Shown piece by piece: positions 1 to 64,000 of a stretch of DNA of 64,000 nucleotides. The notes under the pieces were generated by a model. The model searched no databases. It had not been told where the DNA came from and saw only the letters and a program-made list of their open reading frames with translations. Position numbers and translations under genes: made by a program. How positions within the stretch are numbered: the first letter of the stretch is position 1; each line of letters starts with the position of its first letter. Origin of the DNA: Hydnum rufescens UP504 (lineage: Eukaryota > Basidiomycota > Agaricomycetes > Cantharellales > Hydnaceae); NCBI GenBank assembly GCA_014904985.1, contig MU129077.1, positions 1 to 64,000 on the forward strand, read 5' to 3'.

Positions 1-44
1 TGAAGAATGCTCAGAAAGAAGCTTGTTCTCTCAAAATTGCACTC

Positions 45-1600
45 ATGAAAAACCAAGAACAACAACAGAAACACTGTGACAAAAAAAAGCAACTTCAAAT
101 CAAGCTCAGTATCAGGGACAAATCTGGAAGGCTTCTTAAAGCCGTAGGTCCACAAGTTTATTATAGAATTATCCTAAGGTTTTATTATATAGCATGCCAC
201 ACCTCAGTTAAAAAGCCAATGTGTGAAGTGGCCATTATCTCCTATCAAGGACAATCATGGCCAAGTGACGAAGCCATGTATCTGAAGCCGCCATACCAAC
301 TGGTTCCACCCAACACATTGGGGTGCTACTGTATCTCCAATGCGGTGATCCGCTCTAAATGGCATCTCACTCAGGCCATTAAACTCCTTCGCGGAAGCTG
401 TGGGGGCCACCGATATCAGACACTTTATCCCTTGACTTTGTCCAATTGGATGAACCCATGCAGCAAGAATGAACAACAGCAGGGGGTAGGAGAGTGGTCA
501 GAGAAGACTCTTGAAGCAGTGAATACAGAGTGCTTGAAAGTGGAATTGAAGGGATTGCAGGGATGTCCTTGCTTTCTGGTGTGTCCACTACTAATATTTT
601 GCTTTCTGATGTGAGAACTCTTAACATAAATGTATCAGTCCAACCATCCCGACATAGTGAAGGCAGTATGCAAGCATCTTGTGGAGTACCGTACAACTGG
701 GGTTCCTATTTCTCATGTCATTGTCAAATCAACACTCATTGGGACAATTAAGTCAAAAGCCCCAGAACTACTTATAGACAGGAAGTTCAAGTGTTCTGAC
801 AAATATATCCATTGCTTTCTACATATGCATTTACAGTGGTCAGTGCATACTTCCACCCGAGCAGCCCAAAAGATCCTGAGTGATTGGGAACAGCAGTGCG
901 TAGATGCATTCATGCATATTGCTTATAACATTAAACTGTTCACTATCCCTCCTGAGCTTGTTATCAATGCCGACCAGACCAGGGTGTGTCTCATCCCAGC
1001 TGGAGATAAGACTTGGGCTCCAACAGGAAGCAAACAGGTCACGACTATGGCAAAGGAGGAAAAGCAACAGTTCTCACTGATGGTGGCAACATCGGCTGCT
1101 GGAGAGGTAATCCCATTCCAGGCAATCCATAAGGGAAAGACAATGAGTTCTCTTCCATCTTTCGAGAGTTGTGCTAAAGGAGAGTCCATGGGATCCAGTG
1201 GACCCCTGGAGGTGCTACCCACTGGAGCTTGTTGGAAGCTATGAAGGAGGTAAGTACAAGATGAATTATATTTATCTATCTATGATCTTCCTGATGGTAC
1301 TGTGGTATGATTTAGTGGGTAGATAAAGTTCTTAAACCTCACATTCAATGAGTCAAAGCATGCCACTTCCTTCCTCAATGGCAGAAATCCATCCTCATAA
1401 TCGATATATGGTCTGTCCATCGATCCAAGGAATTTACAGGGTGGATGAAAGGAAACCACCCTGACATCAAAATTAACTACATTCCTGGTGGATGTATGTG
1501 TTCGTTCTTGAGTTTCGAAACATTGACCTTAGTTATATTTCCAAATAGGCACAGGGAAGTTTCAGCCTGCAATGTAGGCCTACAACAGACTGGTCAGCCA
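45..1600 (+). pseudogene. DDE-superfamily transposase, N-terminal and catalytic part (interrupted)
   Basis: This is a pogo/Tigger-like DDE endonuclease (DDE_1 type), the enzyme that cuts and pastes a DNA transposon. Visible motifs: the first catalytic Asp in VINADQT (about 958-978), then TWAPTGSKQV and the strand FQAIHKGKT; the second Asp in IIDIWSVHRS (about 1,400); then YIPGGC followed by TGKFQP and NVGLQQ. I read two introns, 1,250-1,315 (GTAAGT to TTTAG) and 1,494-1,548 (GTATGT to AATAG); splicing the second joins GGC to TGKFQP. Damage: a stop at 612-614, a frameshift near 1,180-1,200 before the segment THWSLLEAMKE, and a one-base loss before NVGLQQ. The usual third Asp (CDVG) reads Asn. 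The C-terminal half lies 5.6 kb away at 7,191. The region upstream of about 630 is weakly supported. Confidence 0.82.
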
Positions 1601-1639
1601 TATTTGATACCTATGATAGGTATCAAATTTGCGACACTT

Positions 1640-1657
1640 TTTGGTACCTAAGTAGGT
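1640..1657 (+). repeat. Left inverted-repeat core of element A
   Basis: TTTGGTACCTAAGTAGGT is an exact inverse of 7,120-7,137. Just outside it (about 1,606-1,625) is a perfect 9 bp stem hairpin, GATACCTAT-G-ATAGGTATC. Similarity to the other end continues weakly outward (TAGGTRTC) and inward. Confidence 0.75.
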
Positions 1658-1659
1658 CC

Positions 1660-1900
1660 AATTGTGATGGGGTGCCATATGGGTGCCAATTGATAATTCA
1701 ATATCAGAGAATCAGCCCAAATGGGGCCCCAATTGGGCCCATATACCCCAATGTGGTGCCATGGGGCCCCAATGTGGCTCCAAAATGAACCCCTTCATAG
1801 TTTCCACACTACTGAGGCACTGATCTGCATTTAATTTTAATTATTACAATTATGGTATCAACAGCTAGTAGAATATCCACTATATCCACTCCCTGCGGGT
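1660..1900. repeat. GGGGCCCC-rich subterminal zone and AT-rich spacer, left end of element A
   Basis: Several GGGGCCCC and GGGCCC self-complementary octamers/hexamers alternate with CCAATT (about 1,715-1,770). An AT-rich spacer (about 1,825-1,860) follows. The right end (6,948-7,110) has the same two components in mirror order. No gene is visible. Confidence 0.6.
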
Positions 1901-3580
1901 GCAGGGAGTATACTTGAAAGACAAGAACACATACCTGGCGAAAGTCCCCCTAAAATATGGGGGCTTTGCATGCATACATTACATGGGGGTATTCATTTTG
2001 TCGCGATTCCACTCGATCGGGCGAGATTTTCGGGGGCTGCACATGTCCGTATTTCCTGTTGGGGCTCTGTCCATGTTCTTGTTGGGTTGGGTTTTGTTGG
2101 GGGCAGGGGTGACCTAGAATAACAAAAGAATCATTAGTAGAGACTATATTGAGTGAGAACTTACCTGAGATTACCACACACCCGCTGGAGCGGGGGTGTG
2201 GTAACCCATTGTCCGTCAGTTGCGTAGGTTGCTGCTGGTTCAGGGGCTGGACCCTTAGACATGATCTTCGGCAGCTGCGCATGTCCGTATTATGTGCAGG
2301 GGGCTTCATCCATGTTCCTGTTCGGGTGGATTTTCGCGGAGGCACAGGCTAGAATAACAAACAATGTGCTACATTAGTAAAATAAAAGAGAGGCAGCACC
2401 AAAAGAGCAGCTGGTGCTGCTCTCTTGGTGCCGTTGTACAACTAGTAATGAAAAACTTACGAGGCACCCACACCTGCCACAGCGGGTGTGGTGCCATGCT
2501 TTGCCCATCGTTGTGTCCATTGCAGGCATTTGGGAGTTGGCCGCTTGGGCGCAATCTTCGGCGGCTATGTGTCGTGCGGGGTTTCATTCGGGAGTTGGGC
2601 CCTTGGCCACGATCTTTGGCAGCTACACGTTGTGCGGGGTTTCGTTCGGGAGTTGGGCCCTTGGCGCATGATCTTCGGCGGCTACGCGTCGTGCGGGGTT
2701 TCGTTCGGGAGTTGGGCCGCATCTCGGCTACATCGTGCGGTCCTCGTTGGCCTTGGCCGTGATCTTTGGCGGCTACGCGTCATGCGGGGTTTTCGTTCGG
2801 GAGTTAGCCCCTCTTCGGTGGCTATGTGTCGTGTGGGTGTTCATGCAGGGAGGGGGACCTAGAATAGCACATAGTAATGTTAGTAAAAAAAAAGAACTCA
2901 CCAGATAGCACCACACCCTGCTGCAGCAGGTGTGGTGCTGTATCTATCCGTCGATTGCATGGGCTTGGGGGCCGTGGTAACGTTGTGTAGGCGGGACTCT
3001 GGATTTGGGCAGGCCATACACGTCCGTATTACGCAGGGGGCTCCATGTTTTCTCATCAGGTGGATTTTCGTGCAGGGGGGAAGCCTAGAACAACAAATGG
3101 TACATTAGTAAAATTGAAGAGAAGCAGCACCAAAAGAACAGCTACAGCTGCTCTTTTGGTGCCTGGAGTATGGTATGGAAGGAAAACTCACCTAATAGGA
3201 CCACACACCTGCCGCAGCGGGTGTGTGGTGCTGTGTTTTATCTGTCATCGTGTGGGGGCTGCGCATGTATGCAGGGTGTTGGGCGGATTTCGACCCGCAT
3301 TGATTTCCAGGCGGCCATCGGGGTTGGGATCATCATTATGCAGGTCAGTCAGAGGCAAGAACCTTAAACCTAGAATGGAAATACTACTGTTAGTTATGAT
3401 GTTGAAGAAGTACAACAAGGGCAGCTTTGGCTTCCCTTTTTGCACAGCTGTACATAGTGGGAAGGAACTCACCTATATGACCACACACCCGCTGCCACGG
3501 GTGTGTGGTCCTCTTCTAGTTCCTCTGGATCCTGTGGTCGAGTCCTATATACGAACGAAATGGCTGAGGTAAGCATCAAA
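1900..3580 (-). repeat. Left arm of element A: minus-oriented intron-like/exon-like module array
   Basis: Read on the minus strand, away from the palindrome, this holds about five modules. Exon-like pieces end in a GC-rich hairpin (near 3,480, 3,200, 2,919, 2,466 and 2,177). Intron-like pieces run from GTAAGT or GTGAGT through a second hairpin (clear at 3,128-3,165 and 2,397-2,433) to an ACTAAT branch-like site and TTCTAG. An example is the piece from about 2,459 down to about 2,350. The modules nearest the element end are the most diverged and are replaced in part by a 58 bp tandem repeat. No long conserved reading frame crosses the modules, so transcription is inferred. Confidence 0.6.
2525..2845. 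repeat. Tandem repeat of about 58 bp, roughly five copies
   Basis: Units contain ATCTTCGGCGGCTACGCGTC and GGGGTTTCGTTCGGGAGTTG. Copies start near 2,554, 2,612, 2,670 and 2,761, with an extra partial piece near 2,720. The ORFs across it (GVSFGSWALGHD...) come from the repeat and are not supported as genes. Confidence 0.8.
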
Positions 3581-3589
3581 ACAAACCAC

Positions 3590-4221
3590 TCAACGCCAGG
3601 ACTTTCCGGGATCGAAAGAGCGCCCAATTAGGGGCAGCACAAGCCTCATATAGATAGATAATAAATACCTAGATGCAAAATAAATAATAAATACTAAATA
3701 TTTGTCTAATACAAGTGAGGAAAAGAGGGATAGTCAGTTGGATTGCACTAAGGCAGCATGTGCAAAGCAGAATTGGGCGACTTCCATGCATTAGTAATTG
3801 GCCCAAAATTGAGTATCTTGGTGGCATGTATGTATATTTCATGGACGCCGAAATGAATTGGACAACCTGGCTAATTTTCAATTTCTCGTGCCTTCAATTT
3901 CCTAAATAGGAAATTGAAGGCACAAGAAATTGAAAATTAGCCAGGTCATCCAATTCGTTTCGGCGTCCATGAAATATACATACATGCCACCAAGATACTC
4001 AATTTTGGGCCAATTACAATGCATGGAAGTCGCCCAATTCTGCTTTGCACATGCTGCCTTAGTGCAATCCAACTGACTATCCCTCTTTTCCTCACTTGTA
4101 TTAGACAAATATTTAGTATTTATTATTTATTTTGCATCTAGGTATTTATTATCTATCTATATGAGGCTTGTGCTGCCCCTAATTGGGCGCTCTTTTGAGC
4201 CCGGAAAGTCCTGGCATTGAG
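3590..4221. repeat. Central 632 bp near-perfect palindrome of element A
   Basis: The two arms (about 312 bp each) are reverse complements with only a handful of mismatches. The axis lies at about 3,905.5 (TTTCCT-AAAT-AGGAAA). Arms run from CTCAACGCCAGGACTTTCC on the left to its inverse on the right. Both arms carry AGATAGATAATAAATACC and GCGCCCAATTAGGGGCAG. TATA-like stretches (TCTATATGAGG near 4,155 and its mirror near 3,650) would suit outward transcription, but that is inference. ORFs within it mirror each other and are artefacts. Confidence 0.92.
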
Positions 4222-4249
4222 CAGTATCCTCACATCTATTTGGAGGCGC

Positions 4250-6860
4250 CCAAAGCAAGTGCCACACACCCGCCGGGGCAGGTGTGTGGCACTGTTAGGT
4301 GAGTTTTCTTTTTACAGGCTGTACCACAACGCCAAAAGAGCAGCACTAGCTGCTCTTTTGGCGTTGCTTGAATTCTTTATTTACTAACGTTCATTATTCT
4401 AGGTTCCTTCCCTCTGCTACCTGAAGAATGCACCGACAAGACTCAGGACGAAATACGAGGGCACGCACAGCCGCCCAGGACCCCAAGACTCAACTATCTG
4501 CGACCTATAGAATGATGCCTGCCACACCCGCTTCGGCGGGTGTGGTAATATTAGGTATTTTTTTTTATTACGGGGTGGATGATGACGCCAAAAGAGCAGC
4601 CCCGCCTGCTCTTTTGGCGTTGCTTCTGTTATTTTTTTTAAACTAACATATTCGTTATTCTAGATTTTCTCCCTCCGCCAAACTCCCCATCCAAAGAACA
4701 CACAGACAAGGCCTGGGCGAAATACAGGGGTGCGTGCAGCCACCCAGGACCCCAACCCTTGCGTATCCCCAACCCCTACAACGACAATCAAGTACGGCAC
4801 TGCACACCCGCTTCGGCGGGTGTGTGGCAATCTTGGGTCAGTTTTTTTAAATTACGGGGTGTATTACGACGCCAAAAGAGCAGCACTAGCTGCTCTTTTG
4901 GCGTTGCTTATGTTATTTTTTTTTTACTGACGTATTACTTAGTCTAGGTTCTTTCTCCCTCTGTTCGAAGAACACACAGACAACATCCACCATGAAATAC
5001 GGGAGCGCACAGCCGCCCAGACCCCAACTTGCAACCTATATGACAACGAAACAAGGACGGCGCCACACACCCGCTTCGGCGGGTGTGTGGCAATATTAGG
5101 TGAGCTTCTTCATTATGGGGTGTACGGCAACGCCAAAAGAGCAGCCCTGGCCCCTCTTTTCGCGTTGCCTTCAAGTTTTTTTTTCTTTACTAACATTTTA
5201 CTATTCTAGGGACCTTCACGCTGCAATATCTGACCCGATGAATGCACCGACCAGACGCAGGGCGAAACGCAGGAGTGCGCAGTTGCCTAGACCCCCGACT
5301 TTTGATTATCCGCAATGCAATCTATACGACTACGCAACAAATACAGTGCCACACACCCGCCGAAGTGGGTGTGTGGCAATATTGGGTGAGCTTTTCATTA
5401 CGGGGTGTACGATGACGCCAAAAGAGCAGCACCAGCTGCTCTTTTGGCGTTGCATATGTTATTTTTTTTTAACTAATGTATTACTTAGTCTAGATTCTTT
5501 CTCCCTGCGTGAAACCGCCCTGAAGAATACACAGACAATGCCCACCCCGAAATACGGGAGCGCGCTGCCACCCAAGACCCAAACCCTCGACCATCCGCAA
5601 GTTATAGAATGACGGATCAAATACGATGCCACACACCCACTGAAGCGGGTGTGTGGCAATATTATGTGAGTTTTTTTTATTACGCGGTTTACGACAATGC
5701 CAAAAGAGCAGCACCTGCTGCTCTTTTGGTGTTGCTTGTATTATTTTTCTACTAACATATTGATTATTCCAGGTTCTTTCTCCCTATGTGAAACCCCACC
5801 CGAAGCCAGCACAGATGAAGGCCAAGGCAAAATACGGACGTACACAGGCACCCGAAAGCCCAGCCCCGAACACCCACGGTGACCACCACGATGAGTTAAA
5901 TACGATACCATATGCTGCTGCGGCAGGTGTATGGTATTAGTAGGCGAGTTTTCCACGTACTACAATGCCAAAAGAGCAGCATCAGCTGCTCTTTTGGCAT
6001 TGCTTGGATTCTTTTTTTATTATTAACATGCATGCTCATTATTCTAGGTCTTTTCTCCCACCACGAAACTTCACCCACCCAAGAATACATAGACAAGGCC
6101 CAGGGCGAAATATGGGCGCACGCACAGCCACCCAAGACGACCCTCAAGCATCTCTACACAACGACGAATTGAATACAGTGCCACACGCCCGCTTTGGCGG
6201 GTGTGTGGCACTATTAGGTGAGTTTGTTTCATCACACGGTGTACCATGACGCCAAAAGAGCAGCACTAGCTGCTCTTTTGGCGTTGCTTCTGTTATTTTT
6301 TTTAAAAACTAACATACTGATTATTCTAGGCTTTCTCCCTCCGCGAAACCTCCATGCGATGAATGCACTGACAAGGCCCGGGCAAACTACGGGCGCCCGC
6401 ACAGCCACGCAAGATTCCAATGCTCGACTATCCACAACCAATACAACGACGAATCGAATATGGTGCCACACACCCGCCAAAGCGGGTGTGTGGCTATATT
6501 AGGTGAGTTTTCCCATTATGGGGTATACCACAATGCCAAAGGAGCAGCACCAGCTGCTCTTTTGGCATTGCCTTGGTTTTTTTTTGCTTTTACTAATGCA
6601 TTTGCTATTCTAGGTACCTTCTCCCACTGTGAAACCCCACCCAAAGCCAGCACAGACGAGGCCCAAGGCGAAATACCGACCTACGTGGCCACCCGAAAGC
6701 CCAGCAACCGCAACGAGAAATTAAATATGATACCACACACCCGCTGAAGCGGGTGTGTGGTACTATTAGGTGAGTTTTTCTTCACGGAGTGTACTACGGC
6801 GCCAAAAGAGCAGCACCAGCTGCTCTTTTGGTGCCATCTGTCTGTCTTTTTTTTAATTAC
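4250..6860 (+). repeat. Right arm of element A: plus-oriented intron-like/exon-like module array
   Basis: Ten modules with a period of about 260-285 bp. Exon-like parts (about 150-190 bp) begin GTTCTTTCTCCCTC, carry ...GAATGCACCGACAAGGCC... and end with a hairpin of the form CCACACACCCGC-TTCG-GCGGGTGTGTGG (starts near 4,260, 4,519, 4,801, 5,062, 5,349, 5,629, 5,908, 6,179, 6,466 and 6,730). Intron-like parts (about 110 nt) start GTGAGTTTTT, hold a second hairpin (GCCAAAAGAGCAGC / GCTGCTCTTTTGGC; near 4,331, 4,590, 4,870, 5,134, 5,416, 5,698, 5,966, 6,249, 6,534 and 6,801), then a T-run, ACTAAC and ATTCTAG. A conserved frame (ECTDKAQGEIRAHAQPP) runs through parts of several exon-like pieces but is usually closed by stops. 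Confidence 0.8.
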
Positions 6861-6947
6861 AACACCAACCCCCCAATACTCAAAACCTGCGCGAGCTATC
6901 TGTAAACTGGTGACTCCACCGAATGAAAACATATGACCCCAGGGGTA

Positions 6948-7110
6948 TCTGTATAAATAATAATAAATGAATAATAATAAATAAATAAATAATCATAAAT
7001 ACTTATGTGGTCTAGCACAGTGGTTGACCAGAAGTTGGCCCAATAAGGCCCCAATGGGACCCCAATTGGCACCCAAGCCACAACCAAAGTGGTGGACTGG
7101 GGCCCCAATA
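6948..7110. repeat. AT-rich simple repeat and GGGGCCCC zone, right end of element A
   Basis: An (AAT/AAAT)n tract covers about 6,952-7,008. It is followed by GGCCCC, GGGACCCC and GGGGCCCC motifs with CCAATT. Element B has the same order at its right end (16,657-16,805), which supports a shared design. Confidence 0.65.
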
Positions 7111-7119
7111 GTGTCTGGT

Positions 7120-7137
7120 ACCTACTTAGGTACCAAA
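7120..7137 (-). repeat. Right inverted-repeat core of element A
   Basis: ACCTACTTAGGTACCAAA is the exact reverse complement of 1,640-1,657. GGGGCCCC lies immediately inward at about 7,099-7,106. Confidence 0.75.
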
Positions 7138-7190
7138 TCATGCCCCAGAATAGACACCTAACAAGGGGGTCACATATGGCTGTCCAAGGT

Positions 7191-8022
7191 GGCCTACAAC
7201 AACCTATCAAGCACCATATACAATGCCAGTGCCTTGAGGACCTGGTTTCATACAGTATGTTGGGGAAGAGCTCGACCGAGGGGTGGGACCTGGTAATATC
7301 CATGTGCCAACTGACATTAATCGGCTGTGCAATGCCACTGTGGTATGGATAACCAAGACATTCAAATGGCTTCAGGACAATCCAAGTCTGGTACAATTGG
7401 TGTGCAACACCAAATATTCAGTGATTCTTAGGCATGGAAGCTGTGTACTGCCAGGAATTGGAATCTATTGTATGAATGTTTGATGAGTGCCAAGGCTGTA
7501 TCAACTGTGCTGGAGCACTTTGATGAAGATCCATCATTTGCTCTTCAGGTTACACCACTTTCTGATGGTCCAGACACCTCTGACACTATAGACCATCCTG
7601 AATCCACTGACTTTGATCAAGATGACGATACATCTCTCCCCACTACCCATCTTGCTCAAGTCCATCTTGACCCCCGATACACTTCTCCAGCAATGGCTAT
7701 GAAACCAGCAGTGAGGCCAAAGAAATTCAAGATAAACAACAACCTCTTTGCACTGGACGAGTCTGGCCACAGTTATCAAATTATCAGTCTGTTTGATGAA
7801 GAAGAGCTTACCAACAAGGATGCCGAAGGTGAAACTGACCCAGAAGATGCAGATGAGTCAGAGACTGAAGTGGGCCAGAATGGTGCCAGTAAGTGTTCAT
7901 TAGTATATATCCTTCATGTGATGGTCAATAATGGTTCATTAGGATCTGGGGATTTGTCAACCCAGTCAGCCACTTTTCCCCATCACCTTAGATATAATGA
8001 GCCTTGCTTTTATTATATCTAA
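7191..8022 (+). pseudogene. DDE-superfamily transposase, C-terminal part
   Basis: This continues the transposase broken at about 1,600. It restarts with GGLQQPIKHHIQ, then INRLCNATVVWITKTF, QDNPSLVQ and, in another frame, AWKLCTARNWNLLYECL, which matches the conserved tail of basidiomycete DDE transposases (W-NLSYECLTS). Frame changes near 7,280 and 7,410 are either decay or a short intron ending TTCTTAG just before 7,432. An acidic tail (FDEEELTNKDAEGETDPED) follows, then a possible intron from GTAAGT at about 7,890 to TTAG at about 7,943. The frame closes at 8,022 inside the hairpin/GGGGCCCC module, so that module overlaps the 3' end of the gene. Confidence 0.75.
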
Positions 8023-8145
8023 GTAAGAATTTCACCAGGGGGCCCCAGGGGCTGGATAAGGTCATTTTCAGATTGAGACATGGGGGCCCCAGGGGCCCCT
8101 TCAAGGGAACTTTGGCAATTTTCCCTGCAGCTTAAGGTGCTCTTT
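7962..8145. repeat. Hairpin plus GGGGCCCC module, copy 1
   Basis: A perfect 12 bp stem (CTTAGATATAAT / ATTATATCTAAG, about 7,989-8,025) is followed by two GGGGGCCCCAGGGG blocks (about 8,039-8,060 and 8,083-8,100). The piece starts CACCTTAG and ends CTTAAGGTG, an inverted pair that could make it a small stand-alone element. The module resembles the reverse complement of 16,718-16,885 and matches 11,930-12,085 in direct orientation. Confidence 0.65.
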
Positions 8146-8310
8146 TGCGGATGGACTCAGTAGTGAGGAATCAAATTTTATCGACTGGGCTGTGGTATTA
8201 GTTACACAAGTAACAAAAACTACTGTAGAGAGAGGGGGGTGGACTAAAGATGAGAAAATTAAAGAATGATAGGGTGAATGAATTAAAACATGCAGTGAGA
8301 GTCAGTCAGC

Positions 8311-11300
8311 CTACTCTGGCATGTTCCTAAATGAACTATACATCCCATGCTGCATCATATCTCGATAGAGTATAGACCAGTCAACTTCACTTTTCACCCC
8401 AGGTACAGAGTTGGATGGTCCAGGGAGACCAAAGACAGAGTTTGATTGGTGAGGGATGAAGTTGGATGGTCCAGCCAGTCCAGCAAGACCAACGGAAGGA
8501 TCAGAAATTGGTTGGCAAGGGACAAAGTTGGATTGTCCAGCGAGACCAAAGAGAGGATCACTGTTTGATTGGCCAGGGACAAAGTTGGATTGTCCAGCGA
8601 GACAAAAGAGAGGATCACTGTTTGATTGGCCAGGGACAAAGTTGGATTGTCCAGTGAGACCAAAGAGAGGATCACTGTTTGATTGGCCAGGGACAAAGTT
8701 GGATTGTCCAGCAAGACCAAAGAGAGTGTCACTGTTTGACTGGCCAGGGACAAAGTTGGATTGCCCAGTGAGACTGAAGAGAGGATCACTGCTTGATTGG
8801 CCAGGGACAAAGTTGGATGGTCCAGCGAGACCAACAGAATGATCAGAATTTGGTTGGCCAGGTATGAAGTCAGATGGTCCAGCAAGACAGAAGAGAGGAT
8901 TAGACTTTCCGAATGTGTGGCCAGAAGTTGGGACACTCACTCCTTGGAGAGCATTCAGACCTAATTCCCCATAGTTCTGGGGGCCATCCAGATGTTGACG
9001 CAGAATTGGGTGGGTAATCATCAATTCGGTTGGCTTATTGGGAGCATCCAACCCAAGGGAATCATTGTCCATCTCATCTCCTGAGGTGATCACCTCAGTG
9101 GACTTTGGCTGTGCTTTCTTGCCCTTTCGGCACTTTGAATTGGGCGGATTAGTACTGCTCAATCCTTCAGACTTGGCACTCTGGGTGAAGCGCCTGTGGG
9201 AGTCCTTTGATAAGTGTCGAACATTTGAAGGTCCAGCAGTATTCAATGAGGAGTGTTCAATGGCAATATCACAAACATGGTGGACAACTGTACCAGTCTG
9301 GTCAATGATTAAGGCAATATCATCATCATCATCTTCATCTTCCGAATTCCAAGACTTGACCTTGATGGAACAGTCTTTGCCTTTGTGGAATTCACTAATG
9401 AGATATCTCCACTCTCCACCTTCCCATGTTTTGTGGCCTCATCAAGGGTGGGGGCAGGGAACTCTGCTTCCAGTGGCCAACCAACAATGTGCACATGATG
9501 CTGGGCCAACATGAATAGTAGGCATGTCCAAGGAACAGTATTTGGAAACCATGCATGGTCAACAAAAAGGTTCCTAATATATTTCGAGGTGGCAGAGTAG
9601 GCAGCATCATGGGACTTGAGTTCCTTTGCTTTCTCTGCCTTCTCGGTCTCTTCATGCCACTTCAATAGACCACGTCCATTGAGGCATTGATGCAAGACCT
9701 TGACAAAGAGGTCATTGAGACACTTATCCAGGTTGAATTTGCCATTTGCAATCTTTTCGATTTCAGGAGATCCACAGATTACAGCATTTTGGGCATGTGC
9801 CGCATGAGCACCTGCTTGTCCTGCAACAACAAATAGTATTGTATGGACATCAAATTTGGCCATGTGCACCATTTCAGCCTTCATTGCCTTCTTCTTTTGT
9901 GCCATGAACTTGGCAACTTTGGACCCCTGGGTCAGCTTGATGTCATTATCCACCCTTGCGATTTGAGCCAAGATATGTAGGTCCTCAAGCCATGACTCAA
10001 GACCCTCGGGATCACCATCAAAAGCTTCCTTCTCTTTAAGGTATGCATCCTTCAATTCGCTGGAAGGCACTATAGACAGATGCTTATTAGGATGTGTTCC
10101 TACTGACTCAAAGAACAAAAGGAGTACTCACAAGCTGGAAGACCCTCCTTTTTCCACTTCCGTGCATACCCATTGAAAGGATTTGAGGCACACTTGGCTT
10201 TCAGAGTTGAAGTGAGATTGGCAAGGTGCTCCACCTGATGCAATGGGTGATTATGTTTTTCAGCAAGTTTGGCCAGAGCATCAGTGAAGGCCTGTGTTAA
10301 GCCTTTCACTTCATTTGCAAGCTCAATGGGCAAAGGCCCTGTCATATATGACTTCCCCTGGGTCTTGGCACCAGGGCTCATAGCGGTATTATCCTGATGC
10401 ACATCCTCATCTGTGTTTTCATCATCATCAAGTTCTGATGAATTGCCATCATTACCAGATCCATCATCATTGGAGAAGTGGACTGTTTTAGCTTGGCGAT
10501 GGGCTGCTTTTGAGGGTAATGGATGAGGGCGCCATACAGGAGAGGAACGAGGGTGTGATGTGGGTGATGCAGTGCTACGATGTTTCAAGGATGGACTACA
10601 CTCATGGAATAGCAGAGCTTTCTCATGATTGGGACTGTAAGTGAAGGTTGCATGTCAGTAAATAACCTTGAGAAGATAAAAAGGACAGACGTACTATACA
10701 CATCGGCAGAGGGCTTTAATGAGCTTCAACAGCTTGACCTCAAACTGAACTAAGTTCAGGTTATGGTGTTCAGCAAAGAAGTTCAATCCTTCCACAATGC
10801 CAAGGGGGCCACAAGAACCACACCGCATCTCTTGAACAAGACGCAACACACCCATGCCTTGGAAAACATGATTGAGCGTGCGATCAACATATTCAACATC
10901 TTCACTGGGATCCACACCACCATCTGGTAAGACAATACAATGGCACTGACAGAGTTGGCATCCCAAATGTGGAGAAGATCTCCTGGGCAGGCCTCAGGAA
11001 TGCTTTTTGGGAGTCGGAGTGCTAACACCCGGGCTTCTTTGAGGAGTTCAGCTGGCATGTATTTCTGGACTTCCTCCAAAAGCTGACTGGGAGTGTCAGA
11101 CAGATATGAAGGGGAAAGAGGACCATCATCAGATGACAGATTGATGTTCAAAGCAGGGAGAGGGGTTCAGCACAATGGGCAGTCTTTTCAGGTGACTAAT
11201 GTGAGGATGGGGTGGGTGATTCAGCATGATGCACAGTCTTTGCAGGCGATGAATGTGAGTCTGTAACAGGCCGTGAGACTTGTCATTCAGTCATTTCCAC

Positions 11301-11642
11301 AAAAACTCAGGTCGACCGGGAGGTAGAGGGAGTGGAGCCAACAATGCGGACTTTTGCTTGGCTCCAGGAGGGCCAACCTTGGGTGGTGCATCCATAACTT
11401 TGTGCTTGGCTGCGCATTGTGTTGCCACAGGACTGAGGTGTTCCCCATTATGAGGCTGTGAGGTGACCTTTGTACAGTATGCAAATCGTAAGTATTAGAT
11501 AAGACAGACAACAGAGGATGCATGTACATACAGTGTCAACAGATGCAGTATCAGCATCTGAGTGGTCTTTAGAAGGCCCACTCCTGAAGGTATGTGTTTT
11601 CTTGTATGTTTTAATAGGTGATTTTGGGGTAGTAGAAGCCAT
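8311..11642 (-). CDS. Hypothetical multi-exon protein with 19-20-residue tandem repeats
   Basis: I do not recognise the function. The start at 11,642 has a good fungal context (GCCATGG) and gives MASTTPKSPIKTYKKTHTF. Exon 1 seems to stop before GTATGT near 11,535. Later parts include a Ser/Asp-rich acidic segment (about 10,400-10,500), NPFNGYARKWKKEGLPA, an intron at 10,070-10,131 (GTGAGT, CTAAT, CTATAG) and LPSSELKDAYLKEKEAF. Next come a His/Ala-rich stretch and a Lys/Glu-rich stretch, then a C-terminal domain of repeats of the type GLAGQSNFVPGQSNSDPLF (8,395-8,885). At least two more joins need unmodelled introns or are frameshifts (near 10,960 and 9,400). The N-terminal layout resembles uncharacterised proteins common in mushroom genomes. 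It may be cargo of a mobile element, since matching modules flank it. Confidence 0.5.
8395..8885 (-). repeat. Coding minisatellite, about 57-60 bp unit
   Basis: Roughly eight to nine units encode GLAGQSNFVPGQSNSDPLF-like repeats in one open frame of the gene above. Lengths remain multiples of three, so the frame has been maintained. The Pro/Ser/Asn/Gln-rich composition suggests a disordered tail. Confidence 0.85.
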
Positions 11643-11929
11643 GGCGAGGTGGAAAGATTGGAAGTCTCCTCTTCAACAGATAGGGTAGGTGCCAAACATC
11701 TGTATCCCCATGAGAAATCCAAGGATTGCTCCTGGGATGTCTCAGTTAAGAACACATTGACAACTTGAACAGAACCATGATGCAATGTAACTGGGAAATC
11801 CAAGAAAAATTCAGGGACTTCCCAAGTACAATGCTTCAGTTTCAGTCAACAAGGGATCAAATTGATCTGTTCTATGATGAAGCACAAATGGAAAGAGAAG
11901 GTTGATGCACTGAATCAAACCAGTCAGCC

Positions 11930-12085
11930 ATAATTGTATATCTAGTTAGGCCCTTTTGCCTTGCTTTTATTCAATCTAAGAGCGGGTTTTTAGGTGGGGG
12001 CCCCTGGGGCCCACTGGGTGATTTCATGGCATGAGACAAGGGGCCCCATGGAGCCCCTAGGGGCCCCTGGGGGCCCCTCACCTTA
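11930..12085. repeat. Hairpin plus GGGGCCCC module, copy 2 (left end of element B)
   Basis: It starts AGTCAGCC, has a degenerate stem region with CCTTGCTTTTATT and ATCTAAG, then GGGGGCCCCTGGGGCCC, GGGGCCCC and CCTAGGGGCCCCTGGGG blocks. The orientation is as in copy 1; the right-end copy at 16.7 kb is inverted. Confidence 0.6.
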
Positions 12086-12188
12086 GACTGCCAGTGGGAC
12101 TTAGAGATTCTCAGAGTTGCAGGACAGCGGGCCATATGGGCTTATTGGGGATAATGTGTTCCACTATATGGTACATACCTGGTCAGCA

Positions 12189-12272
12189 GGAGGTTGAGGT
12201 TGAGGTTGAGGTTGAGGTTGAGGTTGAGGTTGAGGTTGAGATTGAGGTTGAGGTTGAGGTTGAGATTGAGCA
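12189..12272 (+). repeat. (TTGAGG)n hexanucleotide microsatellite
   Basis: About 13-14 units with two ATTGAG variants. A short ORF reads it as alternating Val-Glu. There is no sign that this ORF is a real gene. Confidence 0.9.
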
Positions 12273-12424
12273 CAGGGAGAGGAGGGAGGAGCACTTGGCG
12301 GAGGGCAGGTCACCAGATTCATTCACCAGTCATTGCATTATTGACTTGTTTATTTATTTATTTAGAAATTCTATTAACAAAAAAAAAATACCACACCCAT
12401 AGTGGGCGTCTGTAGGAATCAGAA

Positions 12425-14880
12425 AAAGAAACTACTTAGTAGCACCACACACCCACAGGCAGGTGTGTGGTACTGTCCATAGAAATCAAAAAAAAAAACC
12501 AAAAAGAACTACTCTGCGGGGGTGTGTACTGGTCCGCAGAAATAAAAATAAAAATAAAATAAAAAAGAACTATTTAGTAGCACACCCGCTACAGCAGGTG
12601 TGGTACCGGGGGCGTGGCTTGGCGGTTCACCTTTGGGCGGGTCATCTCGTTCGCGGTTTTGTTCCCGGATTTCGTTTGGGGCGTGGGTTGCTGTTCTCGT
12701 GTATTTGTTCGGCGGCATCGCGGGTCTTCATCGAGGGTTCAAAAGAATAGCTATGATAATAAGTAATAAGTTAGTAAAAAAAGAAAAACCCCGCAAAAGG
12801 AGCAGCACATGCTGCTCCTTTTGCGCGGTCGTACTTATATACAGGGAATACTAACCTTGAAAATTATCACACCTGCCGAAGCGGGTGTGGGGTTCATCCG
12901 GGACTTCTGTGGCCTCATTGTGTGTGGGTTTCGTTTATACGTTGAGGGAAATCGAGGGTTGGGGGTATGGGTGGCTGCGTGGTCCCATGTTTTGCCCTGG
13001 GCCTGATCTGTGCATTCGTCGGGTCGGATATCACGCAGTAAATGTACCTAGAATAATGATATGTTAGTAAAGAAAAAAAAACGAAGGCAACGCCAAAAGA
13101 GCAGCCGGGGCTGCTCTTTTGGTGTCGCAGTACAGCACATAATCAAAAAAAACTCACCTACTAGTACCACACACCCACTTCGGCGGGTGTATGGTACGCG
13201 ATTTCATTGATCATTGTTTTGGGGGGCGGGCACTAGTGGCTTGGGTGGCTGCGCATTGAATGTCGCACTGGGGGCTCGTCCATGTCTTTGTCGGCTTGTT
13301 GGGTGGGTTTTCACAGAGGGAATGTACCTAGAAGAACGAATGATAATACATTAGTAAAACAAAAAAGAAAGCAGAGGTGCCAAAAGAGCAGCTTCTGCTG
13401 CTCCTTTGGCACTGGTGGGATTAGACATACCTGATGTCACCACACACCCGCTGAAGCGGGTGTGTGGCATATCTGATTTGTCATCGGATTATAGTTCTTG
13501 AGGCTCGGGGGTTGGGGTCTGATTGGCTGCGCACTCCGTATTTCACTGTAGGCCTTCTCTGGCCATTCGTCAGATGGGGTTTCGCGGAGAGAGAGAGGAG
13601 CTAGAGTAAGGAGTACGTTAGTAAAAAAAAAAAAGAATTCAAGCAACGCCAAAAGAGCAGCTGTTGCTGCTCTTTTGGCATTGTCATACACCCCGCAATA
13701 AAAAAGACTCACCTAATATTGCCACACACCCGCTGAAGCAGGTGTGTGGTGCCGTATTTGTTTTGTAAGGTGTGGATAATCAAGAGTCGGGGGTCTAGGT
13801 GGCTGTGCGCTGCCGTGTTTTGCCCTGGGCCTGATCTGTGCATTCGTCGGGTCGGGTATTGCACAGTGGAGGTACCTAGAATAACAATGCATTAGTAAAC
13901 AAAAAAAAAATCCAAGACAACGCCAAAAGAGCAGCCGGGGCTGCTCTTTTGGCATCGTGGTACACTGCGTAGTGAGAAAACTCACATGATATTGCCACAC
14001 ACCCGCCGAAGCGGGTGTGTGGCACCGTATTTGAGGCGTCGTCGTGTATTTTGCAGATAGTCGAGGGTGTTCGGGTCTTGGGTGGCTGCGCGCTCCCATA
14101 TTTCGCGGTGGGTGTTGTCTGTGCATTGTTCGGGTTGGGTTTCGCAGAGGGAGAAAGCCTAGAACAATGAATACGTTAGTTAAAATAAAATAACAGAAGC
14201 AACGCCAAAAGAGCAGCTGGGGCTGCTCTTTTGGCGTCATGGTACACCCCGTAACGAACAAAAAACACACCTGATATTGCCACACACCCGCTTCGGCGGG
14301 TGTGTGGCGCCGTATTTGTTTCGTCCTCATATACGTCATGGAAAATCGAGGGTTGGGGGTATGGGTGGCTGCACGGTCCTGTGTCTCGTCCTGGACCCGG
14401 CCTGTGCATTGATTGGGTCGGATATCGCGCAGTGAATGTACCTAGGATAAGAATATGTTAGTAAAGGAAAAAAAAGCGAAGGCAATGCCAAAAAAGCAGC
14501 CGGGGCTGCTCTTTTGGCATTGTCGTACACCCCATAATGAAGAAAAACACACCTAATATTGCCACACACCTGCTTCGGCGGGTGTGTGGCACTGTATTTG
14601 TTTCGTCGTATGTTGCGGATATACGACCGTTGGGGTCTTGAGTGGCTGCGCCCACCACTGTATTTCGCCCAGGGTCCCATCGGTGCATTCTTCGGGCAGG
14701 GTTTCACGGAGTGAGAAGGGACCTAGAATAATGCAGATGTTAGTAAAAAATAATTCAAGCAATGCCAAAAGAGCAGCTAGTGCTGCTCTTTTGGCGTCGC
14801 GGTACACCCATAAAAAGAAAACTCACCTAATAGTGCCACACACCCACCTCAGCGGGTGTGTGGCACCATTGTGCTTGCTT
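12425..14880 (-). repeat. Left arm of element B: minus-oriented module array
   Basis: Ten exon-terminal hairpins lie near 14,834, 14,561, 14,279, 13,995, 13,722, 13,441, 13,166, 12,870, 12,583 and 12,443. Intron-like hairpins lie near 14,762, 14,485, 14,201, 13,921, 13,646, 13,379, 13,091 and 12,787. On the minus strand the intron-like pieces run GTGAGT - hairpin - ACTAAC - TTCTAG (for example about 14,827 down to 14,723). Exon-like parts keep ...CCGCGAAACCC..., as in element A. The modules decay outward: the last two near 12.44 and 12.58 kb have lost the intronic hairpin. Confidence 0.78.
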
Positions 14881-14913
14881 TGGGCTCGATGTTGAGTAGA
14901 ATCTGAAGATCCT

Positions 14914-15542
14914 ACTCAATGCCGGGACTTTCCAGGCTCAAAAGAGCGCCCAATTAGGGGCAGTACCAACTCATATGGATAGATAATAAATACCTAGATA
15001 AAAAATAGATAATAAATACTAAATATCTGTCTAAAACGGGTGGAGGAATAAATGATAGTCTGTTGGATTGCACTAAGGCACCATGTGCAAAGAGGAATTG
15101 GGTGACTTCCATGCATTATAATTGGCCAAAATTTGAGTATCTTGGTGGGATGTATATACATTTTATGTTGATGAAACGAATTGGACGATCGTGCCAATTT
15201 TCAGTTTCTCGTGCCTTCAATTTCCTGAATAGGAAATTGAAGGCACGAGAAACTGAAAATTGGCGTGATCATCCAATTCGTTTCATCAACATAAAATGTA
15301 TATACATCCCACCAAGATACTCAAATTTTGGCCAATTATAATGCATGGAGGTTGCCCAATTCCTCTTTGCACATGGTGCCTTAGTGCAATCCAACAGACT
15401 ATCATTTATTCCTCCACCCGTGTTAGACAGATATTTAGTATTTATTATCTATTTTTTATCTAGGTATTTATTATCTATCCATATGAGTTGGTACTGCCCC
15501 TAATTGGGCACTCTTTCGAGCCCAGAAAGTCCCGGCATTGAG
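14914..15542. repeat. Central 629 bp near-perfect palindrome of element B
   Basis: The axis is at about 15,228.5 (TTTCCT-GAAT-AGGAAA). Arms match as reverse complements with few differences. Sequence is clearly homologous to the palindrome at 3,590-4,221 (shared AGAGCGCCCAATTAGGGGCA, GATAATAAATACCTAGAT and CCTTCAATTTCCT), but the two differ at many positions. Each palindrome therefore matches itself better than it matches the other. Confidence 0.92.
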
Positions 15543-15559
15543 TTGTTTGTTTTGATGAT

Positions 15560-16330
15560 TACCTAAGCTACCTCGTTCGTATATAGGACAACCCACAGGA
15601 TCCCGCAGAACTAGAACAGGACCACACCTGCCACGGTGGGTGCGTGGTCCTATAGGTGAGTTCCCTCCTACTATATACAGCCATGCAAAAAGGGCAGCAA
15701 AAGCTGCCCGTTTTGCACTCCTTTAACATTTTAACTAACATACATATTATTTCCATTTTAGGTTTAAGGTTGTCGTGAATAACGACGATACAAAACACCT
15801 GGAAATCAACGCAGGCCGAAATCCATCCAAGACCCCACATACATGCGCAGCCCCCAAACCCATGCGACGACAGATAAAACATGGCACCACACACCCGCTG
15901 TGGCGGGTCTGTGGTGCTATCTGGTGAGTTCCATCCCCCAATAGATACAGCCGCGCAAGAAGGGCAGCTGTTGCTGCCCTTTTGCGCTCTTTGACATTTG
16001 AAACTAACATACTATACGCGCCAGAGGGCGACGTGTCAAACGAGCATGCGACAGACGAGAACGCGCCCAGCGAGTGGCCCCGGGAACCACACCTGCCATG
16101 GCGGGTGTGGCCTATATATGGTGGGCCCCCGCCCCCACGACCTCGCATATCAAAACCCAGCTGACAATACACAGGGTATATAAAGTACCACACACCCGCT
16201 GCTGCGGGTGTGTGGTACTACAAGGTGAGTTTTTTTTTATTAATCCTGCAGTGCAAGAAGAGCAGCATAAGCTGCTCTTCTTGTGATGCTTTATTGTCTA
16301 ACTAATGTATTGTTTTTTCCCTAGATCTTG
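15560..16330 (+). repeat. Right arm of element B: plus-oriented module array (diverged)
   Basis: Exon-type hairpins lie near 15,621, 15,890, 16,089 and 16,190. Intron-type hairpins lie near 15,684, 15,953, 16,250 and 16,586. Intron-like pieces keep GTGAGTT, ACTAACATA and a pyrimidine-AG end. The hairpin stems changed together, to AAGGGCAGC/GCTGCCCTT and AGAAGAGCAGC/GCTGCTCTTCT. Exon parts diverge from the other arms. Confidence 0.65.
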
Positions 16331-16548
16331 GACTCGAATCCGAATGAACCCCCGACCCCAAACCTGCCAAATGAACACCCGGCGAATGAAGATCCGGCAA
16401 GCCGAACCCCGCGACCCCAAACCCGCCAAACGAACACCCGGCGAATGAAGATCCGGCGAGCCGAACCCCGCGACCCACCCAATGACCCAAACCCGCCGAG
16501 CTGAACCCCGCGACCCCAAACCCGCCAAACCAAGCCAAACCCCCCCAC
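16330..16548. repeat. Pro-rich tandem repeat of about 60 bp
   Basis: Two long and one short unit contain GAACCCCGCGACCCCAAACC and GCGAATGAAGATCCGGC, preceded by an intron-like acceptor (CCCTAG at about 16,318). The antisense ORFs (GVRLAGLGSRG...) come from the repeat. Confidence 0.75.
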
Positions 16549-16654
16549 ATGAAGGTAAGGTTTTTTTTCCTTTGGCTACGATTGCGCAAGAAGAGCAGCC
16601 TCTGGCTGTTCTTCTTGGGTGCATGGGTGAGCCCCACGGGGTGAGCCTATCATT

Positions 16655-16712
16655 GTATATAATAATAACATTAGTAATAATGATAATAATAATAATAATA
16701 ATAAATAAATAA
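16655..16712. repeat. (AAT)n simple repeat
   Basis: An AATAATAAT tract lies just inside the right GGGGCCCC zone of element B, mirroring 6,952-7,008 in element A. Confidence 0.85.
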
Positions 16713-16717
16713 TCCAT

Positions 16718-16885
16718 GGCTAGGGGCCCCTGGGGCCCCTGGGCTGCTTGAGGGGCTGCTTGGGGGCCCCTTGATTGTATTGCAGGGGCCCCCAGGGGCC
16801 CCCTGGTGTAAACATCTAGTTAGATATGATAAATGCAATGCTCATCATATCTAATATGATACAGAAAAGTGACTGACCAGGCTGC
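16718..16885. repeat. Hairpin plus GGGGCCCC module, copy 3 (right end of element B, inverted)
   Basis: GGGGCCCCTGGGGCCCC and GGGGGCCCC blocks are followed by a perfect 11 bp stem TTAGATATGAT / ATCATATCTAA (about 16,828-16,860) and AGTGACTGACCAGG. Its reverse complement follows the same order as 7,962-8,110, including ACCAGGGGGCCCC. Confidence 0.65.
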
Positions 16886-17497
16886 ACTGAATGGGAGTAA
16901 TTTGGGAATATAAAGAGAGACAGATTGTACAATACTGCAGTGTGACAGCCCACCACTCTATCTGAGAAATCCAAGTGTTAGCAGGGACTTCTCTGGATGG
17001 AGAGAGATTGTGGGAGATCGTTGCAAAAAGAGTCATTGGGTTTAGCCGGAAATTGGACTCGACACAAACAGGATATGCAATGGAAAATATATTAAGACAT
17101 GAGCACAGTATAAACACAGGGAGTACAATAGCACAGATAGAAAGGAATATACGAAGGACAGGAGGGGGAAGGTGTGCAAGGTGTCTCATCGTTCCTGACC
17201 AAAGATGGCATCTCCAACATTCAATCATCGTTGAGGATCAAGTTCCATTGGCTCCCACTCAATGTACCATTTCTGGTTATCTCCAAACCCACATGATTCC
17301 AGAAAGCAAGGGTGGGGGGTAGGAAAGACTTTGGGACCCGCATCACCAGCAACAGCACTGAGCTTGGCCAAAATTGCAATCTCGCAAATCAACGTATCAT
17401 AGGGACCACCTGTCACAAACAAAGGAACCCAGAAAGGAAGGAGGGCCCGATTGGATTCTCATTGCGTATGTGCATGCACAACAATACTCAATTGACA

Positions 17498-18449
17498 TCA
17501 AACCACACTGTACTCTGATTCAAGCAATGCCAGAAGCCACAATGTTGTGAATTCAACTTGATCTAGAATACATGGCCTTGAGGGGGAAATCTTCTCAGGA
17601 TTGACCAATGGGGGATACCGATTGAAATCCAGAAAATGATAGTGAATGTAGAACTTGAGGTCCACAGGGTCACCAATGCGAGGAGGGAAGGGGTGTAGGT
17701 CTCTCAAGTCACCAATATTCTGACATGCAGGTGCATTTTGTAACAACAATGTGAGATCATCAGGAGATTGCTGATGCGCATATGACATCTCGACATACTC
17801 TGCATCCCACAGGTACCGATATGAGCCAATTGTCTCATGATGATCAGGCAATAATGCAGTCATTGAAGTAGACTGCCAAGGGCTGAACCCAGGTACATCA
17901 TGGAAACAAGCAAGTACGATGTCACGTCTCTGCTGGGACTTGAAGGCAAGCAGGACCCTCTTCACCTTGACTGGGGGATCGGCCATCTCATCTTGACTGA
18001 CAGACTGCCCATCTTCATCTTCATCTTGAACCGACAGACTGGCTGACTTCATCGGATTGGAAGAAATTTATCCTTCTGAACTCGAATTCCTATCAAGCGA
18101 TCTTCAACCAGGGATTGGAACACTTCTTTCATGTTCACTTCTGCAGTCACACCAGTGAACTCGATACAGAACCACTGGCCCACAGGAACCACTGGATCAA
18201 GCGAGCCAGGGGGACTTCGGGAGGTGCAGAATCCATTTCCATTGTGCCTTGACTGCTTTGAACATTGTTCATGACCTCCAGAGGAATGGAGAAAGAGTCT
18301 GGCATTGACCTGGGGTGCTGACAAAGACGAAGAGGAGAAGCTCGGCTCAATTTGGGGTTGAACCTAATGCTCTTGTAGGGTTTTTCTCTGTCACTGGGGA
18401 TGCTTTCCCCCTTGCTGAACTGGAGCGCCATTGGCATTCCTCTCCCCAT
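17498..18449 (-). pseudogene. Unrecognised minus-strand coding remnant
   Basis: Adjacent open frames (18,449-18,147; 18,324-18,049; 18,052-17,498) look protein-like: an acidic start (VQDEDEDGQSVSQDE), a basic run (VKVKRVLLAFKSQQRRD), FHDVPGFSPW and YIHYHFLDFNRYPP. They overlap in different frames, which suggests one gene with introns or frameshifts. I recognise no domain. The first part lies in the segment duplicated at 21.4 kb, where frames are further broken. Confidence 0.3.
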
Positions 18450-19280
18450 GGGTGTCGTATCTATGGAAGCAATGGGAAATTATCAAACCTCTTGATCCTT
18501 TGGCAATTGGTCATGGAGCCCATTGCCAGATTTGTTGCTGATCGTGGCCATCGCCACCCATATGACCAAAGCCATGGGGAATATTATGGAGATTTGGAAC
18601 GATGAGGTGGCTGAGGAAGCAAACACTCTTCTCCTGGTCAGTCAATTATCCACCTTTGAACTATGCAACAGGGACTGGTCTTCTCTCAACTGTCCTAGAC
18701 CCACACACGAAGGCTGCTCATGCTAATACATGGCGCTCATCGCCTCTACAGAAGATGCTAGATACAGTCAGCATACCGGTAGGGAACGTTGGCCTGCCCG
18801 TCTTATAAGGTCCGACTGCACATTGAGACTCCCTCTGCTGATGCCGCTCCCTACCACACTCGCATATTCCGATCCCTCCACAATCGACATCTGTGGCTCC
18901 ACCGACGCCAGACTGATCCCACCTGAACGGCATGATTGCAACCGCCAACCCCCACATCGAAGGTCCTCACCTGATGAACTCTCCTTAGATTGTCGCAAAT
19001 GCCCGGCGGTTGAGAGTAGGAGGAACGGAACCCCGACACGGAAGGTTCGCTTGTTTGGCTGGGCCTTCATAGCGGGACTATGTGGATATGTCACAGGTTA
19101 TACGGATCAAAAATGGATTTAATTCAGAGTCAGAAGGTGAAGATGGATCATGTGGAAGTGCACGCAGTGTATTAAGGGATTTTAGTGAATTGCTGAAGGC
19201 CAAAGTGCGCTTTCAGCAAGCAAACGATTCTTGACATTGTCAACTGGCTGCCAGAGCAAAGGCGAAAAGCTAGATATCGT
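18343..19280. repeat. Diverged direct duplication, copy 1
   Basis: It shares with 21,388-22,270 the blocks CTCAATTTGGGGTTGAACC, TTTTCTCTGTCACTGGGGAT, GCTGAACTGGAGCGCCAT, CCAGATTTGTTGCTGAT and, further on, GGTTGAGAGT and GAAGGTGAAGATGGATC. Many indels separate the copies. No intact gene is seen. Confidence 0.75.
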
Positions 19281-20035
19281 CAGCTTTTGAGGGGTATGTC
19301 TGCATAGTTGGAGCATCAGCCAAGAGGGTGCAGCAAACCTTTACATTGGAGGACATGGTTTAACAATCGAGCAAGGGCAGAGTCATCGAGTATGAGGCTT
19401 TGCGAGTCATGGATGTGGCCCTATCAAGTTGGGTTTGCATCTTCCTTACCGATATGTTCGATCTCGTTGTTTCCCCCCTCCGTCATTGTTGTTCCTGATC
19501 TCTCCGAAGCATCACTCTCGTCGTTTGTCCTCTCGATCTCCTTGATGTTGCTCTTGATCGCTTGATGTTCTCTCGATCTCCTCAAGGGGGGTTCACATCC
19601 TTGATCTCTCCCCCCATGATGCTCTGATCTCACTTGTTGATGCTCTAGATCTCCTCCCCTCGTTCTCGATCTCCTCCGTCGTTCTCGGATTCGTCTACAT
19701 TATTGACTCTCCATCACTGGAACATTTGAGATGATGATGTATGGTCTCATCGGGCTGGACTGGTTGAGGCAAGTATTCATCATGACATCCAGATGGAAGG
19801 ACCTGGGATTATGGCGCATAATCAGGAACGCATCAAAGCTGCCAAAAGCACCTCATGGCACCGCCCACTGTGGCAATCTGGGTTGAAGGAAACCAGCCCC
19901 AATCCAACCCTTCTGGGAAGGCATGGGTCGTGGATGCAAGCTCCCGTTCCCCCAAAGTTGCACGCCAACTGTCCCTCATCACCACATGCTGAGTTTGGAT
20001 GCGTCAATCTCAGGCCACTGTGCCCGAGCCTCTGG

Positions 20036-20060
20036 NNNNNNNNNNNNNNNNNNNNNNNNN
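20036..20060. other. Assembly gap (25 N)
   Basis: Twenty-five undetermined bases sit between the two copies of the direct duplication. Distances and linkage across this point are not proven by the sequence. Confidence 0.99.
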
Positions 20061-20061
20061 C

Positions 20062-21385
20062 TAACACTACTTTCGATCTCAGCGGCTAAAGGCAGGACAC
20101 CAGTGATGAGTGCCACTACGTCAGCATTTCAGGAGTGACGGGTGTTGAAATACTCAAACACTCTGTGGGAGGACAATTTTCTCCATCGCCTGGATACATC
20201 ATATGACCATAAACCCCTTTCGGAAAGCACAAAGTCTACTTTCTCTTGGGCCCCCGGGATCTGGTGCGTGGCCGAATCTATGCATTGTGTTTTGCTCTGT
20301 TTACTGGATCTGTGGAGTAGAGCATGGATGGCCCATGCACTCCGACTGGTCGTACAATGACATGCTTTTTGTGTGAACATGTACAACTTCAATGTCCACA
20401 TCTTCCCTATGCTCATAGACAATTTCCCCTGACTTCTCCCATAGCCAGGGGCTCATACCCATTGGACTGGTTCATCCAACAGTGCCCTGGTTGACAGTCG
20501 TTTCGACATTTCATCTCCTTGACTGCCTCATACGGTGCTATCAAGCAATGGCTGTCTGCTGCCACATTTACTTGCATTTGGAATTGCCATAGATCGAAAA
20601 ATTTCAGCCCATCCCCAGAGTCCAATGACTCATCCAAGTTGTCTTTGAGGGGGCCAAGGTCCCGCAATGGTTTGGAACAATCAGCCACCAGAGTCTCTAT
20701 AACACACCTTGGCTGTTGCACTTGAGACATGATGAGGCACAACTCTGTGGCAGGTTGCTCGTTATTTTGATAGCACGATTGTCACGCGATGATGTTGTAA
20801 CAAAGGTGGGCCTCCCAGTTCAGGAGGGGCACCTGTTGTCATACTTGACAAAGTGGAGTTGACAGGGAGGGAGTCAGAATAGGAGAAGAGGAGAAAGGGT
20901 AATCACACCACCCTTAGCACTGGTTTCAGGTGGGGGAGCTGCAAACAGGGCTAAGCACTGGCTTTGCCCTGCGACACCAGTGAGAAAAGAGCGAAGGGAA
21001 GGGAATCAATGATGGAAATGTATAAAGTAAGTGACTGGCAAAGTGGCACATGTCACTAACTAAAGAGAGAGTGGGGGGTCAGTGAGAGAGAAAGGGCCTA
21101 TCCTACTCACTACTTTCCCAGCTAGGCGGTCCAAAGGTGCAGTCCAAGCAGGGAAAAGGGCTAGTATTGATGGCTAACTAGACAGGGCCAACCAGACCTA
21201 GGGCAGTAGAAGCAGGATAGAGACAGGTATTCACGGTTCTCTCACCTAGGTGACGAAAGATCCCGGGCAAACGGTTAATTGATTAATCTCGGAAACTGTC
21301 ATATGTACAATGACTTTTGGAGTCCGTAACTTAATTACGTAATACACTATAATACAATGTGGCTATTTCAATGGCCTAGAACCGC
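20062..21385. other. No recognisable gene
   Basis: Only short scattered frames occur in this stretch. The minus frame at 20,742-20,413 reads CVIETLVADCSKPLRDLGPL and may be a coding fragment, but nothing supports an identity. Confidence 0.5.
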
Positions 21386-21387
21386 CT

Positions 21388-22270
21388 CAATTTGGGGTTG
21401 AACCATGCTCTTGTAGGGGCTTTTTCTCTGTCACTGGGGATGATTTTCCCCCTTGCTGAACTGGAGCGCCATGGCATTCCTTCTCCATGGGTGTACGTAT
21501 CTTGGAAGCAAAGGGAAATATCACCCCTCTTGATCCTTTGGCACATGGGTCATGGAAGCACCATTGCCAGATTTGTTGCTGATTCTGTGGCCATCGCCCC
21601 ATAGACCAAAGTAGCATGGGGGTAGATTATGGAGATTTTGGACAATGAGGGTGGGCGAGGAAGCAAGCACATCCCTTCGCTGTCAGTCAAATAATCACAT
21701 GAACTGGCCAACAGGGACTGTCTTCTCTCCAACTGTATACAGTGCTCTATTTGGCTCTGCCTTCGATATGTAGATAGTGCCATGGCTGGGGCCTTGGCTG
21801 ACGTCTTAGTCAGTGACCATTACTCTCTGTGATGCAGTCCCACTACCCCATCCTCTCCACTTCTGTGGCCTCCACACCAGCCTCTCCACTGAAGCCAATG
21901 TTGCCACACCATGAAGGTACTTGATGATTTTATTTGCAAATGCTGGGGTTGAGAGTGGAGGAAGAACAGGAAGACAAGTTCCTTGGACTTTGGCCTGGGC
22001 TTCATAGCTGGGAACATGGATGTCCACAGGATAGACAAAAAATGTGATTTAATTCAGAAGGTGAAGATGGATCCATTCTGAATGCCAGTGATTAAGGATT
22101 TTCAAGTGATTGCTGAAGACCCAAAGGCGCCTTCAGCAAGCAACGCAATTCCTATCTTGGGACTAAGATTGTCTGAGAAGGCTGCGGAGCAGCAGAAATG
22201 TCGAAAGCGTAGTTAAAGGAGTTTAGGGTTGGGGCAGGTATTGTAGTTCCAGTCGTTGGAGCAATCGGCA
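21388..22270. repeat. Diverged direct duplication, copy 2
   Basis: This is the second copy of 18,343-19,280 in the same orientation, about 3.05 kb downstream and on the other side of the N gap. It carries many single-base indels relative to copy 1, and extra bases at short runs. Confidence 0.75.
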
Positions 22271-22507
22271 GAAAGGGAGCGAAGCATAAGCGCTTAAGAA
22301 ACTGTGGAGGAGAGTCTAAATGGTATTCACCAGTATCACGCTGAGAGGGTCAATGCCAGATAGTGTTACGGTAGTGTGTGTAATTCGGTAAAGAGTCATG
22401 GATGGCTGCGCCTCTCTCTCTTATCTAGAGACAGTATAGGGCAATGCAGAAAGCAGACACCTTTGATTTTCGCAAGAAAATGACGAATGTAGTGCAAACA
22501 CATACCC

Positions 22508-22794
22508 GCTGCAGAGGACTTGAGATTCTTGATAGCATCAGGGGGGAGTGGTGCGAGGGGCTGATGTAGTTGCCACAGTAAAGGGCCATGGGATTCCTCC
22601 AGCGAAACAGAGCTCGGGTCCTTCTTTGTAAACTTTGGGAACTTTGCCAAAGATGATGATGGGATCGAAAGTGGCAAGGGTTGATTGGAGGATGGTAGGT
22701 GGGTGTCAACAGTTTGGCCTTTCGATCTCGAAGATGAGGTCGGCTTGTGTGAATGAGTGGGCGAGTTCCTCGGTGCGCGAGAGGCACTCATCAT
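22508..22794 (-). CDS. Hypothetical protein, first exon only
   Basis: The frame starts at 22,794 (MMSASRAPRNSPTHSHK) and reads a Ser/Pro/Lys-rich segment to LKSSAAG, where GTATGTGTTTGC (about 22,508) looks like an intron donor. No continuing exon was identified downstream on the minus strand. Composition suggests a disordered N-terminus. Identity unknown. Confidence 0.25.
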
Positions 22795-22959
22795 GGACCT
22801 AAGAGTACAAGGAGAGTGTCTCTTTAGCAGGCCCCTACAACTTCAGAGGATAACTCCTTCCAAAGTGCAAAAGCAAGCACAGGATCACCAAGGAAGCAGA
22901 GTGCAAATGTCTGACACTTTTGCATCTGAAGATCCCTGTTGGTTACCAACAATATTCTC

Positions 22960-24155
22960 ACTTCACTATTGGCATATCTGTGTAACTAAAAGAAGCCATT
23001 TGTCGACATCTACCTTGAAGTTGGTTGAGACGCATTAGAGACCACAACAAGGGGTGAAAAACCATAGAAAGACCGTGACTCTGGCTGATGGAAAGCCACA
23101 ACACAAAGTGTAGCCCGACATCTAACTTGAAGTTGATCGAGACTGTAAGATTAATTTCACTGAGGGCTGCATAGAGCAGACACAGGGAAAACTGAGTTGT
23201 GTGATAATAATGGACAATGATACAATACACTCGACCTGGGGCACACAGACTAGATAGAATGTGAGTCCACAGATGAGCACAAGCTGTGAGTGTTGACGAA
23301 ACGTGCTGATAGGATGGGCCAATGGGATACACCACCCAGTAAAGCCACTACATCTATTGAGACACATTGGAGAGATTGCAAAAATGACAGGGGAAAGACA
23401 ATGGGGAATCCGTAAGATCCATCAGGCAATAGGACAAGATCAGTAACAACTCTTGCTGACAGAAAGCCACTTGTCAGGGCCACGCTGCAACGAGGGCACC
23501 AAACAAATGTAAACACAAATAATTCCGGCTAAGTCCGGTGTAAGTCCGGCTAAGTCCGCAAGAATCCGGGCAAGAATGAGATAAGGAGGTTAGGGATGTT
23601 GGAGGAGCGGTCCAGCTGCCCAGAAGGGACTAGGCGGAAATGAGCACAGCGGTCCTTAAGCTCGTGGAGTCAACTGGATAATACTCGGAGCTGTAGTCCG
23701 GAGTAACAGCGGAAATCCTGAGATTATGTAATATGAATATGGAATACATGAAGGCTGACCTGTAGTCCAGAGTAACAGCGGAAATCCTGAGAGACCAAAG
23801 CTGGGGTCTCTGGACTTTGCTCTCGGACTACTTATACATGATGACTATACTATGGGGAGTGATCACTAAACTGTGGGTGGTTACAAGGGGGACGGGAACA
23901 GGAACAGGAACAGGAACTCGGCCAGGGGGCAAACCGGAAGCAATGGGAAATGAAAGGGAAATGAAACCAGATAGGGTTGGATTGGAGTCAAACCGGAAGC
24001 AAAGTGGACTTGGGCGAAGGAACTAAGCGGAGAACTGGACTGGAGGTGGGTGGACAAGGACCGGAGTGATCCAGAGTGGGCCAGAGTGGACCGGAGTGGA
24101 CTGGAGTGGACCAGAGTGGACTGGAGTGGACCGGAGTGAGGGACAAACCCTGACA
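22960..24155. repeat. Zone of small degenerate tandem repeats
   Basis: Four repeats are present. A decayed repeat of about 115 bp carries AAGCCAC...TGAAGTTG-TGAGAC (22,985-23,480). TCCGGCTAAGTCCGG repeats lie near 23,522-23,565. The block GTCCGGAGTAACAGCGGAAA/TCCTGAGA occurs twice (about 23,695 and 23,767). (GGAACA)n at 23,896-23,918 and an 11 bp GGACYGGAGTG/GGACCAGAGTG repeat at 24,040-24,145 complete the set. ORFs here derive from the repeats. Confidence 0.6.
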
Positions 24156-24188
24156 GGCTGGTCATTTAATTCCCTTGAGGATCCAGAA

Positions 24189-26379
24189 GTGCACAAATTA
24201 TTCAAGCTTATGCTTCCTCAGTATTCACTACCAAACTGACATCAGCTTTCGGGACCATTACTTAATGAGGAACATGAAACAACACAGCAGTCACTTTACA
24301 AGTTTCAGAAAGGCCATTTTGCCACTGGCCAATGTGACGGGTGGAAAGACATTTCCAAAAACCACCTTATCGCATTCCTGGTGACTGCCGCCAACTGAGT
24401 AAGCCCTTTGTTCATTGGTCCATGTCATTTGGTAATCTATCCACTTAGATCCGTGTAACACATGTTCAAGATGTATCTGCAGAGGCAAAGACTGCCGATA
24501 ATTTGTTGCAACTTATTCTAAATGAAAAGGATTATATTGAGGGTATGCTGGGAATGAAACTCATAGGATGGGTCTCAGATGCTGGGGGAGACTCACGAGC
24601 TGCCTGTCTCTGTCTACATGGGCTATTTCCAAATCTTCTCATTGCTGACTGCTATGCTCACCAGGTATGTATTTTATGGGATGCCAATCAGCTTTCATTC
24701 ATTGCTTTCTCTAGATGCAGTTGCTACTTGCTGATTATATCAAAAATAACCCTGTATCATCTGTGCTTATTGACGAAGCCCTTGATATTGTCACCTGGTT
24801 CAATAACCATTCTTGGGCTCTCCATCTACTTTACATGGAGCAGCACTTTTGAGGAATTCACTAAGCATGTACTCACACTTCTCAAACTGGTGATTACACA
24901 TTGGTGTTCACATTCCCATGCAGTTGGCCGTCTTGTCAAACTTGAGACACCCCTTCATACCACTGCTATTAAGCGAAGGGAGGAGCTTCATACAGCTGCC
25001 GGAAAGAAGCTGGAACAGACCCACAAGGCAGATATAATCATAGCCACCATCTTGCAAACAAGTTTCTGGGATGGCATTAAACTGTACATCATTAATCTGC
25101 CTGTGGCCTGTGGCCAGACACCCAATCTATTCTAATGCAGTTTGATAATTAGTGTCTTATCCCATATTGAACCCTTGGCAATTGCTGTCAATGTTTGCCA
25201 GGGTGCCTCGACCCAAGCCAACCAAGTCTCCCTTATATTCGCAAAATTATTTCATCATTACACTGCCATGCTCCAATCCAATTCTATCCAACACACACCT
25301 GTCCGAGCAATCATTGAAAGCATTCGCAAGTGCTGGGCGAAGGTGGACCATGAGCCTTTCATCTTGGCCGTCACCCTGAATCCGTTTCTGAGATGTCATT
25401 TATTTCTACCATCACTATCAATCATGGCTCTTTGCACCATGGTCAAGCAGCTTTATGCTTGCATGTTTGAGCTGGAACTGCCCACTGGCCTTTCTTCTCG
25501 GTTCTATGAATATGTCAACTCATCTGGAGAGGTATTTGGAAATGGGGACTGGGAAGAGAAGTCGCTGATGGAGATATCACCAGTACAAGTGCCATTGATA
25601 TGCCAATATTTTGTTATACTTACTCACCCTCAATATCTTGACAGTCTCGTGATCTAATATGGAAGGCTGCATCTCAGAACGAGCCCCTCGTGAAACTTGC
25701 ATTGCTTCTCCTTTCATTTGTCTGCAATTCAGCTGGGACCAAGCGATTCTTCAGTATCATGGGCTCAGTAAAAACAAAATCACGCAGTAGACTTAGCATA
25801 AGCAAGTTGGAGAAGGTGTCGACAGTAAAACTTGGCATTCGCAGTCAGCAAGCCACAGAGGGTACAGCATGGAAGCGACTCAAGCATGAGTTTGGTCTCA
25901 CTTCTTCAACCAAGGATAATGATCCTACAGGGGCACAAATGATGGATGAGGAGGAAGCATCTGGCACCATTCATGAAGAAAGGGGGAGTGGAGAGCATCA
26001 CAGCACCTTGTATGGGACCTTGCACAGCCACCTCCTTCAAGATCTCAACAAAGCTGAATGTGAAATTCTTGAATGGATGCTGTCTATGACAATTGCCACA
26101 CCACCTCAAGTATGTCTATGTCCATGTGTCCTCATCATCACAATTACTAATTGTTTGAAGGTGTGAGTAGCAGAGAAAAAGGACTGGCCACTCACTGATA
26201 TTTTTGACTTTTCTTTGGATCATGCTGTATGGAACGAGTTTTGGTTCACAAGTGTAGCAAATGCAGGAGCAGAAACAGAACAACTAGATCTCCTGACTTG
26301 GGCCAAAAATGCCGAGCTCAGCCAGGATATGTTAGGCAAGAGCCTCACTCAGACTGCAGGGTGGGCAAACAGTAGTTAG
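24189..26379 (+). pseudogene. hAT-family transposase, decayed
   Basis: hAT transposases move DNA elements and carry an RNase H-like core with a C-terminal dimerisation domain. Motifs in order: LPQYSLPN-stop-HQLSGPLL, CDGWKDISKNHL, IGWVSDAGGDSRAA, DCYAHQ followed by an intron at 24,665-24,714 (GTATGT to CTCTAG), then LADYIKNNPVSSVLIDEALD, VGRLVKLETPL, the C-terminal LLLLSFVCNSAGTKRFFSIM (hAT dimerisation motif) and a last exon with IFDFSLDHAVWNEFWF ending at 26,379. In-frame stops (for example after YSLPN and near 24,396) and a frame change near 24,850 mean it is not functional as it stands. Terminal repeats and target duplications were not found. Confidence 0.8.
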
Positions 26380-26586
26380 GCTTCCAGGTTATATAGTGTT
26401 GGCTAATTCTGCTGCAATGTGATTGGGTGCCTAGCATTTTGACCTCATTTTGATTTGACCGCAGTCATGACCCATTTTAATTTGATTTAGTAATGACCCC
26501 AGATCTGATCAAGGTCAAAACAACACTGCTCCACAGTATACTACTGGCCAGATGGCACCTTCATGATGGCCACAGAATGATGAACC

Positions 26587-27440
26587 GTGAATACCAGACC
26601 ACTACCAGAGGGGAATGCTACAGAACCTATTGTCTCATTGTTCGACATACCCATGTCCTCACCAACTTGGGAAGATGAAAACCCTACTACAGAACCCTCT
26701 GAAAATACCTTGAGGAGCGACACAGACCCAGACAAGTGGTGGGATAATCTGCCCACATTACCAGCCCCATCCATGGTCAGATATTCTGAACCTGCCCCAG
26801 TCTACACTGATTACACCTCCTGGACAGCATCAAGGGGTTGCCAAAGAGACCCTTGTACAGGGTCCAACCATATCCCAGGAATACTGGAGAGTGACAGACA
26901 CTGGCGACCCAATGAAGAAACTCTGCATCAGCACAAGGAAGTCTCATGCTGGTCCAGCACATCCAGATGACCACATTCACCAGAACATCGAACTTGCCCA
27001 TGGGAATCTTCATATGAAGAGATCAAAGATCGTCGAAACTCCCCATTGCAAACCCTAGATCAGTATTACTCGACTGGGCCCAATCCGATGACTTCCTACT
27101 TGATGCCTCAAACACTTTTACCACCCCAGCCCCAAATAGTGGGCAGCATACCCTTCATAAACCCTGCAGATGGCTCTTGGCAAGAGGCCCCCATGATTCA
27201 ACTGGGGACCTTTCCCCCTAGGCTGGACCAACTCCATCCCCACGAACAAGTGGAACTAGAGATGGCTCATGCAGGGACCAGTGGGCCTCAAAGAAGGGCC
27301 ATATGTTCATAAGTATGTAGGGACTGATACCATAGCTCTTATGACAGTGATGAGGACAGGCACCCAAACAACCAATGGGGACACTCTGACCAACATTAAG
27401 GCCTTTGTTCCACCAGACTGGGGGGCATTGTTAGTGGGAT
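26587..27440 (+). pseudogene. Unrecognised coding remnant
   Basis: Plus-strand frames with coding-like content (PEGNATEPIVSLFD, EDENPTTEPSENTL, GTFPPRLDQLHPHEQVELEM, then YVGTDTIALMTVMRTG and FVPPDWGALLVGY before a stop near 27,440) are split by frame changes. Family unknown. It may be part of a mobile element, because only decayed transposon remnants surround it. Confidence 0.3.
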
Positions 27441-27939
27441 ATTAGTCCAACTGGCACTTGGCCCTATTAAAATGTTGCTACTACAATGTACCAATGTATC
27501 CCCTCCTTCCTTTACTTCCCCTTGTCTCTTTCTTCTCAAACACTCTGGTGGAAAGCTTCTCCACAGGAGTTTGGTGCTGCCCCAGCTTTAGTTAGATTCA
27601 TATCTGTTTACATAAGTAGACTCGAATAGCTAACCACAGGAAGATCCAGAAATGTATCTTTTTTCCACCCACTTGGCTGCTGTCCACAGTGTACTGGAAC
27701 AGTACACTGCAATCCTCACACTACATGACCTTACCACAGAACTTTACTCTTATTTCTAACATCATGGCAAGCCCCGGATCAATGGACCTACATCTAAAGA
27801 CCCATCCTAGAATGTTCCCAGACCCTACCTCTGAACTGACGCACAACCTTGTCAAAGGTAACAATGGACCAAAGCCCAGTCCAGAACCCCCACCAGGACT
27901 GCTTCACCACCCCAAGCCTAATTTGGACTCTACTGAATT

Positions 27940-28350
27940 AACACCTGCCCTCCCACTCAACATCACCTGGAATCCTCAAATCATGGCCAAATTGGGTGTT
28001 TGTGGGCTTGTTGGAATTGCCTCATTTGTCCACATCTTTCAAGCCTATTTACAAAGCAATCTGCCCACTTTTCATTGCACTATATCCATCCTCTCCCACT
28101 GCCCTCATGTAGTCCCCCAGGGGGAAGGGGGTTGTTGTTCAAGCTGTGTGTGGGTGCATTCTATGCACCAAAATCACAGCTTTTCAATGCCCCCACTCTC
28201 AAGGTGTTCCAACAATTTTTGGCCTCACTGTTCTTCATCTCCTTCTCCCCTCCCACTCAATATCACTCATATCTTGCCCAACTTGGGTGTTTATGGCCTT
28301 GTTGGATTTGTTTTGTTCACCTGGATGTATGAAACATATCTCCAACACCA
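27940..28350 (+). repeat. Imperfect tandem duplication of about 95 bp, 300 bp apart
   Basis: Blocks at about 27,949-28,045 and 28,250-28,345 share CCTCCCACTCAA, ATCAC, TTGGGTGTTT and GGCTTGTTGGA-TT; the matching peptide is LGV-GLVG. They lie within one open frame (27,689-28,378) that starts ...MYWNSTLQSSHYM; the product is not recognised. Confidence 0.45.
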
Positions 28351-28399
28351 CAGTCAATCCCTTGGGATTGTGAAGTAGAGGACCTTGGTCATGTCTACA

Positions 28400-30690
28400 T
28401 AGAGCCCTCATAGATTGTGAATATTAATGTACTTGAATTCTTATCCTTTAATGTGTATAGCCTTGTGTTGAACTCCATCATGTTAAGTCTTTGAGGTTGA
28501 GGCCATTGACACTGGTTGATGTCAATTTTGATGTCAAAACCATCCATCTGAGGTCAAAATTCAGTTTTTGATGATCATTTGACATCAATCCCAATTTAAG
28601 CCTCTCAGGCCCTGACAACATGTCAAAATGGTGCTCCTTTTGAGCTAAGGCTATATGGCTGACCAGCCTGGCCTAGTTCTGGTCTTCACATAATGATATC
28701 ACACATACAGAGCCCTCAGTGCATGCCCAGTCACCCAAAGAAGGGAAGTATTGCACATGGAGCAGGGAGATTCAGACTTCTTCACATTCACATGAACCAT
28801 GAAACACCTGCCTAGCCCCACAGCCTGAGAAGTGTAGCCATGAGAGGCAGCACCAATATTGCTTGACACAAGGCTTACAGTTGGAATACAGGGAGTTGTG
28901 TGTGTGTGTGACTCACTTGGTAAGCAGATATCTTTACAGTATTAGGCTAACCCTCCCCCTTGCACCTTTAGATGATAGTCTGGCCCTTTGGCCAGCTACT
29001 ACCATCTCACTCCCATTCCCTTTCCCCCTCCCTCCACTTCTCCCACATACAAGGTGAAGCCAGTGCTTAGAGCAGGAGGATTTCTTCTCCAATTTTGTTT
29101 ATAGGAAAGTCAACTCCACCTCATCTAATCATGACACCTGTGTATATTTGGGGTCAAATAGTGTGTTACTACAGTCTCAGAGTTTACTTCTTTAGTGCCA
29201 GCTGGCTGCTGCCAAGCTGAGTGCACAGAGACCTTACAAGGTCTAGTTGACCAGGGAACACCTTCACACAGCTTCACAAAAGCTCTGCCTGGCTTGTAGT
29301 GGTAAGGGGGAAAGAGTTGTTCTTTTTGGTGGAGTTGTAATTACAAGTTTTTATATGGTGACCTGGAAATCCAAGTGACACCTGGTTTTAGAATCTATTT
29401 TTAAGAAGGTTCTAGACTGGCCTAGACTTGCCTATTATGGAAGGCTCCACAGAGTCCAAAGCCTACCCAGATTTCCAATGGAACACATACAGACAGTCCT
29501 ATATGACCCAGATGCTATTGGTGTCTTGGATGACTCATGGCCTTTTAGTCACTGTTGGCAATCTGGGCTAAGTCAGGTGCATACCTGCCAAAGCCACAGC
29601 AAGGGACTTAAGGTCCAAAGAGTAAGGAAATGGGTTTTTGTAGGCTTGATTTCCACCATTCTACAACACACTCCATGTCATGGTGTCAAGTATGTTACCC
29701 TCATGGGAAAACAACAAAACCCTGAGCCCCTTCAATTTTTTTTTTTCCTTTCTTCTCTTGATCTCTTACCCCCATGTCATAACTTGCACACCTATGCACA
29801 TGCCAGACATTTATTTAGTGTATGATTTTCTTTTAACCACTCCAGCACAAGTTCCTTGAGCAATTGTGGATCACTGTAGGGAAGGGTGTAAGGGAGAGTA
29901 GCATACAGGATTATATAATCCCATGTAAGTAGAGTAACTACACAGGTGGAAGAAAACATCATCTTTTCCTCTGTCTATGAAGGCCATTTGGGTCCATTTG
30001 TAGCCTGGCTGAGAAGCCTAAAAGAATATACTAGTACACCACTCACAATCAGCCCATCAGAGATAGGGATTGACACCAATGACATTAGAAATATCACTTG
30101 ATTTGATAAATGCATTGTGCACATGATGCCTACAATGGTGTATGGTGATCAATGATCCCTGCAAGTCTCTCTGCAGCATCATGTGAGTCTAGTCTTTTCA
30201 AATCCCCATATTCCACCAAATTACTCTTGATCTGAGCCTGGATTAAGCCAGTGGTATGCTCTGTTTGAGGTGCATTAGGTGAATTTACATTCCTCCCACA
30301 TCGAATCCAAAGGATGACCACTAGGTTAACAAATGAAAATTAGCAATCTCCTCTGAAGTTCAGATTAGTCTGAACCCTGACAACAAATAAACACCAGATA
30401 TTGAATATTGGGGTGTGATGGGAGAGGCAGGTGATGCTAGAATGACTGTTCTAGGCATCCTGGAGGTGGGAAATCAATGAAAACTTAAACTGACCACCAG
30501 TTTGAGGAAGGGCATGCAGGCCTTGACCCCCTGAATGTTTGAGTGCCTAATGAAACTTAGATGAGAGGAGGACAAGGTTCAGAATGCAGATTGACCATAT
30601 TTACCAGATATAATCAAGTCACTGGGCATGAGACTGCTACTGTACAGAATCATTTGGCTTTCACACATCAGATGTGACTTACATTTTCCT
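28400..30690. other. Intergenic, no recognisable gene
   Basis: AT-balanced unique-looking DNA with only short frames. A TGATGTCAAAA-rich low-complexity patch lies at about 28,500-28,640. I see no RNA gene or transposon domain. Confidence 0.5.
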
Positions 30691-33600
30691 GTGGTAAATC
30701 CAATTATACAGAGTGCAGTTAGAACATAAAAGATGATTCCATTGTATAGATCAATGAACTTACAAGCTATATTGCAAACATCAATACAATGTGTAGGACC
30801 ATACCCTGAATAGTAAGAGATGTGAACTTACATGCTATGTGGTAGATGATGCCCAGAAGAAATTGGCCAGAGGTCATGAATACAAGAGTGGGAGGGGTGA
30901 ACTGACTTCCTATGGGAGTAAACCACCAAGTAGGACATTAGTAAGTACTGGCTCATTGAATTTGAAGCCATCTGGACTTACAGGCTGCATTATCAATGGC
31001 ATCAAACAAGGAAATCAGAAAGGGAAGATGCATTGAACTCCAAGATGTTTGGACTTACTTTCTGCATTGTGAATGCAATCAAAAGATCAATTAGTGAAGA
31101 TGATGCATCAAATTCCAAGAGATGTGGACTTCCAATCTATGTTGTCAGTGCCACCAAAAGAGGAATCAGCCAGGGGCAATGCACTGCATGCAGAGACATC
31201 TGCACTTACAGCCTATGTTATCAATGCCACCAAAAGAATGAATTAGCAAGAGACAATCCATTGAATTCTAAGACATCCAGACTTACATGCTATGTTGAGA
31301 ATTCCACCAAAACATGAATCAGGAACAAACTATTGAGTTCTAAGACATCCAGACTTACACCCTATGTTTCCAATGCCACCAAAAGATGAATCAGCAAGGG
31401 ACAATCCATCAAGTCTGAGACATCCAGACTTACATGCTATGTCAATACCACCAAAACATACATAAGCAAGGGACAATCCATTGAATTCTAAGACATCCAG
31501 ACTTACAAACTATGTTATCAATGCCACCAAAAGATGAATTAGCAAGTGACAATCCATTGGATTCTCAGACATCCAGACTTACAACCTATATTGTCAATAC
31601 CACCAAAGATGAATTAGCCAGGGATAATCCATTGGATTCTGAGACATCCAGACTTACAGCCTATGTTGTTCATGCCATCAAAATATGAATCAGCAAGGGG
31701 CAATTCATTGGATTCTAGGACATCAAGACTCACAGCCTATGTTGTCAATGCCAACAAAAGATGGGTCAGCAAGGAAAAATCCATTGAATTCTAAGGCATC
31801 CAGACTCACATGCTATGTTGTCAAGATGAATCAGCAAAGGACAATACATTGAATCCTGAGACATCAGACTTACACGCTATGTTGTCAATGCCACCAAAAA
31901 ATTCATCAGCAAGGGACAATCCAGTGGATTCTAATGCATCCAGACTTACATACTGTGTTGACAATGCCACCAAAAGATGAATCAGCAAGGGACAATCCAT
32001 TGAATCCTGAGATATCCAGACTTGCACCCTATGTTGTCAATACCACCAAAGATGAATTAGCAAGGGACAAGCCATTGAATTCTAAGATGACTCACAGCCT
32101 ATGTTGTCAATGCCACCAAAAGATGAATTGGCAAGGGGAAATATATTGAATTCTAAGACCTCCAGACTTACATACTGTGTTGTCAATGCCAACAAAAGAT
32201 GAATCAGCAAGTAATAATCCATTGAATTCTGAGACATCCAGACTTACAGCCTATATTATCCATGCCACCAAAAGATGAATCAGGATGGGACAATCCATTG
32301 AATTCTGAGACCTCCAGACTTACAGCCTATGTTGTCAATTCCACCAAAAGATGAATCAGCAAGGGACAATCCATTGGGGTCTAAAACCTCCAGACTCTCA
32401 CATCCTATGATATTAATGTTACCAAAAGATGAATCAACAAGGGACAATTCATTGAATCCTAAGACATCCAGACTTACATGCTATGTTGTGAATGCCACCA
32501 AAAGATGGGTCAGCAAGGGTCATTCAATTGAATCCCAAAACATCTGGACTTGCATACTATGTTGTGAATGCCACCAAAAGATAGATCAGCAAGTGACAAT
32601 CCATTGAATTCTAAGACATCCAGACTTACATGCTATGTTGTCAATACCACCAACAGATGAATCAACAAGTGACAATCCATTGAATTCTAAGACATTGAGA
32701 CTTACAGCCTATGTTGTCAATGCCACCAAAAAATGAATCAGCAAGGGACAATTCAGTGAACTCTGAGACATCCAGACTTACATACTATGTTGTCAATGCC
32801 ACCAAAGATCAATCAGCAAGGGGCAATCCTTTGAATTCTGAGACATCTGGGCTTACAAACTATGTTGTCAATGCCACCAAAAGATAAATCAGCAGATAAC
32901 AATGCATTGAATTCTGAGACATCCAGGCTTACAAACTACATTGTCAATGCCACCAAGAGATGAATCAGCAAGGGGCAATTCATTGAATTCTAATACATCC
33001 AGCCTCACAGCCTATGTCATCCATACCACCAAAAGATGAATCAGCAAGGGAGAATTTCTTGAACTCCAAGACATCCAGACTTACAACCTGTGGTCAATGC
33101 CACCAAAGATGGATCAGCAAGGGGCAATCCATTGAATTTTGAGACATCCAGACTTACACACTATGTTGTCAATAGCACCAAAAGATGGGTCAGCAAGGGA
33201 TAATTAACTGAATTCTAAGACATCCAGATTCACATTCTATGTTATTAATGCCACCAAATGATAAATCAGCAAGTGATAATCCATTGAGTTCTGAGACATC
33301 CAGCCTCACATTCTGTTATTAATGCCACCAAAAGATGAATCAGCAAGAGACCATCTATTGAATTCTCAGACATCCAGACTTACAAGCTATGTTGTCAATG
33401 TGACCAAAAGATCAATCATCAAGGGATGATGTGTCAAATTCCAAGACATTCAGACTTACTTCCTACATTATCAATGCCACCCAAAGATATATTAACTGGT
33501 AATCATTCTTCAACTGGGTGATATGCACTTACATCCTACAGTGTTCAGGTTGACCAACCAATCTATCAATGCAGCAGCTGACATCAAATTCTAAGAGATT

Positions 33601-35990
33601 GCTCTTACCATCTATGTTATCAACACCATCAAATGATAAATCAGCCAGTAGTGATATATGGAATTCAAGTATCCAGATGCACCCTCTTGTTTGCAGAAGC
33701 CACCAAAAGCTGAATCAGGCAGAACCCATGCATCAATCAACATGAGATCTGGACTTACATACTATGGTGTCAAGCCCATCAAATATATCAACTGAGGGCC
33801 ACCCACTTAATGATGGGAGACACAAACTCACCACCTTCCATTGTCCATGCCAGCAAAATCAATCAGTCAGTGACCTCACATTGAATTGTAACAGATCTCA
33901 GCATACAGTCTACATTTGTAATCCACCAGGAAATGTATCAGCCAACACCTATTATCAAGTGGTGGGGGATGTCACTCACTTCCTACATTGTTGATGCAAC
34001 CAGATGATGAATCAGCCAGCAATCCTGCATTAAATTGTGAGAGCTCATGGGCTCACCAGCTACATTGTTGATACCATTGGCAATATCAGCAAGTCATCTC
34101 ACACTGAGTCAAAAGGGAGCCAGGCTCACCCACTAGATTTTCAAGTTCATCCATGATGTATCAGCCAGTTATTGTGCATCAAAGTGGCAGAGTTCAGAAC
34201 TCACATGCTGTATGATTAATGTTATCAAAGAATATATTGGCCAGTGACTGGACAGTCAATTAGAAGAGATCTTAACTTACATGCTACATTGTCAATAGGA
34301 CCAAGGAATGTATCAGAAAGTCACCACACATTAAATTGTGAGAGATCCAGCCTTACTTCCTACATTGTCCATGTCAGAGATCAGTCTGCATTTGTGGATT
34401 GCATTAGATGAGAACCAGACTTACATCCTACATTGTCAATGTCACCAAAAGATACATTAGCCAACAATAATGGATTCAATACTATGAATTTCAGACCTAC
34501 ATTCTATGTTGCCAGTGCCACCAATGGATGTATCAGCCCAGCAACCTCCCAGAGATGGTGGGAAACATGTACTTACTTCCTATATCATCAATCCCACCCA
34601 GCAAGGTATCAGCCAGCACTCACACATCAAACTGGGAGCTATCCAGACTTACATCCTACATTTTTGATGGCATTGAAAAATGTGTCAGCTAGTGACTAAT
34701 GATAGCAGAAGACATCACTCACCTCCTATGTGGCACATGTCACCAGAAGATGGATCAGCCAGTGATCAGGCACAAAATTTAGAGGCAGCCCACATTCTAT
34801 ATTGTTAATGTCATCCAGTGATAGTGCATCAAGGTGGAGGAGATCCAGACTTACATGCTATATTATCAGTTTTATCCAACAATGTATGAGCCAGTGACCA
34901 TACATCAAGTTGGAAGATATCCAAACTTACAGGCTGTGATGTCATGCCAAATGATGTATCAATGAGGGGATCATGCATCAGATTATGAGAGATCTGAACT
35001 TACTCTCTACATTGTCCATGACAGAGAAAGAGATATCAGCCTGCCAAAGCACATCTAATTGCATGAGATTCAGGCTTACTTTCTACATTGTCCATGCCAT
35101 TGGATGATGGATCAACTAGTCACCATGTGGTAACTTGTAGGGAATCCCTACTTACATACTACATTATCCATGTCACCAAATGATGTATTGGCACAATCAT
35201 CATGAAAGCAGGGAGATATGGACTGACCTCCTATTTTATCCATCCCACATAATGGTGTATCAACCATGAATCATGTATTAAACCCCCACTTACATACTAC
35301 AGTGTGAATGCCAACAAAAGATGTGTCAGTCAGGGACCATCCATTAAATTCCAAGACATCTGGACATACAAGCTATGTTTTTTATGCCATGGGAAAGATG
35401 TATGAGGCACCCATAACACATTGAATGCTCAGGAAAGCCAACCCACATGCTGTATTCATGCCACCAAATGTTCTATTGGCTAGTGACCACATATCAAACT
35501 GTGATAGGTGCAGTCTTACCTCCTACATTGGTAATGTCACCAAGGGATATATCAGCAGGTGATCATGTGAATCTGAAGGTGGGAGATCCATCCTCACACA
35601 CTGTGTTTCCATGCCACCAAAAGATATACATCCAGTGACCTTGCATAAACTAGGAGACATAAACTCACCCCCTGTGTTGTGGATTCCACCAGAAGCTGTA
35701 TCAGGGAATGACCATGCATGGAATTGTAGGAGATCTGGACTCACATACTGTGTTCCCAATGGCAGCAAAATATTGTATCAGCCAGTGACCATGTATTCAA
35801 ACTGTCAGAGATCTAGACTGACCAACTACATTGGCAGTGTCACAAAGAGAATGTAAGTGTGCACCAAATGCAAACATCCATAGCCATACCTCCTATGTTG
35901 TCAATATCATCCAATGAATGCATCATATTGTCAGAACCAGTTGCCACCATTCCAGCCAATGATATAATCAGTATGTTAAATGTTGTGGGA
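30690..35990 (-). repeat. Tandem array of ~76 bp units, each with full intron signals
   Basis: About 65-70 head-to-tail units. On the minus strand a unit starts GTAAGTCTGGATGTCT, has GAATTCAATGGATTGTCCC, then TTGCTGATTCATCTTTTGG (branch-like CTGAT) and ends GTGGCATTGACAACATAG, followed by three variable bases before the next GTAAGT. The middle (31.2-33.4 kb) is the most uniform; both edges decay gradually (from 33.5 to 36 kb units read GTAAGT...CTAATGTA...GACAATGTAG). The array lies about 90 bp past the stop of the GTPase gene and in the same orientation. The peptide read through it (SFGGIDNIACK...) has frequent stops, so simple coding is unlikely. Confidence 0.9.
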
Positions 35991-36086
35991 TACATTCACT
36001 CACCATAAGAATCCGGAAACCCTTATCTGCATGTAACTCTGATTCTTCATCTTGCACAGGCTGTGGGGTTCTCACCACAATGTTCC

Positions 36087-37301
36087 CTAGACATAGTCAA
36101 ATTGTACCATCATTTCATCAATACAGCTTGAGACAGGACCTTTGGCTCCAGCATGAAGAACACTATGGGATAAACACAATTGTTAGTCACTATCAATCTG
36201 TCAGACATCCACACTCACCGCTTTAAAACATATATGGTATGAATTCGGCGGTTTCTTTTCCAAACCGTGAGCCCCAGCAATGATCTCTGGGTCTCATGGG
36301 GAAGAGCATCCATAGTGACCTGGAGAAGTTGATCACATGATGCTATGCTCCACTCGCTAACTTCATGCATGTCTTTACGAGAGATTTAAGCCCCAAAATT
36401 GCTGCCTGGATAGAGTATACATACTTTCAACCCTGATGAAACCAGTAGGTGGATACCGCTCATTCCAACATCGTGCCTCGAGTCTATTGACAAATTCAGC
36501 TACTTTCTGATCCACCTCCTGGGCACGATCACAAAAATCGGACGGGCTAGGACGAGGGCCCAGAACCTCAATCTCCACTTTCGTCCTTCTTCCATCTAAC
36601 TTGGTGAAAATTCCAACAACAGGCACTGAACGGATACATGGATCAGTGCGTAACAGATAGCGTCGAAGGTCGCTACTGATGGGACATACCTGATGCCGTG
36701 GATTGGGAGAGAAAGCCCGACTGCAGGAATCCAAAGGGTCTGTCATTATCGGTTGGAATACAGAGCCTGTCGCAATTGATAAGTCGAAGTATGACAGCGA
36801 GTGAACTGCATGGGTGAACGCACCAAATCGCATGCAACTGCTGGGAAGGCGAAGCTAACGAACGCTTTCGAATAAATTTCCAGACGGCCTCGAGCTCCTC
36901 GACACCTCCCGCCTCGAAACCACCAGAGTCGTGGAAAACGAATGCCGGGTTCGATGCGTAAGTGATCTCATCGTCGATATTGTGGATCCCACGCTACATG
37001 GTATGAAAGCATGCAGCAATCTCAGTGTACATTTGCTAGGATGGGTCTTACTTGATCGTTTCCTTTGGGGACCTCCTTGACCTGGGATAACGGGATGAAT
37101 TAGACGAGCATCTCTCTACCGAGTTCGAAGATCTATAGTAATTACACGTTTTCCGCTCCGGGTTACTATGGCCGCGCCGGCAGGGCTGTCCGTTAGTCGC
37201 TCAAGCAGAGTGGTCTTCCCTGAATTGGCCGGTCCAAGTATAAAGACCCTAAAGCGACTATCCCGGTTGGCTTTAAAAAGCTTGCGAACAGGTTTCCACA
37301 T
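36087..37301 (-). CDS. Fungal G-domain (P-loop) GTPase, intact, 7 exons
   Basis: It binds and presumably hydrolyses GTP; family members are abundant in mushroom fungi but of unknown role. Exons (minus): 37,301-37,146; 37,081-37,052; 36,993-36,824; 36,766-36,690; 36,625-36,425; 36,372-36,219; 36,162-36,087. Splicing gives 864 nt, or 287 residues plus stop, with no internal stop. Motifs: Walker A GPANSGKTT (residues 23-31), HNIDDEI, G3 FHDSGGFEAG, WKFIRKRS, WLCIPTDNDRPF, G4 FTKLD, and a C-terminal helix region SCDQLLQVTMDAL. The last intron (36,163-36,218) is GTGAGT...GACTAAC...CCCATAG. The start is the first Met, 22 residues before the P-loop. No membrane segment is evident. Confidence 0.85.
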
Positions 37302-37724
37302 CGCTGAAGGATCAGAGGAGATGAGAGAGAGCGTCGGTGTATGCAGGTGTGTGCGAAATGTGAAATCCCTTTGTTCCCATGCTGCAAATTGTCAAAAGTC
37401 AGGCAACAGGAGTTTTCCTGTTATGTCAACTTGACTAGCTTCAGTCCGGGAAACACAAACTTCCCATGGCGACATGCTTGATCTGGCACTGGAGGCTCCT
37501 CGAATTCCAAAAGAGGAAGATATTGTTATCTGATTCGTAATATCCCTGTTCTCTATGTGAAATTGTGAAATTCTGTAGGTCCCATAGATCTGATCCTTTT
37601 GGGCCCCTCGTTCCAGATCACACAAGATAACAACCTGATTTCCTGACTAGGATAGAGTAGCCGACCGCATCCCAATCGGGAGAGAGACGCGGTGAATCAG
37701 TCACGTGAAGTTGATGTACGTGAC

Positions 37725-38400
37725 GTCAACCTCTCTTCAGTATCGAAGGACTCCATTTGTTAGCCAATAGTGCTTCTCTTCGCGTTCTTCTGTCGGTGAC
37801 ACCCCGTGCTTGCTCTAGATAGCTTTTATACGTATTTTCCACTTATCCAGGCCCTAAAACTTCGAGCGAGACTGCAATAATTCAACCATCGGCATCACCA
37901 ATGCATCCCCCGGGACTCCTCCTCGCTCACCCCCATCACCGACACTCAACTAGGGGATTCTAGGTATGCCACGTTCGCCATACACACCTCCGTCAGTGTC
38001 CAACTGGCGTCGATAGGCTCAGAGTGCTCGTTGTGGGCAAAGTGAGCCATGCATCCTTTCAAGGCGCTTTACGTCAATGAACCTCAACGGTCCACAGAGC
38101 ATTCAAAGTCAGGAGTGGGAAAGTCTTCTTGGATCAACGCAGTATTCAGCGTCAACTTCACTGTTCCTGCGCTTCCCCAAATTCAAATCTCATTATTTGC
38201 GTGCGAGTGATCGAGAGAACCCCTGATGATCATGCCACTCAATACGATATTGACCAAAAACTCGATAACCAGGGACTCATTCTCCACGATTCGCAAGGTT
38301 TCGTGGCGGAGATATCGAGAATCTTCAAAATGTATGAGACTTCATCAATGCCGAAAAGCGAGTCCATCTGTTGTCTCGGGGCACCCACATGTATCCATTA
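37725..38400. repeat. Segmental duplication, copy 1 (partner 44,525-45,195)
   Basis: About 650 bp nearly identical to 44,525-45,195, beginning GACGTCAACCTC and including CAGTATCGAAGGACTCCATT. It contains the start of a GTPase-like gene. The right edge falls where copy 2 has an insertion near 45,194. Confidence 0.85.
38010..38345 (+). pseudogene. G-domain GTPase fragment 2
   Basis: RVLVVGK ends at 38,041 and is followed by an intron at 38,042-38,108 (GTGAGC to CAAAG). Joining restores the P-loop VVGKSGVGKSS, then INAVFSVNFTVPA. Further on LILHDSQGF (G3) and ISRIFKM are seen. The frame does not continue cleanly between FTVPA and the G3 block, and no G4 motif follows, so it is a truncated or decayed copy. 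It differs from the gene at 36-37.3 kb in its P-loop type (GKSGVGKS versus GPANSGKT), so they are different subfamily members. Confidence 0.65.
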
Positions 38401-38692
38401 TTGCAGTAACATTGAGATTCGTAATTGTAACTGTCGTCCCTGTCTTCCCTTCGTTCGTTCCTCTGTTCAGACATTTGGATCCAAATTGTTAAAAACGTCT
38501 TCTCTCAGTACAACAGGGGGGGCAAACAAGGGAAACCGGAGGTATGACTATCAATGGAAAGGCATTGAACGCGAGGCACGAACTTCGCATGGCGGATTTC
38601 AGGCGCTAACAGGCGCCAGGACGCTTGAATGATCTGCAGCCGGATAAAAAAGCCAACACATTCGACGATAGTATAGAATGCGAGAATGTTGG

Positions 38693-39742
38693 CTAGAGGG
38701 AGGCAAGACGTCCCTCAACCAAGAGTTTCTCCGTCTCAGGTTCGCGGGCGGAATGCCCCGCGCGCGTGAAGTGCAGTGTTATTTCGGGCCAAGCTTTCTT
38801 CATGTCATAGGCAGTTTTTAGCCTGTAGGGAGTGAAAGATGAAGAGGATGCGATGCTGAAAGACGTTTCCCTTGGAGGGGGTTGGGACTTACAGGACAGA
38901 CAACCTGGACAGGTAGAAATGGCACAAAGATAAAGAGTACGGGTACGTGCATGTGGGTTAAGGATGGCGTGCATCGTATCCCCCTTCATGAGGAAGGAGT
39001 CAGCATCGCCGTTCTCCAGACAGTTATTCGTTGATAATTAACGCACCTTGGACAACAATAGTCGGGATATGACGACTGGATGGAGTAGATATCTTAGGTG
39101 AGGTCAATATTTATTATAATTGACGGCTGACATATTGTCTATCACACTGCTTCACCAATAGCGGTGAATCCCATGCAGATCACAACCAGTACGCATTGAG
39201 GGGTTTCGAATTCACTCTGACACACCTCCTTGAAAGTAGTCTCTAGCCCGCGAAAGCTCTGTTCGTGATGCATGCAAGTTAGATCACGTCCATGAGAATT
39301 AATCCGAAGCGAGCAGGGGCAGTGAAAAATCCATAATCCATTGCTCGAGAGGAAGAGGGATCTGATCCAGAAGCAGAAACAAAACACTTACATTGCCCAA
39401 TCGTCCTTGCCAACACGTTGCGAAGATCCCTGATCGAGATGTAATCTCGACGTGGCCATCCTAACGAAAGGCAGTATTGGTAACACAGTAAGGCCCATCT
39501 ACGAAATAGAATACGTACTCCCACCGAGACCACGCACGCGCAGCAGCAAGCTTGATATCCTTATCTGATGAAGTTAGTCGCCTTGCTCAGCTTTGGGAGT
39601 GGGCACAATGTATGCGTTCATAGAAAGGGAGCGAATGCAAGGGAAAACAAGGAAGGGAAGCGCGTTCCAGGAGGTGCATTAAGACGATAACGCACCATTC
39701 TTCGGGGAAGAGGTGACTTGTCCCTTCCTGATACAAGTCGAG
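38693..39742 (-). pseudogene. Proline iminopeptidase (alpha/beta hydrolase), 5'-truncated
   Basis: The enzyme family removes N-terminal proline from peptides. In order on the minus strand: LYQEGTSHLFPEEW (from 39,742), an intron starting GTGCGTTATC, YIVPTPKAEQ, LTSSDKDIKLAAARAWSRWE, an intron (GTACGT to CGTTAG), MATSRLHLDQ and DDWA, then the C-terminal TAYDMKKAWPEITLHFTRAG and HSAREPETEKLLVEG, which holds the catalytic His region. A frameshift sits between KAEQ and LTSSD. The N-terminal half with the GxSxG nucleophile is absent: upstream sequence from 39,743 is unrelated. Hence a truncated pseudogene. Confidence 0.75.
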
Positions 39743-39954
39743 CTGACACGGGGATAATGTCAGAAAAAGCATCATTGAGAGGGCAGGGACACGATCACCT
39801 CGCTTTTGCGTAGAGTAAATATATCACTGAGTGGGAATATCAATATGCCGCCTGGTGGGTGAGGGTAGATTGGACGGGACACACCGCAAGATCAGGGCTA
39901 ACAAATGAAAATAGAGTGATGGATAGCAGCTAGGCCGGGAGATGCCAAGGCCAA

Positions 39955-40345
39955 TGTTTAACAGCTCCGGGATGACTCTAGAGCCCAGATTAAATAACGT
40001 ACAGAGTCATCCCATCTGAAGCGACCTGAGTTGAACATACGTCGGTGCACGCACCGAGACCGACGGAGCAACCACCCCGCAGTCTCCCACACACATCTGC
40101 TAGTGAGACAGTCCCTTAGGATAGACAGTAAGCGAGCAAAACACACTCGCTAGCATTTTCAGTGTCAGTCGGTAAACGCTGGGTCGATTTCCCACATCAC
40201 GTGATCTCCATGGCCAAATTGTTTGGATCGAACAACCCCTCTGAAAACAGGTTTTAGGGATCAAACAGCTCAAAAAATTTTCTCGACAATCAAAATGGGC
40301 TTTCCAGGGTCTTGATTTTGCACATGAAGTGTGCCCTTTCAAGTA
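39955..40345 (+). repeat. Duplicated upstream module of the permease genes, copy 1
   Basis: Sequence from ACAGCTCCGGGATGACTCTA to TTGCACATGAAGTGTGCC recurs at 45,645-46,065. Here it ends about 240 bp upstream of permease copy 1. It contains CACGTGATC and several short inverted repeats, and is the best candidate for a permease promoter, but no promoter element is proven. Confidence 0.6.
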
Positions 40346-40583
40346 CAGGTGCAGGTATTCCTTCTAATCGTGATTATCTTCTACGACGACTCCCATGTGC
40401 TGCCTACGCTTCGATTGCAATTATCTTAGAGGAATCACAGGAGGACACTGCGTACTCACGATATTTCTGTACCCTTTCTTCCCTACCCAATTATCGGAAC
40501 TCCACGATTTACCTAAACATTCTTGATCTTTACCGTCCCTGATCCGCTCATTTCGGTCGTCTGGACTTCCAGTATAACCCTCC

Positions 40584-41232
40584 ATGTCCGGTACCGCAGG
40601 ATTAACGAGAAACGATGGTCCCAAGCGCCTTGCTCGGCAAAAGGTCGTTTTCTTGTCCCTAGACGAAGAGATTCTCGGAAAACTTCGCTACAAGCAAGAG
40701 TTTAAACGCGCCTTCTCCCCCTTCGGGGTGTTTGGGATACCTTTTTCGGTCATGAGCTGTTTCCTGCGGTTGCCTCCGCCTTGATATGCCGTGCCGCGAG
40801 CTCTATCGCCCTTTTCTACCTTATCATTCCCTTAATTTATCTCGCGCCACCGAGGAACGGAGGGCCTAGTGCTATGGTTTGGGATTGGTTCGTCGTCTTA
40901 TTATTCATATTGTACATTGGCATCAGTATTTCCTAACTGGAAACTACAGCACCAACATCTGGTGTGTTTCTTTCTTTCCCTCTCTTCCTTTCGCACATAT
41001 TGACCTTCTCGCGTACAGCTCTATTTTTGAACCCATACGCTCTCTTCGCAATATAAAAGTGCACCTGTAGGTTGTCGGATGTGCGTTTTCACTCCCCAGT
41101 CTATCCCATGGAATCGATGGCCTAATCCTCACTAATCTTCAGATGCGAATAGTATCGAATGCATATCCGGGGTCGCTTCAATTGATTGGGGTGCAGCACC
41201 GTGAATTATGGCGGCGACTATAGGGTCATCGT
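40584..41232 (+). pseudogene. APC-family GABA/amino-acid permease copy 1, truncated
   Basis: Exon 1 gives MSGTAGLTRNDGPKRLARQK and DEEILGKLRYKQEFKRAFSP, the typical N-terminus of fungal GABA-permease-like transporters. Frame is lost at about 40,760, where intact copies read SIIGLFPSIASVLIYAVP. The first donor has changed to GCGAGC, exon 3 has a stop in place of YFW's Trp, and homology stops at about 41,232, inside the fourth exon. About two thirds of the gene is missing. Copy 2 starts 520 bp further on. Confidence 0.8.
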
Positions 41233-41751
41233 CGCGAATTGAAATCCAACAAAGCGTATGCAGAGTTCCTAGAGAGCGTCTCAAGAGACCCTCGGCTCCG
41301 CCGTTGGGATCTGATTACTTTTATCTCTCGTCCTGTGACCCCCCTTCCGTGTAAATGGTGGTCGAGAGCCTGGCGCAAAACCACCCCTTCGGGGCAAATT
41401 TTTCGTGTGACACCCCACATTTCTTAGTTCGCCGACCCTTCTGTGACGCATGACAAAGCGGTTCTAAGTTAGTTCGAGGGTGCGTGTGACGCGTGACACG
41501 AAATAGGGGTGAGGCACAATCTTAATTGCATTTTCAGTTTACATCCAGCCAGGGCGGGAAGTCAAGGCTGCATTAGGCAACTGTTACAGGGCGGTACACC
41601 AGATACTCGGCTCACCGATGGCCAGCTTAGTCCCTAGATAAGAGTTCGACCCACCGACCACATACCCCACATTTCTCTACCCTCTACATAATCACTCTGG
41701 ACCTTTGCCGTCCCGCTGATTTCTGTAGTCTCAACTTCCATTCTAGTCCCT

Positions 41752-44284
41752 ATGTCTGATACTACAGGATTAACAGGAAACGATGACCCCCAGAGCCTAG
41801 GCCGGCAGGTCGTTTTTGTGTCCCCAGACGAAGAGATTCTTGCAAGACTTGGCTACATGCAAGAATTTAAACGCGCCTTCTCCGCCTTCGAGGTGTTTGG
41901 GGTTTCTTTTTCAATCATCGGGTTGTTTCCTTCCATTGTGTCTGTCTTGATATATGCCGTGCCGTGGGCTCTATCTCCCTTTCTACCTTATCATCCCTTG
42001 TACTTATCCCGCACACTCCCAGAAATGGAGGCCCTAGTGCTATGGTCTGGGGATGGTTTGTTTCCTCATTATTTATACTGTGCATTGGAATAAGTATGGC
42101 CGAGCTGGCAAGTGCAGCACCAACTTCTGGCGGGGTACGTTCCTTCCCCCTGTTCCTTTCATATCCATCGACCCTCTCGCGTACAGCTCTATTTTTGGAC
42201 CCATTCACTCTCTTCTCCGCGATACAAGAACGTGCTTGCGTGGGTTGTCGGATGTGCGCTTTCACACCCACTCTATTCCATGGAATCAATGGTCTAATCC
42301 TGACTAATCTTTAGATGCGAATACCCTTGGATCCATATCCGGGGTCGCTTCAATTGATTGGGGTGCAGCAGTACAAATTATGGCTGCCGTGACTATAGGG
42401 TCTCCCGGTCAATCATTTACTCCTACAAATGGACAAACTTTGTGGGCCTTCTGTGTAGTTTTGTTTCTGTCTCCAATCTAACTTCACTGGCGAAAAAGCG
42501 CCGTGTACGTTGCTGTCGTGTTTTCACACGCTCTGCTTTGCAGGTGTGTATTAATTGTTCTGTGTCGAGGCAGGCACCCGACAGTAGCTGACATTGATTC
42601 TAGTCTAGGGACAACGGTTTTGGCCCGACTACAGAATGTTTATGTTGTGCTCAATATCGCGTCTGTCATGTGCTAGTTCCCCTTCCTTAGATTATACCTG
42701 ACATGACGCCATTGTTAAGACTCTGTCTGGCCGTAATTATCGCCGTCCCTGTAGCAACGCCGAAGGAGTTCCACAATAGTGCCTCGTACGCACTGGGAAA
42801 TTTTACAAACTGTGAGCTTTTATTTTCGTTCAACCCGTGCAAGGCTGAATTTCACAATAGTGAATGGCTGGCCCAATGGATATGCTTTTATCCTTTCGTT
42901 CTTATCACCAGTGTGGACCATCTGTGCGTATTTTCTGACCGTGGGTTCTTGACGAGTGGGACTCGAGTTGAACCATTGTGTCACATGTGGATATAGGCTC
43001 GTTCGATTCGAGTGTGCACATTAGTGAAGAAGCGTATGACCTCACTTTTCCGTTTTCCCTTGACACTTTTATCCTTATATGGGTTCGGAATTGCACAGAA
43101 CGAATGCCGCAACCGCTGTTCCATGGGCAATCGTTGGAGCCATCGGTATTAGCGGTATATTAGGTACCGCTATCTTGATCGTCCTATCGTTCTTCATGGG
43201 CACAAATATGAATGTCATCGTGAATGATCCAATTGGGCAACCGATGGCTGTGATCCTCTTCAACTCACTGGGTCGGAAGGGAACTATTGCACTGTGGGCC
43301 TTCATTGTGATTGCACAATACATGATGGGGAGCAGTATGGTGGGGGATCTCTTGTGGCTTGTTTGGCTATGCTTTTTGATTCATGGCTACCTTCTTCATT
43401 TTCACTAGCTTCTTGCAGCGTCGCGGCAGTCTTTCGCATTCTCACGGGATGGCGCGCTTCCCTTTTCACGCTACTTGTACCCGATGAACTCGTACACCGG
43501 TACACCTGTGAACAGTTAAGTTGTTTCTCATCTTCTCTCAGTCTGCCTTATCAATATGTCTGTGTAGCCGTGTGGTTTACAGCGACATGCGCAGTCTTGT
43601 TGGGATTATTGACTTTTGCAGGTCCAGCTGCTATCAGTGCTATCTTCTCTGTGGGTTTCTCCCCTCGTCCTATACTGTGATATCACGGTCATCCCTGACA
43701 CCCTCTTGCTTCAATAGGTTTCCGTCGTGGGGGCATACGTTGCCGTATGTAGCCATCATTTCATCTTTCAGATAATTATCTGAATTTGCACGCAGTACTC
43801 CATTCCAATCAGCGCTCGCTTCGTGTTTGAGTCCACCAACAATTTTCAACCTGGGCCATTCAGCCTTGGAAGATGGGTAACCAGTGATTCTCATAACCAT
43901 ATGATTGATTTAGCCTGACAACATTTCCTAGGGGCGACCCGTGGCGATTATTGCCGTTTCATTCATGTCATTCATCAGTGTGGCCTTGCTATTCCCTACC
44001 ACTCCCCACACCAATGCATCACATATGAACTATTGTGCGTACACTGAGAGTGCACATGATGTGTTCCTCCTTTTGACATATTTTTATATACAGCGGTAGT
44101 TGTAACAGGCGGGGTATTGTTGGGTTCCCTCCTCTGGTATTTCTTTCCCAAATACGGTGGTGTACACTGGTTCAGGGGACCTGTGCCAACCATTGTTGAG
44201 TCATGGGCGCTCCAAGCGCCCGGTGCTTTTTCCCCGAGTGGCTCGAGGCATGGTCTCCCCAGTGGCTCGCCACTCAGACAATAG
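41752..44284 (+). CDS. APC-family GABA/amino-acid permease copy 2 (altered C-terminus)
   Basis: A predicted 12-helix plasma-membrane transporter for GABA-like amino acids or polyamines; substrate not determinable. Exon blocks: MSDTTGLTGNDD...IYAVP (41,752-41,963), NGGPSAMVWGWFV...SGG (42,023-42,134), LYFWTHSLSSPRYKN (from 42,187), YANTLGSISGVASIDWG, AVYVAVVFSHALLC, TTVLARLQNVYVVLNI, LCLAVIIAVPVATPKEFHN, NGWPNGYAFILSFLSPVWTI, SFDSSVHISEEA, NAATAVPWAIVGAIGISG, LLAASRQSFAFSRDG, YSIPISARFVFE, VVVTGGVLLGSLLWYFFPKY. Introns are 45-70 nt. All blocks I checked are open. A 211 bp insertion at 44,187-44,404 replaces the normal acidic tail with a foreign tail ending at 44,284. It may be functional except at the C-terminus. 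Confidence 0.75.
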
Positions 44285-44404
44285 ACATTTTACCTTTCCT
44301 TTCCTGCGTAATCCTGCCACACATTATTTCCTATATATATGATAGATATCCCGGTAGTGTGATAACCTCGTCTCGGTTCATCGCACTACAGTCTCATCAA
44401 CCAT
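44187..44404. mobile_element. Small insertion (about 204 bp) with 7 bp target duplication
   Basis: CAACCAT is repeated at 44,187-44,193 and 44,398-44,404. The sequence between is absent from permease copies 3-5 at the same codon (PTIV|IV). It contains GGGCGCTCCAAGCGCCC, a short perfect hairpin, and no ORF. It resembles a short non-autonomous element; class unknown. Confidence 0.7.
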
Positions 44405-44524
44405 AGTCATCGTTGACCAGAGCTCTTAGAAGGAGAAGAAGGAACCATTCCAGGCAGAATTTGTAGACGTCTGATGATTGATTTCTTCTGGATTTACATC
44501 CCCTATGAAGAGTTCGTAGATAAA

Positions 44525-45195
44525 TGAGAATGTGACGTCAACCTCTTCAGTATCGAAGGACTCCATTTGTTAGCCAATAGTGCTGCTCTTCGCGTTCTTC
44601 TGTCGGTGACACCCCATTCCTGCTCCAGATAGCTTTTGTACGTATATTCCACTTATCCCGGCCGTAAAACTTCGAGCGAGACTGCAATAGTTCAATCATC
44701 GGCATCACCAATGCATCTCCCCGGGACTCCTCCCCGCTCACCCCCATCACCGACACTCAACTAGGGGATTCTAGGTATGCTACGTTCGTCATCCACACCT
44801 CCGTCAGTGTCCAACTAGCGTCGGTAGGTTCAGGGTGCTCGTTGTGGGCAAAGTGAACCATGCATCCTTTCAAGGCGCTGCACGTCAATGAACCTCAACG
44901 GTCCACAGAGCATTCAAAGTCAGGAGTGGGAAAGTCTCCTTTGATCAACGCAGTATTCGGCGTCAACTTCGCTGTTCCTGCGCTTCCCCAAATTCAAATC
45001 TCATTATTTGCGTGCGATCGAGAGAACCCCTGATGATCAAGCCACTCAATACGATATTGACCAAAAACTCGATAACCAGCGACTCATTCTCCACGATTCA
45101 CAAGGTTTCGTGGCGGAGATATCGAGAATCTTCAAAAGGCAAAAGGTATGAGACTTCATCAATACTGAAAGGCGAGTCCATCTGTTGTCTCGGGA
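44525..45195. repeat. Segmental duplication, copy 2 (partner 37,725-38,400)
   Basis: Same orientation and order as copy 1, starting GTGACGTCAACCTCTTCAG. It places a GTPase-like fragment directly downstream of permease copy 2. Confidence 0.85.
44810..45150 (+). pseudogene. G-domain GTPase fragment 3
   Basis: Near-identical to fragment 2. VLVVGK is followed by an intron (GTGAAC to CAAAG) and SGVGKSPLINAVFGVNF, then ATQYDIDQKLDN and LILHDSQGF. It stops soon after (FKRQKV-stop), just before the foldback insertion at about 45,194. Decayed. Confidence 0.65.
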
Positions 45196-45578
45196 CCCCT
45201 ACCCATAGGCAGGAACACCAGCCTCTATATAGAGGCTGGGATCGCTTTGTATGGACGTAACATAGTACCCAATTATATTGGCTATTGCCGTCCAAATGTA
45301 TGGTGGTTAAGGTCCCAAATAAATCACCTGATTCTTACGGGTAACCCGATTGGGCCGTGGTGACGGAAAAATGGCAGTAAAGAACTGGCTCTGGATATTT
45401 TTCATATTATTTCTACCATAGGGTGATGTTTGGGACAGTCCGTCTTCACCCCAGTCATTTCCATCTCCCTACGACCTCATCCTCACAAATCACGTGGTTT
45501 ATTTGGTGCCTTAACGAACAATACAATTTGGTACCACCTCCGTCTATTCAAAGGGGTCCCAGACTACCCTACCCACAT
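45194..45578. mobile_element. Foldback/MITE-like insertion of about 385 bp
   Basis: It interrupts the duplication: copy 1 runs CTCGGGGCACCCACATGTATCC without it. GGGACCCCT near the left end has its inverse near the right end. Internal stretches at about 45,247-45,335 are inversely similar to about 45,484-45,545 (shared core CCAAATAAAYCAC). A perfect 22 bp palindrome (45,218-45,239, core TCTATATAGA) lies near the left end. CTACCC occurs at both borders. No ORF. Confidence 0.6.
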
Positions 45579-45644
45579 GTATCCATTATTACAGTAACAG
45601 TGAGATTTGTAATTGGGACTAGGCCAAGAGATGTCAAGGCTAAT

Positions 45645-46065
45645 ATTTAACAGCTCCGGGATGACTCTAGAGCCCAGAATAAATAACGTACAGAGTCATC
45701 CCATCTGAAGTGACCTCAACTTTCAGTGCACTCACCGAGACCGACGGAACAACTGCTCCGAAGTCCCCCACACACATCGGCTAGTGAGACAGTCCCTTAG
45801 GATAGACAGCAAGCGAGCAAAACACACTCGCTAGCATTTTTCACTGTCTCGTAGCTTCAGTCGATAAACGCTGGCTCGATTTCCCACATCACGTGATCTA
45901 CGTGGCTCAAGTCTCCAAAACGGGTCTTGAATTGTTTGGATCGAACACAGCCTGGTGGAAACGGGCGGAAAAACGGGCTTTAGGGATCAAACCGCTCAAA
46001 AAACTTTCTCGACAATCAAAATGGCTTTGCAAGTCCTGATTTTGCACATGAAGTATGCTTTCAAG
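45645..46065 (+). repeat. Duplicated upstream module of the permease genes, copy 2
   Basis: Same order as 39,955-40,345 with small indels. Here it is separated from the nearest permease (48,071) by about 2 kb of other sequence. Confidence 0.6.
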
Positions 46066-46137
46066 TACAAGAGGTATTCCTTCTACCGTACTCTGGGTTT
46101 CATCGTGTTTAGGGTTTTTTGGGTTCGGGTGTCAACA

Positions 46138-47815
46138 TGAGTGACGGGGGTCCTGACACTACCCGGGAGCCTCCGCATTCCATTTGCATCCGTCAGTCGG
46201 GTACTGACCGTAACTGACGGTCTCGCAACCTTCTGAAAACGGCCATATTGCAACCCCTCTGCAGCCCCAATGTCGTCTCCCATACCACCGCCCATGGTAC
46301 CCCCGATTTAGGTTCCCCCTCGCCTACATTTTTCTGCCTCAGTGGTCGCTGCGAATGGTCAACTCTGGGAACGATGGTCTCGAGGTGCCAATATTCGGAT
46401 CCTAACGAATGATATTAGAGCTCCAGGGGATGGTCAAGGAGTCTCGGAAATTTCCCCCGTGGCCCGAACAAGAGGCGAGTTTATCCCCATACTCCATGTC
46501 AAGATATTGACGCGTTTAGTAGGAGGTCCAAGGTGAAAGAAATCCACTGTTTCTAGAGTTAAAAAAATCCCTCATACCACCCGCGTACTCGTTCGAGGAG
46601 ACACACACGAACGCAGGATTCCGAGAGTCTGTGCTCCTGATCCCGATGCTCTTTCAGCATCAACGCCAGCTCCTGCTAGAGCAAGGCCCTGCACCCCAGG
46701 AGGCGGATTTCCGACTCCCCATTGACAGCCTAGTCTCTTATATATTTCGAACGTTGGAGCTTTCCGAAGGAAATGCAATGGGCCAAATGTACATCGCTTT
46801 CACCCTCTAGCAACACCCCCAGAGACCAACTTGAACTAAGTGTCTTCTACAGGTGTGAATATCCTCTCATTCTACCCGTGTCAGAACTCGAACTACCTCG
46901 GGCAATTGCAGACCTCGCCGTGTGCATCGAGATGAGAGACTTTTCCGTCGATCTCCCCGACCATGTTCGAGATGAAATCACTGCCATAGACCTTAGAGCA
47001 GATCTAGTCTATACCGATCTCCACACTGGGTAATGGAGTATAAGCGAGCAACTACAAGCCATTTCCAACTTTCTTTTTATCTAGCCGCGGCAGTCCGTCA
47101 ACGGGTAGTTCTCGGTTTCCCCGAACACTATGTGTTTGATGCAGCATGAATTAGGGCTGGGGTGATCGGAACGTACGCAGCGACTTGGCCTGGTAGTAAA
47201 GTACGGAGTTCACAAAAGATAATCAGTAAAAACTTGCGTATCTACACAGGCTCTATTTCACCTGTCTATGCCCTTGTGTACGACCTGGAAACGTACTATC
47301 TGAATAAGCCGGATGAGGCTGCTTCTCTCTTCCTCTTCATACGCTGTGTCGCCAAGAAAGCCGTTGAGTATAAAGCACACTTAGCCAAGATAGAAATGAA
47401 ATCACTTCCACCCTTTGCATCGGGGTATCAAAGCTGGAAGGCACCTCCCCGACCGTCTGATGGCGACAACCGAAAACGAAGGTGGGGTGACGATGATCCT
47501 GTTCATGATTTTGTTTCCGGCTCTGAGGGTGCTTCTGGAAACTCAGGAGGTGCTGTGCAACAGGGAATAGAACCTGACCTAGACAAAGGCGAACATTGTG
47601 ATTTTGTGCTAGGGGGTGGACCTTGGGCTCTGGAAATGAACCAGTGGGCCCAAGAAGCTCGCGAAAGCCCTGCAAGCTTGGGGGATCGGGATGAGCCCCT
47701 AAGGGCCGAGTCAGTTCGTTCCATCATTGTTCCCTGTATGAAATTCCGTTCATTTCTTGTTGGCAAAATTACTTTTTCGGGGCGAATTTTTCGTGTCACA
47801 CCCCACATTTCCTAG
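46138..47815 (+). pseudogene. Unrecognised gene or remnant between upstream module and permease copy 3
   Basis: Coding-like blocks: MSDGGPDTTREPPHS (46,138), LELPRAIADLAVCIEMRDFS and VDLPDHVRDEITAIDLRADL (to 47,033), then a 217-residue open frame 47,162-47,815 with YALVYDLETYYLNKPDEAAS, FIRCVAKKAVEYKAHLAKIE and an acidic, Arg-rich tail (RKRRWGDDD). Likely introns separate the blocks, but stops between them (for example near 46,720) suggest damage. The final residues (GRIFRVTPHIS) belong to a segment also found upstream of permease copy 2 (about 41,390-41,427). No family recognised. Confidence 0.35.
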
Positions 47816-48070
47816 TTCGGCGACTTTCTGTGACGCGTGACAAAGGTCTTCGAGGGGCGTGTGACGCGTGACACGATCTTAATTGCATTTTCGGTTTACA
47901 CCGGCCAGGGCGGGAAGTCAAGACTGCATTCAGCCACTGTTACAAGGCGGTACACCAGATACTCGGCTCACCGATGGCCAACTTAGTTACTAGATAAGAG
48001 TTCGACCCACCGACTACATACCCCGCATTTCTCTACCCTCTACACAATCACCCTGGACCTTCTAGTCCCT

Positions 48071-50576
48071 ATGCCAGGATTACCAGGAAACGATGACCCC
48101 AGCGCCTTGGCCGGAAGGTCGTTTTTTTGTCCCCAGACGAAAAGACTCTCGCAAAACTTGGCTATAAGCAAGAATTCAAACGCGCCTTCTCCCCCTTCGA
48201 GGTGTTTGGGATCGCTTTTTCAATCATCGGGCTGTTTCCTTCGATTGTGTCGGTCTTGATATATGCCGTGCCGTGAGCTCCATCACCCCTTTCTACCTTA
48301 TCATCCCTTGTACTTATCCCGCACAATCCCAGGAATGGAGGCCCTAGTGCTATGGTTTGGGGTTGGTTCGTCGCCTCCTTATTCATATTGTGCATTGGCA
48401 TCAGCATGGCCGAGCTCGCAAGTGCAGCACCAACCTCTGGCGGGGTATGTTCTTTCCCCCCCCCCTTCCTTTCATACGTGTCGAACTTCTCGCGTACAGC
48501 TCTATTTTTGGACGCATACACTCTCTTCTCCGCGATACAAGAATGTGCTTGCGTGGGTTGTCGGATGTGCGTTTTCATCCCGCACTCTATTCCATGGAAT
48601 CAATGGTCTAATCCTCATTAATCTTTAGATGCGAATACCATCGGATCCATATCCGCGGTCGCCTCAATTGATTGGGGTGCAGCACTACAAATTATGGCTG
48701 CCGCGACTATAGGGTCGCGCGGTCAATCATTCACTCCTACAAATGGACAAACTTTGTGGGCCTTCTGTGTAGTTTTGTTTCTGTCTCCAATCTAACTTCA
48801 CTGGCGAAAAAGCGCCGTATATGTTGCTGTCGTGTTTTCGCACGCTCTGCTTTGCAGGTGTGTATTAATTGTTCTGTGTCGAGGTAGGCACCCGACACTA
48901 GCTGACATTGATTCTAGTCTAGGGACAACGGTTTTGGCCCGACTACAGAATCTTTATGTTGTGCTTAACATCGTGTCCGTCATGTGCTAGTTCCCCTTCC
49001 TTAGATTATACCTGACATGACGCCGTCGTTAAGACTCTGTCTGGCCGTAATTATCGCCGTCCCTGTAGCGACGCCGAAGGAGTTCCACAATAGTGCCTCG
49101 TACGCACTGGGCAATTTTACAAACTGTGAGCTTTTATTTTCGTTCAACCCGTGCAACGCTGAACTCTCACAATAGTGAATGGCTGGCCCAATGGATATGC
49201 TTTTATCCTTTCGTTCTTATCACCGGTGTGGACCATCTGTGCGTCTTTTCTGACTGTGGGTTCTTGACGAGTGGGACTCGAGTTGAACCATTGTGTCACA
49301 TGTGCATATAGGCTCGTTCGATTCGAGTGTACACATTAGTGAGGAAGCGTATGACCTCACTTTTCCGTTTTCCCTTGACACTTTTATCCTTATATGGGTT
49401 CGGAATTGCACAGAACGAATGCCGCAACCGCTGTCCCATGGGCAATCGTTGGAGCGATCGGTATTAGCGGTATATTAGGTACCGCTATCTTGATCGTCCT
49501 ATCATTCTTCATGGGCACAAATATAAATGACATTGTGAATGACCCAATCGGGCAACCGATGGCTGTGATCCTCTTCAATTCTCTGGGTCAGAGGGGGACT
49601 ATCGCGCTGTGGGCCTTTGTTGTGATTGCACAATACATGATGGGCAGCAGTATGGTGGGGGATCTCTTGTGGCTTGTTTGGCTACGCATTTCGATTCATG
49701 GCTAATTTCTTCATTTTTCACTAGCTTCTTGCAGCGTCGCGGCAGTCTTTCGCATTCTCACGGGATGGCGCGCTTCCCTTTTCACGCTACTTGTACCCGA
49801 TGAACTCGTACACTGGTACACCTGTGAACAGTTAGGTTGTTTCTCATCTTCTCTCAGTTTTCCTTATCAACATGTCTGTGTAGCCGTGTGGTTTACAGCG
49901 ACATGCGCCGTCCTGTTGGGATTATTGGCTTTTGCAGGTCCGGCTGCTATCGGTGCTATCTTCTCCGTGAGCTTCTCCCCTCGTCCTATACTGTGATATC
50001 ACGGGCATCCCTGACGCGCTCTTGCTTTGATAGGTGTCCGTGGTGGGGTCGTACGTTGCCGTAGGTACCCATCATTTCATCTTTCAGATAATTATCTGAA
50101 TTTGTATACAGTACTCCATTCCAATCGTTGCTCGCTTCGCGTTTAGATCCACCAACAATTTCCAACATGGTCCATTCTACCTCGGAAGATGGGTAACTAG
50201 GGATTCTCGTAGTAAGCATACGATTAACTTTCCCTGACGACATTTCCTAGGGGCTCCCTGTGGCGATTATTGCCGTCTCGTTCATGTCATTCATCAGTGT
50301 GGCCTTGCTATTCCCTACCACTGCCCACACCAATGCATCAGATATGAACTATAGTGCGTGCACCGATAGTGCTCATGATATGTTCCTCCTTTTGACATCT
50401 TTTTATATACAGCGGTAGTTGTAATGGGCGGGGTATTGTTAGGTTCGCTCCTCTGGTATTTCTTTCCCAAATACGGTGGTGTACACTGGTTCAGGGGGCC
50501 TGTGCCGACCATAGTCATCGTTGACGGCGAGGGAGAGGATCAGAGCTCTCAGCAGGCAGAAGGTGTAGACGTCTGA
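48071..50576 (+). CDS. APC-family GABA/amino-acid permease copy 3 (frameshift near start)
   Basis: Same exon plan as copies 2 and 5. The coding blocks from VVFLSPDEK onward look open: AMVWGWFVASLFILCIGISM, LYFWTHTLSSPRYKN, ANTIGSISAVASIDWG, NGWPNGYAFILSFLSPVWTI, SFDSSVHISEEA, GTNINDIVNDPIGQPMAV, LLAASRQSFAFSRDG, YSIPIVARFAFRSTNN, LLWYFFPKYGGVHWF and the acidic tail ending EGVDV (stop 50,574-50,576). In exon 1 about four bases are missing before VVFLS, so the ATG at 48,071 is out of frame with the rest. An alternative start would have to lie inside exon 1. The DUF7918 copy 1 follows 177 bp downstream on the same strand. Confidence 0.72.
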
Positions 50577-50752
50577 TGATTTCTTTTGGATTTGTATCCC
50601 CTACGAAGAGCTTGTACGCATCGCAATTGAGAGGACGACCAATTGCATCGGACTCGGTGTTAAATTTGGTAATCATCATCGACACCGTTAGGAACATTCC
50701 GCGACTAGATTAAATCCACGCGGCTGGCACAATATCGCGACGGCAGACCATC

Positions 50753-52060
50753 ATGGTTCGTGCACCCGGTATTGGTTTTGAGTTCCGTATATTCTGTGAG
50801 GTCTCCCGGAATACTCCGCCCTCGAGGAGGGGAATAAGATCACCTGTTAGGTGCCGTCACAAGAAGGCAAGGTATGCTGTATTCCCACACATTCTGATGT
50901 CTCATATTGGAATGATCTGCAGACTTGTGCCACGATCTCAGGCATTCACCATACGTGCGGACCCCGATTCAGCTCCCAATCCTTCAGGGAGAATACTGGG
51001 TTGAAAAATCTATTTCGATGGGAGTCAAGAGTCTGCTGGGAAACACATCCTATCTTCTGCGTCTAGGACTATCGATCGTATGACAACCGAAGGAGGCATC
51101 CAAGGCAGTGGGTATACGATGATCTAGTGCTGCATTGCAAATGCTTAATTTGACATGTTAGATTTTGCTTCTCCAAGTAAAGCTCTTGGGTACATCTTTG
51201 CTTGCGTAGTGGCGGGATTTTGTAGATATTCACTACCTTTTACAGAAAACGATGATGCCACCCAACTTTCAGAGGACCAGATTAAATTTTTGGGGACTAT
51301 ATATCTTTGCCTCTACCATGTCCGCAAGGTCGGGCTGTCTTGCTATGGGAAGCCTCCGGTTGTTTTTTTCTCAAAGGGCCATCGCTTCACCTGCCATAAA
51401 TGAACGGTCAAAAAGGGTGGAGGGCATGTAATCTCGTGAGCATTGTCAAAACATCTCGTGTTCCTTGGAATGCTACTTACAGGTATCAGCTCGGGAGCCG
51501 AATTGGGCGTGTCGAAAGCTAAGTCATCGTATAACGTCCAATCTGTCCTCAACATGCCATCCGTGGGTGAGGTTCTTGATTGACGGTCACCGGAAGAATC
51601 CAGTTGATACTGCTTTGTTTTTAGATGTAATATTTCACTACGCCCCGAAAGGTTAGAAGTTTGAGCTAGTTCCCTAATGTGGGGTTTTGTCATGCTTGAC
51701 CCCTCTTTGTAGAGCTTCTGATCACTCGTGAAATCATTCCCAGGCCTCTCTTGCCACCTCCAGTCATAAAACCAGCCAACATGGATGCAGCTGTAAAACG
51801 AGAGAGGGAAAGCACCGATGATGACGCCGGTGCATTGACGGATGAGGAGGATGCTGCTGCGTACGCTGGGTTAAGAGTATGTAATTCCCTTTTATTGGAC
51901 TTGGTCCTAGTCTCTCTCATGGGACTCACATCATTGCATCACACCTTAGACCAAGATTGCTGCAAAGAAACGAGTAAAGATTACTTCAGTGAAGCAGGAG
52001 CCTACAGATATCTCGACAAGGATATTCAACAAAGGCGAGATCATTGACATTAGTGACTGA
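50753..52060 (+). pseudogene. DUF7918-domain protein copy 1 (frameshifted)
   Basis: DUF7918 proteins are nuclear-type basidiomycete proteins of unknown function. It starts MVRAPGIGFEFRIFCE, where about seven bases are missing compared with copies 2 and 3, breaking the frame before LPEYS. Then come GNK-TCWV-SQEGK, QAFTIRADPDSAPNPSGR, the LGTIYLCLYHVRKVG block, FHYAPKG, LLITREIIPRPLLPPP, an acidic/basic segment AAVKRERESTDDDAG and the Lys-rich C-terminus KIAAKKRVKITSVKQEP ending IIDISD (stop 52,058-52,060). It is multi-exon. It pairs with permease copy 3 and mirrors copy 2. Confidence 0.7.
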
Positions 52061-52067
52061 TACAGGA

Positions 52068-52428
52068 TCAAGACCATAATGTCTCTACGATGGTTCTCCT
52101 CCTGCTTGCCGCCGACTTTTTGACATGGAGACCGTGACCCAAGACAATCGTGTAACTTACGAAACTTTCCTTCACATCCCGCAAGAGGGTGAATGATGTG
52201 ACTCTGTGCATATCAGTGCTAATCCACACATCTCTAAACTCTAACATGGACTTCTGAGATTGAGGGGCGTTCATCTAGTGCTCCTTTGATTTATTGATTA
52301 TGTTAGAATTAATTATTACATTAAACTCAATATCAGGTTCACCCACAGGGGGGCCACCAGTACAAGAGCTGGCAAGCGGAGGGACAACCATTATAGAGAC
52401 ATTATTATGATCTTCTCTCCAGCATGTA
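52068..52428. other. Spacer at the axis of the inverted duplication
   Basis: A minus-strand frame (52,274-52,068: QKSMLEFRDVWISTDMH, VSYTIVLGHGLH) resembles 59,130-59,330 next to DUF7918 copy 3 (QFQKCMLEFKEA...). It is a shared coding remnant of unknown family at the 3' side of these genes. Confidence 0.4.
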
Positions 52429-53700
52429 TCAGTCACTGATCTCAATGATCTCGCCTTTTTTGAATATCCTCGATGAGATCTCTGCAGGCTCTGGCTTCAC
52501 TGAGGCACTCTTCACTCGTTTCTTCGCAGCAATCTTGGCCTAAGGTGGGATACAATGCTGTGAGGGAGACCAGGAGGAAGTCCAATGGCTGTGTATTACA
52601 TACTCTCAACCGAGCGTACGCGGCAACATCCTCCTCGTCGGTTAATGCGTTGGCGTCATCATCGGTCTCTTCCCTTTCTCGTTTTACAGCCGCATTCTCT
52701 ATGGCTGGTTTCACAGCCGGAGGCGAGGGAGGCCTAGGAATGATTTCACGAGCGATCAGAAGCTCTGTAAAAGACAGGTCATGCGTGACAATAACACATT
52801 ACTAGCTCAAACTTCTAACCTTTCGGGGCGTAATGAAATATAATATCTACAGAGAAACAGTATCAACTGGATCATTCCGGCAACCGTCAATTAAGACCCT
52901 CACCCAGGGATGGAATGTTGGGGATAACTTCTATGCGATACATTATCTTAGGTTTCGACACCGCCAATTCGGGCCCCAAGCTGGTATTTGTAAGTTAGTA
53001 TTCCAAGGAACGCAAGATGTTCTAACAATCCTTACGAAATTACATGCCCTCCACCCTTTTTTGACCGTTCATTTAAAGCAGGTGGAGCGACTGCCCCTTG
53101 AGAAACAACCGGTGGCACCCCATAGTGAGGCCCAACCCTGCGGACATGATCGAGGTGAAGGCGTATGGTTCCCAATGATTTAATCTGGTCTTCTGAGAGT
53201 TGGGCATCATCACACTCTACGAAAGGTAGTGAATATCTCTAAATCTCGCCACTACCTAGGCAAAGACATACCCAAAAGCTTTAACTTGGAAAAACAAGGC
53301 CTAAGAGGTAAAATTAAGCATTAATACCGCACTATATCACCGCATACTTACTGCCTTTCGATGCCTCCTTCTGTTGTTATACTATCGATAAATCCAGGTA
53401 TGGCATACGCCCCAGCACACTCTTTGCTCCCATCGAAATAGATTGTGACACGCGACATTCTCCCAGGAGGATCTGGAGCTGATTGGGAGGTCATGCGTAT
53501 TTTGAACGCCTGAGATGGTGGTACAAGTCTGGAGCTCATTCTGGGACGTCGGAATGAATGAAAACACAGTATACCTTGCCTTCCATTGAAGCTACCCAAC
53601 AGGTGACCTTATTCCCCTCCGCGACGACGGAGTATTCTGGGAGATATTCACCCTCACACCATATACGAAACTCAAAAGCAGTACCAGGAGCGCGAACCAT
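52429..53700 (-). CDS. DUF7918-domain protein copy 2
   Basis: The start at 53,700 gives MVRAPGTAFEFRIWCEGEYL, then PEYSVVAEGNKVTCWVAS, the best preserved N-terminus with copy 3. Next come SQAFKIRMTSQSAPDPPGRM, TIYFDGSKECAGAYAIPGF, a region with HSE and HVR..G, LLIAREIIPRPPSPPAVKPA, KREREETDDDANALTDEED and a C-terminus ending IIEISD (stop 52,429-52,431). Several short introns are needed. It is convergent with copy 1, 369 bp apart, and is downstream of permease copy 4 on the same strand. Confidence 0.65.
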
Positions 53701-53845
53701 GATGGTCCGGTGGCGATGTTGAATCAGACAGCCGCGGAAAGCGCCGCCAGATTTAGCAGGCAGTCGGATGCAACCGGAAATGCCGTAAGCACGATGGTCC
53801 TCAATGCGTACACGCTCATGGGGACGTAAATCAAGAAATCAATCA

Positions 53846-56386
53846 TTAGACATCCACAACATCTCCCTTGAAGGGCTCCTTCTTCTCTTGAAACCTCTGG
53901 TCCTCTTCTTCGTCGTCGGCAATGACTATGGTCGGCACTGGTCCCTTGAACCAATGTACACCACCGTATTTGGGAAAGAAATACCAAACCACCGAGCCTA
54001 ACAACACCCCGCCTATTAGCACTACCGCTGTGTATAACAAGATGTTAAAAGAAGGCACGCATCATGCGCACAATCGGTGCACGCACAATAATTCATATTT
54101 GATGCAGTGGTCTGGGCAGTAGTAGGGAATAGGAACGCCACGCTGATGAATGACATGAACGAGACAGCAATAATCGCCACAGGAAGGCCCTAGGAAACAT
54201 TGTCAGGCTAAATTAATCGTATGGTTATGAGAATCCTAATTACCCATCGTCCGACGTGGAATGGGCCGGATTGGAAATTGTTGGTGGATCTAAACGCGAA
54301 GCGAGCAACGATTGGAATCGAGTACTGTGTGCAAATTCAGATAATTATCTAAAAGAAGAAATTATGGGTACGTACGGCATCGTACATCCCCACCACGGGA
54401 ACCTATCGAAGGAGGGGCGCGTCAGTGGCGCCCGTGATATCGCAGTAGAGGATAAGGAGAGAAACTCACAGAGAAGATAGCACCGATGGCAGCTGGACCT
54501 GTGAAAGCCAATAATCCCAACAGGGGTGCACATGTCGCTGTAAGCTACACGGCTACACAGACATGTTGATAAGGCAAACTCAGAAGATCAGAAAGAACCT
54601 AACTGTCCACAGGTGCACCGGTGTATGAGTTCATCCGATATAAGTTTTTTTCGTGAAAAGGGAAGCGCGCCATCCCGTGGGAATGCGAACGATTGGCGAG
54701 ATGCTGCAAGAAGCTAGTAAAAAATGAATGGCCGCGGGCATGAATCAAAACGCGTAAGCAAACACAAGCTGCGAGAGATTCCCGCACAATATTGCTCCCC
54801 ATCAGGTATTGCGCAATTACAACGAAGGCCCACAGTGCGATAGTTACCCTCTGACCCAGAGAGTTAAAGAGGATCACAGCCCTCGGTTGCCCGATTGGAT
54901 CATTCACGATGGCATTTATATTTGTGCCCATGAAGAACGATAGGATGACCAAGATAAAGGTGCCTAATATACCACTGATACCGACGGCTCCAACGATTGC
55001 CCATGGGACAGCGATTGCGGCGTTCGTTCTGTGCAATTCCGAACCCATATAAGAACAAAAGGCTCAAGTAAACGGGAAAATGGGGGCATACGCTTCCTCA
55101 CTAATGTGTACACTCGAATCGAAGCCACCTATATCCACACATGACACAATAGTTCAACTCAAGTGCCATTCGTCGAGAACCCATTAGCGGAAAAAACACA
55201 CCGATGGTCCACACCGGTGATAAGAACGAAAGGATGAAAGGATATCCATTGGGCCAACCATTCACTGTTATAAGAGTTCAGCTTTGCACTAGTTGAACGA
55301 AAATGAAAGCCCACAGTTCGTGAAATTGCCCAGTGCATATGAGGCACTATTGTGGAACTCCTTTGGTGTCGCTACAGGGATGGCAATAATCACGGCCAGA
55401 CAAAGTCTTAATAGCGGTCTCATGTCAGGTATGGATGATCTAAGTAAAGGGAACTAGCACATCACGGACGTGGCGTTAAGCACAACATAAACATTCTGTG
55501 GTCTGGCCAAAGCCGTTGTCCCTACACTAGAATCGATGTCGGCTACCGTCGGGGTGCGCTACCTGGCACAGAACAGTTATTACACACCTGCAAATCACAG
55601 CGTGCGAAAACACGACAGCAACATACACAGCACTTTTTCGCCAGTGAAGTCAGATTGGAGACAGAAACAAAACTACACAGAAGACCCACAAAGTTTGTCC
55701 GTTCGTAGGAATAAACGATTGACCGCGTGACCCTATAGTCGCGGCAGCCATAATTTGTCGTGCTGCACCCCAATCGGCCGAAGCGACTCCGGATATGGAT
55801 CCAATAGTATTCGCATCTAAACATTAGTGAGGATTAGGCCATTAATTCCATGGAATAGAGTGGGGAATGAAAACGCACATCCGACAACCCACGCAAGTAC
55901 ATTCTTGTATCGCGGAGAAGAAAGTGTATGCGTCCAAAAATAGAGCCGTAGGCGAGAAGGTCGACACGTATGAGAGGAAGGAGGGGGGAAAGAACATACC
56001 CCGCCTGATGTTGGTGCTGCACTTGCGAGCTCGGCCATGCTGATGCCAATGCACAATATGAATAATGAGGCTACGAACCAACCCCAAACCATAGCACTGG
56101 GGCCTCCATTCCTGGGGCCACGCCAGAGAAATAAAAGGAATACTAAGGTAGAAAGGGGTGATAGAGCTCACGGCATGGCATATATCAAGACGGAGGCAAT
56201 CGAAGGGAACACCCCGATGATCGAAAAAGCGATCCCAAACAGCTCAAAGGTGGAGAAGGCGCGCTTAAATTCTTGCTTGTAGCCAAGTTTTGCGAGAATC
56301 TCTTCGCCTGGGGACAAGAAAGCGACTTTTTTCCGGCCAAGGCGCTTGGGACCATCGTTTCCTGTTAATCCTGTCGCACCAGACAT
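53846..56386 (-). pseudogene. APC-family GABA/amino-acid permease copy 4 (stop and frameshift)
   Basis: It starts MSGATGLTGNDGPKRLGRKK and ends with an acidic tail (IADDEEEDQRFQEKKEPF) at 53,846. Most exon blocks are open (NGGPSAMVWGWFVASLF, GTNINAIVNDPIGQPRAV). Two lesions: extra bases after ALPFSR (about 54,650) shift the frame where other copies read YLYRMNSY, and the following exon has TAG where others read VW. DEE near residue 28 is GEE. It is therefore probably inactive. It forms the mirror arm of copy 3. Confidence 0.78.
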
Positions 56387-57100
56387 GGGGTTACACTGGA
56401 GTCAAGACTACCGGAATCAGTGGATCAACGAGACGGCGAAGATCAAGCATTATTAGGTAAAGCGTAAAGATATTCGATATTGGGTAGGGAAGAAAGACAG
56501 CAATCGTGAGTATTGCCTTACGGCTGACGTGTGTCTAGCCGTGATTCCACCTGGATAATTGTAATCGAAACCTAAGCAGCACAATCGGGAGTCGTAGAGG
56601 ATAATCGCGATGCAGCCGAGAGTACGGTGGAGGGAATACCCGCGTTTGAAAGGCCATACTTGGCGGGAAAATCAGGACTTAGGAAACCCCATTTTAATTC
56701 GAGAAAATGTTTTCAGCGGTCTGATCCCAAAAGCCCGTTTTTCCGTCTGTTTTCAGAGGGCCTGTTCGATCCTAACAATCAAGGCCCCCATGTAGATCAC
56801 GTGGATACGTTTAGGCATGACTCAGAGGTTCGGTTCCACTGAAAATGTGGCGCGCCCGCCAAACATCGTGTTGGAATAAAGTCTTTGCAGGATTTAACAG
56901 TGATGCATACCTTCTACAAGATTTTACTAACAGATTTTCTTAAATCTACCGAGCCAGACGTCGTAATCCCAGCGTAACCAAACCCTCGAGTTAAGTTGGT
57001 CTGGTTACGAGACTACCGACGTCGGACTAGGTCTCACAATCCCCGGAAGTCCCCATCGCACCTAGAGGGTCCTGGTCACGAGTCTACGCTCACTAGTACG
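56387..57100. other. Upstream region of permease copy 4, no gene
   Basis: It contains CACGTGGATAC (about 56,800), recalling the CACGTGATC site in the duplicated upstream modules on the other strand. No coding block is recognised. Confidence 0.4.
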
Positions 57101-57129
57101 GAGTCTAGCAGCAAGACCCCCCGGTCTCG

Positions 57130-59125
57130 TCGCGACAACGTTCGAACTCGTAGAGCTCTGCTTCCACCATTGGACATACGGCCCAATCTTCTTCCTCATC
57201 ACGATCAGTCTGCTGCCCCAGGTATTCAATATTCCCTCGCTCCAGGTGAACAAGGGGATGGCGCTGGGTCGCGGTCTCTCCTCAATGCCCACTGAACGCC
57301 GTTTGCCAGAGGTGTCTCAAATTAATGGTGATGAAATGTCTCATACCCCAGGAGACCTTAAATATTGAAACGAGATCGCTGTGCACCAATTCATCGATCA
57401 TATGCTCTCCAACTCCATCGGCGACGGAACCCTGAAGAAGTCCTGTGAAACGGAGGACACTAGGGAGCTTCTGGAGCAATATTGCTCTCAGTCAGGCCAA
57501 GAGACCACTTGGTACCAGCCATTCGCAGACTTGGCAAAGCATTTCTGAAACTATCGAAAGCCGTCGGGCTGACATTCTATCACAATGATCCAACGCTGAT
57601 TCAAGGCTCACTTGCAGAGCGCAAACCGGACATCGTTCTCGTTTCCACGAACGGTGCTCAGCTCGATTATGGCACGGAACTTCCTAGAGACTCCCAAGTA
57701 AGCTTTTTTGGAACGACGACGTATTAAATTCAAAAGCCGCAGCAAGCGGGCAGCGGGTGGCCTGCCTTCTGCGCACCCACAAGCTCAAAAACCTGGTGGA
57801 ACTGTGGAGTGCCTCCTACGCCCTTAAAATACTGTCCCACGGGCGGTATCGTAGCTACGTCATAAACACAAGGCTGTGCCTGTGGTTCTACGATCGAGTG
57901 GGAATTATCAAGTCCTCGGCCCCTTGTATTACCGACTTGGCTCTCTTCGGCGGAGCAATGTCTGTGATGACCTCTCTCCCTCCTTGTAGATGGGGCTTCC
58001 ATCATTTTGTCCCGTCGGCTTTACGCCAGTCAGCGCGCTGCCCGCCGGTCCTTCCCACTCAGAACGTCAAATGAATACACCTACCCCACCTCCCGTCCTC
58101 AACCACGACTCTAACACAGTGAGCTGTCACCTCTCCCGAACCTTTCACCCGAACTTCCATTATATTCCACAATGGGGTGACCGTGACTCTGAACGAAGTT
58201 GTCTACCGGCAGCACACCTGACGAGACGGGCGAGGTTAAGGATGGCTCCGACCTGATTGGGAAAGACGGTATGGTCAAGATCCTTGGCCTTCGCAATGGA
58301 GGCAAAGTGAAGTTGATTTCTTAGAGGCAGCCCGTGGGTATGCCTTGAAGCGAAATGACGAGCATATAATGGGCTACATTCCACAAGTGCTCCTTCATCA
58401 AGACTTTTATTCCGCGGCTGATGGCCCACGTGGAAAATGCGCTTTTGAGAATGACGATTATCGGGTCCTGCACGTCACTCATCGTGCACAGTTGTTTCCC
58501 GACGAGCAAACCACACACATCGTCGGAGGTGACTCAGGTGATGATTGGCGTGGTCAAATGCAAGGGTTTTTATCTGATCATGGCCTTCCATGTAGCCATT
58601 CACACTTTCCCTTAGGTTACCATGCTCTTCACGATGGTCCCAGAATCCTTCACCGGGATATCAGCATGAATAATACCATGTTCTCCCGTGGGAAGGACAA
58701 TTGAGTGGTTGGTATCCTTATCGATTTCGATATGGCGGTATTCGTCATGTTTGATCTCTGGGGTATACGCCTCCATCTCGATCATCGGTTTGGCACAGGC
58801 ACCATTGCCGTTCATGGCTATCGACCTCCTGGATGAGAGAGACAAGATACATTGGGTACGACATGTCCTTGAATTGTTCCTCTGAGTGATTGTATGGTAC
58901 ACTGCGCGTTGCCATGAAGGAATCGAAACAACCACGGCCTTCCAGATTCGGCTGAAATCTTCCATCCCGTGGCTCGCTAAAGAGAAGTTGCATCTATTGA
59001 ACATGCCTGACGTATACCCACCAAACACAACATTTCGACAGACTCGTGGGCCGGGTAAATCCTCCTTTGCTATGTTCCATGATGGTCTATTCAGTCGCGC
59101 ACGTATGGATCGGGAGGCAAAGTGA
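57130..59125 (+). pseudogene. FunK1-type fungal protein kinase, decayed
   Basis: FunK1 kinases are a large family in mushrooms, related to aminoglycoside-phosphotransferase-like kinases. Blocks in order: KSCETEDTRELLEQYC (about 57,443), TLIQGSLAERKPDIVLVSTN, SHGRYRSYVINTRLCLWFYD (57,837), GYIPQVLLHQDF, the catalytic loop LHRDISMNNTMFSRGKDN (about 58,650-58,703), ILIDFDMAV, then PFMAIDLLDERDKIHWVRH and IVWYTARCHEG. A stop directly after GKDN, a stop after the ELFL segment and several frame changes show it is a pseudogene, although some joins may be introns. It lies between DUF7918/permease pairs two and three. Confidence 0.75.
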
Positions 59126-59440
59126 GAGGGAGGCCAGACCTCCGAAGTTTTTGACGTGGAGACCCTAGGCAATCGTGTTAACTTACGAAACTTTCCTTCA
59201 CATTCTGGACGAGGGTGGATGATGTGACTAGTCTTTGCTTCTTTGAACTCCAACATACACTTCTGGAATTGAGCGGCCCTCATCCAGTGCACCCCGGATT
59301 TATTGATTATGAGGCTAGAATTCTTTATTACATTAGAGCCAACATCAGGTTCAACCACAGGGGGGCCATCGGTATAGGAGTCGGCAGCAAGCGGAGGGGA
59401 AAACCATTATAGAGACATTACGATCTTACTCCCGTGTGTA

Positions 59441-60748
59441 TCAGTCACTAATGTCAATGATCTCGCCTTTGTTGTATATCCTCGTCGAGATATCTATAGG
59501 CTCCGGCTTCACTGAGGTAATCTTCGCTCGTTTCTTCGCAGCAACCTTGGCCTAAGGTGTGATACAATACTGTGAGTCCCATGAGAGAATCCAGGAAGAA
59601 GCCTAACAGACGGGCGTTACATACTTTCAACCGAGCGTACGCGGCAGCCTCCTCCTCGTCAGTCAAAGCGCTGGCGTCACCATCGGTCTCTTCCCTCTCT
59701 CGTTTTACAGCTGCATCCTTTGTGGCTGGCTTTATGACTGGACGTGGTGAGGGAGGCTTGGGAATGATTTCACGAGCGATCAGAAGCTCTGAAAAAAAAA
59801 GAGCTCATGCATGACAACATCACATGAGCGAACTAGCTCAAACTTCTAACCTTTCGGGGCGTAGTGAAATATTATGTCTGAAAAGAAAAACGGAATTAAA
59901 TGGATTCTTTTGGGAACCGTCAATCGAGGAACCTTACCCAGAGATGGCATATTGGGGATACTTTTTGTATTATAAAATTTGACAGCTTTCCCCAGGCCCA
60001 ATTCGGATCCCAAGCTAGCATCTGTGAGGCAGTGCTGCAAAGGATGCAAGATCTCACAATGCTTACGAGATTATATGCCCTCCACCCTTTTTGGACCGTT
60101 CATTCAAGACAGGTGGAGCGATGACCCCTTCAGAAACAACCGGAGGCATCCTATCGTAAGATGACCCGACCTTGCGGACATGGCGGAGGCGAAGGTGGAT
60201 GGTTCCCAATGATTTGATCTGGTCCTCAGAGGGTCGGGTGTCATCATCGTTCTCTATGAAAGGAAGTGAATGTGTATAGAATACCGCCACTGCACAGGCA
60301 AAGATGTACCCAAGAGCTTTAACTTGGAGAAGCAAAGTCTAAACGGTCAAATTAAGTATTTGCAATGACGCACTATCATCGTATACCCACTTCCTTTGGA
60401 TCCCTCCTTCGGTTGTTATACAGTTCACAATCCTTGACCTAGACGATACGAGGTGTATCCTGGCACACTCGTTGCTCCCATCGAAATAGGTTTTGACCTT
60501 CAGCACCCTCCCGGGAGGATTGGGCGCCGATTCGGGATCCGCACGTATTGCGAATGCCTGAGATCATGGTACAAGTCTGGAACTCGTTCCGGGACGACAG
60601 AACGTGGATGGACACAGTATACCTTGCCTTCTTGCGACGCCACCCAACAGGTGACCTTATTCCCCTGCTCGAGGACGGAGTATTCCGGGAGAGGTTTACC
60701 CTCACAGAATATACGGAACTCGAAACCAGTACCGGGTGCGCGAACCAT
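59441..60748 (-). CDS. DUF7918-domain protein copy 3
   Basis: The start at 60,748 gives MVRAPGTGFEFRIFCEGKPL, then PEYSVLEQGNKVTCWVASQE. Next come QAFAIRADPESAPNPPGRVL, TYFDGSNECAR, then SEDQIKSLGTIHLRLRHVRK, PPVLNERSKKGGGHIIS, a FHYAPKG block, LLIAREIIPKPPSPRP, a segment with DGDASALTDEEEAAAYARL and a C-terminus ending IIDISD (stop 59,441-59,443). The GKxxxVxW-type N-domain, the L-IR-R-VRK strand and the VNERSKK block are as expected for DUF7918. I saw no clear lesion, but several short introns are unverified. Confidence 0.68.
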
Positions 60749-60957
60749 GATGGTCTGCCGCTGTGATATTGTACTAGTTGTGTGGATTTAATCTAATCGC
60801 GGAATGTTCCTAACGGCACTCGATCATGATTACCAAATTTAGCCCCGAGTCCCGTACCATTGAAAATGTCCTCAAGCGCCATGGTCGTCCTCTCAATCTC
60901 AATGGATACAAGTTCTTCGTAGGGGACGTAAATTCAGAAGAAATCAATAATCAATCA

Positions 60958-63504
60958 TCAGACATCCACAACTTCCGCCTTGAAGGGTTCCTTCTTCTCC
61001 TCTTGAGAGCCTTGATCCTCTCCTTCGTCATCGACAATGACTACGGTCGGCACCGGCCCCTTGAACCAGTGTACACCACCGTATTTGGGAAAGAAATACC
61101 AAAGCAGCGAACCCAACAATACGCCGCCTGTTACAACTACCGCTGTATATTAAAAAGATGTCAAAAGAAGGCACACATCATGCGCACTATGGGTGTACGC
61201 ACAATAGTTCATATGTGATGCATCAGTCTGGGGAGTGGTAGGGAATAAGAACACCACACTGATGAATGACATGAACGAGACAGCAATAATCGCCACAGGA
61301 AGGCCCTAGGAAACATTGTCAGGCTAAATTAATCGTATGGTTATGCGAATGACTAGTTACCCATCTTCCGAGGTAGAATGGACCAGGTTGAAAATCGTTG
61401 GTGGACCTAAACGCGAAGCGAGCAACGATTGGAATGGAGTACTGTGTGCAAGCTCAGATAGTTATCTAATAATTATCGAAAAGAAGAAATAATGGGTACG
61501 TACGGCAACGTACAACCCCACCACGGAAACCTATCAAAGAGCGCATCGGGCATGACCGTGATACCACAGCATAGGGTAAGGGGAGAAACCCACAGAAAAG
61601 ATAGCACCGATAGCAGCCGGACCTGCAAAAGCCAATAATCCCAACAGGACCGCGCATGTCGCTGTAAACCACACGGCTACGTAGACATGTTGATAAGGCA
61701 AACTTAGAGAAGATGAGAAACAACTTAACTATTCACAGGTGTACCGGTATACGAGTTCATGCGGTACAAATAGCGTGAAAATGGAAGCGCACCATCTCGT
61801 GAGAATGCGAAAGACTGCCGTGACGCTGCAAGAAGCTAATGAAAAATGAAGAAATCGGCCATGAATCGAAATGTATAGTCAAACAAGCCGAAAGAAATCC
61901 CCTACCATACTGCTGCCCATCATGTATTGTGCAATCACAACGAAGGCCCACAATGCGATAGTTCCCTTCTGACCCAAAGAGTTGAAGAGGATCACAGCCA
62001 TCGGCTGGCCGATTGGATCATTCACGATGGCATTTATATCTGTGCCCATGAAGAACGATATGACAATCAAGATAGTGGTGCCTAATATACCGCTGATGCC
62101 GATCGCTCCAACAATGGCCCATGGGACAGCGATTGCGGCATTCGTTCTGTGCAATTCCGAGCCCATATTAGAACAAAAGGCTCAAGGGAAAACGGAAAAG
62201 TGGGGGCATACGCTTCCTCACTAATGTGTACACTTGAATCGAAGGAGCCTACATCCGCATGTGACACAATGGTTCAACTCGGGTCCTACTCGTCAAGAAC
62301 CCATAAACGGAAAAGACGCACAGATGGTCCACACCGGTGATAAGAACGAAAGGATAAAAGCGTATCCATTCGGCCAACCATTCACTATTATGAGAGTTCA
62401 GCTTTGCAACTTGGAAGGGTTGAACGAAGATGAAAGCGCACAGTTTGTAAAATTGCCCAGTGCGTACGAGGCACTGTTGTGGAACTCCTTCGGCGTCGCC
62501 ACAGGCACAGCGATAATTACGGCCAGACAGAGTCTTAACGACGGGCTCATGTCAGGTATAATCTAAGGAAGGGAAAGTAGCGCACGACGAACGCGATGTT
62601 AAGCACAACATAAAGACTCTGTAGTCGGGCCAAAACCGTTGTCCCTAGACTAGACGCAATGTCAGCTACTGTCGGGCGCCCTAACTTAAGACAGAACAAT
62701 TAATACACACCTGCAAATCAGAGCGTGCGAAAACACGACAGCAACATACACAGCACTTGTTCGCCAGCAAAGTCAGATTGAGGCAGAAACAAAACTATAC
62801 AGAAGACCCACAAAGTTTGCCCATTCGTAGGGGTAAATGATTGACCGGGCGACCCTATAGTCGCTGCCGCCATAATTTGCAGTGCTGCACCCCAATCAAT
62901 TGAAGCGACCGCAGATATGGATCCAATGGTATTGGCATCTGAGGATTAGTGAGGATTAGACATTGATGCCATGGAATACTGGAGTGAAAGCGCACATCCG
63001 ACAACCCACGCAAGCACATTCTTGTACTGGGGAGAAGAGAGTGTATGGGTCCAGAAATAGAGCTGTACGCGAGATGGTCAATAGGGACGAAAGGAAGAGC
63101 GAGAAAGAACGTACCCCGCCAGATGTTGGCGCCGCACTTGCCAGCTCGGCCATACTCATGCCAATGCACAGTATGAATAATGAGGCAACGAACCAACCCC
63201 AAACCATAGCGCTAGGGCCTCCATTCCTGGGATCATGCAAGATAAGTGCAAGGAATGATAATATGGCAGAAAAGGGCGATAGAGCTCACGGCACGGCATA
63301 TATCAAGACAGAGGCTATCGAAGGAAACAAGCCGATGATCGAAAAAGCGATCCCAAACACCTCGAAGGCGGAGAAGGCGCGTTTAAACTCTTGCTTGTAG
63401 CCAAGTTTTGCGAGAATTTCCTCGTCTGGGGACAAGAAAATGGCGTTTTGCCGGCCAAGACGCTTGGGACCATTGGACCCTGTTAATCCTGCAGCACCAG
63501 ACAT
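60958..63504 (-). CDS. APC-family GABA/amino-acid permease copy 5, apparently intact, 16 exons
   Basis: A predicted 12-helix plasma-membrane amino-acid/GABA or polyamine transporter. Verified junctions: exon 1 63,504-63,290, exon 2 63,226-63,115, exon 3 63,062-62,996, each in phase. The remaining exons follow in order: YANTIGSISAVASIDWG, AVYVAVVFSHALIC, LARLQSLYVVLNI, LCLAVIIAVPVATPKEFHN, NGWPNGYAFILSFLSPVWTI, SFDSSVHISEEA, NAAIAVPWAIVGAIGISG...MMGSSM, LLAASRQSFAFSRDGALPFS, VWFTATCAVLLGLLAFAG, a nine-residue exon VSVVGLYVA, YSIPIVARFAFRS, GLPVAIIAVSFMSF, and VVVTGGVLLGS...acidic tail ending EVVDV. The total is about 545 residues with no stop or frameshift seen. It is the only undamaged copy of the five. 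Confidence 0.8.
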
Positions 63505-63657
63505 AGGGACTAAACCGGGAGTCGAGACTACAGAAATCACCGGGACGGCAAAGATCAAGGGGTGATTATCAGAGGGTAGAGAGGCGCGATATCGGGTAGG
63601 GAAGAAAGAATGACAGGATTATCATGTATATTGCCTTATCGCGGTGCCCATGTGCCC

Positions 63658-64000
63658 TCATGGTGTCACCGCCATTTCACTTCCATTAAGCGCGTCGGAT
63701 CCTAGACAGGAGCATTGGAAGTCGTCGTAGCGGATGTTCGCGACGGAATGCACAGTACAGTAAAGGGAATCCCTGTTGTTAAAAAGGTTATGCATCCCGC
63801 GTTGGGGTCGCCAGCTCTTGGACCGACGACTCAAATCTGATTCCGCACCACCACCTTCAACGCCATTTTCCAACATCACACTGGGAAAAGCCTGCATCGC
63901 CGGGGAGACATCAATTTCTGACTCTGAATCAATCAGAACGTGGACTGTTTTTGCTGTTCTTCATGCTTCTCATCGCCAAATATTAATACCGGGAGTACTA
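63658..64000 (-). CDS. Unrecognised frame, open at the window edge
   Basis: An open minus-strand frame continues from beyond 64,000 (with SESEIDVSP, then MQAFPSVMLENGVEGGGAES) to a stop at 63,658. It lies upstream of permease copy 5, pointing the same way. It may be the 3' end of a gene or noise. Confidence 0.25.

Follow-up and report, generated by a model that had tools for sequence, protein, structure and literature searches.

Very small exons are known, as are genes built of symmetric micro-exons, introners and intron gain driven by repeats. The micro-exon genes (MEGs) of Schistosoma are described as carrying much of their coding sequence in many tiny symmetric exons, the skipping of which keeps the reading frame (PMC4015677). 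The 1-nt exon of Arabidopsis APC11 is handled by the spliceosome, and its introns are proposed to be removed one after another (PMC4674806); the 3-nt exon of CYP621A in Fusarium is described as another very small exon that the spliceosome handles (PMC12940212). The hnwd non-self recognition genes of Podospora have extremely polymorphic repeat regions that undergo concerted evolution, and these repeats control recognition (PMC2873952). New introns in Cryptococcus are reported to have arisen by duplication of an intron-bearing DNA repeat (PMC2395259), and fungal introner-like elements (ILEs) form families of multiplied introns (PMC4457414).

The locus described here lies in the window, the stretch of 64,000 nucleotides of Hydnum rufescens UP504, a basidiomycete of the Cantharellales (contig MU129077.1, positions 1 to 64,000). 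It contains a tandem array that is very probably the interior of one gene, with a tail translated from single-codon exons and a hypervariable middle; splicing, translation and function are predicted here from the DNA. The sections below describe the array and the gene that surrounds it, its relatives in the same genome and the pattern of variation in its codons.

Architecture of the array and its gene

The array occupies positions 36003-30689 of the minus strand and consists of ~76-bp tandem units with introns of ~73 nt; the unit is detected as a tandem repeat by TRF. An earlier note on this DNA had described the strand, the period, the GTAAGT, CTGAT and TAG signals and a slot of exactly three bases, all of which are present in the sequence. 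The extent it had given, 30690..35990, covers the array apart from its start, which lies just beyond that range at 36003.

The array was read with a dynamic-programming splice parser whose signals were trained on strict junctions and which prefers 3-nt exons. The parse of the window array yields 71 introns and 70 exons, 69 of which are exactly 3 nt long. Of the 60 GT[AG]AG donors between 36010 and 30690 on the minus strand, 55 follow the nearest YAG at a distance of exactly 3 nt. The same spacing is seen for 5 of 170 donors on the two strands of 30 kb plus 26 kb of the window outside the array, and for 0 of 5 donors when the array is read on its plus strand. The pattern YAG-NNN-GTRAG occurs 55 times in the array, and a chance origin is ruled out by 200 shuffles of two-base blocks, which give a mean of 0.27 and a maximum of 2. 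Two array donors read GCAAGT instead of GTAAGT. Rfam and tRNA scans returned no matches.

All parts of the window gene lie on the minus strand. The P-loop GTPase part (36004..37301) comprises 8 ordinary exons (37301-37146, 37081-37052, 36993-36824, 36766-36690, 36625-36425, 36372-36219, 36162-36140 and 36086-36004) and ends in ...FRILM; once joined, they give a stop-free translation that finishes in phase 0, directly before the array. In the parse, the first array intron (35893..36003, donor GTGAGT at 36003) separates ...FRILM from the first single-codon exon, GAG. The 5' block (33460..35892) follows with 34 single-codon exons, ELYGCEHLYEYKRPHNEDENDEHHWLETVYRMDE according to the slot list, many of them conserved in order in the paralog alignment. 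The variable block (31134..33459) holds 30 single-codon exons, which are NNT in the window (LNNCVAFFYAHYHDAAYAGYRHAAVFHGHA), and then an ATT exon at 31136-31134 that may be a member of the 3' block; its donor is mutated to GGAAGT, and the parser reads a 7-nt exon there. The 3' block (30764..31061) contains the single-codon exons K P E H L, to which stretches such as VESMDL, VKPEDL and VQPEDL correspond in paralogs. The array is closed by the 6-nt exon GAAAAT (30683..30688; GATGAT, GATAAT and similar in paralogs, among the matches listed), which was placed by aligning the window with 25 loci (26 sequences in all), the automatic window parse having overrun it. The stretch 30321..30682 putatively contains at least one intron, perhaps with a small exon as well, and the ordinary C-terminal exon VILWIRCGRN...LAGIIDHHTPL-stop occupies 30130..30320, with a YAG at 30323-30321. 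Comparison of the window and its paralogs by eye picks out no single phase for the frames from the array to the C-terminal exon; gaps within this exon, also judged by eye in the paralog alignment, are mostly multiples of 3.

Read as codons, the typical slots give FRILM-ELYGCENDYEYKASDNLDHENAEHDELENVYGRDE, a variable run, a VESMDL/VKPEDL-like stretch, the 6-nt exon and the C-terminal exon. The slot peptide is in frame with the GTPase, passing from FRILM through ELYG-EN-YEY... and the variable middle to the VESMDL-like residues. Across the family, the middle ranges from a few to ~50 codons, mostly NNT. The variability that the earlier note had claimed for the three-base slots holds in this middle but not for all slots, as many of the first ~34 and of the last 5-6 codons recur in order among paralogs.

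The splice signals and the lengths of introns and slots were then compared across units. The earlier note had proposed setting the conservation of the splice signals against that of the rest of the unit, and signals no better conserved would have counted against it. The comparison shows no such result: in the divergent 5' units, position G5 of the donor and T and A within CTGAT rank with the most conserved columns. Leaving aside GT and AG, which the parse imposes, the highest conservation of any intron column in 204 full-length 5'-block units is found at G5, T57, A44 and T42, and A44 and T42, which form part of the putative branch site CTGAT, are outside the columns scored by the parser. C is the last exon base in 2 of 1112 slots, a near absence that would be expected if splicing is hindered by C ahead of a donor. 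Across 27 index-aligned units in 8 genes, at least 54 length changes are found in introns and 0 in slots (2.2 expected by length, a contrast that is weak when taken alone). The unit profile that describes the other units also fits those of the 5' block.

The translation of the GTPase part contains GPANSGKT, DSGG and TKLD, which we take to be the G1 (GxxxxGKT), G3 (DxGG) and G4 (TKLD) motifs. Its predicted structure has a mean pLDDT of 79, and the best Foldseek matches are G proteins, a bacterial dynamin-like protein, GIMAP2, Era and septins, in loose alignments with query TM-scores of 0.26-0.43. A Pfam scan of the GTPase part gives 17 matches, all under their cut-offs; NACHT and NB-ARC are not among these weak matches, and nSTAND is matched weakly (E 0.086). 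In the predicted model, the GTPase fold is clear and the subfamily is not. By eye, the N-terminus MWKPVRKLFK is basic rather than signal-peptide-like. The next-to-last GTPase intron (36218-36163) resembles the array unit with z values of 1.2 to 4.8 over 17 loci (2.6-2.7 in the window), a similarity that is suggestive, though no proof, of the array unit having been derived from this intron.

Public gene models bear on the junction between the GTPase and the array. Over 298 residues, the GTPase part is 100% identical to the public Hydnum rufescens UP504 protein P0002, including the last junction AKG/NIV. This junction has a weak donor, but by eye all 21 of the aligned loci retain its YAG acceptor, and of 15 public models fetched, 9 (P0002-P0009 and P0011) run on through it. 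A separate gene starting from an ATG before FRILM was considered and rejected: this ATG is missing, by eye, in 6 of the 21 aligned loci, the window included, and both the retained YAG and the nine models that cross the junction contradict such a reading. Model P0002 ends in FRILM-VSEL, breaking off where the array begins, while two others, P0008 and P0011, take in residues encoded within the array region and offer a lead on splicing. The sequence of P0011 there is FKILM-D-YVSVDSI, and YVSVDSI begins at the TAT slot right after a YAG in locus L035. The lone D of P0011 fits the preceding GAT slot of the same locus; the model may derive from transcripts or from a predictor. A search for the tail in public proteins, in which only proteins of similar length qualify as candidates, gave 89 word-sharing candidates and none at E<=10.

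The gene family in Hydnum rufescens UP504

The array that the earlier note had presented as a single one is a member of a larger family, with 41 end-exon pairs and 25 arrays parsed. The exon preceding the array has 47 genomic copies (<=3 mismatches) and the C-terminal exon has 50 (E<=0.001), down to 47% identity and all 50 without an inner stop. In each of the 41 pairs, the two end exons lie on the same strand, a median of 6436 bases apart. Adjacent 3-nt exons, two in a row together with three GTAAGT donors, occur at 902 places genome-wide, and the reversed pattern occurs at 0. Among the matches listed (100 of the 902), all fall within array runs, one of which (C2 near 726 kb) is without detected end exons.

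Loci were sampled as 20 stretches, then 7, then 2; 23 arrays with a recognized FRILM exon were parsed, and 25 in total. The 23 parsed genes contain 1503 exons, 1445 of them 3 nt long, and 1423 of 1515 exons have this length when the parser is given almost no length preference. The two genes fetched last serve as a test set, with 56/56 and 75/77 exons of 3 nt under the length preference and 53/55 and 73/76 without it, and both arrays open with ELYGHE..YEYKGP. The number of consecutive single-codon exons per gene ranges from 38 to 90.

Some family members look damaged. Many slots other than 3 nt are carried by L015, L018 and L026, and 43 of the 58 non-3-nt exons fall in L015 and L018, in which intron lengths and homopolymer counts, checked for assembly noise as a source of the odd slots, are not clearly abnormal. 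From its sequence, L026 is probably broken by a 2-base loss near its end. The joined frame as parsed contains stops in L013, L015, L018 and the window and is out of phase at the end in L011 and L019. The stop in the window is due to the mutated donor GGAAGT, and skipping the ATT exon or counting it as 3 nt keeps the frame open.

Hypervariable codons and competing explanations

Variation in the middle block is measured over 327 full-length units from 17 arrays. Within-array diversity is 0.62 at slot position p1, 0.64 at p2 and 0.11 at p3, against an intron median of 0.10; p1 and p2 are the most diverse of the 76 columns, and the next column, the highest in the intron, reaches 0.27. Where arrays are most homogeneous (L013, L018, L025 and L035), the introns fall to 0.016-0.041 and slot p1-p2 still stand at 0.49-0.73. 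Unit pairs with both flanking introns at least 98% identical (n=86) agree at p1, p2 and p3 in 33%, 45% and 100% of cases, pairs at 95-98% intron identity (n=1343) in 33%, 35% and 92%, and random unit pairs in 35%, 29% and 86%. At intron identities of at least 98%, agreement at p1 is at the random level and agreement at p2 is somewhat above it.

One explanation is that the pair of bases following each TAG is rewritten by a targeted mutation process and not by selection alone. The near randomization of p1 and p2 beside introns that differ by 1-4% implies that local change is very rapid and is in line with such a process, as is the near absence of A at p1 in middle slots (3%), though it is common in the 5' block. 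Strong mixing through conversion between units, together with balancing selection, could likewise remove linkage, however, and p3 points to selection on residues. T occupies p3 in 92% of middle slots, and departures from it number 21 of 204 in twofold boxes, all residue-changing, versus 7 of 220 in fourfold boxes, all silent (P=0.005, a rough value, as 7 of the 21 are TGG and slots are related to one another). Because residue-altering changes at p3 are enriched, selection on the encoded residue is favored over a blind mutator, and the targeted process is considered unlikely. TAA, TAG and TGA are found in 0 of 1112 slots in 17 genes chosen as clean, where ~35 would be expected under independent positions, an expectation that takes no account of gene kinship.

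Slightly less probable is a satellite of intron units within the gene that is removed or ignored, its slots being untranslated spacers. Such an element would suit the detection of the unit by TRF, the public gene models that mostly ignore the array, the broken slots of some arrays and the C2 array that lacks detected end exons. It would also suit the conservation of slots as a class, which is no better than that of introns (0.67-0.77 versus 0.79 in intron-aligned units from 60 of 190 gene pairs; 0.86 at p1 versus 0.91 for introns in 8 close genes). Purifying selection on slots as a class was likewise considered, and this comparison does not support it. Slot conservation is instead bimodal, with some 5'-block slots frozen and others variable. 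At 8 of the 11 first slots, p1 and p2 are at least 0.9 identical over 22-23 genes, with introns there at 0.79-0.84, and 15 of 27 slots encode a single residue throughout the 8 close genes. Conserved columns number 12 of 34 for slots versus 311 of 2031 for intron dinucleotides (P=0.003), a modest enrichment in an alignment built from peptides. These codons frozen in order argue against a satellite, as do the fixed length of the slots beside variable introns, the GTPase frame that runs into the array, the confinement of hypervariability to p1-p2 and the bias of p3 toward nonsynonymous change.

The earlier note had asked whether a chain of introns is spliced out to give a short variable peptide or spacer, or whether intron units multiply as a satellite disguised in transcripts. 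The first is favored because codon order is partly kept, the GTPase frame is open, the C-terminal exons are stop-free, hypervariability is limited to p1-p2 and p3 has its nonsynonymous bias, and a chain of spliced introns would be the corresponding prediction.

Middle introns are 82% identical between genes and 86% within genes, and no codon blocks are common to genes beyond chance, the longest shared run being 4 versus 4-6 in 20 shuffles. An invasion of older coding sequence by introners (copy-and-paste introns) at every codon, with old codons between young introns, would fit introns so much more similar than the codons, codon strings free of block duplication and the presence of introner-like elements in fungi (PMC4457414), but it is very improbable, as it needs dozens of insertions per gene at exact 3-nt steps, in the middle nearly always after T, and the unit profile also fits the 5'-block units.

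Proposed mechanism and relation to known systems

The preferred reading is of a gene that would join a P-loop GTPase to a tail encoded by the 38 to 90 consecutive one-codon exons, the ~73-nt introns of which would descend from one 76-bp intron-plus-codon unit. Fungal introns are short and are recognized as introns. The array introns would be removed successively through intron-definition splicing, since a 3-nt exon leaves hardly any room for simultaneous binding at its two sides, and the product would be translated. Unequal exchange and gene conversion between units would add, remove and homogenize whole intron-plus-codon cassettes, and this exchange would keep the frame because every exon is 3 nt. 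Selection would diversify the residues encoded by the middle block, and exon skipping, being in frame, would yield length variants rather than broken proteins. In the least certain step, which is drawn by analogy, the GTPase and its hypervariable tail would serve in recognition, for example of self and non-self in fungi or of parasites. A broader proposal is put forward tentatively, namely that the family may be a codon-by-codon diversity generator in which every repeat is one intron with one codon. Recombination between introns could then insert, delete or exchange single residues with the frame intact, serial or skipped splicing would contribute more in-frame variants, and about forty GTPases of one genome would receive unrelated hypervariable recognition tails.

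The predicted structure combines runs of dozens of one-codon exons, in dozens of genes, with middle repeats that each bring a hypervariable codon. Among the matches listed, no report of consecutive single-codon exons was found in the PMC literature searched, outside which most subscription papers fall. If the array is spliced as its signals indicate, each transcript would undergo ~70 accurate splicing events for ~70 codons, a severe test of exon definition and ordering by the spliceosome. If the reading is true, it would represent a new route of protein evolution in which introns are the substrate of recombination and single codons are the cargo. With dozens of natural replicas in one genome, the long-standing question of how exon-intron structure can serve protein variation would become directly testable. 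It would also indicate that a whole translated region may escape standard annotation.

Like the MEGs of Schistosoma, the Hydnum array genes are predicted from their DNA to have many symmetric micro-exons in part of the coding sequence (1445 of 1503 being 3 nt). Unlike in MEGs, the Hydnum exons are nearly all single codons, 38-90 of them consecutive, the introns are similar tandem copies, and variation sits in the DNA of the codons; no kinship of sequence is claimed. APC11 and CYP621A each have one isolated tiny exon per gene, whereas Hydnum has arrays of dozens. In Cryptococcus two introns were gained in one gene, in contrast to dozens per gene and dozens of genes in Hydnum, and ILEs, as invasive introns, have been gained by separate genes, whereas the Hydnum copies are tandem in one gene family, among the matches listed. 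As in hnwd, the Hydnum repeats are homogenized with hypervariable codon positions, and this likeness of homogenized introns and free codon variation leads to the guess that the GTPase and its tail perhaps have a role in recognition. The hnwd genes carry WD repeats on a STAND protein, whereas the Hydnum repeat is almost all intron and contributes one codon to a P-loop GTPase.

Candidate source of the array unit

The next-to-last intron of the P-loop GTPase gene (window 36163-36218) is similar to the ~76-bp array unit, with 4 of 500 shuffles scoring as well. On the strength of this sequence similarity, the intron may be the source of the unit.

Atypical arrays elsewhere in the genome

The adjoining arrays L026 and L027 on contig C252 include both opposite orientations. 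Slots of 2 nt, rather than single-codon length, are numerous in these loci, which are a scrambled or inverted array copy. A further array of 3-nt exons lies on contig C2 near 726.1-728.3 kb, where genome searches for the FRILM exon (the last GTPase exon before the window's array) and the C-terminal exon (the ordinary exon closing the gene) detected neither.

Other repeats and possible coding sequence in the window

Two tandem arrays of ~284-bp units, at window 4540-6831 and 13601-14867, look related by eye. Between them, on the minus strand, lies an ORF (window 8311-9438) whose coding sequence contains a repeat of 57 bp, or 19 residues; this ORF gave no match in a Pfam search. Broken ORFs at window 24449-26166 resemble, by eye, the remains of a hAT-type transposase; a Pfam search with two pieces from them returned nothing. 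Weak, sub-cut-off Pfam matches to amino acid permease and fungal protein kinase occur at window 54599-55063 and 58240-58704.

A second repeat in the GTPase paralogs

Acidic coding minisatellites are present close to the N-terminus in five public H. rufescens paralogs of the window's GTPase (P0007, P0011, P0014, P0018 and P0028). Their repeat motif is PDEQV or SDEEV, and this N-terminal minisatellite is a second variable repeat within the GTPase gene family.
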